Assembly: GCA_030448005.1 (NCBI GenBank)
Contig: JAUJNT010000001.1
Span: forward strand, 369,626 to 414,394
DNA from: Thermoleophilaceae bacterium
GTDB taxonomy: Bacteria; Actinomycetota; Thermoleophilia; Solirubrobacterales; Thermoleophilaceae
Direction of reading: 5' to 3'
DNA length: 44,769 bases
The position numbers were made by a program, and so were the translations under genes. Within the stretch, counting starts at the first letter, position 1. Each line of letters opens with the position of its first letter. The notes beneath the pieces were generated by a model. That model made no database searches. It was given only the letters and a program-made list of their open reading frames with translations, and was not told the DNA's origin. Positions 1 to 44,769 of this stretch are shown in pieces.

Positions 1-21
1 CCTCAGAGCTCCCCGCCGGCG

Positions 22-789
22 TCACACGAAGCGGGGGTAGAGCGTCATTCCGCCATCGACGAACAGCGTGGCTCCGGTCACGTACTCCGCCTCGGGCGAG
101 GAAAGCCAGGCGATGGCCGAGGCGATCTCCTCCGGCTCGCCCAGCCGACCCAGCGGGATCTGCTCCTCTTGCTCTCGCCGCTTTTCCGGATCCTCGATCA
201 GCTGCTGGTTGATCGGCGTGAGGATGGCCCCCGGTGCGACCTGCACCACGCGGATGCCTCGCGGTGCGAGCTCGCGGGCGATCGTCTGGCCGAAGAGCTT
301 GAGCCCGCCCTTGCTCGCGCAGTAGTGGCTGAAGCTCGGCCAGGGAATCACCTCGTGCACGCTCGACACGTTCACGATGGCCGCATGGCCCACCTGATCG
401 GGCAGCCGGCGAACGAGCTCTCTCGAGCATAGGAACGGACCGGTCAGGTTCACCGACAGCACCCGCTGCCACTCCTCCAGTGGCATGTCGGTCAGCTCGT
501 AGGGGGCCTCGACTCCGGCGTTGTTGACGAGGAGGTCGATCGGGCCCCCCATCGCTTCCTCCGCCCGCTCGAACATCGCCTGGACGGCCGCCTCTTGCGC
601 CACGTCGGCCTCGATGGCCGTCGCGCGAGGGCCGATCGTGGCCACCACGTCGGCCGCGGGCGTGCGATCGCCCACATAGTTCACCCCCACCGCCGCCCCG
701 TCCGCCGCCAGGCGAACCGCGGTGGCCCGCCCGATTCCCGACGCCGCCCCCGTGACCAGGGCACGGCGCCCGCCGAGGCGCTGGCTCAC
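22..789 (-). CDS. SDR-family oxidoreductase (glucose 1-dehydrogenase-like)
   Basis: Classical short-chain dehydrogenase of 255 residues, the normal length for the family. The N-terminal dinucleotide site TGAASGIG is at residues 13-20, NNAG marks the central strand at about residue 88, and the catalytic Tyr/Lys lie in YCASKGG near residue 157. The C-terminus VTGATLFVDGGM is typical of the glucose-1-dehydrogenase/3-oxoacyl reductase branch. It should catalyse NAD(P)-dependent oxidation or reduction of a small alcohol or carbonyl substrate in the cytoplasm; the substrate cannot be read from the sequence. The start is a GTG. The gene lies downstream of the CsbD gene on the same strand, with a hairpin in between, so it is probably transcribed separately. 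The family is certain, the exact reaction is not. Confidence 0.93.
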   Translation of the reverse strand: MSQRLGGRRALVTGAASGIGRATAVRLAADGAAVGVNYVGDRTPAADVVATIGPRATAIEADVAQEAAVQAMFERAEEAMGGPIDLLVNNAGVEAPYELTDMPLEEWQRVLSVNLTGPFLCSRELVRRLPDQVGHAAIVNVSSVHEVIPWPSFSHYCASKGGLKLFGQTIARELAPRGIRVVQVAPGAILTPINQQLIEDPEKRREQEEQIPLGRLGEPEEIASAIAWLSSPEAEYVTGATLFVDGGMTLYPRFV

Positions 790-805
790 GGGCGCCGGAC
801 GACGA

Positions 806-825
806 GCGGGCGCCGAAGCGCCCGC
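806..825 (-). terminator. Hairpin downstream of the CsbD gene
   Basis: GCGGGCGC and GCGCCCGC form a perfect 8-bp stem with a CGAA tetraloop, 46 bases past the CsbD stop codon. There is no U-tract, as is common for terminators in GC-rich actinobacteria. Confidence 0.5.
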
Positions 826-870
826 GCTGACTCCACCGCCGTCACAGACGACCGACGCAGATGCGGTCGC

Positions 871-1059
871 TCAGGTCTTGCGCTCGAGGTCGGCCACGCG
901 GTCGGCCTCCCGATCGGCGCTGTCCTGCGCCTTGTCGAGGCGCTCCTTGGCGTTGCCCTTGGCCTCTTCCTTCTTGCCCTGACGGCGGAGGGACCGATCG
1001 CCCGCCAGGTCGCCGGCAGCCTGCTTCGCCTTGCCTGTGATCTTGTCGATGATGCTCAT
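871..1059 (-). CDS. CsbD family general stress protein
   Basis: A 62-residue, highly charged, Lys/Ala/Asp-rich protein. The N-terminal IIDKITGKAKQAAGDLAGD is the standard CsbD signature and is followed by the family's predicted amphipathic helix with KGNAKE. CsbD proteins are abundant, poorly understood stress proteins; in Bacillus subtilis csbD is controlled by sigma B. Here a SigB-like promoter (GTTAGA, 13 bases, GGGTAA) lies 40 bases before the ATG, matching that regulation. The promoter overlaps the end of the upstream zinc-ribbon gene. The family call is firm; the molecular function is unknown. Confidence 0.92.
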   Translation of the reverse strand: MSIIDKITGKAKQAAGDLAGDRSLRRQGKKEEAKGNAKERLDKAQDSADREADRVADLERKT

Positions 1060-1098
1060 TGGCGTCTTGCTCTCTCTCTTTCGGGTCTTCCCCGAGGG

Positions 1099-1123
1099 TT
1101 ACCCCTTTCCGCCTCGTTCTAAC
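1099..1123 (-). promoter_or_regulatory. SigB-type promoter of the CsbD gene
   Basis: Reading the minus strand, GTTAGA (1123-1118) is followed after 13 bases by GGGTAA (1104-1099). This fits the GTTT..GGGTA consensus of SigB/SigF sigma factors, with one weak -35 base. The expected transcript starts about 33 bases before the ATG at 1059. The -35 box overlaps the stop codon of the neighbouring gene. Confidence 0.55.
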
Positions 1124-1556
1124 GACTCTCCGGCACGGCCTCGGCGGCTTGTCGCCGTGCCCTCTTCCAGCTTCCGAAGGCGGCGAACACGTCGCGGAGC
1201 GGGGGGATCCGCGGGTCCGCCGCCGCGAGTTGCTGGTAGTCCACCATGAGCAGCCGCTCGGGACGCTCCCCCACGTGCTCGGCCACGCCGCGAATCGCCT
1301 CGATGACGTGCTCGGGGGAGGAGCTGACGTGGCCGTCGTCGCGCTTGGCCTGGCGGCTGAAGATGCCCGCCGCCGTGCCCTTGGCGCCGGGCTCGCCGGA
1401 GGGTTCGGCTTGGGAGCGGCCTGCGCCGATCAGGAGCTTGCAGTGCGGGCAGCGCACGGGCGCCGGCGGCCACGGGCCGGTTGCCCGGGCCTCGACGAGA
1501 AGGTGGCAGTGCGGGCAGTGAGCGCCCGTGATCTCTGCTTGGCTCGCTTCGGGCAT
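1119..1556 (-). CDS. Zinc-ribbon protein with a C-terminal FGSW-type helical repeat
   Basis: A 145-residue protein. Two CPHC motifs (HCPHCHLL and RCPHCKLLIG, about residues 12-41) form a likely rubredoxin-like zinc ribbon. After a charged linker, residues 105-140 (LLMVDYQQLA ... DVFAAFGSWKRA) resemble the short helical repeat ending in FGSW that accompanies HNH/homing-endonuclease proteins and probably binds DNA; this comparison is from memory and is moderate. The ATG at 1556 was preferred to starts further upstream because AAGGGGAAAG precedes it at good spacing and the upstream translation is low-complexity. The function is unknown; nucleic-acid binding is an inference. Confidence 0.72.
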   Translation of the reverse strand: MPEASQAEITGAHCPHCHLLVEARATGPWPPAPVRCPHCKLLIGAGRSQAEPSGEPGAKGTAAGIFSRQAKRDDGHVSSSPEHVIEAIRGVAEHVGERPERLLMVDYQQLAAADPRIPPLRDVFAAFGSWKRARRQAAEAVPESR

Positions 1557-1642
1557 CTGATTCTTTCCCCTTGCCGATCGGGGGTCCCCGTAAACCGGAT
1601 CCGCCGCCGCGACGAGCCGCTTCACCGGCCGGGCCCTCGCGG

Positions 1643-1667
1643 GTTTGGCGGACGCGGCCGCGGGTAG
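1643..1667 (+). promoter_or_regulatory. SigB-like promoter upstream of the RsbW-like gene
   Basis: GTTTGG (1643-1648), 13 bases, GGGTAG (1662-1667). It lies in the 283-base intergenic stretch 1557-1839, which holds no convincing gene on either strand. The leader to the ATG at 1840 would be about 165 bases, longer than for the other SigB-like sites in this window, so the assignment is tentative. Confidence 0.4.
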
Positions 1668-1839
1668 CGAAGGTCGCGGGGGAGGAGCAGAAAGAAAAGC
1701 GGGTGGTCCCGTCGATCCGGGTATGGACCCGGATGAGGCGGTGGGCTCCGTGAAGAGGGAGGGAAGCCAACCGGGCAAAGGACGACGGGAAATCGCCGGC
1801 TCCACGGCAGGCGGGCCCGACGGTCCATAGCGCAAGCTC

Positions 1840-2649
1840 ATGATCGACATCGCGATCGACATCCGCCGGACACAGCTCGATCTGCGCCTCCCGTGCGACT
1901 CGGAGAGCCTTCCTGTGGTGCGTCAGGCCCTGCGTGCCCTCGGCAGGGCCGTGCAGGCAGACCCTGACGCTCTCGAGGACGCCGAGCTGGCTGTCACCGA
2001 GGCGTGCGCGAACGCTGTGGAGCACGCGTCGGGTGGGGAGGCCGGCACCATCGAGGTCAGCTTGCACCCGAAGCGCTCGGAGATGGTCGTCTCGATCCGG
2101 GATCGCGGTCCGGGCATGCCCGCCAATGGCAGGCATGGGACCCGGTCCAGCTTCGGCCTCGCGATGATCGAAGGCATCGCGAGAGAAGTGGAGGTCCGTC
2201 CCCGCGAAGCGGGTGGAATGGAGCTCGTGATGTGCCTGCCCATGGGCCCATCCCAGCTCAGCCTGAACGGAAGCGCACCCCCCGACGCCGCGCCGGCGGA
2301 GCGGATCGCCCGGCGTCTCGTGGCCGTGATCGGCGCACAGACGGACATGCCGAGCGACCGCCTCATAGAGTCACTCCTGGCCGTGGAGCTGGCGGCCCGC
2401 CACGCGCCCCGCTACCTCACCGGCGACCGCGTCCATCTGACGCTGGAACGCCTGGACGCCGGGTTCGAACTGAGCATCGGACCGCTCGCCGCGGACGGCG
2501 CGCGCGCCCTGGTACAGGAGAGCGAGCTGCCGGTGGTCGGGGCGGTCATCGAACGCCTGTCCGATCAGGTCGCCGTAGAGCCTTGCGAGGACCCCCCGGG
2601 CACCGAGCGCCTGAGGATGCGCGTCCAGGCGCTCTCATTTCCCGGGTGA
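1840..2649 (+). CDS. RsbW-like ATP-binding anti-sigma/regulatory protein
   Basis: Residues 10-145 form a HATPase_c_2 (GHKL) domain: the N box is LAVTEACANAVEHA with Asn58, the G1 box is IRDRGPGM (88-93), and FGLAMIEGIA is the G2-like segment. This is the fold of RsbW/SpoIIAB anti-sigma kinases, which bind a SigB-type sigma factor and phosphorylate an anti-anti-sigma protein. At 269 residues it is almost twice the usual RsbW length. The second half (about 150-269) has no ATP motifs and looks like a diverged partner domain. A SigB-type sigma gene lies 9 kb away, and a GTTT..GGGTA site lies upstream. Regulation of that sigma factor is plausible but inferred. No STAS partner is seen in the window. 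Confidence 0.8.
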   Translation: MIDIAIDIRRTQLDLRLPCDSESLPVVRQALRALGRAVQADPDALEDAELAVTEACANAVEHASGGEAGTIEVSLHPKRSEMVVSIRDRGPGMPANGRHGTRSSFGLAMIEGIAREVEVRPREAGGMELVMCLPMGPSQLSLNGSAPPDAAPAERIARRLVAVIGAQTDMPSDRLIESLLAVELAARHAPRYLTGDRVHLTLERLDAGFELSIGPLAADGARALVQESELPVVGAVIERLSDQVAVEPCEDPPGTERLRMRVQALSFPG

Positions 2650-2785
2650 GGGACCCGACCGGCTCCCACCTCGGCCCATGTTTCGCCGTTGTAGCAGTCT
2701 CTGGATCACCCGCACCCACTCCGCTCCGGCGCGGGGGCTGACACGCTTGCTGGAGCCGTCAGAGCTTCCGGTCAATCGGCCTTGC

Positions 2786-3838
2786 TCACGGACGGGCACC
2801 GACGCCCGTCAGCAACTCGCGGATGCGCAATGCTCCGCCGGTATGCCGCGATAGCGGGGGCGTGCCGAATCCGGCGCCCTCGCGGATTCCCTCGAGGAGC
2901 TCGGCGAGGGCCTCGTCCGCGCCGTGCCTCGGGGTCCAACCGAGTTCCTTGCGGGCCCGGGTGGTGTCCAGGAGGGGGACCCCGAGCGCCAGGTCGACCC
3001 ACGAGGGGTCGGTGGGCTGCGCGCGCGCCAGCCAGGCTATCCGTGCCGCGGCGCGCAGCACCCTGGGAGGAACTGCCACCGGCTTGGCGCGGAGGATCCT
3101 GCCCAGCTCGTCTGGGTCGAGCACCGGCTCGGCGGCGATGTTGAAGGCGCCGTGGGCATCGCGGTTTGTAACCGCCAGCCGGTAGGCCTCGCCGACGCAG
3201 TGCGAGTGCACTGCCTGGAAGGCGAGCCGCTCGGTACGGGGCACGATCGGAATGAGGTCCGGACGCACCAGGGGATTGGGAACGAATGGGCCCGCGAACA
3301 GCCTCCGGATGCCCGCGGCGGCGTCCCGCTTGAAGATCAAACCGGGCCGCAGGCGCACCACCCGCATTCGCGGCGCCTCGCGCTCGATCCGGTCCAGCCG
3401 GCGCTCGACTTCTGCCTTGTGCCGCGAGTAGTAGTTCGACTCGATCCCTTCCGTGGGCCAGCTCTCGTCGACCTTGCGGTCCTTGGGCCCCGGCGAGTAG
3501 GCACCGACCGACGAGGCGTACACCAGGGCCGGGACCTCCGCGGCCACAGCCGCCCTGAAGACACGCGAGCTGCCCTCGACGTTTACCCGCGCGAGCGTCT
3601 CCTTGTCGCGTGAGGGCTGAATCAGCCATGCGAGGTGGATGACCGCATCGGCACCGCGCACGAGGGGCACCAAGTCGGAGTCAACGACGTCCGCGGTCTC
3701 CCAGGTCGTCTTGGGCAACCGGATGGCTGGTGCGCGGCGTGCCACGCCCACGATCGAGCTCACCGACGGCTCGGAGCCGAGCGCCCGGATCACGCTCGTG
3801 CCGACGTTTCCCGTAGCGCCGATGATCGCGACTCGCAC
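2786..3838 (-). CDS. NAD-dependent epimerase/dehydratase (extended SDR)
   Basis: A 350-residue extended SDR. The N-terminus RVAIIGATGNVG gives the GxxGxxG nucleotide site (7-13), VNVEG the central motif, and YASSVGAYSP and YYSRHKAEV the catalytic Ser/Tyr/Lys. The C-terminal part is substrate-binding and ends in ELGWTPRHGADEAL, typical of sugar-nucleotide epimerase-like enzymes. The substrate is not identifiable. Translation starts at a GTG that lies nine bases after a GGGTAA -10 box, so the mRNA is probably leaderless and SigB-controlled. The convergent gap 2650-2785 shows nothing else. Confidence 0.9.
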   Translation of the reverse strand: MRVAIIGATGNVGTSVIRALGSEPSVSSIVGVARRAPAIRLPKTTWETADVVDSDLVPLVRGADAVIHLAWLIQPSRDKETLARVNVEGSSRVFRAAVAAEVPALVYASSVGAYSPGPKDRKVDESWPTEGIESNYYSRHKAEVERRLDRIEREAPRMRVVRLRPGLIFKRDAAAGIRRLFAGPFVPNPLVRPDLIPIVPRTERLAFQAVHSHCVGEAYRLAVTNRDAHGAFNIAAEPVLDPDELGRILRAKPVAVPPRVLRAAARIAWLARAQPTDPSWVDLALGVPLLDTTRARKELGWTPRHGADEALAELLEGIREGAGFGTPPLSRHTGGALRIRELLTGVGARP

Positions 3839-3847
3839 GCAATCCGG

Positions 3848-3872
3848 TTACCCGACAGCCCGCCCGGCAAAC
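3848..3872 (-). promoter_or_regulatory. SigB-type leaderless promoter of the epimerase gene
   Basis: On the minus strand GTTTGC (3872-3867), 13 bases, GGGTAA (3853-3848), then nine bases to the GTG start at 3838. The nine-base distance recurs at four other genes in this region and implies transcription beginning at or within a base or two of the start codon. Confidence 0.65.
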
Positions 3873-3920
3873 GGCCCAGCGAGGGCCCTGCGTGGCCTGC
3901 CGAGTGCCAGCGTCCGGCGG

Positions 3921-3959
3921 AGCTCGTGGGCGGTGCGCCTGAGGCGCCCCGCCCACGAG
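3921..3959 (-). terminator. Strong hairpin downstream of the DUF3618 gene
   Basis: GCTCGTGGGCGG and CCGCCCACGAGC form a perfect 12-bp outer stem, and GCGCC/GGCGC pair inside it. It begins 8 bases beyond the stop codon at 3967. It should terminate the two-gene minus-strand unit and shield the adjacent SigB-type promoter. Confidence 0.7.
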
Positions 3960-3966
3960 CGACGGC

Positions 3967-4485
3967 TTACCGTGTGGCTTGCCCCGCCTGCTGGCGAGCG
4001 GCCTCGCCGGCCTCCTGCGCCGTGCTCTTCGCGGCCTCCTTGGTCTGCTCGGAGGCGCTCTGGGCAATCTCCTGGGCCGCCTCCTTGCCGTGCTCGAGCG
4101 CCTGCTGGCCGGCTTCCCGAGCCCGGTCCTTCACCTCGTCGGCCACGGGGCCGATCCGCTCGTTCTCGGTGCGCGTGGATGGGATCAGCATGCCCGCCAG
4201 GAACCCTGCGGCGATCGCACCGATGCCCAGACCCAGCGGGTTCTCCTGAGCGGTGCTGGCGGCCCGCTGGGCTCCTTCCTTGACATCCGAGCCGCTGAGG
4301 GTCGATTCGCTCACGCGGCCGCCGGCACCGCTGAGCTTGCCGACCACGGCGTCGCGACGCTCCTGGATCGTCCCCTTCGCCCTGCCCTTCACGTCAGCCT
4401 TGTTTCCGCGCGCGTCAACCGTCCCGGACATCTCGTCGCGCGTCTCCCCTACCTGACGGCGGATTGCTTCTGTGTCTTGGCCCAT
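3967..4485 (-). CDS. DUF3618-type membrane-anchored helical protein
   Basis: A 172-residue protein. The N-terminus has the DUF3618 pattern: EAIRRQVGETRDEM, then VDARGNKADVKGRAK. In the middle, NPLGLGIGAIAAGFLAGMLI is a single glycine-rich membrane segment (about residues 89-109). The remainder is Lys/Glu/Ala-rich with repeated EAA(K/R/G) spacing and should be a long helix or coiled coil. Proteins of this type sit at the membrane and are of unknown function. GGAGG lies 9 bases before the ATG. It follows a similar helical protein by 35 bases and probably shares its transcript. Confidence 0.82.
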   Translation of the reverse strand: MGQDTEAIRRQVGETRDEMSGTVDARGNKADVKGRAKGTIQERRDAVVGKLSGAGGRVSESTLSGSDVKEGAQRAASTAQENPLGLGIGAIAAGFLAGMLIPSTRTENERIGPVADEVKDRAREAGQQALEHGKEAAQEIAQSASEQTKEAAKSTAQEAGEAARQQAGQATR

Positions 4486-4520
4486 TCGACGTCCTCCTTC
4501 ACTGTTGCCATCCCAGTCGC

Positions 4521-5120
4521 CTACTGGTGAGCCGGAAGACCGGTCGGACGGGTGCCCGTGCCCGCCCCGACGCCCTCGCCGGTACCTTCAGAGCCCGCCA
4601 ACTGGCCTCCGCTGCCATAGACGGAACGCCCGCCGGCTGTGTAGCCCGGCGTCATGTCGCCCGGTCCGCTGCTCACAGTGCGGTAGCGATCGGCGCTCGA
4701 TGCCTTCAGGAATCGCGAGGCCAGCAGCCCGATCACGAAGCCCCCCGCAACCACAGCCAGGGGCTGCTTGCGGCCGAAGTCCTCGACGTCCCGCAGGATC
4801 CGGTCGGCGTCGGAGTCACGCAGGTATCCGCCCACCCGCTCCACGCGGTCGGCGGCTTGCTCGGCGATCTTTGCCGGCTGCTCCTTGCCCTGCTTTCTCA
4901 GCTCCTCGCCCACCGTGCGGGTGTCGCCCGCCAGCGTGGCCAGCTGCTCACCGGCCTGGGTCGACCGCTGGTCCACCTGCTCGCGCGCTCGCCCACGAGC
5001 GGCACCGGCTGCCTCGCGGCCCTTCTCGGCGGCCTGGCGGCCCACCTCCTGGGCCCCCTCCTTCACCTGCTGGCCACCTGGACCTGCACCCTCTGCATGG
5101 GCAGTGCTTGCCTGGTCCAT
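4521..5120 (-). CDS. Ala/Glu/Lys-rich helical protein with one membrane segment
   Basis: A 199-residue protein with a low-complexity, apolipoprotein-like N-terminal half rich in QA, EA and RE helical repeats. It has one likely membrane span (PLAVVAGGFVIGLLASRFL) near residue 135 and a Gly/Ser/Thr-rich tail. The segment RILRDVEDFGRKQPLAVVAG resembles the region before the membrane anchor in DUF883/DUF3618-like proteins. The ATG at 5120 was chosen over the one eight codons upstream because GAGGAGGAG sits directly before it. It forms a pair with the following DUF3618 gene. A possible role in envelope stress is inferred only from the neighbourhood. Confidence 0.75.
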   Translation of the reverse strand: MDQASTAHAEGAGPGGQQVKEGAQEVGRQAAEKGREAAGAARGRAREQVDQRSTQAGEQLATLAGDTRTVGEELRKQGKEQPAKIAEQAADRVERVGGYLRDSDADRILRDVEDFGRKQPLAVVAGGFVIGLLASRFLKASSADRYRTVSSGPGDMTPGYTAGGRSVYGSGGQLAGSEGTGEGVGAGTGTRPTGLPAHQ

Positions 5121-5209
5121 GTGCTCCTCCTCTCGTCCCGTCATTTCGTGAACTGCCTGAGCTCCCCGAGCGGGTGACCCCTAAACCAGGTTGGGCACGG
5201 ACTGGAGTG

Positions 5210-5235
5210 GTTTCCCGACCGTGCCTGCTTGGTAC
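5210..5235 (+). promoter_or_regulatory. SigB-type leaderless promoter of the DUF72 gene
   Basis: GTTTCC (5210-5215), 14 bases, TGGTAC (5230-5235), then nine bases to the ATG at 5245. The -10 departs from GGGTA by one base, but spacing and distance to the start match the other sites exactly. Confidence 0.5.
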
Positions 5236-5244
5236 CGGGGGTAC

Positions 5245-6021
5245 ATGGCAGGGCACGCGGTGCACGTCGGCTGCTCGGGTTGGAACTACGACTCCTGGCG
5301 AGGTGGCCTCTACCCCGCCGGGTTGCCGAAGGCCCGCTGGCTCCGGCGCTACGCGGAGCTCTTCGGCACGGTCGAGGTCAACTCCACCTTCTATCGCCTG
5401 GCCTCCCGCCCCGCGGTAGAGCGATGGGTGGAGCAGACTCCCCCGGACTTCGTCTTCGCGGTCAAGGCCAGTCAGTACCTGACCCACATGAAGCGCCTGC
5501 GCGACATGGGCGACGGGGTGGAGCGCTTCTACGAGCGGATCGAGCCGCTCGTCCTCGCGGGCCGCCTCGGCCCGGTGGTGTGGCAGCTGCCGGCCCGCTT
5601 CGAGCGCGACGACGAGCGGCTGGAGGGCGCCCTCGCCCGGCTGCCGCCGGGGCGCCACTGCTTTGAGTTCCGCCATCCGAGCTGGTTCGCCGACGATGTG
5701 TACTCACTGCTCCGGGAGCGGGGAGCCGCGCTTGTGATCGGAGACCGTCCCGACCGGTCGTTTCAGACCCACGAGCTCACGGCGGACTTCACGCTCGTGC
5801 GCTTCCACTACGGGGCGGCGGGCCGGCGGGGCAACTACTCGAAGGCCGAGCTGGCGCGCTGGGCGAAGCGACTGGAGGCCTGGTCTCGCCGGATCGAGGT
5901 ATTCGCCTACTTCAACAACGACTGGGAGGAGTTCGCGCCTCGGAACGCACTCGAGGTGGCCCGCCGGCTAGGCCTTGAGCGGCCCGAAGGCGCAGCTTCG
6001 TCAGGCCAACGGGCGCATTAG
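5245..6021 (+). CDS. DUF72 domain-containing protein (YecE-like)
   Basis: A 258-residue DUF72 (YecE) protein with a TIM-barrel fold. Recognisable blocks are VGCSGWNYDSWRG near the N-terminus, EVNSTFYRL, FAVKASQYLTHMKRL, LGPVVWQLPARF, FEFRHPSW, and the C-terminal RFHYGA and YFNNDWEEFAP. The family is widespread but has no established reaction; a nuclease or sugar-related role has been proposed. The ATG at 5245 is preferred to upstream starts because the conserved block begins five residues later and a SigB-like -10 box ends nine bases before it, so the message is probably leaderless. Confidence 0.93.
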   Translation: MAGHAVHVGCSGWNYDSWRGGLYPAGLPKARWLRRYAELFGTVEVNSTFYRLASRPAVERWVEQTPPDFVFAVKASQYLTHMKRLRDMGDGVERFYERIEPLVLAGRLGPVVWQLPARFERDDERLEGALARLPPGRHCFEFRHPSWFADDVYSLLRERGAALVIGDRPDRSFQTHELTADFTLVRFHYGAAGRRGNYSKAELARWAKRLEAWSRRIEVFAYFNNDWEEFAPRNALEVARRLGLERPEGAASSGQRAH

Positions 6022-6060
6022 GGCGGTTTGGGTGTGGGCCTTTCGGAAATATTGCGGTGA

Positions 6061-7113
6061 ATGCAAGAGGAGACGAGAACACGGCTGGAGCCGATGCTCA
6101 GCCGTTGGGAGGAGCAGGGTTGCGTGAACCTTTCAGAGTTGAGCGGCTTGGTCCATGACCTCGAACTGGATGACGAGGCGGCGGGCGAGGTCAGCGACGA
6201 GCTCGACTCGCGAAGCCTCGATGTGACGGATGACTGCTGCCGCGGTGACGCCGTTGAGGAGACCAGCTACGACAACGACGCGATGGCGGGGGTCACCGGA
6301 GATGCCCTTGCGCTCTTCCTTCGAGACATCCGCCAGTATCCGCTGCTCTCGAGGGAGGAGGAGGTTGAGCTCGCCGGTCTCATCGAGCAGGGAGACCTCG
6401 CGGCCAAGGAGCGCATGATCAACTCCAACCTGCGATTGGTGGTGGCGATCGCGAAGAAGTATCAGGGCAATGAGCTGCCGCTGATCGATCTCATCCAGGA
6501 GGGCATCTTCGGCCTCATCCGGGCCGCCGAGAAGTTCGACCACCGCAAGGGTTTCAAGTTCTCCACCTACGCCACCTTCTGGATCCGCCAGGCCATCCAG
6601 CGCGGCCTCGCCAACAAGGCGCGCACAATCCGCATCCCCGTGCACATCGGCCAGCGCGAGAGAAAGATCGCGCGGGCGAGGAGGGAGCTTTCGGTGCAGC
6701 TCGGGCGGGAGCCGACCGACGATGAGATAGCAACCAAGGCGGAGATCACGCGGGAGGAGATCGATGAGATCCGCGAGGCGCCGCGAACCGTCACCAGCCT
6801 CGACCGCCCGGTGGGCGAGGACGAGAGCTCACAGCTCGGGGACCTGCTGCCAAGCGATGAACGCGGTCCCGAGGAGGAAATCGAGATCACCCTGCGCGGG
6901 GACGCGCTTCGAAGCGCCGTGGCACGACTTCCCGAGCGCGAGCGAAAGGTCATCGAGCTGCGGTTCGGTATCGGTGATGAGGGCCCCGCGACTCTGCGTG
7001 AGACCGGCCGGATGCTCGGCCTATCCTCAGAGGGTGTCCGCAGGCTGGAGGGGCACGCGCTCAAGCGGCTCGCGGGCGAACGGGAGCTCGACGGGGTGCG
7101 CAGCGCCGCCTGA
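6061..7113 (+). CDS. Primary-type sigma-70 factor (RpoD/HrdB-like, group 1/2)
   Basis: A 350-residue sigma factor with all conserved regions. Region 1.2 is [20 protein letters not shown]; region 2 contains [25 protein letters not shown] and [15 protein letters not shown] (2.3-2.4); region 3 follows [13 protein letters not shown]; region 4 is [19 protein letters not shown] with the helix-turn-helix [19 protein letters not shown]. The N-terminal 80 residues are acidic and short, so it lacks the long 1.1 extension of many primary sigma factors. The region 4 helix ([13 protein letters not shown]) departs from the usual RERVRQIE pattern, which suggests an alternative group 2 factor rather than the main housekeeping one. 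Confidence 0.93.
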
Positions 7114-7144
7114 GACCACTCGACCTACGAGAGGGAGCCAGACC

Positions 7145-7543
7145 ATGATGAGTGCCGAGGACAGCGAAGGCGTGGGGGGCGAGCCGGTCGATCCCGACAG
7201 GCTGGCCGAAGAGCAGGCGGCCGCCGCCGCAGCCGAGGCGGCGCAGATCGGGGGTCCGGTCCCCGAAACCGATCTCGACCCCGCGCAGCGACCCGTGCTC
7301 GAGGGCGGCGGCGGAGTGGCCGAGGGCTTCGAACAGGCCGAGGCGGACCTCATAAGGCAGGCTTCCCACGAGGAGGAAGGCGTGCCTCCTACAGACGAGT
7401 TGCTGGCGGGCCCTTTGGAGGATGCCCGCACCACCGCCGTCTACGGCGACGCCGACGAGGTGGGCGCCACCGAGGTCGTGCGCGACCCGCTCGAGGGCGA
7501 CGAGGACCCCGGCGCCGGCCCGGGGATCACGGCCGACCGCTGA
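7145..7543 (+). CDS. Small acidic conserved actinobacterial protein, function unknown
   Basis: A 132-residue, strongly acidic (Asp/Glu/Ala/Gly/Pro-rich) protein with no membrane segment and no recognised catalytic motif. The central block DPAQRPVLEGGGGVAEGFEQAEADLI, followed by an acidic C-terminus with VYGDADEV, is a pattern I associate with uncharacterised actinobacterial proteins. AGGGAG precedes the tandem ATG ATG at 7145/7148. It follows the sigma factor by 31 bases on the same strand and is likely cotranscribed. It is probably disordered; I do not assign a function. Confidence 0.7.
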   Translation: MMSAEDSEGVGGEPVDPDRLAEEQAAAAAAEAAQIGGPVPETDLDPAQRPVLEGGGGVAEGFEQAEADLIRQASHEEEGVPPTDELLAGPLEDARTTAVYGDADEVGATEVVRDPLEGDEDPGAGPGITADR

Positions 7544-7610
7544 GGCGGCTCCTGTTCGTCGCCGTGCCTCGTGCCGAGCACTCGGGGCGGTGCCGTTGGA
7601 AGGCGCCCCG

Positions 7611-7678
7611 CTCAGCCGGCGTTCTCGGGGTGCCCGGTGGCCTGCTCAGCCGGCGTTCTCGGGGTGCCCGGTGGCCTG
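7611..7678. repeat. Perfect 34-bp tandem duplication
   Basis: Two identical 34-bp copies (7611-7644 and 7645-7678). The inner copy encodes the last ten codons and stop codon of the small gene at 7646-7807. The outer copy lies just past the stop, so the duplication does not alter the protein. Confidence 0.95.
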
Positions 7679-7807
7679 ACCTGGGTTGTCTCTGACGCCC
7701 GCGTTCTCCTCTGCGTCGTCCCTGGCCTCCTCGCCGGTGTCATCGGGCACCTGGTCGGCGGGCCCGTCCTCTGGCAGCTGGTCTGATTCCTTCCTGGGAG
7801 TCTCCAT
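7646..7807 (-). CDS. 53-residue acidic small protein, probably SigB-controlled
   Basis: A short open frame of 53 codons plus stop, beginning METPRKESDQLPEDGPAD and ending NPGQATGHPENAG. It is acidic, with codon usage like its neighbours. The pieces LPEDG, VPDDTGEEA and the C-terminal ATGHPENAG resemble a family of short uncharacterised actinobacterial proteins, from memory. The strongest support is upstream: GTTTGC, 14 bases, GGGTAG, then nine bases to the ATG, identical in geometry to other leaderless SigB-type starts here. The 3' end is duplicated in tandem just downstream. The rest of the 7544-7942 gap holds only this gene, its promoter and a terminator hairpin. Function unknown. Confidence 0.68.
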   Translation of the reverse strand: METPRKESDQLPEDGPADQVPDDTGEEARDDAEENAGVRDNPGQATGHPENAG

Positions 7808-7816
7808 CGCGGCTGC

Positions 7817-7842
7817 CTACCCCTCGCGCAGCCGGGGCAAAC
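7817..7842 (-). promoter_or_regulatory. SigB-type leaderless promoter of the 53-residue gene
   Basis: On the minus strand GTTTGC (7842-7837), 14 bases, GGGTAG (7822-7817), nine bases to the ATG at 7807. It is a full match to the GTTT..GGGTA consensus. Confidence 0.65.
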
Positions 7843-7867
7843 CGCCGCGCGGCGCCCTCCGACGCCA

Positions 7868-7900
7868 GAGGGCCGGTGCGCAACCGCCGCACCGGCCCTC
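7868..7900 (-). terminator. 13-bp stem hairpin after the ferritin-like gene
   Basis: GAGGGCCGGTGCG and CGCACCGGCCCTC pair perfectly around a 7-base loop. It lies 42 bases beyond the stop of the ferritin-like gene at 7943. There is no U-tract, but the stem is very stable. Confidence 0.7.
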
Positions 7901-7942
7901 GACCGACCTGCCGGGAAGCGCGGACACGCCGCGCTCCGCTCT

Positions 7943-8581
7943 CTAGCCCTTGATGAACGGCATGGCGGCGTCGAGCACCGCCTGCTTCTCGAGCGGCTTG
8001 TCGAACGCGCCGGGCGAGATCGGCTGGCCGCGCAGGAAGCGGATGGCCGCCGCGTGGCGGCCCTCCACCTGCACGATGGCGCCGGCCGCGCCGAGCACCT
8101 CCTTCGACTTGATCTGCGGCCCCGCGCCGTTGTAGGCGCTCACCCCGAGATCCTCGAAGGTCTGAGCCGTCTTGAGGAACGACTTCTCGTTTGCGAACGC
8201 CTTCCCGAACTGGACGCCGGGTGCTGCCACCGGCTTGCCTCCGAGATCCTTGATCGTCGCCGTGAGAGCGTCGACGTGCTCCGCCTCGTTGTCCCGGAGG
8301 GTCTCGGCGATCTCCTTCGTCTCCCCGCCAAGCCCCTGAACGTTCTTCAGCGCTTCGGTGTAGAAAGCCGTCTCCAGGTGCTCGAGGGTGAGGGCGAAGT
8401 TCAGGATGTCGACGTCGCCGCCACCCTCCTGAGCGATCGCCCGGCCCACGAACGGGCCGACAGTGGAGAGCCCGTAGACCGAGCCCGCCGCGACGGCGCT
8501 GCGCATCATGAACGCATGCCGGGTGATTCCCTTGATCTCTATCGACGCCAGCTCGGGCGCCACCAACTTGCTAGATGACAT
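7943..8581 (-). CDS. Ferritin-like domain protein, probably exported
   Basis: A 212-residue protein of the Ferritin_2 type (PF13668). The four-helix core carries the expected acidic and His positions: FALTLEHLETAFY (about 62-74), LRDNEAEHVDAL (about 94-105), EDLGVSAYNGA and QVEGRHAAAIRFL. The N-terminus has a hydrophobic stretch after RHAFMMRSAVAAG, ending in AIAQEGG, so it may be exported, although a proper twin-arginine pair is missing. It is paralogous to the adjacent upstream gene and 27 bases downstream of it, so the two form an operon. Family members may bind iron or take part in stress protection; the activity is not established. Confidence 0.85.
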   Translation of the reverse strand: MSSSKLVAPELASIEIKGITRHAFMMRSAVAAGSVYGLSTVGPFVGRAIAQEGGGDVDILNFALTLEHLETAFYTEALKNVQGLGGETKEIAETLRDNEAEHVDALTATIKDLGGKPVAAPGVQFGKAFANEKSFLKTAQTFEDLGVSAYNGAGPQIKSKEVLGAAGAIVQVEGRHAAAIRFLRGQPISPGAFDKPLEKQAVLDAAMPFIKG

Positions 8582-8608
8582 TTCTGTCTCCTTTCTCCGG
8601 CGTCCTGC

Positions 8609-9292
8609 TCAGGACACCAGGAACGGCTTGACCTGCTTCAGGACCTCGTCCATCGAGGCAGGCTTCGCAAAGGCGCCGTCCGGAACGATCGACTTGCCCA
8701 CGATCTTGTTGAGGGCCGCGGCGTGGCGTCCCTCGACCGTGTGGATGGCCAGCGCGGCGGCAAGGATCTCCTTGCTCTTGATCCGCCCGGCCTGGCCGAG
8801 GTATGCGGCCGCACCGAGGTTCTCGACCGTGGCGGCGGTCTCGAGGACCATCTTCTCGCCACCGTCGATGACCTTCTGGAAGCTGGCCTTCGGCTTCTTC
8901 GCCGGAGTCCCGAGCTTCTTTGCGGTCGCCAGCAGGGCGTCGACGTGCTCCTGCTCGTTCTGGCCAATCATCTTGGCCGCCTCGCCGACTGCCTTGTCGG
9001 TCACGACGCCGGACTTGAGGACGTCCGCGTAGAACTGAGCCTCGAGGTACTCGAGCGTCAGCGCGTAGTTGACGATCTCGAGGTCACCCCCGCCACCGCC
9101 CGTCTTCTTCTCGTCGCCGGCGGTGCCGGCCGACTTCTCCTTCTCGTCCTCGCCGCACGCGGCCAGGAACATCGTGAGGGCACCGGCTGCGCCGGCCCCG
9201 CCCACCATGCTCAGGAATCGCTTGCGCGAGGAGGCATCCTGCGTGAGCTCTTCCAGCGCGCTGCCGGATTCCGGCTCAACTGTCTTGCTCAT
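8609..9292 (-). CDS. Ferritin-like domain lipoprotein
   Basis: A 227-residue protein. After a charged N-terminus, RKRFLSMVGGAGAAGALTMF leads to the lipobox LAAC (Cys about 46), then an acidic/Lys/Gly linker. It should therefore be a membrane-anchored lipoprotein. The mature part is a Ferritin_2-type helical bundle with YALTLEYLEAQFY, QNEQEHVDAL, ENLGAAAYLG and TVEGRHAAALN, which align with the paralogue downstream. Metal-binding Glu/His positions are retained. It is the first gene of a two-gene unit. The 177-base gap upstream (9293-9469) contains a small palindrome (GTGCTT CGAT AAGCAC, 9348-9363) that could be an operator. Confidence 0.88.
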   Translation of the reverse strand: MSKTVEPESGSALEELTQDASSRKRFLSMVGGAGAAGALTMFLAACGEDEKEKSAGTAGDEKKTGGGGGDLEIVNYALTLEYLEAQFYADVLKSGVVTDKAVGEAAKMIGQNEQEHVDALLATAKKLGTPAKKPKASFQKVIDGGEKMVLETAATVENLGAAAYLGQAGRIKSKEILAAALAIHTVEGRHAAALNKIVGKSIVPDGAFAKPASMDEVLKQVKPFLVS

Positions 9293-9469
9293 GTCTCATC
9301 CCTTCCCTGTTTCGTACTGGGACAGCGAGTCATCTCGTTGTTGGGTGGTGCTTCGATAAGCACGCCGGACCGGATCACTTGGGAGCGTTCGATCGGGTCC
9401 CCGGCGACCGACCCGGAGTGGGCGGCGCGCGCGTCCGGGCATGCGGGGCTGACCTCCGCGGCGCGGGGG

Positions 9470-10141
9470 TCAGGCGCTGACGGGAACCCCGAAAGGGGTC
9501 TCGTCGATGCGGTTCAGCAGCTCCTCAACGGAGTCATACACCGCGGATGCGCCCGCCTCGGCAAGCTCCTCGCTGGAGAAGCCGCCGGTGAGTACGGCGA
9601 TCGAGGGCACCTCCGCCCGCTTGGCGGCCTCGCAGTCGAAGGTGGAGTCTCCCACCAGCACGGCTCCCGTCTCGGTGTTTCCCGCGCGGTCGAGTGCCGC
9701 CTGCACGAGATCCGGTTCGGGCTTGGTGGATTCGACGTCCGCGGAGGTGGTCCAGGAGTCGGCCAGCTCGCGGGCGTCGAGGACGTCCAGGTAGTGGTCC
9801 ACCTCTGCTTCCTTGGCCGAGCTCGCCAGCACGAGGGTGTGCCCCTGCTCCTTCAGCCGGTCCATCAAGGCGCGCGCGCCCGGCAGCGGCTCGGTCTCGT
9901 CGATCAGCTCGCGGTAGTAGTCCTTCTCGATCTCCCGGACCTCCTCACCCTTCTCGGTCGCAAAGTCGTCTCCCGCAAGCGCCGGAACCATCTGGTCACC
10001 GCCCATGCCGATGTGACGGTGCACGTGCCACATCGGCAGCACTACCCCGAGCTGACGGAATGCGCGGTACCAAGCGATCGCGTGGTGGTAGTTGGTGTCC
10101 ACCAGCGTGCCGTCTATGTCAAGTATTGCGGTGAGTGCCAC
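9470..10141 (-). CDS. HAD-superfamily hydrolase (phosphoglycolate phosphatase-like)
   Basis: A 223-residue HAD phosphatase. Motif I is ILDIDGTLVD with the nucleophile Asp8 and Asp10, motif II is LVLASSAKEAE, the Lys is in STKPEPDLV, and motif III is VLVGDSTFDCEAAKRAEV. The insertion between motif I and II forms a helical C1 cap (about residues 18-85), as in PGMB/phosphoglycolate phosphatase types. The substrate is uncertain. The start is GTG, nine bases after a SigB-type GGGTAG box, so the mRNA is probably leaderless. It is divergent from the proline-rich gene, which has its own SigB-type promoter. Confidence 0.92.
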   Translation of the reverse strand: MALTAILDIDGTLVDTNYHHAIAWYRAFRQLGVVLPMWHVHRHIGMGGDQMVPALAGDDFATEKGEEVREIEKDYYRELIDETEPLPGARALMDRLKEQGHTLVLASSAKEAEVDHYLDVLDARELADSWTTSADVESTKPEPDLVQAALDRAGNTETGAVLVGDSTFDCEAAKRAEVPSIAVLTGGFSSEELAEAGASAVYDSVEELLNRIDETPFGVPVSA

Positions 10142-10150
10142 GGCGCCCAG

Positions 10151-10176
10151 CTACCCCAACGCCGCGAAGCCCAAAC
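10151..10176 (-). promoter_or_regulatory. SigB-type leaderless promoter of the HAD gene
   Basis: On the minus strand GTTTGG (10176-10171), 14 bases, GGGTAG (10156-10151), nine bases to the GTG start at 10141. Confidence 0.68.
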
Positions 10177-10185
10177 GGGGCATCC

Positions 10186-10211
10186 GTTTTGCACAAGCCG
10201 CTCACGGGTAG
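10186..10211 (+). promoter_or_regulatory. SigB-type leaderless promoter of the proline-rich gene
   Basis: GTTTTG (10186-10191), 14 bases, GGGTAG (10206-10211), nine bases to the ATG at 10221. It is divergent from and almost abutting the HAD promoter. Confidence 0.65.
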
Positions 10212-10220
10212 CGGACAGAC

Positions 10221-10436
10221 ATGCCCGCTCCCACGCTCGAGATCATCGACCCGATCCCTCCTACCGCCCCGGAGCCGGGGCCGCCCGACAGTCCGGACAT
10301 CCCATCGACGCCGATCGACCCGCCAGAGCCCGCGCCCGACGGCCCAGGCGTACCCGAGCCCTCGCCGCCGGAGCAGCCGGACGTCGACCCGCCGGATGTG
10401 CCGGGGGTGGACCCGAAGGGCCCCGAGACCATCTGA
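10221..10436 (+). CDS. Proline-rich 71-residue protein
   Basis: An open frame of 71 codons, about 40% proline with Asp/Glu/Pro runs such as PPDSPDIPSTPIDPPEP, no cysteine and no membrane segment. It must be extended or disordered. A Gly/Ser-rich frame of similar length exists on the opposite strand. The plus-strand reading is favoured because a full SigB-type promoter ends nine bases before its ATG, as at several neighbours. No family is recognised. It could be a stress-induced cell-surface or hydrophilic protein, but this is not shown. Confidence 0.55.
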   Translation: MPAPTLEIIDPIPPTAPEPGPPDSPDIPSTPIDPPEPAPDGPGVPEPSPPEQPDVDPPDVPGVDPKGPETI

Positions 10437-10480
10437 CCTCGTCAGGAGGAGGCAGCGTTACGCGCCAGAAGCCGGGGGTT

Positions 10481-10507
10481 GTTTACCGCGCGCACTCGAG
10501 AGGGTAG
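10481..10507 (+). promoter_or_regulatory. SigB-type promoter upstream of the SigB-like gene (autoregulation)
   Basis: GTTTAC (10481-10486), 15 bases, GGGTAG (10502-10507). The leader to the GTG at 10659 would be about 145 bases. A SigB-like gene read from its own consensus is the classical autoregulatory arrangement. Confidence 0.6.
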
Positions 10508-10658
10508 GATCGGTTTTGGGTAGCACGGGCGACGGCTCCTTCTGAGGGTGGTGGCTCGCGAACTCCGGTCAGGACTACGAGGGACAGACCGCGTCCCGTG
10601 GGCTCGGGAATGACCTCGTAGGAGAGAGCGTCGCTTCCGTTTCAGGAGAGTTCGCAAC

Positions 10659-11459
10659 GTGTCTTCGATCCCAACCGCCAATCAGACTCCCGAGGTTCCG
10701 GGATCCGCCAACGCTCCCCCTGTGGGCCTACCCGAGTCAGAGGAACGGCTCCTTCGCAGGTACCAGGGCGGCGACATCCGCGCCCGCGAGGAGCTGGTGC
10801 ATCGCTTCTTGCCGCTGACCAAGCGCCTGGCCGCGCGCTACCGGCATACCGGTGAGTCGCAGGACGACCTCGAGCAGGTGGCCAGCATGGGGCTGATCAA
10901 GGCGATCGACCGCTATGACCCGGACCTCGGGCCTTTCGTGCGGTATGCGGTGCCCAACATCATGGGCGAGCTGAAGCGCCATTTCCGGGACAAGGGCTGG
11001 GGCGTGCGCGTCCCTCGGTCGGTTCAGGAGCGCTTCCTGCGGGTCAATGACGCCGTGGATCAGCTCTCGGGCCGGCTCGGGCGCTCACCGTCTCCGAGGG
11101 ACATTGCCGAGCACACCGGTCTGTCGCTGGAGGATGTGCTCGAGGCCCTCGAGGCCGCCACCGCCTATTCGCCCGTCACCCTCGATGCCCCGCATCCCGG
11201 TGATGGCGACACCGACCGGACCCTGGGCGACAACCTCGGCGCGGAGGACCCCAGCTATGGGTTCGTGGACCTCGGCCAGGCCCTTGCCCCCGCCTTCCGC
11301 GCGCTGCCCGCCCGCGAGCAGACCATCCTCAGGCTTCGCTTCATCGACGACCTCACCCAGTCGGAGATAGCCGAGCAGATCGGTGTCTCCCAGATGCATG
11401 TGTCGCGGCTGCTTCGCCGCTCGCTCGACCGCCTGAGCACCGCGGCGGAAGGCGGGTAG
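10659..11459 (+). CDS. SigB/SigF/SigG-type alternative sigma factor
   Basis: A 266-residue group 3 sigma factor. Region 2 spans LVHRFLPLTKRLAARY, DLEQVASMGLIKAIDRYDP and FVRYAVPNIMGELKRHFRD. Region 3 follows VRVPRSVQE with RSPSPRDIAEHTGLSLEDV. Region 4 is LPAREQTILRLRFIDDLTQ plus the helix-turn-helix EIAEQIGVSQMHVSRLLRR. This is the pattern of the SigB/SigF/SigG family that recognises GTTT..GGGTA. AGGAGAG lies 9 bases before the GTG start. Its own upstream region contains such a promoter, as do at least six genes nearby. The RsbW-like protein at 1840-2649 is the obvious candidate antagonist. Confidence 0.95.
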   Translation: MSSIPTANQTPEVPGSANAPPVGLPESEERLLRRYQGGDIRAREELVHRFLPLTKRLAARYRHTGESQDDLEQVASMGLIKAIDRYDPDLGPFVRYAVPNIMGELKRHFRDKGWGVRVPRSVQERFLRVNDAVDQLSGRLGRSPSPRDIAEHTGLSLEDVLEALEAATAYSPVTLDAPHPGDGDTDRTLGDNLGAEDPSYGFVDLGQALAPAFRALPAREQTILRLRFIDDLTQSEIAEQIGVSQMHVSRLLRRSLDRLSTAAEGG

Positions 11460-11486
11460 ACGCCCGCAGCGCCGCGTCGGGAGCGG

Positions 11487-12536
11487 CTAGGCCACGCGCT
11501 CTATCGCGAACGAGTCCTCGTCACCGGCGATCAGGTCCAGCACGGCCTCCTCGACCGACCGCTGGGTGAGCGGCCACTCCTCGGCCTCCTCCACGAGCCT
11601 CGGGAGGACGCCTCCGATGGTCAGGCCGCCGTCGTAGCGGTCGAAGACCCGTGGATCGATGTATGACGCTCGGCAGACCGCCGGGGTGTTGCCGAGGTAG
11701 CGCGCCACCTCGTCCACCGCGCGCCTGATCGCGCGCGCGGAGGACTTCGCCCCTCCAGCCGCCGGACCCGCCACCGCCAGGGCCACCGCCGCGATCACGG
11801 TGGCGTTCCAGGTTCGGAAGTCCTTGGCCGTGAACTCACCGCCCGTGGCCTGCTTGACATAGCCGTTGATGTCCGCCGACCTCACGTCTGCCCAGCGGCC
11901 CCCGGCCTTGTACGCCAGCAGCTCGGGGCCGCCCCCTCGCCGGGCCTTCAGGACCCTTACCACTTCGTAGACCTCCGTGTCCACGATCCGCTGCCGCTGG
12001 CGCTTGCTTCCCTTGGCGGCGTAGTCGAAGTGCACGGTGGCACCTTCGCCGAGCCTCACGTGGGACTTGCGCAGCGTGGCGAGGCCGTAGGTGTCGTTCT
12101 CCTCCGCGTAGCCCTCGGAGCCGATTCTGAAGAAGCCGCGGTCGAGTAGGCGCACGGCGCACCCGAGCGCTCGTTCCCTCGGCATGCCGGGTTGCGCCAG
12201 ATCTGAGCCGGCGCGCTCTCGCAGAGCCGGCAGGGCCCGTCCGAAGTCGCACATCGAGTCGAACTTCGCGCGGTCCCGCCGCTCACGCCAGCGGTCGTGG
12301 TAGCGATACTGCTTGCGCCCGGCGGCGTCCATGCCGGTGGCCTGGATATGGCCCATCGGGTAGGGACAGATCCAGACGTCCCGCCACGCCGGCGGAATAG
12401 CCAGCTCGCGGATGCGGGTGATCACCTCGGGCTCTTCGATGTGACGCCCCGCCTCGTCCAGGTACTCGAACCCCCGGCCGCGACGCCGTCGCGAGATGCC
12501 GGGCCCTGAGCAGTTGACCCGTCTGAGTCGCGGCAC
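11487..12536 (-). CDS. DNA topoisomerase IB (poxvirus type)
   Basis: A 349-residue bacterial type IB topoisomerase, which relaxes supercoils through a 3'-phosphotyrosyl intermediate. The N-terminal domain carries GFEYLDEAGRHI, IRELAIPPAWRDVWICP and GHIQATGMDAAGRKQYRYH. The catalytic domain has FRIGSEGYAEENDTYGLATL, KGSKRQRQRIVD and FTAKDFRTWNATV. The tyrosine is in CRASYIDPRVFDRY at about residue 290. The Arg, Lys, Arg and Tyr positions of the family all appear present. It is preceded by a small gene with only a 3-base gap, so the two are cotranscribed. Confidence 0.95.
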   Translation of the reverse strand: MPRLRRVNCSGPGISRRRRGRGFEYLDEAGRHIEEPEVITRIRELAIPPAWRDVWICPYPMGHIQATGMDAAGRKQYRYHDRWRERRDRAKFDSMCDFGRALPALRERAGSDLAQPGMPRERALGCAVRLLDRGFFRIGSEGYAEENDTYGLATLRKSHVRLGEGATVHFDYAAKGSKRQRQRIVDTEVYEVVRVLKARRGGGPELLAYKAGGRWADVRSADINGYVKQATGGEFTAKDFRTWNATVIAAVALAVAGPAAGGAKSSARAIRRAVDEVARYLGNTPAVCRASYIDPRVFDRYDGGLTIGGVLPRLVEEAEEWPLTQRSVEEAVLDLIAGDEDSFAIERVA

Positions 12537-12539
12537 CGG

Positions 12540-12893
12540 CTAGGCCGCTACCGCGTTGTAGTAGCGCACGGCCAGTCCCGTGAGGAGCGTCTCGAAGCAC
12601 GCCTCGACCGTCAGCCGGTGATCCTCGGCGTATGCACGGATGCCCGCACGTTCGATGGCCTCGCTCTGGGCTATGACTTCATCGACCAGGTCCGGGTGCT
12701 CGTCCGAGAAGTAGGCGCCCATCGAGTAAAGGCTCGTGTCCATGAGCGACTCGATGAACGAGTCGCTCTCCCGGTGCGAGCCTGCGGTCGCCTTGGCCAC
12801 GTGGCCCAGGGTACTCGCGCCGGCGCGCGCGCCCGTCGCGATCTGGGAAACGGGCGCCAGGCGGCGACCGCCCTTCAACGAAAAGGGTTGCAA
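12540..12893 (-). CDS. Hypothetical helical protein next to topoisomerase IB
   Basis: A 117-residue protein of unrecognised family. The first 40 residues are basic and Gly/Ala-rich. Residues 40-117 look like a compact helical domain with FIESLMDTSLYSMGAYF, DLVDEVIAQSEAIERAGIRAY and TLLTGLAVRYYNAVAA. No cysteines, signal peptide or membrane span is evident. It lies immediately before topB-like topoisomerase IB with a 3-base gap, which supports a real coding region and a shared transcript. The start is the first ATG; a shorter version starting at the MDTSLYS methionine is possible. Confidence 0.65.
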   Translation of the reverse strand: MQPFSLKGGRRLAPVSQIATGARAGASTLGHVAKATAGSHRESDSFIESLMDTSLYSMGAYFSDEHPDLVDEVIAQSEAIERAGIRAYAEDHRLTVEACFETLLTGLAVRYYNAVAA

Positions 12894-12915
12894 CGTCGTC
12901 CGCTACCAGTAGATT
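12888..12915 (+). promoter_or_regulatory. Sigma-70-type promoter of the 59-residue gene
   Basis: TTGCAA (12888-12893), 16 bases, TAGATT (12910-12915). Transcription should start near 12922, giving a 30-base leader with a good ribosome site. Confidence 0.55.
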
Positions 12916-12953
12916 TAGTCCCACCGCAACCAGTGAGGACAAGGAGCAGGCAT

Positions 12954-13133
12954 ATGGCGATCCATTTGACGCCCACGGAGCTCGGTCGCGAAGCGGGGAT
13001 GCACCGACGAGAAGTCATCACGAAGTGCATGGAGCACGGCGTGCCGATCTTCCAGGGACGGATCGACAAGACGCTTTTCCTGAATACGCTGAAGCATGCA
13101 AAGCAGAGCGGTACCACGCTGGCCAAGGCCTAA
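12954..13133 (+). CDS. 59-residue HTH-like small protein
   Basis: Begins MAIHLTPTELGREAGMHRRE and ends KQSGTTLAKA. The stretch LTPTELGREAGMHRREVITKC followed by PIFQGRIDKTLF resembles a MerR/excisionase-like helix-turn-helix with a short wing, so DNA binding is a reasonable guess. AAGGAGCAGGC lies before the ATG at 12954, and a sigma-70-like promoter lies further up. A much longer reading frame extends upstream in the same frame but opposes the neighbouring gene; the strong ribosome site sets the start here. No operon partner is evident. Confidence 0.75.
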   Translation: MAIHLTPTELGREAGMHRREVITKCMEHGVPIFQGRIDKTLFLNTLKHAKQSGTTLAKA

Positions 13134-13212
13134 CCCCTCACCGGGCAGCCTGCACTCCCCCCTCACGGCCTAGAATCCGCCCCGAAAGCGGATCTGGGGG
13201 GAGAGGAAGCGG

Positions 13213-15009
13213 ATGGAAGCAGCCACCTCGGCATCCGCGGGCACGGGCTCGCGGAGCATCGCTGACCTGGCACACCTCGCCGCCGAGAAGCACGCGGGGA
13301 AGCGAGCCCTCATCTACAAGAGCGGCGAGGAGTGGCGGGATGTGAGCTATGAAGAGCTCGGCCAGACCGTCAGCGAGGTCGGCCGAGGCTTGATCGACCT
13401 TGGCCTCGAGGCCGGGGACAAGGTCTCGATCCTCAGCCACACGCGGCCCGAGTGGACCTATGCGAACCTGGCGATCCTCGCCGCCGGTACGGTGTCGGTC
13501 TCGATCTACCAGACCAACTCGGCCGAGGAGTGCCACTACGTCCTTGAGCACTCGGAGTCGAAGGCCGTTTTCGTGGAGGATGCAGAGCAGCTGGCCAAGG
13601 TGCGCGAGGTCGAGGCCGACCTGCCTCACCTGGAGCACATCGTGGTGATCGATCCTCCGGGCGAGGCGGGCCGGCTCGGGAACGCGGTCACCCTCGCGCA
13701 GCTGCGAGAGCGCGGCGCCGCCCGGCCCGAAGCCGAGCTCGCCGCGCGCCGTGACGCGGTCACGGAGGACGACATCTGCATCACGATCTACACCTCGGGC
13801 ACCACCGGCCCCCCGAAGGGCTGCCTCATCAGTCACGGCAACTACCGCGATGTCACCAACATGACCGTCGCACGCGGCGTCGTCGGCGTGGACGACGAGG
13901 TGGTCTATCTCTTCCTGCCGCTTGCGCACGCGTTCGCGAAGCTCGTCCAGTTCGTCGTGATCGACACCGGCGGCACAGTCGCCTACTGGGAGAAGGATCC
14001 GCAGAAGATCGTCCCCAACCTGATGGAGGTGCAGCCCACCTCCTTCCCGTCCGTGCCCCGCATGTTCGAGAAGATCTACACGCTCGCCACGAGCTCGGCC
14101 GAGGACAGGGCACAGCTCGAGCGGGCCGTGCGGGTGGGCGTGAAGGTCCGCGAGTTGCAGGCCGCGGGCCAAGCGGTACCGCCTGAGCTGCAGGCCGGCT
14201 TCGACAGGGCCGAGGAGAAGCTCTACGCCGACGTGCGGTCGATCTTCGGGGGGCGCATCCGTCAGTGCGTCACGGGCGCCGCCCCGATCGCCCCTGAGAT
14301 CCTCGAGTTCTTCTACGCGTGTGGCATCCCGGTGATGGAGGGCTACGGGATGACCGAGACCTCCACCGTGGCCACTGCCAACGTCCCGCATGACTTCCGC
14401 TTCGGCTCGGTGGGCAAGCCCCTGTCCCGCGTTGATGCAAGGGTGGCCGAAGACGGCGAGTTGCTGCTCAAGGGCGCCAACATCTTCAAGGGCTACTACA
14501 AGGACGAGCAGGCCACGCGGGAGACCCTCATCGACGGCTGGCTTCACACGGGTGACATCGGACGGATCGACGAGGACGGCTTCGTGTACATCACCGGCCG
14601 CAAGAAGGACATCATCATCACCGCGGGTGGCAAGAACATCACCCCGACCAACCTCGAGAACGGCCTGAAGCAGAACCGGTACATCTCCCAGGCACTGGTG
14701 GTGGGCGACCGTCGGCCGTACCTCGTGGCGCTCGTCACCGTGGACCCCGAGGAGGCGCCGGGGTTCGCAGAGCGGCATTCGCTCAGTGTGGAGGAGGTTC
14801 CGAGCTCACAGGCGATGCGCGAGGAGGTCCAGCGCGCCGTCGACGAGGTGAACGCCAGGGTGGGACCGGTCGAGCAGATCAAGAAGTTCACGATCCTCCC
14901 CCACGACTTCACGCAAGAGACCGGTGAGCTGACCCCCACGCTCAAGGTCAAGCGCAACGTGGTCGGCCACAAGAACGGCGACGCGATCGAGGCGCTCTAC
15001 GCCAAGTAG
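13213..15009 (+). CDS. AMP-dependent long-chain fatty-acid--CoA ligase
   Basis: A 598-residue acyl-CoA synthetase of the FAA1/long-chain class. It activates a fatty acid with ATP to an acyl-adenylate and then forms the CoA thioester. The AMP signature is IYTSGTTGPPKGCLISHGN (about residue 195), the substrate/A5 motif GYGMTETS, the A7 motif HTGDIGRIDEDGF, and A8 GRKKDIIITAGGKNITP. The linker typical of long-chain ligases (RMFEKIYTLATSSAEDRAQ and following) is present. AGAGGAAG precedes the ATG. A possible -10 box TAGAAT lies at 13171, followed by a small hairpin in the leader. Confidence 0.95.
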   Translation: MEAATSASAGTGSRSIADLAHLAAEKHAGKRALIYKSGEEWRDVSYEELGQTVSEVGRGLIDLGLEAGDKVSILSHTRPEWTYANLAILAAGTVSVSIYQTNSAEECHYVLEHSESKAVFVEDAEQLAKVREVEADLPHLEHIVVIDPPGEAGRLGNAVTLAQLRERGAARPEAELAARRDAVTEDDICITIYTSGTTGPPKGCLISHGNYRDVTNMTVARGVVGVDDEVVYLFLPLAHAFAKLVQFVVIDTGGTVAYWEKDPQKIVPNLMEVQPTSFPSVPRMFEKIYTLATSSAEDRAQLERAVRVGVKVRELQAAGQAVPPELQAGFDRAEEKLYADVRSIFGGRIRQCVTGAAPIAPEILEFFYACGIPVMEGYGMTETSTVATANVPHDFRFGSVGKPLSRVDARVAEDGELLLKGANIFKGYYKDEQATRETLIDGWLHTGDIGRIDEDGFVYITGRKKDIIITAGGKNITPTNLENGLKQNRYISQALVVGDRRPYLVALVTVDPEEAPGFAERHSLSVEEVPSSQAMREEVQRAVDEVNARVGPVEQIKKFTILPHDFTQETGELTPTLKVKRNVVGHKNGDAIEALYAK

Positions 15010-15023
15010 CGCCTCCGCGCGCC

Positions 15024-15046
15024 CTCGCCTACCTCTGGCTGGCGAG
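15024..15046. terminator. Weak hairpin between convergent genes
   Basis: CTCGCC and GGCGAG form a 6-bp stem around 11 bases, between the convergent stops of the acyl-CoA ligase (15009) and the patatin-like gene (15054). It is symmetrical and could serve both. Confidence 0.35.
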
Positions 15047-15053
15047 AGTGTCC

Positions 15054-16331
15054 TCAGACCTCCTCTGACTGCCTGAGCAGGGCGCCGGTGGTCTGCTCGA
15101 GGATGCGGCGCCACGCGGCTGTCTTCTCCTTTTCCCTGGCGACGTTGCGGACCACATTCCGCACGCGTGCGGCGGAGATCTCGATGCCGTGCCTCGCGCA
15201 GACGGTCTTCAGCTCGTCGTAGTCCTGAGCGAGCTTCAGCGTGACCGACTCGAAGCCGTGGCGGGCTATCTCCACCCGCTTGGTGAAGCTCATGATGTTG
15301 GTCGCGAACATCAGCTCGTCGTTGGGCTCGGGCTCGATGAGGATGATGTCAACCCCCGGGTACCGCTCCTGCCAGTGCTCCACCGCCTCGTGCAGGCGCT
15401 GATGGGCCAGCAGCTTGAAGGCCTGATAGCCGATCTGGGGGAAGCCCATGTCCGACACCCGCCTCACGCGGCTACCGAGCACGGTGGGGATCACCTTCTC
15501 GAAGTCGTTCACGTAGGGGACGAGCGGATTGACCACGATCACGAACTTGGCACCGCGCTCCACTGCTATGTCCACGTTGGTCGTCGACCGGATCCCGCCA
15601 TCCACGAGCTGGCGGCCCTTGATCTCCACGGGCTTGTACAGCATCGGCAGGGCGGTCGAGGCGGCCACCGAGCGGGCGATCGACACGTCATCCCAGTGCT
15701 GGCCGCCAAGCACGATCCGCTCGCAGGTATCGAGGTCGGTGGCCGCCAGGTAGAGCTCGTTCTGGAGCAGGCGGAAGTCATTGGTGCGGTCGGGATCGCC
15801 CAGGACGGTCTCGAGGTACTGCTCGATGGCCAGCCCGTCGTACATGCCCGAGGGCAAACCGTCGGCCATCTGCACCACGAGGTCGATGACCGAGAACTGG
15901 CCGACGTGGCTCACCAGGCTGCGCGCCAGCCCCAGCATCCGCAGCGGCAGCAGCGCCGCGCTGCGCGCGAACTCCGAGTAGTTGGGGCGCATCAGCGAGC
16001 CGCGATCCACGTCGTGGAACGGCGTCGGCACCTGCCGGTCGACCACCCGCATCATCTCCTCGGGCGTCACGCCATTGGCCAGGAGCGATCCGACGAAGGC
16101 TCCGGCGCTGGTGCCCACGTACACGTCGAACTGGTTGACCGTGCGGTTCACGGCCAGGAGGTCGAGGGCCCGCAGCGCGCCGATCTCGTAGACGCCGCCG
16201 GTGAAGCCCCCTCCGCCCAGCACCAGGGCGGTCCGCGAGCGGCTCGGGCGACGCCGTCTCGGCTTGCCGACCGTCTTTCGGTCCTTGGCCGGGACCTTCT
16301 GGAGCTTTACTACATCACCCACGCCTTCCAT
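15054..16331 (-). CDS. Patatin-like phospholipase family protein
   Basis: A 425-residue patatin-fold lipid acyl hydrolase. The oxyanion-hole loop is LVLGGGGFTGG (37-46), the nucleophile is in VGTSAGAF (Ser75), and the catalytic Asp lies in VDGGIRST near residue 250, giving the Ser-Asp dyad. A basic N-terminal stretch (KPRRRRPSRSR) precedes the domain. The C-terminal 130 residues carry an extended, partly charged segment found in bacterial members. It probably hydrolyses phospholipids or other acyl esters. It is convergent with the fatty acyl-CoA ligase; a link in lipid turnover is inferred from adjacency only. Confidence 0.92.
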   Translation of the reverse strand: MEGVGDVVKLQKVPAKDRKTVGKPRRRRPSRSRTALVLGGGGFTGGVYEIGALRALDLLAVNRTVNQFDVYVGTSAGAFVGSLLANGVTPEEMMRVVDRQVPTPFHDVDRGSLMRPNYSEFARSAALLPLRMLGLARSLVSHVGQFSVIDLVVQMADGLPSGMYDGLAIEQYLETVLGDPDRTNDFRLLQNELYLAATDLDTCERIVLGGQHWDDVSIARSVAASTALPMLYKPVEIKGRQLVDGGIRSTTNVDIAVERGAKFVIVVNPLVPYVNDFEKVIPTVLGSRVRRVSDMGFPQIGYQAFKLLAHQRLHEAVEHWQERYPGVDIILIEPEPNDELMFATNIMSFTKRVEIARHGFESVTLKLAQDYDELKTVCARHGIEISAARVRNVVRNVAREKEKTAAWRRILEQTTGALLRQSEEV

Positions 16332-16410
16332 TATCGGCCATCGGGCTCTCCGGGCCGTCAGACCTGGCTAGACTGGCCACTCTCGGGAGCGCTCCCCTGG
16401 CCTCGCTACG

Positions 16411-17709
16411 GTGTTCCACTCCGAGATGTCCGTCCGGCGCCTCCCAGCATTCATCGCCCTGCTCGTCCTGATCGCTCTCGTCGAGAGCGCTCCGGCGGCG
16501 TCCGTGGCTCCGGCCCGGGCGGCGCAGGACGCCGACTCCGCCCTTCGAGGCAAGCTCAGCCGCTCGATGCGCGCGGCGGGACGGTTCTCCGGCGCCTACG
16601 TGGTGAACGTGGACCGGGGGAGGACCGTCTTTCGCTGGCGCCACACGAGCGCGCGGATCCTGGCCTCGAACGCCAAGCTGTTCACCACCGCCGCCGCGCT
16701 CGCGCGCTTCGGGTCCGCTGCCCGCCTGAGCACGGAGGTGCGCGGTGACGGCGACCTCGAGCCCGATGGCACCTACCGCGGCAACCTCTACCTCGTCGGC
16801 GGAGGCGACCCCACCTTCGGCAGCCGTCGGTTTGCCCACCGCTCCTACGGCGGCGGGGCCGCCGTGGAGGACCTGGCCGGCAAGCTGAAGGATTCCGGCA
16901 TCGAGCGGGTGACCGGCCGGGTGCTCGGTGACGAGTCGCGCTTCGACTCGCTGCGCGGGGGGCCCGACTCGGGCTTCCGGACCTCGATCTACGTGGGCCC
17001 CCTCTCGGCCCTGTCCTACAACCGCGGCCTCGCGACGGAGGGAGGACACGGCTTTCAGGGAACGCCCGCCGTCTTCGCCGCGGCCCGGCTCGACTCGGCC
17101 CTCGCGCAGCGCAAGGTCGGCGTGAGGGGGGCCCCGCGCTCCGGTCGCGTGCCCGCCGGCAGCCAGATCATCGCCTCGGTGAGCTCCCCGAAGATGGCCC
17201 GCCTCGCCGCCCTCACCAACAAGCCATCCGACAATTTCTTCGCCGAGACCCTCCTCAAGGACCTCGCCATGCAGGCGAACGGCAGGGGCACCACCGCCGG
17301 CGGAGCAAGGATCGCCGCGGGCTTCGCCGCCCGGGTGGGCAGCGGCGTGCGCCTGGTCGACGGCTCCGGGCTCGCGCGCGGCAACCGCGCCTCGCCGTTC
17401 GCGGTGGCAAAGCTGCTGATGGCGATGCGCCGGCGCAAGGACGATTTCCCCGCGTTCTTCGAATCGCTGTCGATCGCGGGCCGGGACGGCACGCTGAGAC
17501 CACGGATGCGCCGGGGCCCGGCCCGGAGCCGCTGCCGGGGAAAGACCGGGACGATTTCTGGGGTCTCGGCGGTGTCCGGCTACTGCGAGGCCCGGTCGGG
17601 CGAGACCTACGTCTTCTCGATCCTCATGAACGGCGTCAATCCGTTCGGAGCCCGGAACCTCCAGGACGGCATGCTCCAGGCCATCGCGGGCGTCAGGGCC
17701 GCCCGCTGA
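16411..17709 (+). CDS. dacB: D-alanyl-D-alanine carboxypeptidase/endopeptidase (PBP4, peptidase S13)
   Basis: A 432-residue low-molecular-weight penicillin-binding protein of the DacB/PBP4 class that trims peptidoglycan stem peptides outside the membrane. The signal peptide is RRLPAFIALLVLIALVESAP, with cleavage likely after AARAA/APAAS. The active site has SNAK (Ser86-Lys89), SYN in LSALSYNRG, and KTG in CRGKTGTISG. The region between SNAK and SYN holds the extra domain II of this class. The frame begins with GTG at 16411; an ATG at 16426 (MSVRRL) is an equally good start. The symbol is by family, not by orthology proof. Confidence 0.92.
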   Translation: MFHSEMSVRRLPAFIALLVLIALVESAPAASVAPARAAQDADSALRGKLSRSMRAAGRFSGAYVVNVDRGRTVFRWRHTSARILASNAKLFTTAAALARFGSAARLSTEVRGDGDLEPDGTYRGNLYLVGGGDPTFGSRRFAHRSYGGGAAVEDLAGKLKDSGIERVTGRVLGDESRFDSLRGGPDSGFRTSIYVGPLSALSYNRGLATEGGHGFQGTPAVFAAARLDSALAQRKVGVRGAPRSGRVPAGSQIIASVSSPKMARLAALTNKPSDNFFAETLLKDLAMQANGRGTTAGGARIAAGFAARVGSGVRLVDGSGLARGNRASPFAVAKLLMAMRRRKDDFPAFFESLSIAGRDGTLRPRMRRGPARSRCRGKTGTISGVSAVSGYCEARSGETYVFSILMNGVNPFGARNLQDGMLQAIAGVRAAR

Positions 17710-17721
17710 CGGACGCCGGAA

Positions 17722-20603
<2,882 letters not shown>

Positions 20604-20865
20604 CGGCGTCTCCGAGGATAGTCGGACCGGGCGGGCCGATCTGCCGCGGGGCGCGCCACGAGCCGCCCACCCGGAGGGTTTCGATCCGTGTAGACGGCCT
20701 GCCGTGATAGCCGAGCAGGGGTGTCGGCACCGCAGCAGTCGCGTCAGCCGAGGGTCGCGGAACAACGGCCACCGAAGGGTGCGGCACGCGAACAGGAAGG
20801 TGATGCCCCTCTCATGGTCTGGGATGTCGGCTGCATGAAAGCGGCCTCCCGATCGACGAGCCCCA

Positions 20866-21585
20866 TCAGTAGCGCACCGACTCGAGGTATAGCCCCCACG
20901 CCGCGGCCGTCTCGCCCGCCTCTCGGCGCGGGCGCCCCTCGAGCAGACGGCCGAACTCCGCAACCTCCATTCGACCAGCCGCCACCTCCAGCATCGTGCC
21001 CGCCAGCGTGCGCACCATCCTCCGCATGAAGCTGTCCGCCTCGATCCAGAACGCCACCACCTCCGGGCTCTCGTCCACCCACTCCGCGCGCGTGACGCAC
21101 CGCCCGAAGCGCGAGTGGCTGGTCTGCGTCGGAGTGAACGCCGTGAAGTCATGCCCACCCGGCAGGAGCGCCGCGCACGCGTCCAGAGCCGCCCGGTCCA
21201 GGGGATACCTCCAGTGAAGAGCGCGGTGGCGCTCGAACACACGTGTGACCGGGCCGCTCTGGACGCGATAGCGGTACGTGCGCGCGCGGGCGTCACGCCG
21301 GGCGTCGAATCCCTCCTGTGCCTCCTGGCTCTCGAGGACACGGACGTCGCGCGGAAGGACGCCGTTGAGCGCCGACCGCCAGGCCGGCGACCCCTCGTGG
21401 CTTGCCACCTGGCCCCGAGCGTGCACCCCGGCGTCGGTACGACCGGCCACCGTTAGATCGACGTCCCGGCGAAGCAGCCGCGCCAGCGCCTCCTCCATGG
21501 TGGCCTGCACCGTGCGCTGGCCTGGCTGACGGGCCCACCCGGCAAAGCGGGTGCCCTCGTACTCGAGCAGCAGCCGCGCGGTCAT
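20866..21585 (-). CDS. truA: tRNA pseudouridine(38-40) synthase TruA
   Basis: A 239-residue TruA, which converts U38-U40 of the anticodon arm to pseudouridine. The catalytic Asp51 is in VAGRTDAGVHARGQ. Other family blocks are LLEYEGTRFAGWARQ at the N-terminus, ARARTYRYRV, HDFTAFTP and the C-terminal SFMRRMVRTLAGTMLEV. The ATG at 21585 is preferred to one 13 codons upstream because the conserved protein begins immediately. truA follows the rplQ region as in many actinobacteria, but here a methyltransferase gene is interposed and rplM-rpsI do not follow. Confidence 0.95.
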   Translation of the reverse strand: MTARLLLEYEGTRFAGWARQPGQRTVQATMEEALARLLRRDVDLTVAGRTDAGVHARGQVASHEGSPAWRSALNGVLPRDVRVLESQEAQEGFDARRDARARTYRYRVQSGPVTRVFERHRALHWRYPLDRAALDACAALLPGGHDFTAFTPTQTSHSRFGRCVTRAEWVDESPEVVAFWIEADSFMRRMVRTLAGTMLEVAAGRMEVAEFGRLLEGRPRREAGETAAAWGLYLESVRY

Positions 21586-21586
21586 G

Positions 21587-21680
21587 GGAGGAGCGCAGCC
21601 GCGGACGCCGGCCGCCGCCAGCACCGGACCCCGTCATCCCGGAGGAGCGCAGCCGCGGGCGCCGGCCACCGCGAGCACCG
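21587..21680. repeat. Imperfect 40-bp direct repeat at the truA start
   Basis: Copies at 21587-21626 and 21641-21680, both beginning GGAGGAGCGCAGCCGCGG, differ at only three positions and are offset by 54 bp. They fill the gap between the methyltransferase stop and the truA start. Confidence 0.85.
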
Positions 21681-21685
21681 CATGC

Positions 21686-22486
21686 CTATCCGCGCTTGCG
21701 GGCCACGATGAGGACGTAGGGAGCCTCGGTGGCGATCGGCCCATCGCCGCCCGCCCACTGCCGGGCGAGCCCCACGAGCTCCTCTCGGAGCCGCGCGTAG
21801 ACCTCCCGGTCCATGTTCGCCTTGGCCGAGGCCTGCATCGGGGCGTGACGCTCCATGTCCGTTACGAAGGCCTCGGGCGAGTCCGCGGTCCACGGCAGCG
21901 TGCGCCGTTCCATCTCGATCGAGTTGGCGAGGCCCTCGAAGCGCTCTCGCACAGCCTCCTCCCGCGACCACTCCTCAAGCCTCGGAAGGCCGGGAGGCGG
22001 CTCGCTGTAGGAGCGGGTCACCTGGAACATCTCGTAGGTAGGCCCCTCGGGGAGCCATGCGGTCATGCCCACGGTGTTGCCCGGGCGCACGACCCTGAAC
22101 ATCTCCTCGGCCACCACGCGCGGACGCGGCGCGATCATGGCGCCGAACACCGAGCCCACGCAGTCGAAGCGGGCGTCCTCGAAGGGAAGGTCCTCCGCGT
22201 CGGCCTCGACCCACTCGATGTCGTGGCCCTCCGCCTCCGTGCGGGCGCGGCCCTGCTCAACCATCCCGGGAGCGATATCGGAGGCCACGACGCCGGCGCC
22301 CTCCTCGGCGCATGCCACCGCGAAGTTCCCGTCACCGGCGGCCACGTCCAGCACCTCCTGGCCGGCGGAGACCGCGCAGGCGTCACATAGGGCGTGCGCG
22401 GCGGGCCTCAGCACCACGGACAGCCCGCTGTACTCGCCCATCCCCCAGCCGACCCTGGCCTGCTCCTTGATCTTCTCGAGGTCCAT
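21686..22486 (-). CDS. Class I SAM-dependent methyltransferase
   Basis: A 266-residue methyltransferase of the Methyltransf_11 type. SAM-binding motif I is VLDVAAGDGNFAVA (45-58), the acidic motif II is VVASDIAPGM, ADAEDLPFEDARFDCV marks the motif III area and FRVVRPGNTVGMTAW the post-motif. The C-terminal half carries an Arg/Glu-rich lid (EEWSREEAVRERFEGLA). The substrate is unknown; UbiE-like small-molecule methylation is possible. It lies between rplQ and truA on the same strand, separated from rplQ by two copies of the ribosomal-cluster palindrome. Confidence 0.9.
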   Translation of the reverse strand: MDLEKIKEQARVGWGMGEYSGLSVVLRPAAHALCDACAVSAGQEVLDVAAGDGNFAVACAEEGAGVVASDIAPGMVEQGRARTEAEGHDIEWVEADAEDLPFEDARFDCVGSVFGAMIAPRPRVVAEEMFRVVRPGNTVGMTAWLPEGPTYEMFQVTRSYSEPPPGLPRLEEWSREEAVRERFEGLANSIEMERRTLPWTADSPEAFVTDMERHAPMQASAKANMDREVYARLREELVGLARQWAGGDGPIATEAPYVLIVARKRG

Positions 22487-22514
22487 TAGCAGAACCTACC
22501 GTTCGAAGGTCCCT

Positions 22515-22584
22515 CGAAGGATTCGGCATGGACGCCGAATCCTTCGCATCAGTTTCAGAGGATTCGGCATGGACGCCGAATCCT
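22515..22584 (-). repeat. Palindromic element, locus A (two units) after rplQ
   Basis: Unit 1 (22515-22546) has a perfect 13-bp stem, CGAAGGATTCGGC / GCCGAATCCTTCG, around the loop ATGGAC. Unit 2 (22559-22584) has a 10-bp stem with the same loop. It lies between the rplQ stop and the methyltransferase start. It belongs to a family with copies at four other junctions of the ribosomal cluster. Confidence 0.92.
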
Positions 22585-22592
22585 GCGCATCT

Positions 22593-22946
22593 TCACACCA
22601 GCTCGAGAAAGACCATCTCCGTGGAGTCAGACTTGCGCGGCCCCAGCTTTAGAATGCGCGTGTAGCCGCCAGGGCGCTCGGCGTAGCGGGGAGCGATCTC
22701 CTCGAACAGCTTGTAGACGATGAACTTGTCCTGCCCGAGCCGCGACATCGCGAGCCGCCGAGCGTGCTGATCGCCGCGCTTGCCGAGCGTGATGAGGCGC
22801 TCGAGCTCGGGCTTGACCGCCTTTGCCTTTGCCTCGGTGGTCTGGATGCGCTCGTGATCGAGCACCTCCCGCGACAGGTTCATCATCAGCGCCTTGCGGT
22901 GCGCGGGGTCCCGGCTGAGCTTGCCTCTCTGCTTTCCGTGGCGCAT
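22593..22946 (-). CDS. rplQ: 50S ribosomal protein L17
   Basis: A 117-residue L17, an exit-tunnel-side protein of the large subunit. The N-terminus MRHGKQRGKLSRDPAHRKAL and RIQTTEAKAKAVKPELERLI are characteristic, and GGYTRILKLGPRKSDSTEM forms the C-terminal core. Its length is near the usual 120. It is the last ribosomal gene of the cluster, 19 bases after rpoA, as in nearly all bacteria. AGGATCG precedes the start. Downstream come two palindromic repeat units. Confidence 0.98.
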   Translation of the reverse strand: MRHGKQRGKLSRDPAHRKALMMNLSREVLDHERIQTTEAKAKAVKPELERLITLGKRGDQHARRLAMSRLGQDKFIVYKLFEEIAPRYAERPGGYTRILKLGPRKSDSTEMVFLELV

Positions 22947-22965
22947 GACCGCTCGATCCTAGTCG

Positions 22966-23955
22966 CTACGCGCGCAGCGACAGCCCGCGGGCCTCGAGCG
23001 TCTCGATGACCTCTTCGATCGACTTGCGTCCGAAGTTGGGAATCGCGTTGAGCTCGGACTCGCTCTTCTGAACGAGGTCCCCCACCGTCTGAACGCCGGC
23101 CCGCTTGAGGCAGTTGTAGGACCGCACGCCCAGCTCGAGCTCCTCGATCAGGATGTCGTCCATGCCGTCGGCGCCCGCGATCGAGCCGCCCGCGCCAACC
23201 ACGCCGAGGTCGCCGCCGGCCATGGCAGCGGCTCCCACGAGGCCGGCGCCGGCCTCGCGCAGCGCCTCCACGCGCTCGGGCTCTGAGAAGATGGCCAGGT
23301 ACTTGATCAGGATCTCGGCCGCCTCGCGAAGCGCCGCGTGCGGATCGACCGATCCGTCGGTCTCGATGTCCATCGTGAGCTTGTCGTAGTCGGTGCGCTG
23401 CCCGACGCGCGCGGACTCGACCTGGTAGGCCACCCGCTTGACGGGCGAGAAGATGGAATCGATCGGGATGACGCCGATCGGCTGGTCGGGGGTCTTGTTG
23501 TCCTCTGCCGGGGAGTAGCCGCGGCCGTGACCCACGGTGAGGTAGATCTCGAGCTTCGTCTTCTTCTCGAGGGTCGCGATGTGGGTCTCCGGGTTGAGGA
23601 TCTCGACCCCGGAAGGGAGGTCGATGTCCCCGGCGGTGACCTCACCCGGCCCGGTCACCACCAGAGGCGCCTCGATCTCGGCGGCGTCGGAGTGCATCCG
23701 GCACACGACCTCCTTGAGGTTGAGGACGATGTCGGTGACGTCCTCCTTGATCCCCGGGATCGTCGAGAACTCGTGCGCCACCCCTTCGATCCGCACGCTC
23801 GTGACGGCGGCACCGGCGAGCGAGCTGAGCAGCACGCGCCGCAGCGAGTTGCCGAACGTGTAACCGAAGCCGCGGTCGAGCGGCTCGATGGTGAACGTGC
23901 CGCGGCTGTCCCGCACGTTCTCGGCGGAGATCTGGGGGGTCTGGAACTCGATCAT
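22966..23955 (-). CDS. rpoA: RNA polymerase subunit alpha
   Basis: A 329-residue alpha subunit. The N-terminal assembly domain includes IEPLDRGFGYTFGNSLRRVLL and GIKEDVTDIVLNLKEV; the C-terminal domain includes IEELELGVRSYNCLKRAGV and IPNFGRKSIEEV, the DNA- and activator-binding HhH part. The linker (about residues 233-262) is unusually Ala/Gly-rich (LVGAAAMAGGDLGVVGAGG). It dimerises to nucleate polymerase assembly. Position between rpsD and rplQ is canonical. Confidence 0.98.
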   Translation of the reverse strand: MIEFQTPQISAENVRDSRGTFTIEPLDRGFGYTFGNSLRRVLLSSLAGAAVTSVRIEGVAHEFSTIPGIKEDVTDIVLNLKEVVCRMHSDAAEIEAPLVVTGPGEVTAGDIDLPSGVEILNPETHIATLEKKTKLEIYLTVGHGRGYSPAEDNKTPDQPIGVIPIDSIFSPVKRVAYQVESARVGQRTDYDKLTMDIETDGSVDPHAALREAAEILIKYLAIFSEPERVEALREAGAGLVGAAAMAGGDLGVVGAGGSIAGADGMDDILIEELELGVRSYNCLKRAGVQTVGDLVQKSESELNAIPNFGRKSIEEVIETLEARGLSLRA

Positions 23956-24018
23956 GGTGGTGTCCTTCGCGTTGGGAGTGCGCGCACGCCCGCACCGGCG
24001 GCGGCGCGGCTTTGACGG

Positions 24019-24639
24019 CTACTTGGAGTAAAGCTCGACGATCAGCTGCTCTTGCACCGGCGCGGCGATCTCGTCGCGCTCGGGTGCCCGGAGCACCTTG
24101 GCGGTGAGTCCGTCGTGGTCCGCCTGCAACCACGCGGGCACTACCGAGACCAGCTCCGTGGCGTCACGGATCGTCTGGTCCCCCTTGGATCCCGCCTTCA
24201 GCATGATCACGTCATCGGGGCGCACCTGGTAGGACGGGATGTCCACGCGGCGGCCGTTGACGGTCCAATGCCCATGCCGGATCAGCTGGCGGGACTGGCG
24301 GCGAGAGACCGCGAAGCCGAGGCGTACGAGCACGTTGTCGAACCGGGTCTCGAGCATTCTCAAGAGGTTGTCGCCGGTCACCCCGGGCTGCCGCGACGCG
24401 CGGGCATAGTAGTTGCGGAACTGCTTCTCGAGCACACCGTAGTAGCGGCGGGCCTTCTGCTTCTCGCGCAACTGAACGCGGTACTCGGACTGCCGCGATC
24501 GGCCGCGCCCATGATCTCCGGGAGGATAGTTCCGACGCTCGATCCCGCACTTATCGGTCAGGCAGCGCTCGCCCTTCAGGAAGAGCTTCTCGCCCTCCCG
24601 GCGGCATTGCTTGCACTGAGGGCTCGTATCGCGGGCCAT
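24019..24639 (-). CDS. rpsD: 30S ribosomal protein S4 (zinc-binding form)
   Basis: A 206-residue S4, primary 16S binder and translational-accuracy protein. Cys9, Cys12, Cys26 and Cys31 (PQCKQC..RCLTDKC) make it the zinc-containing form. The S4 RNA-binding domain is DNVLVRLGFAVSRRQSRQLI, then HGHWTVNGRRVDIPSYQV. Length and order are typical. The upstream rpsK stop lies one base before the ATG. Confidence 0.98.
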   Translation of the reverse strand: MARDTSPQCKQCRREGEKLFLKGERCLTDKCGIERRNYPPGDHGRGRSRQSEYRVQLREKQKARRYYGVLEKQFRNYYARASRQPGVTGDNLLRMLETRFDNVLVRLGFAVSRRQSRQLIRHGHWTVNGRRVDIPSYQVRPDDVIMLKAGSKGDQTIRDATELVSVVPAWLQADHDGLTAKVLRAPERDEIAAPVQEQLIVELYSK

Positions 24640-24640
24640 C

Positions 24641-25039
24641 TCAGACCCTCCGGCGCTTGCGCGGACGGCAGCCGTTGTGCGCCTGAGGCGTGACGTCGCG
24701 AATCGTGGTGATCTCGAGGCCCGCCGCCTGCAGTGAACGGATCGCCGTATCGCGTCCGGAGCCGGGTCCCTTCACGAACACCTCGACCTTCTCGAGGCCC
24801 TGCTCGATGCCTTTCCTGGCCGCGGCATCGGCGGTGACCTGAGCCGCAAAGGGGGTGGACTTGCGCGAGCCCTTGAAGCCGGCGCCACCGGCGGACTCCC
24901 ACGCGATCACGTTGCCTTCGCGGTCGGTCAGCGAGACGATGGTGTTGTTGAAGCTCGTCTTGATGTGCGCCTGGCCGTAGGGAATGTTCTTCTTGACCTT
25001 GCGACGGCCGCGCGGCCGTCCAGGCCTCTGGGCCGCCAT
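24641..25039 (-). CDS. rpsK: 30S ribosomal protein S11
   Basis: A 132-residue S11 of the 30S platform. A basic N-terminus ([20 protein letters not shown]) leads to [39 protein letters not shown] and the C-terminal [16 protein letters not shown], all standard. It lies between rpsM and rpsD in the alpha operon. Confidence 0.98.
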
Positions 25040-25061
25040 CAGCGCTCCGCCTTTCCGGGAA

Positions 25062-25442
25062 TCACTTGGACACCTTCTTCTTGCCTGCCACCTGCATCCG
25101 GCGGGGGCCCTTGCGGGTGCGCCCGTTGGTCTTGGTGCGCTGGCCGTTCACCGGCAGCCCTCGCCGGTGGCGCAGCCCCCGGTAGGCGCCGATCTCCATC
25201 AGGCGCTTCACGTTCTGGGAGCGCTCACGGCGGAGGTCGCCCTCGACGGTCATCTCATTGTCGATGACCTCGCGAAGCTTGATCACCTCGTCGTCGGTCA
25301 GGTCCTTTACGTACGTGTCCGGGGCGACCCCGGCTCGCTCGAGCGCCTTGAGCGACTGGGATCGACCGATCCCGAAGATGTAGGTGAGACCGATCTCGAC
25401 CCTCTTGTTGAGGGGGATGTTGATGCCTGAGATACGTGCCAT
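25062..25442 (-). CDS. rpsM: 30S ribosomal protein S13
   Basis: A 126-residue S13 of the 30S head, contacting the P-site tRNA and L5. It has [20 protein letters not shown] at the N-terminus, [12 protein letters not shown], the basic [19 protein letters not shown] and the Lys-rich tail. GAGGT precedes the ATG, and a 7-bp hairpin stands just upstream of it. Confidence 0.98.
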
Positions 25443-25455
25443 GTCGATTACCTCA

Positions 25456-25474
25456 GTGGGGCATCCAGCCCCAC
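25456..25474 (-). promoter_or_regulatory. Hairpin just upstream of the rpsM ribosome site
   Basis: On the mRNA GTGGGGC, loop TGGAT, GCCCCAC: a perfect 7-bp stem ending 13 bases before the rpsM ATG, with GAGGT in between. A near-identical design (GCGGGGC, loop CGAAA, GCCCTGC, 31168-31186) precedes rplF. It could mask or present the ribosome site. Confidence 0.45.
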
Positions 25475-25512
25475 CTTCTGATTTCGCCCTTCGACATCCG
25501 GTCTCAAGTCGA

Positions 25513-25626
25513 TCAGCCTTGGCGCTGCTTGTGACGCGGGTTCTGGCAGATCACCAGGACCGCCCCGCCTCTACGGATCACCTTGCACTTCTCGCACATT
25601 GGCTTGACCGAGGCTCGGACCTTCAT
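25513..25626 (-). CDS. rpmJ: 50S ribosomal protein L36
   Basis: A 37-residue protein beginning [19 protein letters not shown] and ending [11 protein letters not shown]. The zinc ligands Cys11, Cys14, Cys27 and His32 make it the zinc-binding form. GGAGCC precedes the ATG. Upstream, the 104 bases to map contain no infA, which usually sits here. Confidence 0.97.
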
Positions 25627-25730
25627 GGCTCCGTGGATCTACCTTCCGTATAGAGAGAATGACCGCAATGCCCAGGAGTCGGCAAAGCGCCAGCCAGAGA
25701 GATTAGCAAGACGCAGTTGGGAGCGACCGC

Positions 25731-26555
25731 TCAGGTGCCCGCTGCGGAGGTGGCGGGCGCAGAGTCCGAGGCTCCGTTGCCGCCCGACCCGGTCGTCTCG
25801 TCCTCATCGTGCCAGGGCGTGAGGATGCGCGGCCCATCCGCGGTGACGGCCACCGTGTGCTCGAAGTGGGCGGCAAGCGACCCATCGAGCGAGTACACCG
25901 CCCAGTTGTCGGTGCCCATCCGCACCTCGTGGCCTCCCGCGTTCACCATCGGCTCGATGGCGAGCACCATGCCCTCCTCGAGCATTGGCCCCGTGCCCGG
26001 CCGTCCGTAGTTCGGGATCTGGGGATCCTCGTGCATGTCGCGGCCGACCCCATGGCCGACGAGGGAGCGGATCACGGAGTAGCCGTCTGCCTCGACGCGC
26101 CGCTGCACGGCCGCGGAGACATCGCCCAGGCGGTGGCCGGCGCGGCACTGACCGACGGCCTCGAAGAGCGCGGCCCGGGTGGCGGCAAGGAGGCCGCGGG
26201 CGACCGGGCTGACGGGGCCGATCGGCAGGGTCACCGCGGCGTCGGAGACCCAGCCGTCCCGCAACACGCCGATGTCGATCGAAAGGACGTCGCCCCGGCT
26301 CAGGCTGTAGGGCCCCGGTATCCCATGGACGACCATCGAGTTCGGTGACGTGCAGATCGAGCCGGGATAGCCGCGGTACCCCTTGAACACGGGCTCGGCG
26401 CCCTGGGATCTGATGAACCGCTCCGCCGCCTCGTCGAGCTGGCCCGTGGTCACGCCCGGGCGGGCCTTCGACCGCAGGAGCCGGTGACAGCGGGCGAGGA
26501 TGCGGCCGGACGCGGCGATCGCCTCGATCTCGCTGGGAGTCTTCTTGATGATCAC
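25731..26555 (-). CDS. map: Methionine aminopeptidase type I
   Basis: A 274-residue methionine aminopeptidase that removes the initiator Met from nascent proteins. The five metal ligands are visible: Asp in SIDIGVLRDG, Asp in VSDAAVTLPIG, His in VGHGVGRDMHE, Glu in VLAIEPMVN, and Glu in AHFEHTVAVT. A Gly/Ser/Ala-rich tail of about 25 residues follows the usual end. Start is GTG, two bases after the adk stop. GAGGAG lies in the adk 3' end. Confidence 0.97.
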   Translation of the reverse strand: MIIKKTPSEIEAIAASGRILARCHRLLRSKARPGVTTGQLDEAAERFIRSQGAEPVFKGYRGYPGSICTSPNSMVVHGIPGPYSLSRGDVLSIDIGVLRDGWVSDAAVTLPIGPVSPVARGLLAATRAALFEAVGQCRAGHRLGDVSAAVQRRVEADGYSVIRSLVGHGVGRDMHEDPQIPNYGRPGTGPMLEEGMVLAIEPMVNAGGHEVRMGTDNWAVYSLDGSLAAHFEHTVAVTADGPRILTPWHDEDETTGSGGNGASDSAPATSAAGT

Positions 26556-26557
26556 CC

Positions 26558-27232
26558 CTAGAGCTCCTCTTCCAGGCGGAGGGTGGCAAGCGTCGCCCTG
26601 ATGTGACCGTGCACCTCTTCGGGCGGCCTGCAGCCGTCGAACCGGCGCACCAGGCTCTGCTTGAGGTAGTGGTCGATCACGGGGCGAGTCTGATCGTGGA
26701 AGACCCGCAGCCGGTGGCGCACGGTCTCCTCCTTGTCGTCCTCCCGCTGCACGAGGACGGAGCCGTCCTGGTCACAGAAGCCGGGGTTCTTGGGAGGGTC
26801 GAGCTCCACGTGGTAGACGTGGCCGTTCTTCTCGCACATCCGCCTACCGGACAGCCGGCGGATGACCTCCTCGTCTGGCACCTCGATGGAGAGCGCGGCG
26901 GTTAGCCGCCTCCCGAGCGACTCAAGCGCGGCGCCGAGCACCTCGGCCTGCTTTACCGTGCGGGGGAAGCCGTCCAGGACGAAGCCGTCCCGGGCATCCG
27001 CACCGTCCACCCGCTCGACGATCACCCGGCCGATCAGGTCGTCGGGCACGAGGTCGCCCCTGTCCATGTACTCCTTGGCCTCGCGACCGAGCGGAGTTCC
27101 CTCCTTGACCGCCGCGCGCAGGATGTCGCCCGTGGCGTAATAGGGCAGCTCGAAGTCGGCCCGCAGCCGCTCCGCCTGCGTGCCCTTGCCCGCGCCCGGC
27201 GGGCCGAGCAGGATGAGATTGAGCTCGCTCAC
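26558..27232 (-). CDS. adk: Adenylate kinase
   Basis: A 224-residue adenylate kinase (ATP + AMP to 2 ADP). The P-loop is LLGPPGAGKGTQAERL, the AMP-binding part is YATGDILRAAV, and FVLDGFPRTVKQAE and GRRMCEKNGHVYHVE cover the LID. The LID zinc site looks partly degenerate: the usual C-x2-C...C-x2-C/D reads C-x2-N...C-x2-D. The GTG at 27232 (VSELNLILLG) is preferred; the longer frame upstream runs into the inverted-repeat element and has no family similarity. The ribosome site is weak (CAGG). Confidence 0.95.
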   Translation of the reverse strand: MSELNLILLGPPGAGKGTQAERLRADFELPYYATGDILRAAVKEGTPLGREAKEYMDRGDLVPDDLIGRVIVERVDGADARDGFVLDGFPRTVKQAEVLGAALESLGRRLTAALSIEVPDEEVIRRLSGRRMCEKNGHVYHVELDPPKNPGFCDQDGSVLVQREDDKEETVRHRLRVFHDQTRPVIDHYLKQSLVRRFDGCRPPEEVHGHIRATLATLRLEEEL

Positions 27233-27274
27233 GACCTGGGCAAGGCTATCGCCCCGGCACAGCACAATTGAGTC

Positions 27275-27641
27275 ACACGGGCTCGGCATCCTGCCTCGCC
27301 TTCGACTGGAGAGCCTTTTTCGCCGTTCCAGCGACGAGTCCCGGACGATCGCTACGCGATCTGTACCGGGACCGTTGCCCACCCGGGACGGGTGTCAACC
27401 CGGGACCGGTATCCGACCCCCGGGACCTGCGGTAGCTCCGGAGTGGTGCCCACGGCGGTTCGTCCGGACGCTCGCCCCGTGTGGGCTTTCAAGGGTTCGT
27501 TACAGGACGCCCGGGCCCGGGTGATTTCCAACCGTCCTGCTGGCGTCCCGGGAGGATCGCGAAGCTATCCGACCGGGACTCGCCGCAGGAACGGCGAAAG
27601 AGATTCTCTGTCGAAGGCGAGGCAGGATGCCGAGCCCGTGT
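27275..27641 (-). repeat. 367-bp element with ~88-bp inverted repeats between secY and adk
   Basis: The outer 32 bases are perfectly complementary (27275-27306 with 27610-27641). Pairing then continues with about 80% match to roughly 27362/27552. The 190-bp interior contains several CCGGGACC-like repeats and small palindromes. It fills most of the 440-base secY-adk gap, which has no plausible gene. In the mRNA it would fold into a very long hairpin. It could be a MITE-like insertion or a structured intercistronic RNA. Confidence 0.85.
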
Positions 27642-27672
27642 ACTTCCAACGCGCTGCACCCTGCGCTGACAG

Positions 27673-28941
27673 CTACTTGAGAAACCCCTCATAGTTGCGC
27701 ATCATGAGCTGCGCCTCGAGCTGCTTCATCGTGTCGAGCGCCACGCCGACCACGATCAGGATCGACGTGCCGCCGAAGAAGAAGTTGGCGCTCGTCTGGT
27801 TGATGAGGATCGTGGGGAGCGCCGCGACGCCGGCAAGATAGAGAGCGCCGGGGAAGGTCAGCCGGGCGAGGATGCGGTCGAGGTATTCGGCGGTGGGCCT
27901 TCCGGGTCTCACCCCGGGTATGAACCCGGCGTGTTTCTTCAGGTTGTCCGCCTGCTCGACCGGGTTGAAGGTGACCGCAGTGTAGAAGTAGGTGAAGAGG
28001 ATGATGAAGATCGACTCCCCGACGATGTAGGCCCACCCGTTGGGGTTGAAGAATGCGGAGAAGTCGCGCGCCCAGCTTGCCTGTGAAAGCTCGCCGACCG
28101 TCGGGGGGAAGGCCATGAGCGAGGCGGCGAAGATCACGGGGATCACCCCCGCCATGTTCACGCGCAGAGGCAGGTAGGTGGAGCCGCCGCCCGACATCTT
28201 GCGGCCAACGACCCGCTTCGCATACTGCACGGGTATCCGCCGCTGGCCCTCCTGCATGAACACGATGAACACGATCACCGCGAGCCCGATGAACGGCATC
28301 ATCACCTTGAAGACCTGATCCGGGCTCTGCCACCACTGGGTGACGCCATTGGGAAGGCCGGACACGATGCTGGCGAAGATCATCAGCGAGATGCCGTTGC
28401 CGATCCCGCGCTGGGTGATGAGCTCGCCGAACCACATGAGCAGCACGCAACCCGCCGTGAGCGTGGTCACGATCACGAAGACGCGTCCGAACGTGAAGTT
28501 GTCCACCACTTCGTTGCCGCCGGTCGAGAAGGTGCGGAAGAGGAAGACGTAGCCGACCGACTGGCCGAACGCCAGGCCGACGGTGAGGTAGCGGGTGTAC
28601 TGCGTGATCTTCTGCTGGCCCACCTCGCCCTCCTTGCGGAGCTTCTCGAGCTGGGGCACCACCACCGTCATCAGCTGCAGGATGATCGAGGCGGTGATGT
28701 AGGGCATGATGCCGAGCGCGAAGATCGCAAAGCGCTGCAGGCTCCCACCGGAGAAGAGGTTGAGGAAGCCGAGCACGTTGGAGCCCGTGAAGTTCTCCGC
28801 GATGCTCTCGACCGCGTCGACATTGATGCCCGGCGCCGGTATATAGGCGCCCACGCGGTAGAGCAGCAGCATCGCGGCGGTGAACGCCAGCTTCTTCCGG
28901 ATCTCAGGTACCCGAAAGGAGTTGAGGAAGGTCTGGAGCAT
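27673..28941 (-). CDS. secY: Protein translocase subunit SecY
   Basis: A 422-residue SecY, the channel of the general secretion pathway with ten membrane spans. Family blocks include FRVPEIRKKLAFTAAMLLLY at TM1, FLNLFSGGSLQRFAIFALGI, ITQRGIGNGISLMIFASI, and the C-terminal TFPGALYLAGVAALPTI and FFFGGTSILIVVGVALDTMK. The cytoplasmic loop has RRIPVQYAKRVVGRKMSGG. The ATG at 28941 matches the usual N-terminus. It follows rplO by 10 bases, as in nearly all bacteria. Downstream lies the large inverted-repeat element. Confidence 0.97.
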   Translation of the reverse strand: MLQTFLNSFRVPEIRKKLAFTAAMLLLYRVGAYIPAPGINVDAVESIAENFTGSNVLGFLNLFSGGSLQRFAIFALGIMPYITASIILQLMTVVVPQLEKLRKEGEVGQQKITQYTRYLTVGLAFGQSVGYVFLFRTFSTGGNEVVDNFTFGRVFVIVTTLTAGCVLLMWFGELITQRGIGNGISLMIFASIVSGLPNGVTQWWQSPDQVFKVMMPFIGLAVIVFIVFMQEGQRRIPVQYAKRVVGRKMSGGGSTYLPLRVNMAGVIPVIFAASLMAFPPTVGELSQASWARDFSAFFNPNGWAYIVGESIFIILFTYFYTAVTFNPVEQADNLKKHAGFIPGVRPGRPTAEYLDRILARLTFPGALYLAGVAALPTILINQTSANFFFGGTSILIVVGVALDTMKQLEAQLMMRNYEGFLK

Positions 28942-28951
28942 CGTTGCCTGC

Positions 28952-29443
28952 TTACGAGTCGAGCACGCGGACGCTGCCCCCGGCCGCCTCGATCCGCTCC
29001 CGCGCCGTGGCCGAGAAGGCATGGGCGTGCACGGTGAGCGCCTTCGTGAGCTCTCCCTCGCCCAGCACCTTGACCGGTACGCCTGGCCGAGTGGCGAGCC
29101 CCTTGGCCTTGAGCGCGTCGGGGGTGACCTCCGCGCCCTTGTCGAAGCGACCGTCGAGGTCCTTCAGGTTCACGGGCTGCGTGTGGGTGCGGAACTTCTC
29201 GAAGGGCATCGACTTCTTCATGTGCGGGCCGCGCAGCTTGCGCATCCGCATCTGGATCGGGTTCTGCCCGCCCTCGAACCCGGCCCTGTCCTTGGCTCCG
29301 GCGCGTGAGCCGGCGCCCTTCTGGCCCCGCCCCGAGGTCTTGCCGAACCCCGACCCCTCGCCGCGGCCGACGCGCTTGCGGCGGTGGGTGGAGCCCTTGG
29401 CGGGCTTCAAATTGTGCAGGCCGATCACGCGCTCCTCAGCCAT
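28952..29443 (-). CDS. rplO: 50S ribosomal protein L15
   Basis: A 163-residue L15, slightly longer than the usual 145-150. The glycine-rich N-terminus RVGRGEGSGFGKTSGRGQKG and the basic HMKKSMPFEKFR are typical, and the globular C-terminus ends GGSVRVLDS. The start overlaps the end of rpmD by eight bases. Confidence 0.97.
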   Translation of the reverse strand: MAEERVIGLHNLKPAKGSTHRRKRVGRGEGSGFGKTSGRGQKGAGSRAGAKDRAGFEGGQNPIQMRMRKLRGPHMKKSMPFEKFRTHTQPVNLKDLDGRFDKGAEVTPDALKAKGLATRPGVPVKVLGEGELTKALTVHAHAFSATARERIEAAGGSVRVLDS

Positions 29444-29614
29444 CCTTGACCTCCACGAGGTGGTGCACGGAGTAGATGAGGCCCCGCACGACGTCGTCGT
29501 CGGGGCGCTCGCACTGCCTCCCGATACGCCCGAGGCCCAGCGTACGCAGAGAGTCGCGCTGCTTCTTCGAGGCCCCGTTGGGCGACTTCACCTGCCTGAT
29601 GGTCAGCGTGGACA

Positions 29615-29615
<1 letters not shown>
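29436..29615 (-). CDS. rpmD: 50S ribosomal protein L30
   Basis: A 59-residue L30 starting MSTLTIRQVKSPNGASKKQR, with LRTLGLGRIGRQ and a C-terminal GLIYSVHHLVEVKDG. The ATG overlaps the rpsE stop as TGATG and the stop overlaps rplO, so translation of the three genes is coupled. Confidence 0.97.
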
Positions 29616-30220
<605 letters not shown>

Positions 30221-30273
30221 TTGTCGTCCCGTCGAGGGTAGCTAGTGGTGGGTCCGGGCGGTCCTGGCGCGCA

Positions 30274-30627
30274 TCAGAAGTCGAGCCCGGCCTCGCGGGC
30301 CCCTTCCGCCAGGGCCCTCACGCGACCGTGGTACTTGTAGCCGCCGCGGTCGAAGACGCAGCGCTTCACCCCGGCGGCCTTGGCGCGCTCGGCGATGGTG
30401 GCCCCGGCCTTGCCGGCCTGCTCCATCGAGCCGAGGTCGCGCAGACCTGGCTCGGTCCAGCTCACGGCCGCCAGCGTGTGGCCCCGATCGTCGTCGATCA
30501 GCTGCGCCACCACCCCACGGTTCGACCGGAAGACGGCAAGCCGTGGGCGCTCGGCGGTGCCTCGCACCCTTGCGCGCACACGGCGGCGGCGGCGCAGACG
30601 GGTCTTCTGCTTGGTCTTGACGCTCAT
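30274..30627 (-). CDS. rplR: 50S ribosomal protein L18
   Basis: A 117-residue L18, a 5S rRNA-binding protein. The basic N-terminus [20 protein letters not shown] and [19 protein letters not shown] are standard, as is the C-terminal [20 protein letters not shown]. The start overlaps rplF as ATGA. Confidence 0.98.
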
Positions 30628-31157
30628 GCCCGCTTGCCCACCTTCCGCGCCACGAGCTCGTCCTTGTAGCGGATGCCCTTCCCCTTGTAGGGCTCTGGTG
30701 GGCGCTTCTTGCGGATCTGGGCCGCGATCTCGCCGACGGCCTGCTTGGAGATGCCCCGCACCACGACCTCGGTAGGAGCGGGCACCTCGAACTCGATGCC
30801 CTCGGGAGCCTCCACCGGTACGGGGTGCGAGTAGCCCAGGGCAAGCTCGAGGTTGCGTCCCTTGAGCTGGGCACGGTAGCCGACGCCCTGGATCTCGAGC
30901 CGCTTCTCGAAGCCCTCGGTAACGCCCTGCACCATGTTGGCGATGAGGCTGCGCGTCAGGCCGTGCAGCGCTCGGTGCTCGCCCCTGTCGGAGGGGCGCG
31001 TGACCAGGAGCTCGCCATTTTGCTGCTCCACACCGAGGTCGCGCCGGACGCGCTCTGAGAGCCGGCCCTTCGGGCCCTCCACGCGCACGAGCTCGGGCTC
31101 CACCTTGACGGTCACGCCCTCCGGCAGGGGGATCGGCTGCTTTCCGATTCTCGACAT
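30624..31157 (-). CDS. rplF: 50S ribosomal protein L6
   Basis: A 177-residue L6 near the factor-binding site. It has two repeated domains: [20 protein letters not shown] with [10 protein letters not shown], and [20 protein letters not shown] with the C-terminal signature [23 protein letters not shown] 7-bp hairpin (31168-31186) and GGAGG precede the ATG in the 63-base gap after rpsH. Confidence 0.98.
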
Positions 31158-31220
31158 ATCAACCTCCGCAGGGCTTTCGGCCCCGCCGCCCGATGTTCGG
31201 CTCTTGCATCATCCTCGGTC

Positions 31221-31619
31221 TCACCAGACCTTGGCCACGAGTTCGCCGCCCACGCCGGCGCGGCGGGCGTCGTGGCCGGTCATGACGCCCTTGGACGTCG
31301 AGACGATCGTGGTTCCCATGCCGCCCTGGACCTTCGGGACCTGCCCTGCACCGACGTACTCACGGCGACCCGGCGTCGAGACTCGCTTCATGCCGGAGAT
31401 CACCGGCCTGCGGTCCTCTGTGTACTTGAGGGTGACTCGCAGGGCCCGGCCCACGCGCGCCGGCTCCACCGAGCAGCTCTCGACGTAACCCTGCTCGACG
31501 AGGATCCGCGCAAGCTCCGCCTTGAAGGTGGAGTGCGGCATGACGGCAGCATCATGGTCGGCCTGAAGGGCGTTGCGGATGCGCGTCAGGAAGTCGGCTA
31601 TCGGGTCGGTCTGGCTCAT
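31221..31619 (-). CDS. rpsH: 30S ribosomal protein S8
   Basis: A 132-residue S8, a central-domain 16S binder and, in some bacteria, the spc-operon translational repressor. It has DPIADFLTRIRNALQADHDA, KAELARILVEQGYV, and the C-terminal STSKGVMTGHDARRAGVGGE. It starts three bases after the rpsN stop. Confidence 0.98.
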   Translation of the reverse strand: MSQTDPIADFLTRIRNALQADHDAAVMPHSTFKAELARILVEQGYVESCSVEPARVGRALRVTLKYTEDRRPVISGMKRVSTPGRREYVGAGQVPKVQGGMGTTIVSTSKGVMTGHDARRAGVGGELVAKVW

Positions 31620-31622
31620 GGT

Positions 31623-31808
31623 CTACCAGCTGCTCTTGGTCATCCCGGGGATGTCGCCCTCGTGGGCGTGCGCGCGCAGGCAGATGCGGCAGAGGCCGAA
31701 CTTGCGCATGTAGGCACGCGGGCGCCCGCACTTGCGGCAGCGGTTGTAGTCCCGGGTCTTGAACTTGGATGGGCGCGCCTGGCGCACCCTCTGTGAGGTC
31801 TTTGCCAT
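31623..31808 (-). CDS. rpsN: 30S ribosomal protein S14 type Z
   Basis: A 61-residue zinc-type S14 (also named rpsZ). The ligands Cys24, Cys27, Cys40 and Cys43 lie in [20 protein letters not shown]. No ribosome site is visible before the ATG; the upstream bases derive from a palindromic repeat and end AAATAG directly before ATG, in the old rplE frame, so translation may rely on ribosomes arriving from rplE. Confidence 0.97.
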
Positions 31809-31823
31809 CTATTTCGCGCGGGG

Positions 31824-31854
31824 GAAGGATTGGGCACGTTATGCCTAATCCTTC
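31824..31854 (-). repeat. Palindromic element, locus B (one unit) at the rplE 3' end
   Basis: GAAGGATTGGGCA and TGCCTAATCCTTC pair over 13 bp with one wobble, loop of five bases. The unit overlaps the last codons of rplE and supplies its stop codon (AAG GAT TAG). It is the most diverged copy in the window. Confidence 0.85.
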
Positions 31855-32630
31855 GCACTCCTTTCCTTGGTCTCTTCCTCAGGGGAATCGCCCGGCTCGC
31901 CCTCCGCGGGCGCCTCGGGCTTGGCGTAGGCGTCCGGATTCTCTTCCTTGAGCTGCTCGAGGGCCTCCTGCTCGGCCTGTGCCTTGGCGCGCGCCTCCTC
32001 CTGCCGGCGCTCCTCCTCTGCCTCGTCCTCTTCCTCGGCGGGCTGGCCCGGGCGGCCGGCCTCTTGGAAGGGCATGCCCATCTCGAGAAGCAGCGCAAAC
32101 GCCTCCTCGTCGGTCTTGGCGCTGGTGGTGATCGTCACGTCGAGGCCCCGTACCTGGTCGATCGCGTCGTAGTCGATCTCCGGGAAGATGACCTGCTCGC
32201 GGATACCCATGGTCCAGTTGCCGCGGCCATCGAATGAGCGCGGGTTGAGACCACGAAAGTCACGGATGCGCGGAATTGCGACGGACATCAGACGGTCGAG
32301 GAACTCGTACATCCGCGCCCGGCGCAGTGTCACCGTGAGGCCAACCGGCATCCCGTCGCGAAGCTTGAAGTTGGCGATCGACTTGCGGGCGGGGCGGACG
32401 TTCGGCTGCTGACCGGCGATGGTGGCCAGCTGCTCCCTGGCCGCGTCGAGCATCTTCGAATCCTGCTTGGCCTCCCCTACGCCCATGTTGAGCGTGACCT
32501 TCTCGACCCTGGGGACCTGCATCACGTTCGAGTACCTGAACCGCCTCTCGAGCCGCGGCCGGATCTCTCTGTCGTAGCGCTCCTTGAGGCGGGGTGCCTG
32601 TGTCTTCGGGCTCTCGGTGGTGGCCGCCAT
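31845..32630 (-). CDS. rplE: 50S ribosomal protein L5 with a long acidic C-terminal tail
   Basis: Residues 1-189 are a normal L5, a 5S rRNA-binding protein: [55 protein letters not shown] and [18 protein letters not shown]. Residues 190-261 are an extra Glu/Ala/Gln/Lys-rich tail ([20 protein letters not shown] and onward), absent from typical 180-residue L5. The final residues SAKD are encoded by a palindromic repeat whose sense translation elsewhere continues SASMPNPS; here a TAG stops it. The start overlaps rplX as TGATG. Confidence 0.96.
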
Positions 32631-32956
32631 CAGTCGATCTCCGTCCCCGACTTCTTGGCTACCCGCACGCGCCTGCCGTCCTCGCGCTTGATCGCCACAC
32701 GGGTGGGCTCTCCCGACTTGGGATCGAGTAGCTGCACGTTGGATACATGGATCGGCCCCTCAACCTCGATCACGCCGCCGATGTCCTGCGCGCGCTGGGT
32801 ATCTTGCAGCGTGCGGGGGCGCTGGTGGCGCTTCTGGAGGCTCAGACCCTCGACGTACACACGCGACCGTCCGGGCTCGGTGCGAAGCACGCGCCCGGTC
32901 TTCCCGCGGTCCTTGCCCGAGATGACCTTGACCATGTCGTCCTTGCGAATCTTCAT
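32630..32956 (-). CDS. rplX: 50S ribosomal protein L24
   Basis: A 108-residue L24, an early assembly protein near the exit tunnel. The KOW motif is at the N-terminus ([20 protein letters not shown]), followed by [13 protein letters not shown] and [19 protein letters not shown]. There is no ribosome-binding site upstream: a palindromic repeat runs right up to the ATG. Instead, a 28-codon repeat-encoded frame ends at ATGA overlapping this start, so re-initiation is the likely route. Confidence 0.97.
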
Positions 32957-33039
32957 GAAGGATTTGGCATGGATGCCGAATGCTTCGCGATCGGGGAAGG
33001 ATTTGGCATGGATGCCGAATGCTTCGCGATCGTTTCCAT
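32953..33039 (-). CDS. Repeat-encoded coupling peptide between rplN and rplX
   Basis: An open frame of 28 codons whose ATG overlaps the rplN stop (TGATG) and whose TGA overlaps the rplX start (ATGA). After [15 protein letters not shown] it repeats the 13-residue unit [13 protein letters not shown] in register, because the DNA repeat period is 39 bp, exactly 13 codons. rplX lacks a ribosome site, so translating this frame would deliver ribosomes to rplX. Whether the peptide accumulates is unknown. Confidence 0.5.
32957..33034 (-). repeat. Palindromic element, locus C (two 39-bp tandem units)
   Basis: Units start at 32957 and 32996; each reads GAAGGATTTGGCA, loop, TGCCGAATGCTTC, with a wobble and one mismatch in the stem, then CGCGATCG. 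The array fills the rplN-rplX gap and abuts the rplX start codon. Confidence 0.92.
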
Positions 33040-33407
33040 CAAAGCACCTCTGGCGCGAGGGAGACGATCTTCATGAAGTTGCGGTCGCGTAGCTCACGCG
33101 CCACCGGGCCGAAGATGCGCGTTCCGCGCGGGTTGTTGGCCTGGTCGATCAGCACGGCGGCGTTCTCGTCGAAGGCTATGTAGGTGCCGTCGTCCCGGCC
33201 GAACTCCTTGCGCGTGCGCACCACGACGGCCTTGACCACCTCGCCCTTCTTGACCGAGCCGCGGGGGATGGCCTGCTTGACGGTGGCCGTGATCACGTCA
33301 CCGACGCCGGCGTAGCGACGGCGCGAGCCACCGGCCACGCGGATGCAGAGGATCTCGCGGGCGCCGGTGTTGTCGGCCACCCTCAGGCGTGTCTCTTGCT
33401 GGATCAC
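33039..33407 (-). CDS. rplN: 50S ribosomal protein L14
   Basis: A 122-residue L14 at the subunit interface. It begins [20 protein letters not shown] and includes [37 protein letters not shown] and [20 protein letters not shown]. The GTG start follows the rpsQ stop directly. Its stop overlaps the start of the repeat-encoded frame. Confidence 0.98.
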
Positions 33408-33980
33408 CTATCTCGCCCTCTCCAGGATCTCGATCAGGCGCCAGCGCTTGGTAGCGCTCAGTGGACGACTCTCGACCACCCGCACGGTGTCCCCCGTGCC
33501 GGCCTCGTTGCGCTCGTCGTGTGCGTGCAGCTTGGTGGACGTCCGCACGATCTTTCCGTAGGTGCGGTGCTGGCGGGCCTGATCGATCTGCACGACGATC
33601 GTCTTGTCGGCCTTGTCGGAGACCACCACCCCCTGACGGACCCGCGGACTTCCGGTGCCCCGCCGCTCAGCGGGCGGCGTGCCCTCCCGCGGTCCTTCGG
33701 CACGGCGCTTCTCGCGACTCTTCGTACGCCAGCGGCGCCGCTCGGCTGCGTTTGCACTGCGCTTTGCGGCACGCTCGGCCAGCCGCTCCTCCAAGGACAT
33801 GGGCGGACGGGCCTCGCCGGAATGGGCAGACCGGGCGCGCTGCCGGCGCTCCTTGGGCGGAAGCGCGGGGTCGGGCTCAGCGTCACGTGGCGCCGGAGCC
33901 GAACCGCCCGCCCGGTCCTCCTCCGGGGCCTCGGCGGCCGGAGTTTCGCCTGTCGCTTCGTTGGTCTCCTCTTCAGTCAT
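33408..33980 (-). CDS. rpsQ: 30S ribosomal protein S17 with a ~110-residue N-terminal extension
   Basis: The S17 core is residues 113-190 ([56 protein letters not shown]), a normal 16S-binding OB fold. Ahead of it is an extension of about 110 residues, first acidic ([20 protein letters not shown]), then strongly basic ([20 protein letters not shown]). The extension is in frame, and the ATG overlaps the rpmC stop by eight bases, so it is likely translated. A start inside, such as the Met near residue 61, cannot be excluded. Confidence 0.93.
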
Positions 33981-34197
33981 CTCTCTGCTTCCTGAGCTCG
34001 GCTTCCACGTCCAGCCCGCGCTGACGGGCGATGGTCAGACCACGAGCCAGATCCCTCTTGGCGCCCTTCATGGCCCCCGTGTTCTCGAGCTGTCCCGTCG
34101 CGTGCTGGAAGCGCAGGTTGAAAAGCTCCTGGCGCGACCGGTCGACGAACTCGATCAACTGCGGATCATCGAGATTATGGACCTCGACGGCTTTCAC
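33973..34197 (-). CDS. rpmC: 50S ribosomal protein L29
   Basis: A 74-residue L29 at the exit tunnel, docking site for trigger factor and SRP. It has [20 protein letters not shown] and [20 protein letters not shown]. It overlaps rplP by ATGA and rpsQ by eight bases. Confidence 0.97.
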
Positions 34198-34616
34198 TGC
34201 TGCCCGGCCCCTTCCCGCAGCACGAACTTGGTCTTCACCGGCAGCTTGTGGCCCGCAAGCCGCATGGCCTCACGGGCAAGCGCCTCGTCCACCCCGGACA
34301 GCTCGAAGACCACCCGACCGGGCTTGACGACCGCCACCCAGCCCTCGGGGGAGCCCTTGCCGGAGCCCATCCGGGTCTCGGCCGGCTTCTGGGTGACCGG
34401 CTTGTCCGGGAAGATGTTGATCCAGACCTTGCCGCCGCGCTTGATCTTGCGTGTCATGGCGATACGCGCAGCCTCGATCTGCCTGTTGGTGATCCAGCCG
34501 CGCTCGACCGCCTTGAGGCCGTACTCCCCGAACTCGACCCGGGTGCCGCCTCGCGAGAGCCCCGGCATGCGGCCGCGATGCTGCTTGCGGTGCTTGACGC
34601 GCTTGGGCGCCAGCAT
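34194..34616 (-). CDS. rplP: 50S ribosomal protein L16
   Basis: A 140-residue L16 near the A-site of the peptidyl transferase centre. It starts [20 protein letters not shown] and includes [58 protein letters not shown]. Its ATG overlaps the rpsC stop as TGATG. Confidence 0.98.
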
Positions 34617-35470
34617 CAGCCTGTGCCCCCTTGTGGGGTGCGACCCCTCCCCCCGCCACGCGAGCCGCCGGGCGCACCGCCACGTCCACCCGGGGCACCG
34701 CCACGTCCGCCGGGGCCGCCCGAACCCGCGCCGCGACGCCCGCCCGGGCCGCCCGAGCCGCCCTGACGGCCGCCCGGCCCGCCGCCCCGCCCGGCGCTGG
34801 CGTGCTGCGGCGCCTCGAGCTCGGTGAGGTCCTGGGCAAAGCCCTTCGGCATGATCTCGCCCTTGTTGATCCAGACCTTCACCCCGATACGACCGAAGGT
34901 GGTCTTCGCCTCGAAGAAGCCGTAGTCGATATCGGCCCGGATCGTGTGCAGCGGCACCCTCCCGTCCGAGTAGCCCTCGGTACGCGCCATCTCGGCGCCG
35001 CCGAGCCGGCCAGAGACCTGCACCCGCACGCCCTTCGCTCCTGACCGCATGGCGGAGGTGAGCGAGCGCTTCATCGCCCTCCGGAACGCAACCCGGTTCT
35101 GGAGCTGCTCGGCGATCGACTGCGCCACGAGCTTGGCGTCGAGCTCGGGCCGCTTGATTTCGAGGATGTTCACCTTCACGGCCTTGCCGGTCATCTTGTG
35201 GAGCTCCTTGCGCAGAGCGTCCACCTCGCTGCCGGACTTGCCGATCACAATGCCGGGCCTTGCTGTGTGGATGTTGACCTCAACCTCGCTCTTGTTCTTG
35301 CGGATCGTGATGTCCGAAAGGCCGGCGTGCGCGAGCTTGTTCTCGATGTGCTCCCGGACGCGGATGTCCTCCAGGAGGTAGTCGGAGAACTCCTTCTCGG
35401 AGAACCACGTGGACTTCCAGTCGTGGATGTAGCCGACCCGCATCGACTCGGGATGGACCTTCTGACCCAT
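34616..35470 (-). CDS. rpsC: 30S ribosomal protein S3 with a glycine/arginine-rich tail
   Basis: A 284-residue S3, part of the mRNA entry helicase. It begins [20 protein letters not shown], has the KH domain ([20 protein letters not shown]) and the C-terminal domain ([40 protein letters not shown]). About 55 residues beyond the usual end are Gly/Arg/Pro-rich ([16 protein letters not shown]). The ATG at 35470 follows GGAGGG at good spacing. The first 23 bases of the gene occur again 104 bp upstream, next to the rplV stop, with a palindromic element between; the upstream copy is likely the original start. Confidence 0.97.
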
Positions 35471-35574
35471 TACGCAGCCCTCCGAGAGCAATGCGAAGGA
35501 TTCGGCATCCCTGCCGAATCCTCGAAGCATTCGGCATCCCTGCCGAATCCTTCGGGATGGACCTTCTGACCCAT
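35448..35574 (-). repeat. Palindromic element, locus D, inside a 23-bp duplication of the rpsC start
   Basis: Two perfect 23-bp direct repeats (35448-35470 and 35552-35574), each equal to the first bases of rpsC, flank two palindrome units: 35492-35523 region, GAAGGATTCGGCA..TGCCGAATCC, and 35522-35554, GAAGCATTCGGCA..TGCCGAATCCTTC. The loops are TCCC instead of the TGGA seen at other loci. Confidence 0.92.
35470..35574 (-). CDS. Leader peptide from the duplicated rpsC start
   Basis: The upstream copy of the rpsC start keeps its ATG and its own ribosome site (GGAGAAGGG). It reads [16 protein letters not shown], continues through the palindromic units (including SAGMPNPS) and stops after 34 codons with TAATG overlapping the rpsC ATG. 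It therefore forms a leader frame translationally coupled to rpsC. It may be an accident of the duplication, but the exact overlap is notable. Confidence 0.5.
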
Positions 35575-35576
35575 GG

Positions 35577-35945
35577 CTAGCCCTTCTCCTCTGTTGTCAA
35601 GGTGATCGTCATGTGGCTGGTGCGCTTGTGGATCGGCGTCGCGCGACCCAGGGCGCGCGGGCGGAAGCGCTTGATCGTCGGCCCCTCATCCACGAACGCC
35701 CGGTCGATCTTCAGATCGTCCGGGTCCAGCTCGAAGTTGTTCTCTGCGTTGGCGATCGCCGACTCGAGCAGCTTGGAGATGTCGGTGGCGGCCGCGCGTG
35801 GGGTGTGGCGAAGGATCGCGCGAGCGTCGTCCACTCGCTTGCCGCGGATGTGGTCCATCACGAGGCGGGCCTTCCGCGGCGCGCTGCGGACGTACCTCGC
35901 CTTTGCGCGGACCTGGATGGCACCGTCGCTCTCGCGGCGCGGCAC
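35577..35945 (-). CDS. rplV: 50S ribosomal protein L22 (core; upstream part apparently frameshifted)
   Basis: The L22 core is complete in this frame: [60 protein letters not shown] and [20 protein letters not shown], for 122 residues. L22 lines the exit tunnel and assembles with 23S rRNA. The only nearby start, GTG at 35945, has no ribosome site. The normal initiation signal for this position in the operon is instead at 36324, just after rpsS, in another frame. I therefore read the gene as running from 36324 with two frameshifts. Confidence 0.9.
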
Positions 35946-36324
35946 GGGACGCGCCGACTGCTTGCGGGTGGTGGTCTCGGCGGCCCCCGGCGGCGCTTGG
36001 GCTTCGAGGCCTCCTTGGCCTCGGCCTTTGCCTTTGCGTCGGCCTGGGCCTTTGCATCTCCGTCCTCGGTGTCTTCCTCGGTGTCATCGGCTTGGCGGCC
36101 GCCCTCGCCTTGGCGGGCGCCTTCGCCCTTGACTTGGTCTTCGAAGCCGCCTGGGGATCGTCGCCTGCCTCGGTCGGGCGCTCGGTCTGATCCCCCTCGG
36201 CGGCGGTCGGCGCGTCGCCCGCCGCGGCCTCGTTTACGTCTGCCTCGGGTGCCTCCTCGGTCGGAGCGACCTCCGCGTTCTCGGGATCCTCCTTGCGCTT
36301 CTTCGGTCTCTTGGGGATCGGCAT
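35946..36324 (-). pseudogene. rplV: Frameshifted N-terminal extension of L22
   Basis: An ATG at 36324, two bases after the rpsS stop and preceded by GATGAGG, opens MPIPKRPKKRKEDPENAEV and an Ala/Glu/Lys-rich stretch to about 36090. There the protein-like composition moves to a second frame ([30 protein letters not shown]) until a run of five C on the plus strand at 35984-35988, after which it is in the L22 frame ([18 protein letters not shown]). Each shift is explained by one missing base. Restored, L22 would have about 249 residues with a 125-residue disordered extension, like S17 here. It could be sequencing error, a true mutation or recoding. Confidence 0.55.
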
Positions 36325-36326
36325 GC

Positions 36327-36605
36327 CTACCTCATCCTGACCTTGTCGCTACCTGCGTGACCGCGGAACATGCGGGTGGGCGCGAACTCGCCGAGCTTGT
36401 GCCCGACCATCGACTCGGAGACGAAGACGGGCACATGCTTGCGCCCATCGTGGACCGCGATCGTATGACCCACCATCTCCGGAAAGATCGTGGATGTACG
36501 CGACCAGGTCTTCAGCATCTGCTTGTCGCCCGACTCGTTCATGGCAACTACGCGCGCCATCAGACGCTCCTCCACCCACGGGCCCTTCTTGGAAGATCTG
36601 CTCAT
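36327..36605 (-). CDS. rpsS: 30S ribosomal protein S19
   Basis: A 92-residue S19 of the 30S head. It starts [20 protein letters not shown] and has [20 protein letters not shown] and [23 protein letters not shown] overlaps the rplB stop as ATGA. Confidence 0.98.
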
Positions 36606-37447
36606 CGGCCACCCTTCTTGCCTCGGCGCCGGCCGCGGACGATGTAGCGGTCCGAGCCCTTGTTCTTCTTGCGTGTGCGATAGCCCAACGTGGGAACGCC
36701 CCACGGGGTCACGGGATGGCGGCCGGCCGTGGTGGAACCCTCGCCTCCGCCGTGCGGGTGGTCGACGGGGTTCATCGCCGTGCCGCGGGTCTGCGGGCGA
36801 CGGCCCTTGTGCCGCGAACGCCCGGCCTTTCCGAGGTCGATGTTCTGGTGCTCGCTGTTGCCGATCGACCCGACGGTGGCGCGGCATTCCAGCCGCACCA
36901 TGCGCATCTCGCCCGAGGGCAGCCGCAGGGTGGCGTACTCACCTTCCTTCGCTACAAGTTGGATGGCCGTCCCCGCGGAGCGGCCCATCTGGCCACCGCG
37001 GCCTGCAGCCAACTCGACGTTGTGGACGGTGGTACCGGTCGGGATGCTCGCCAGGGGCAGGCAGTTGCCGACGGTGATGTCCGCCTTCTCGCCGGAGGCC
37101 ACCGTGTCGCCCACCTTGAGGCGTGCCGGGGCCAGGATGTAGGCCTTGTCGCCGTCGGAATAGTGGATGAGGGCGATGTGCGCAGTGCGGTTGGGGTCGT
37201 ACTCGATCGCCGCCACCCTGGCGGGCACACCGTCCTTGCGACGCTTGAAGTCGATCTTGCGGTACTTGCGCTTGGCGCCGCCACCCCGGTGCCGGGAGGT
37301 CACACGCCCGTGGGCGTTTCGGCCTCCGGACTTGGTGAGCCCCTCGGTGAGCGACTTCTCCGGCTCCTTCTTCGTGACCTCGGCATGGTCCGAATAGGTC
37401 GCGAACCGCCGTCCGGGGCTGGTCGGCTTGTGCTTCTTGATGGCCAT
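36602..37447 (-). CDS. rplB: 50S ribosomal protein L2
   Basis: A 281-residue L2, needed for subunit association and peptidyl transfer. It begins [20 protein letters not shown] and carries [20 protein letters not shown], the SH3-like domain and the signature [12 protein letters not shown] with the functional His. The ATG overlaps the rplW stop as TGATG. Confidence 0.98.
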
Positions 37448-37740
37448 CAGTCGATCTCCTGACCTTCGAAGAGCTCGATGGTGTCGTCCGGATGGAGCGT
37501 CACGACCGCCTTCTTCCACTGGCGCCGCTTGCCGGAGTGGATGCCGCGGCGCTTCGGCTTGGGTTTCACGTTCACGGTGCGCACGCCGAGCACCCGGACC
37601 CCGAAGATCTCCTCGATGGCCTGGCGGACCTGCGTCTTGTTGGCTCCGTCGAGGACGCGGAAGGTGTACTTGTTGGCCGCCAGCAGGGCATAGCTCTTCT
37701 CCGAGATGACCGGTCGGATGACGACGCTGCGGGCGTTCAT
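37447..37740 (-). CDS. rplW: 50S ribosomal protein L23
   Basis: A 97-residue L23 at the exit tunnel. It has [40 protein letters not shown] and [20 protein letters not shown]. It overlaps rplD by ATGA. Confidence 0.98.
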
Positions 37741-38414
37741 GCCGCCTCCTCCTGATCCGTGGCGGCGTCGCTTCCGGCGGCGCGCCCCCCTGGCACGGCG
37801 GCGAGTGCCGCCAACTCGTCGAAGGCCCCCGGGGAGGCCACGAGACGGGCAGCGCCGACCACGTCCGCCACACCGACGTCCGCGGCGCGCAGCACCCTCG
37901 CTGAGGGCAGGTTGCGGAAGGAGAGCGCCGCCATCTCCTCGCCCTCGACGAGCACCACTAGGACGTGTCCGCCCTTCCCGAAGTCCTCGAGCGCCTCGGC
38001 GGCCTGCCTGGTGGAAGGCTCGGAGAACGCGTCGGCGCCCAGAGCCGCCAGGGAACCGCGCTGGGCATGCATCGAGAGCGCCGCACGCAGCGCGCGGCGG
38101 CGCTCCTTGCGGTTGACCTTCACCGTGTACCCGCGCGGCCTGGGACCGAACGCCACGCCCCCGCCGGTGCGCTGAGGGCTGGAGAGGGCGCCAACTCGGG
38201 CACGGCCCGTCCCTTTCTGCCGCCATGCCTTCGCGCCGGTCATGGCCACCTGACCACGGGTCAGGGTCGACGCCGTTCCGCGCCTGCGCGCGTTCAGCTC
38301 GGCTGTCACCGCCCGATGCACGAGCGGCTCGTGGAATGGCTCTCCGAAGACGGCCTCGTCGAGCTTGACGTCGCCGCTCTTCTTGCCGAGGTAGGAGGCC
38401 CTTGGCGCGGCCAT
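37737..38414 (-). CDS. rplD: 50S ribosomal protein L4
   Basis: A 225-residue L4, tunnel-constriction protein. The loop [20 protein letters not shown] and [20 protein letters not shown] are diagnostic, and the C-terminal domain includes [19 protein letters not shown]. It ends in a short acidic Ala-rich tail. Confidence 0.98.
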
Positions 38415-39047
38415 CTAGGCGTGCCTCCCGTCGGTCCGGATCTCGACGATCGAGCCCCTCGGACCAGGCACGGATCCACGCAGGAAGATCAGGTTGTCCT
38501 CGGCGCGTACGTCCACGATCTCGAGGCCCTTCTGGGTGACCCGCTCGTTGCCCATCTGGCCGGGGCCCTTCATGCCCTTGAACACGCGGGAGGGCGTGGC
38601 CGACTGGCCGATCGAGCCCGGCGCGCGGACGTTGTGCGAGCCGTGGGAGACAGGCCCTCGGGAGAAGTTGTGTCGCTTGATCGTTCCCTGGAAGCCCTTG
38701 CCCTTCGAGGTGCCGGAAACCTTTACCCGGTCGCCCTTCTCGAACATGTCGCCGACGTTCAGCTCCTTGCCGACCTCGAGCTCTCCCCCCTCATCACGAA
38801 ACTCCGCGAGGCGGCGAAGCGGCGGCGCGTCGGCCACCTTGAGGTGCCCGAGCTGCCCCTTGGTGAGGCTCTTCTCGCTGGCCTCCCCGAAGCCGAGCTG
38901 CACGGCGTCGTAGCCGTCACGGTCCTTGCGGCGGATGGCCGTGACGAAACACGGACCGGCCTCGACCACGGTCACGCGCTCGACGTGGCCGTCATCGGGA
39001 TCGAAGACCTGGGTCATCCCGAGCTTGCGCCCGAGTAGCGCTCCCAT
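38415..39047 (-). CDS. rplC: 50S ribosomal protein L3
   Basis: A 210-residue L3. It begins MGALLGRKLGMTQVFDPDDG and carries the signature GTIKRHNFSRGPVSHGSHNV followed by SIGQSATPSRVFKGMKGPGQ. A 167-base gap separates it from rpsJ. That gap holds no gene but contains a perfect 8-bp palindrome (CGCGTGCG/CGCACGCG, 39143-39160). Confidence 0.98.
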   Translation of the reverse strand: MGALLGRKLGMTQVFDPDDGHVERVTVVEAGPCFVTAIRRKDRDGYDAVQLGFGEASEKSLTKGQLGHLKVADAPPLRRLAEFRDEGGELEVGKELNVGDMFEKGDRVKVSGTSKGKGFQGTIKRHNFSRGPVSHGSHNVRAPGSIGQSATPSRVFKGMKGPGQMGNERVTQKGLEIVDVRAEDNLIFLRGSVPGPRGSIVEIRTDGRHA

Positions 39048-39214
39048 CAGTTGAGCCCTCGAACGACCCCGAAAACCGAGCTATCCAAGGAAGCAGGATC
39101 GCCGCTGTATACGGCTTGCGCCGTCGACAGCGGACGACCGTACGCGTGCGCACGCACGCGAGCGACCGATGACGCCGGAGAGCGAAGGTTTGCAGGGGTT
39201 GCCATGGGGGAGGC

Positions 39215-39538
39215 CTAAATCAGCTGGATTTGGATGTCGACGCCCGCAGGCAGGTGATCGAGTCGCTGGAGCGAGTCGACAGTCTTCGGCGTGGGCTGAA
39301 GGATGTCGATCAGCCGCTTGTGCGTACGGATCTCGAAGTGCTCGCGCGAGTCCTTGTCCTTGAACGGACTGCGGATGACCACGTAGACGTTCTTCTCCGT
39401 CGGAAGCGGGACCGGCCCGGACACGGTCGCGCCGGTCCGCTGGGCTGTTTCGACGATCTCGCGGGCCGCCGTCTCGATCGCCGAGTGGTCGTACGCCTTG
39501 AGCCGGATTCGGATCTTGTTTTGTGTGAGTGTGGCCAT
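39215..39538 (-). CDS. rpsJ: 30S ribosomal protein S10 (NusE)
   Basis: A 107-residue S10, also the NusE antitermination factor. It has [40 protein letters not shown] and [19 protein letters not shown]. The ATG at 39538 precedes the conserved protein by six residues; the longer upstream frame has no support. The ribosome site is weak (GAG). Confidence 0.98.
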
Positions 39539-39596
39539 GGTGTGGCTCGAAATCATGCGAACGATTCCGCATCGTGCTGAACCGTTGCCGTGCGGA

Positions 39597-39627
39597 CGGC
39601 GGGCCCGATGGTCGTCGGAGCCCGCCG
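39597..39627 (-). terminator. Second hairpin in the tuf-rpsJ gap
   Basis: CGGCGGGC and GCCCGCCG form an 8-bp stem with a 15-base loop, following the stronger hairpin after tuf. Confidence 0.4.
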
Positions 39628-39636
39628 CCGGGGGGT

Positions 39637-39659
39637 ACCCGGGGGGTGTCCCCCCGGGT
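39637..39659 (-). terminator. Hairpin two bases after the tuf stop
   Basis: ACCCGGGGGG and CCCCCCGGGT form a perfect 10-bp stem with a three-base loop directly after the tuf stop codon. It would terminate or attenuate transcription between tuf and the S10 operon, or protect the tuf mRNA end. No U-tract. Confidence 0.65.
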
Positions 39660-39661
39660 GT

Positions 39662-40849
<1,188 letters not shown>

Positions 40850-40934
40850 TGGGGTGCTCCTTTCGAAAACTCTTGGAGGCGGCCTGTCGCACTGGGCGAA
40901 GGCGAACCTCGGAAACATACTCCTTTGAATTCTT

Positions 40935-41054
40935 GAAGGATTTGGCACGGAAGCCGAATCCTTCGCGCTCCTCTGAAGGATTTGGCACGGAAGCCGAATC
41001 CTTCGCGCTCCTCTGAAGGATTCGGCATGGAAGCCGAATCCTTCGCGCTCCTAT
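40935..41054 (-). repeat. Palindromic element, locus E (three 40-bp tandem units) between fusA and tuf
   Basis: Units start at 40935, 40975 and 41015 with an exact 40-bp period. Each is a 12-bp stem (GAAGGATT(T/C)GGC / GCCGAATCCTTC, loop ACGGAA or ATGGAA) followed by GCGCTCCT. The unit nearest fusA is perfectly paired. The array occupies most of the 207-base gap. Confidence 0.95.
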
Positions 41055-41056
41055 CC

Positions 41057-43195
41057 CTACGCTGCCGCCGAGCCCCGCTCCCCGGTGCCGTCCTCCACGA
41101 TCTCCGCGGCGATGCTGGCCGGAACTTCCTCGTACCGGTCGAACTGCATCGAGTAGTTGGCGCGGCCCTGGGTGTTGGACCGCAGGTCCGTGGCGTAACC
41201 GAACATCGACGACAGCGGCACGCTTGCCTGGACGGCGATCGCGTTGCCGCGGGGCTCCTGGGTCTCCACCCGGCCGCGGCGGCTCGACAGGTCACCGATC
41301 ACCGTGCCCACGTAGTCCTCTGGAGTGGTCACCTCGACCGCCATGATCGGCTCGAGCAGCACGGGCTTCGCGCGGCGCGCGGCCTCCTTGGCCGCCAGCG
41401 AGCCCGCGACCTTGAAGGCGATCTCCGAGGAATCGGTGTCGTGGTACTTGCCGTCGGTGAGCGTCACGCGGACGTCAACCATCGGGAAGCCCGCCTTTAC
41501 GCCCGACTCGAGCGCCTCCTCCACGCCCTTCTCGACGGCGGGGATGAACTCGGAGGGCACCGACCCGCCCTTGATCTTGTTGACGAAGTCGAACCCTTCG
41601 CCGGGCGCGGGCTCCATGTTGATGTAGACGACCCCGTACTGACCCGAGCCGCCCGTCTGACGGATGAACTTTCCCTCGATCTTCGTCGCCTCGCCCCGCA
41701 CGGTCTCCCGGTAGGCGACCTGTGGCCGGCCCACGCCTGCCTCGACGTTGAACTCGCGCTTCATGCGGTCGACGATCACCTCCAGGTGGAGCTCGCCCAT
41801 GCCGGAGATCACGGTCTGGCCGGTCTCCTCATCGGTGCGGATGTGGAAAGTGGGGTCCTCCTCGCCAAGCCTCGAGAGGGCCACTCCCATCTTCTCCTGG
41901 TCGGCCTTTGTCTTGGGCTCGATCGAGACATGCACGACCGGGTCCGGAAACGAGATCGTCTCGAGCCGGATCGGCGCGTCCGGGGCGCACAGGGTGTCGC
42001 CGGTGGAGGTCTGCTTGAGGCCCACGCCGGCGGCGATATCGCCCGCGTAGATGGTCTCTTCCTCCTCGCGATGGTTGGCGTGCATCATCAGGATGCGGCC
42101 CACGCGCTCGGTCCGGCCGGTGGAGGCGTTGAGTATGCGCCCGCCCGCGTCAAGCGAGCCGGAGTAGACGCGGAAGTAGGTGAGCTTGCCGACGAAGGGA
42201 TCCGACATGACCTTGAAGGCAAGCGCGGAGAACGGCGCCTCGTCGGAGGCCTCGCGAACCGCCTCGTGCTCCTCATCCCCGGAGCCCTTCGCCGGAGGCT
42301 CGAGCCCCATCATCGGAGGGACGTCCAGCGGGCTCGGCAGGTAATCGACCACTGCGTTCAGCAGCGGCTGAACGCCCTTGTTCTTGAAGGAGGATCCGCA
42401 CATGACCGGAAAGATCGAGATGTCGAGCGTGGCCTTGCGGATGTCCTCCCGCAGCCGGTCGGGCTCGATGGGCTTGTCCTCGAGGTAGTCCTCCATCAAC
42501 TGCTCGTCGTAATCGGCGAGCGCCTCGACCAGATGCGTGCGTGCCTCCCCGGCCGCGTCCACCATGCTTCCGGGGATCTCCTCCTCGCCCCAGTCCTGCC
42601 CGAGGTCGTCCTTGTAGACCACGGCCTTCATGGTCACGAGGTCCACCACGCCCTGAAACTCGCCCTCTGCTCCGATCGGGAGCTGGATCGGGATCGCCAT
42701 GCCGGCGCCCTCGGTCCTGCCGTCCGCCCCCAGGCGGTCCTTCATCGTCTCGACCGAACGGTCGAAGTCGGCCCCGATGCGGTCCATCTTGTTTATGTAG
42801 GCGATCCGAGGCACCCGGTACTTGTCGGCCTGGCGCCAGACGGTCTCGGACTGCGGCTCCACGCCGGCGACCGAGTCGAACAGCGCGATCGCGCCGTCGA
42901 GGACGCGTAGGGAGCGCTCCACCTCGACGGTGAAGTCGACGTGTCCCGGCGTGTCGATGATGTTGATGCGGTGCCCGTTCCACGAGGCCGTTGTGGCGGC
43001 AGAGGTGATGGTGATGCCGCGCTCCTGCTCCTGCGCCATCCAGTCCATGACCGCCGCGCCCTCGTGAACCTCGCCCATCTTGTGGGTGCGCCCCGTGTAG
43101 AAGAGGATCCGCTCGGTCGTGGTCGTCTTGCCCGCATCGATGTGGGCCATGATCCCGATATTGCGGGTTTTCTCGAGTGAAACCTTGCGTGGCAT
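41057..43195 (-). CDS. fusA: Elongation factor G
   Basis: A 712-residue EF-G, the translocation GTPase. The P-loop is [15 protein letters not shown], switch [18 protein letters not shown], and [10 protein letters not shown] the base-specific motif. Domain IV includes the tip region and [20 protein letters not shown], and domain V ends with [20 protein letters not shown]. The ATG at 43195 is set by [20 protein letters not shown]. rpsL and rpsG, its usual upstream partners, are absent. A terminator-like hairpin with six U residues lies in its leader. Confidence 0.98.
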
Positions 43196-43226
43196 GAGGG
43201 ATCCTGAGTCGTCTGTGTCCGGGCAG

Positions 43227-43247
43227 AAAAAAGGCCCGTAGCGGGCC
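43227..43247 (-). terminator. Terminator/attenuator in the fusA leader
   Basis: On the minus strand GGCCCG, CTA, CGGGCC followed by six T: a canonical Rho-independent terminator 32 bases before the fusA ATG. No minus-strand gene lies upstream for it to terminate, so it probably acts as an attenuator. A compound hairpin (43321-43353) and a possible -10 box TACCAT (43399-43394) lie further up. The 269-base stretch 43196-43464 otherwise holds nothing. Confidence 0.6.
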
Positions 43248-43464
43248 CTAGGCTTCTTGGAGCAAGCAGTGTCGCCCGGGCGAGGTCTATGCGGTGGGTA
43301 TCTCCATCGGAGGATCGAATGCCCGGGACGCGATGAGAGGTCGCGCACCGGGCGATGCTCCTGGCGCAGATGCCGCGCCGAGAGCGATTGGCGATGGTAG
43401 CAGAGGAGGGGCGACATTCCCGCTTCGGATCTGGGATACCGGTACTGCGGATACGCTTGCGGGC

Positions 43465-43995
43465 ATGCGCGGTTCAGGCACGACCCGCGCCGGGGCAGAA
43501 CGGGGCGCTGCCGGTGGGCGCCTCCCGGCCCTGACACTCGCCCTAGGCCTGCTTGGCAGCGTCCTGCTGGTGTCAGCGGAGCTCTCCCCGATCGCGTCGG
43601 TGGAGATTCCGGGGCGCACCTGCCGCGAGGTGGCGGACCTGAGAGCCGTGGACCGCTGCGAGCTGAGCGGGTTCGAGCGCCACGGCGGGGCGCTCTTCCT
43701 GCTCGGTGCCTTCGCCGCCCTCATGGCTGTCGTAGCCGGCCGTGGGCGCAGCACGCCCGCCGCCGCGGCGCTGATCGCCGTTTCCCTCCTCACACTTGCC
43801 CTCGCCCTGCTCGGGGATCTTCCCGAAACCAACGAGGTGGGCGCGATAGGAGTCACCTACGAGGGCGCCACCGGAAAGGCCGGCCCAGGGCTCCTCCTCG
43901 AGATAGCCGCGGGCCTGCTGCTGGCGTGTGCGGGCGGTCTCGGCCTCAGTACCCGCCCGACGGCGTCCCGAAGAGCTGCCCGCGACCATCCGTGA
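43465..43995 (+). CDS. Small four-span membrane protein
   Basis: A 176-residue protein with four predicted membrane segments: [56 protein letters not shown] and [19 protein letters not shown]. The loop between the first and second has two Cys ([18 protein letters not shown]) that could form an extracytoplasmic disulfide. No family is recognised. The ATG at 43465 fits best; the frame upstream is low-complexity. Its 3' end overlaps the convergent gene by 50 bases. Confidence 0.7.
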
Positions 43996-44647
43996 GCGTC
44001 TCACCGGACTCGCCGTCCGCGCTGTAGGCGGCCAGGCCGGCCCGCTCGGCCTCCTCCAGCTGGTGGACCGCCCGCTCGAAGTCGTCGAAGCGGCGGAAGG
44101 GGCGCAGCCACGCCCAGCCATGACGGCCCTCGAGCTCCTCGGTGCGATCGCTCTCTCCGGTGTCCGGGCGCTCCTGCGCGGACCGCCCGCGCAGGGCCTT
44201 CGCGCGCTCCGCGGCGCAGCTGCGCTCCTTGGAGGCCATGTGCGCCGCGATGGCGGCCTTCAGGTCGGCCGGGGGCGGTGTCTCGACGATGTCCGCCTCC
44301 CTGGGGAGGGATAGGTTCGAGACCGCGGCGGTCAGGTCGACCGGCTTGTCGGTCTCCATCGCGATGCTGGCCTCGAGCATCGTGCGCAAGGTGTGTATCT
44401 CGTGCCTCGTGGCGGGGCGGGAGAACCTCACGCCGGCGTAGGCGTCCCAGGCGCGGGCGAACGGCTTGCCGGTCACCTTGGACGAGCCCACGGAAGCCGC
44501 CATCATGGGACAGCGGCCGCCACGGACGTTGCCGTCGGCCCCGACGATGATGTTGTTGGTCTCGAGTCCCTTCAACATGTTCTGGCGCGTCCCGAGGGGA
44601 AGACGGTCCACCGCTGCTCTCAGGTCCTGCGCCCGCTGTCGCTTCAT
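43946..44647 (-). CDS. Conserved hypothetical protein
   Basis: A 233-residue soluble protein of unrecognised family. The N-terminal part is well-structured (LPLGTRQNMLKGLETNNIIV, GGRCPMMAASVGSSKV, FARAWDAYAGVRFSRPATRH, IHTLRTMLEASI). The centre is charged (AAHMASKERSCAAERAKALR), and the C-terminus has WAWLRPFRRFDDFERAVHQL. No signal peptide, membrane span or catalytic motif is evident. It is convergent and overlapping with the membrane protein gene. Confidence 0.7.
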   Translation of the reverse strand: MKRQRAQDLRAAVDRLPLGTRQNMLKGLETNNIIVGADGNVRGGRCPMMAASVGSSKVTGKPFARAWDAYAGVRFSRPATRHEIHTLRTMLEASIAMETDKPVDLTAAVSNLSLPREADIVETPPPADLKAAIAAHMASKERSCAAERAKALRGRSAQERPDTGESDRTEELEGRHGWAWLRPFRRFDDFERAVHQLEEAERAGLAAYSADGESGETLTDGRGQLFGTPSGGY

Positions 44648-44739
44648 TTCGTCTAGCCCGCCTTGGATCGCCGTCGAGTACGCGCCGCAGGCTAGGGGGC
44701 GACGTCGCCACTCGCAAGAGAACCCCTGCTACTGACGGG

Positions 44740-44760
44740 AAACTTGCAGCAGGCAAGTTT
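44740..44760. terminator. Hairpin at the window edge
   Basis: AAACTTGC and GCAAGTTT form a perfect 8-bp stem around AGCAG. It is symmetrical; on the plus strand it ends in four T. It lies upstream of the 43946-44647 gene and may belong to a gene outside the window or be an operator. Confidence 0.4.
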
Positions 44761-44769
44761 TGGTGCAGC

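Follow-up and report, generated by a model that had tools for sequence, protein, structure and literature searches.

A 367-bp inverted repeat between secY and adk in a Thermoleophilaceae genome is most likely (probability about 0.82) a heterodimer, with its tips outward, of a non-autonomous REP- or MITE-like repeat whose ~95-bp unit has three hairpins; two separate insertions would have formed it, and it would act, if at all, most likely as a passive barrier at an mRNA 3' end. We found that the repeat unit is multi-copy and intergenic, that both arms of the feature are full-length members of two subfamilies, and that the closest congener for which data exist has only a short gap, with no unit, at the corresponding site. 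What looked like an odd hairpin thus resolves into a repeat family that can be defined, in a lineage of which little has been cultured. The window analyzed, a 44,769-nt stretch of DNA, sits on a 1.05-Mb contig of the 3.23-Mb source genome (G000; order Solirubrobacterales), that of a soil bacterium.

The inverted pair and its site

The preliminary description of this DNA reported an inverted repeat at 27275-27641 with perfect 32-bp tips, and exact-tip comparison bore this out. Positions 27275 and 27641 are the exact outer limits of two inverted arms, pairing ends abruptly outside them, and the complementary tips (ACACGGGCTCGGCATCCTGCCTCGCCTTCGAC) run inward from both positions for 32 bp without a mismatch. 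Past the tips the complementarity is imperfect and reaches ~95 bp in repeat searches and alignments (arm against arm BLAST, E = 3e-23). Folding, proposed earlier as a check, was far beyond chance when set against dinucleotide shuffles: one strand reached -250.3 kcal/mol (z = -13.4) and the other -255 kcal/mol (z = -14.2), each ~85 kcal/mol lower than the shuffles.

Repeat search, the exact tips, and unit copies elsewhere together delimit the whole pair as two opposed units and a spacer. The left unit (27277-27372, plus strand) belongs to the subfamily of the copy at the citrate synthase gene (gltA) with 93% identity, and the right unit (27545-27639, minus strand, sense relative to secY) to that of the copy at the inositol-1-phosphate synthase gene (ino1) with 94% identity; alignment and a covariance-model search are the evidence for the two units. 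Within the left unit, alignment and folding place H1, the near-invariant core (GGGCtcGGCAtccTGCCtcGCCt), at 27279-27301 and H3 (GTCCCGGacGATCGCtacGCGATCtgtaCCGGGAC) at 27338-27372, and a degenerate H2 (CGCCGTTCCAGCGACG) folds at 27320-27337. The hairpins of the right unit, located by folding on the minus strand, occupy 27615-27637 (H1), 27580-27597 (H2), and 27545-27579 (H3). The CCGGGAC-rich spacer (27373-27544) measures 172 bp and not the ~190 bp first estimated; its description as gene-free stands, as we found no convincing gene in it. A whole-genome search returned no second copy of the spacer sequence, and the idea that it is a decayed third unit was rejected because its similarity to the unit is no higher than that of shuffles. 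As had been described, no target duplication was found at the flanks of the pair, where the matches are merely 4 bp long and due to chance. The secY-adk interval contained no intrinsic terminators of the T-run (U-tract) type.

The two arms are 81% identical to each other, and each is nearer to its outside copy than to its partner, which therefore indicates two subfamilies and not a local duplication. In a quartet comparison with the gltA and ino1 copies, nine columns joined left with gltA and right with ino1, none joined the two arms, and two supported the third grouping (9:0:2); the nine are not all independent because several are neighboring columns of two small indels. The quartet and identity pattern thus excludes, in practice, both an inverted duplication in place and later homogenization. 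An origin of the pair by local inverted duplication would explain the perfect tips but is barely credible with no column joining the arms against nine that join each with an outside copy. The first 28 bases are near-invariant across copies and, judged from sequence, the 32-bp perfect tips are the near-invariant core of the family and no product of selection on the hairpin of the pair. The view of the feature as one 367-bp element did not survive either, since the unit is a single arm, with solo arms at four other places and two subfamilies. A related possibility is one MITE whose terminal inverted repeats are ~95 bp long and whose interior is 172 bp, the other copies being solo ends that deletion or recombination left behind; this would fit the inverted arms, the gene-free interior, and the intergenic placement. 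It is nevertheless improbable, because the interior is found nowhere else, the arms differ by 19% and group with different solo copies, and a second repeat-rich genome, G220, carries ~21 solo units with a window-like pair at 0 of 20 inspected.

The pair lies between secY (27673-29022, minus strand), whose stop codon is 31 nt before the right tip, and adk (26558-27232, minus strand), which has a GTG start at 27232. The gap between them is 440 bp in G000 and 34 bp in G004, the nearest congener with data (adk 86% identical). Among relatives' loci with both genes found, it ranges from -4 (an overlap) to 1118 bp, and no unit was found there. This orthologous-site comparison, made for the secY-adk locus, does not yield a clean empty site because the non-element flanks in G000 total 73 bp, whereas the whole gap in the relative is 34 bp.

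Between the element and adk we identified a putative -10-like TANNNT motif (TAGCCT; 27243-27248, minus strand) by motif conservation. TANNNT beginning 12-20 nt 5' of the adk start was present at 20 of 32 adk loci (shuffles: mean 1.6, maximum 7), and windows further upstream showed no enrichment. Based on this pattern, adk very probably has its own promoter 3' of the element, which would place the insert between transcription units and not in an operon dependent on read-through. The hairpin had been described as lying in an essential operon, an interpretation that gives way to the conserved -10 motif retained downstream and to the range of gap lengths in relatives. The position of the motif also suggests that adk mRNA may be leaderless, or have a very short leader, in this order.

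Copies of the unit in G000 and other genomes

A whole-genome search of G000 found six copies of the unit at five places, the five loci on which the evidence from this genome rests, with two of the copies at secY/adk. Search E-values of the solo copies were 1e-15 to 1e-38. The core CGGCATCCTGCCTCGCCTTCG occurred six times at up to one mismatch, compared to 0 for a reversed-pattern control; a genome search of this kind for the tip had been called for earlier, and with six copies at five places the alternative of decayed single-copy sequence falls. The solo copies are found 3' of ino1, 3' of gltA, in the gap between a PhoU-like gene and ppx (gppA), and in the gap between rapZ and the GAPDH gene (gap). 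All six copies are intergenic and adjoin stop codons, at distances of 0, 7, ~14, and ~19 nt for the solo copies and 31 nt for secY. Visual inspection of the remaining G000 copies showed no obvious target duplication.

Unit size across copies is 86-97 bp, typically ~95 bp, and the unit folds as three hairpins: H1 (GGGCtcGGCAtccTGCCtcGCCt), H2 (CGCCGttccGGCGGCG), and H3 (GTCCCGG..GATCGCnnnGCGATC..CCGGGAC). Half of H2 is gone from the phoU copy, and two of the nine H1 pairs (TC/TC) are unpaired in G000. Folding of single units beats shuffles (z from -2.6 to -4.2). G000 units are without terminal inverted repeats apart from a possible stem at the phoU copy, the one copy whose outer stem exceeds shuffles.

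Across 232 genomes of the order, with up to 18 candidates scored per genome, the covariance model found at least 18 full-length 94-position matches in G220, which belongs to another family than G000, one divergent copy in G131, and no match beyond these three, so that several copies are present in 2 of the 232. A 26-base core pattern had 21 copies in G220 and revealed no further repeat-rich genome in the order or among 399 class-sampled genomes. Single core matches in G195, G216, G224, and G355 were not unit-like and were rejected as units. A DNA search of 100 relatives gave short partial matches and nothing more, and searches of plasmids, phages, and IMG/VR gave no match.

The G220 unit has the sequence ACGGGATCGACATCCATGTCGATCCTTCGAGAGAAGATCGCTTCGCCGTTCCGGCGGCGAGTCCCGGGCAGATCGCTACGCGATCC(A/G)CCCGGGAC and bears a ~17-nt outer (terminal) inverted repeat (aggccgtatctcagtag / ctaccgagatacgtcct). 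H2 and the start of H3 have the same sequence in G220 and G000, and H1 differs. The preliminary description had pointed to covariation as a further check. H1 keeps its pairing through two double-sided changes between the genomes (A-T to C-G and A-T to G-C), which are few in number. The G220 outer stem shows no compensatory coupling within copies (permutation p = 0.41), so common descent accounts for its presence in them. Of 20 G220 units, at least 11 have the stop codon of a predicted neighbor no more than 25 nt away, in either orientation, by crude gene calls based on codon-position GC. No target duplication was obvious by eye at the G220 copies. Two G220 units (L244 and L246) are damaged, one being without H1 and one without H3 between GTCCCGG and GGGAC, a clean loss.

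Spread, function, and relation to known repeats

We propose that the units would spread between sites as non-autonomous elements, and that two separate insertions in opposite orientation would have entered the space that separates the secY stop codon from the adk promoter, a permissive spot. The palindromic DNA may be copied by a trans-acting enzyme that works on the hairpins, with no recognizable Y1/RAYT transposase involved. Because the copies are complementary, a secY read-through transcript can fold as one giant hairpin or as two three-hairpin units. The likeliest effect would be passive, with the structure serving as an mRNA 3'-end barrier by which the secY message is protected or terminated, adk having a separate promoter for its transcription. 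Stop-codon placement makes a role at mRNA 3' ends plausible, and there are hints that the structure matters at the level of RNA or single-stranded DNA. The best reading is that the pair is tolerated at secY/adk as a twice-inserted non-autonomous palindromic repeat.

REPs are described as forming inverted heterodimers whose two units can fold singly or join in one large stem-loop (PMC3733652). Like RAYT-associated REP/BIME elements, the unit is extragenic, dispersed, and palindromic and occurs as an inverted heterodimer, and an RNA role has been proposed for REPs as is suggested for the unit. However, REPs are 20-40 bp with one hairpin and number in the hundreds, whereas the unit spans ~95 bp, forms three hairpins, is present in six copies in G000, and has no GTAG head there. 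Four of the six G000 copies end in ...GGGACG (CGTC on the opposite strand), where GTC belongs to the stem of H3; the CGTC-tagged REP families that have been described instead combine AT-led stems of 8-9 bp with tails of CCA. The transposase search, which covered the Y1 domain PF01797, gave 0 matches in G000 and positives in 29 of the 232 order genomes, with G000, G220, G131, and the congeners not among them. As the repeat-rich genomes G000 and G220 show no such transposase, the family is not a REP of the RAYT type. A classical RAYT-mobilized REP/BIME would account for extragenic palindromes and for a heterodimer resembling known REP dimers, but in view of the missing transposase and GTAG head it is highly improbable.

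MITEs of the Correia/NEMIS and RUP types are short, non-autonomous, intergenic repeats. The unit is like them in these respects, and in G220 it is bounded by terminal inverted repeats of ~17 nt, but G000 units, the possible phoU stem aside, are without such repeats, and neither a target duplication nor, in the PF01797 search, a parent IS came to light. The initial suggestion of a larger relative of the palindromes, a MITE, or a structured RNA can be narrowed to this extent: the sequence is repeated DNA, a classical MITE with terminal inverted repeats and target duplications is not shown in G000, and a structured role is suggested. The window had no Rfam match at the gathering threshold, and the unit loci gave chance-level matches alone at E<=1. 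Since the unit departs from RAYT-associated REPs in two defining features (the transposase and a short tagged palindrome), no target duplication was seen, and the unit is not in Rfam, we place it among bacterial interspersed palindromic repeats in the broad sense. We did not find a description of such repeats in Solirubrobacterales in the open-access literature, and the ~95-bp family is previously undescribed.

A selected structured RNA or mRNA 3'-end signal, such as a bidirectional terminator or stabilizer whose copies are kept for neighboring genes, is a possible alternative that we regard as unlikely overall. It draws on the stop-codon proximity in both genomes, the folding of single units, and an H2/H3 core that has the same sequence in two families, in contrast to H1, whose pairs have changed on both sides. 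Against it stand the extreme patchiness across the order, the orthologous secY-adk site without a unit, mixed orientation toward the neighboring gene, and an uncoupled outer stem within G220 copies. More speculatively, and with somewhat less confidence still, an undescribed structured repeat family of three to four hairpins, in which a CATCC loop and the H2-H3 core are conserved, might spread among distant Solirubrobacterales without RAYT and settle at stop codons as a two-way 3'-end signal, its outer stem and H1 being swapped or rebuilt per lineage. Under the twice-inserted repeat reading, the family exists in G000 and G220 without the enzyme usually credited with REP spread, which prompts one to ask by what other means palindromic DNA is copied from one stop codon to another. 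The reading carries a warning as well, as a long, perfectly tipped intercistronic hairpin can come from two repeat copies landing face to face.

Short palindromes and other hairpin families

The tips had been noted to resemble short palindromes at other junctions, and the likeness is real: both the palindromes and unit H1 have a TCGGCATCC(N)TGCC hairpin and CCTTCG. The short palindromes (GATGCGAAGGATTCGGCATCCNTGCCAAATCCTTC) form a separate genus-restricted, multi-copy family of ~35 bp with one hairpin and, like the unit, are frequently paired and as a rule intergenic. Exact matches numbered 17 in G000, 12 in G002, 6 in G003, and 2 in G004, so that four of the five genomes searched in this genus have them; of these five, G000 is the sole carrier of the 95-bp unit. 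G100, of another genus, has a different repeated hairpin (GCTCGGGCTTGCGGCCCGCTCGGCATCCTGCCTCGCCT...GGGCCGCGCCCGAGTCATCCGGCTG; L263-L265) that embeds the same H1-like core; 22-nt tip matches in this genome belong to that hairpin family and were rejected as units.

Short palindromes of the form TTCGGCATCCNTGCC occur in G000 as tandem pairs 29-78 bp apart, for example at window positions 32966-33017 (minus strand) and 35503-35544 (plus strand), with five more. The variable loop base is equal within the pair in 7 of 7 and differs between pairs (chance about 8e-5), and in the pair at C2:143920/143959 stem bases also match crosswise between units. At 35450-35573 of the window, a palindrome pair upstream of rpsC is bounded by the direct repeat GGGATGGACCTTCTGACCCAT, of which an automatic scan reported 14 bp. 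This repeat is the rpsC start (MGQKVHP, minus strand) and has the look of a target, or of a gene start, that was duplicated.

Three in-frame short palindromes lie inside a 652-aa typA/bipA gene of G000 (C1:619521-619613; minus-strand ORF L066:870-2828). They encode a ~38-residue insert between residues 430 and 431 of BipA structure 8ewh, which are adjacent there, and the arrangement is similar to that of in-frame palindromic elements in Rickettsia.
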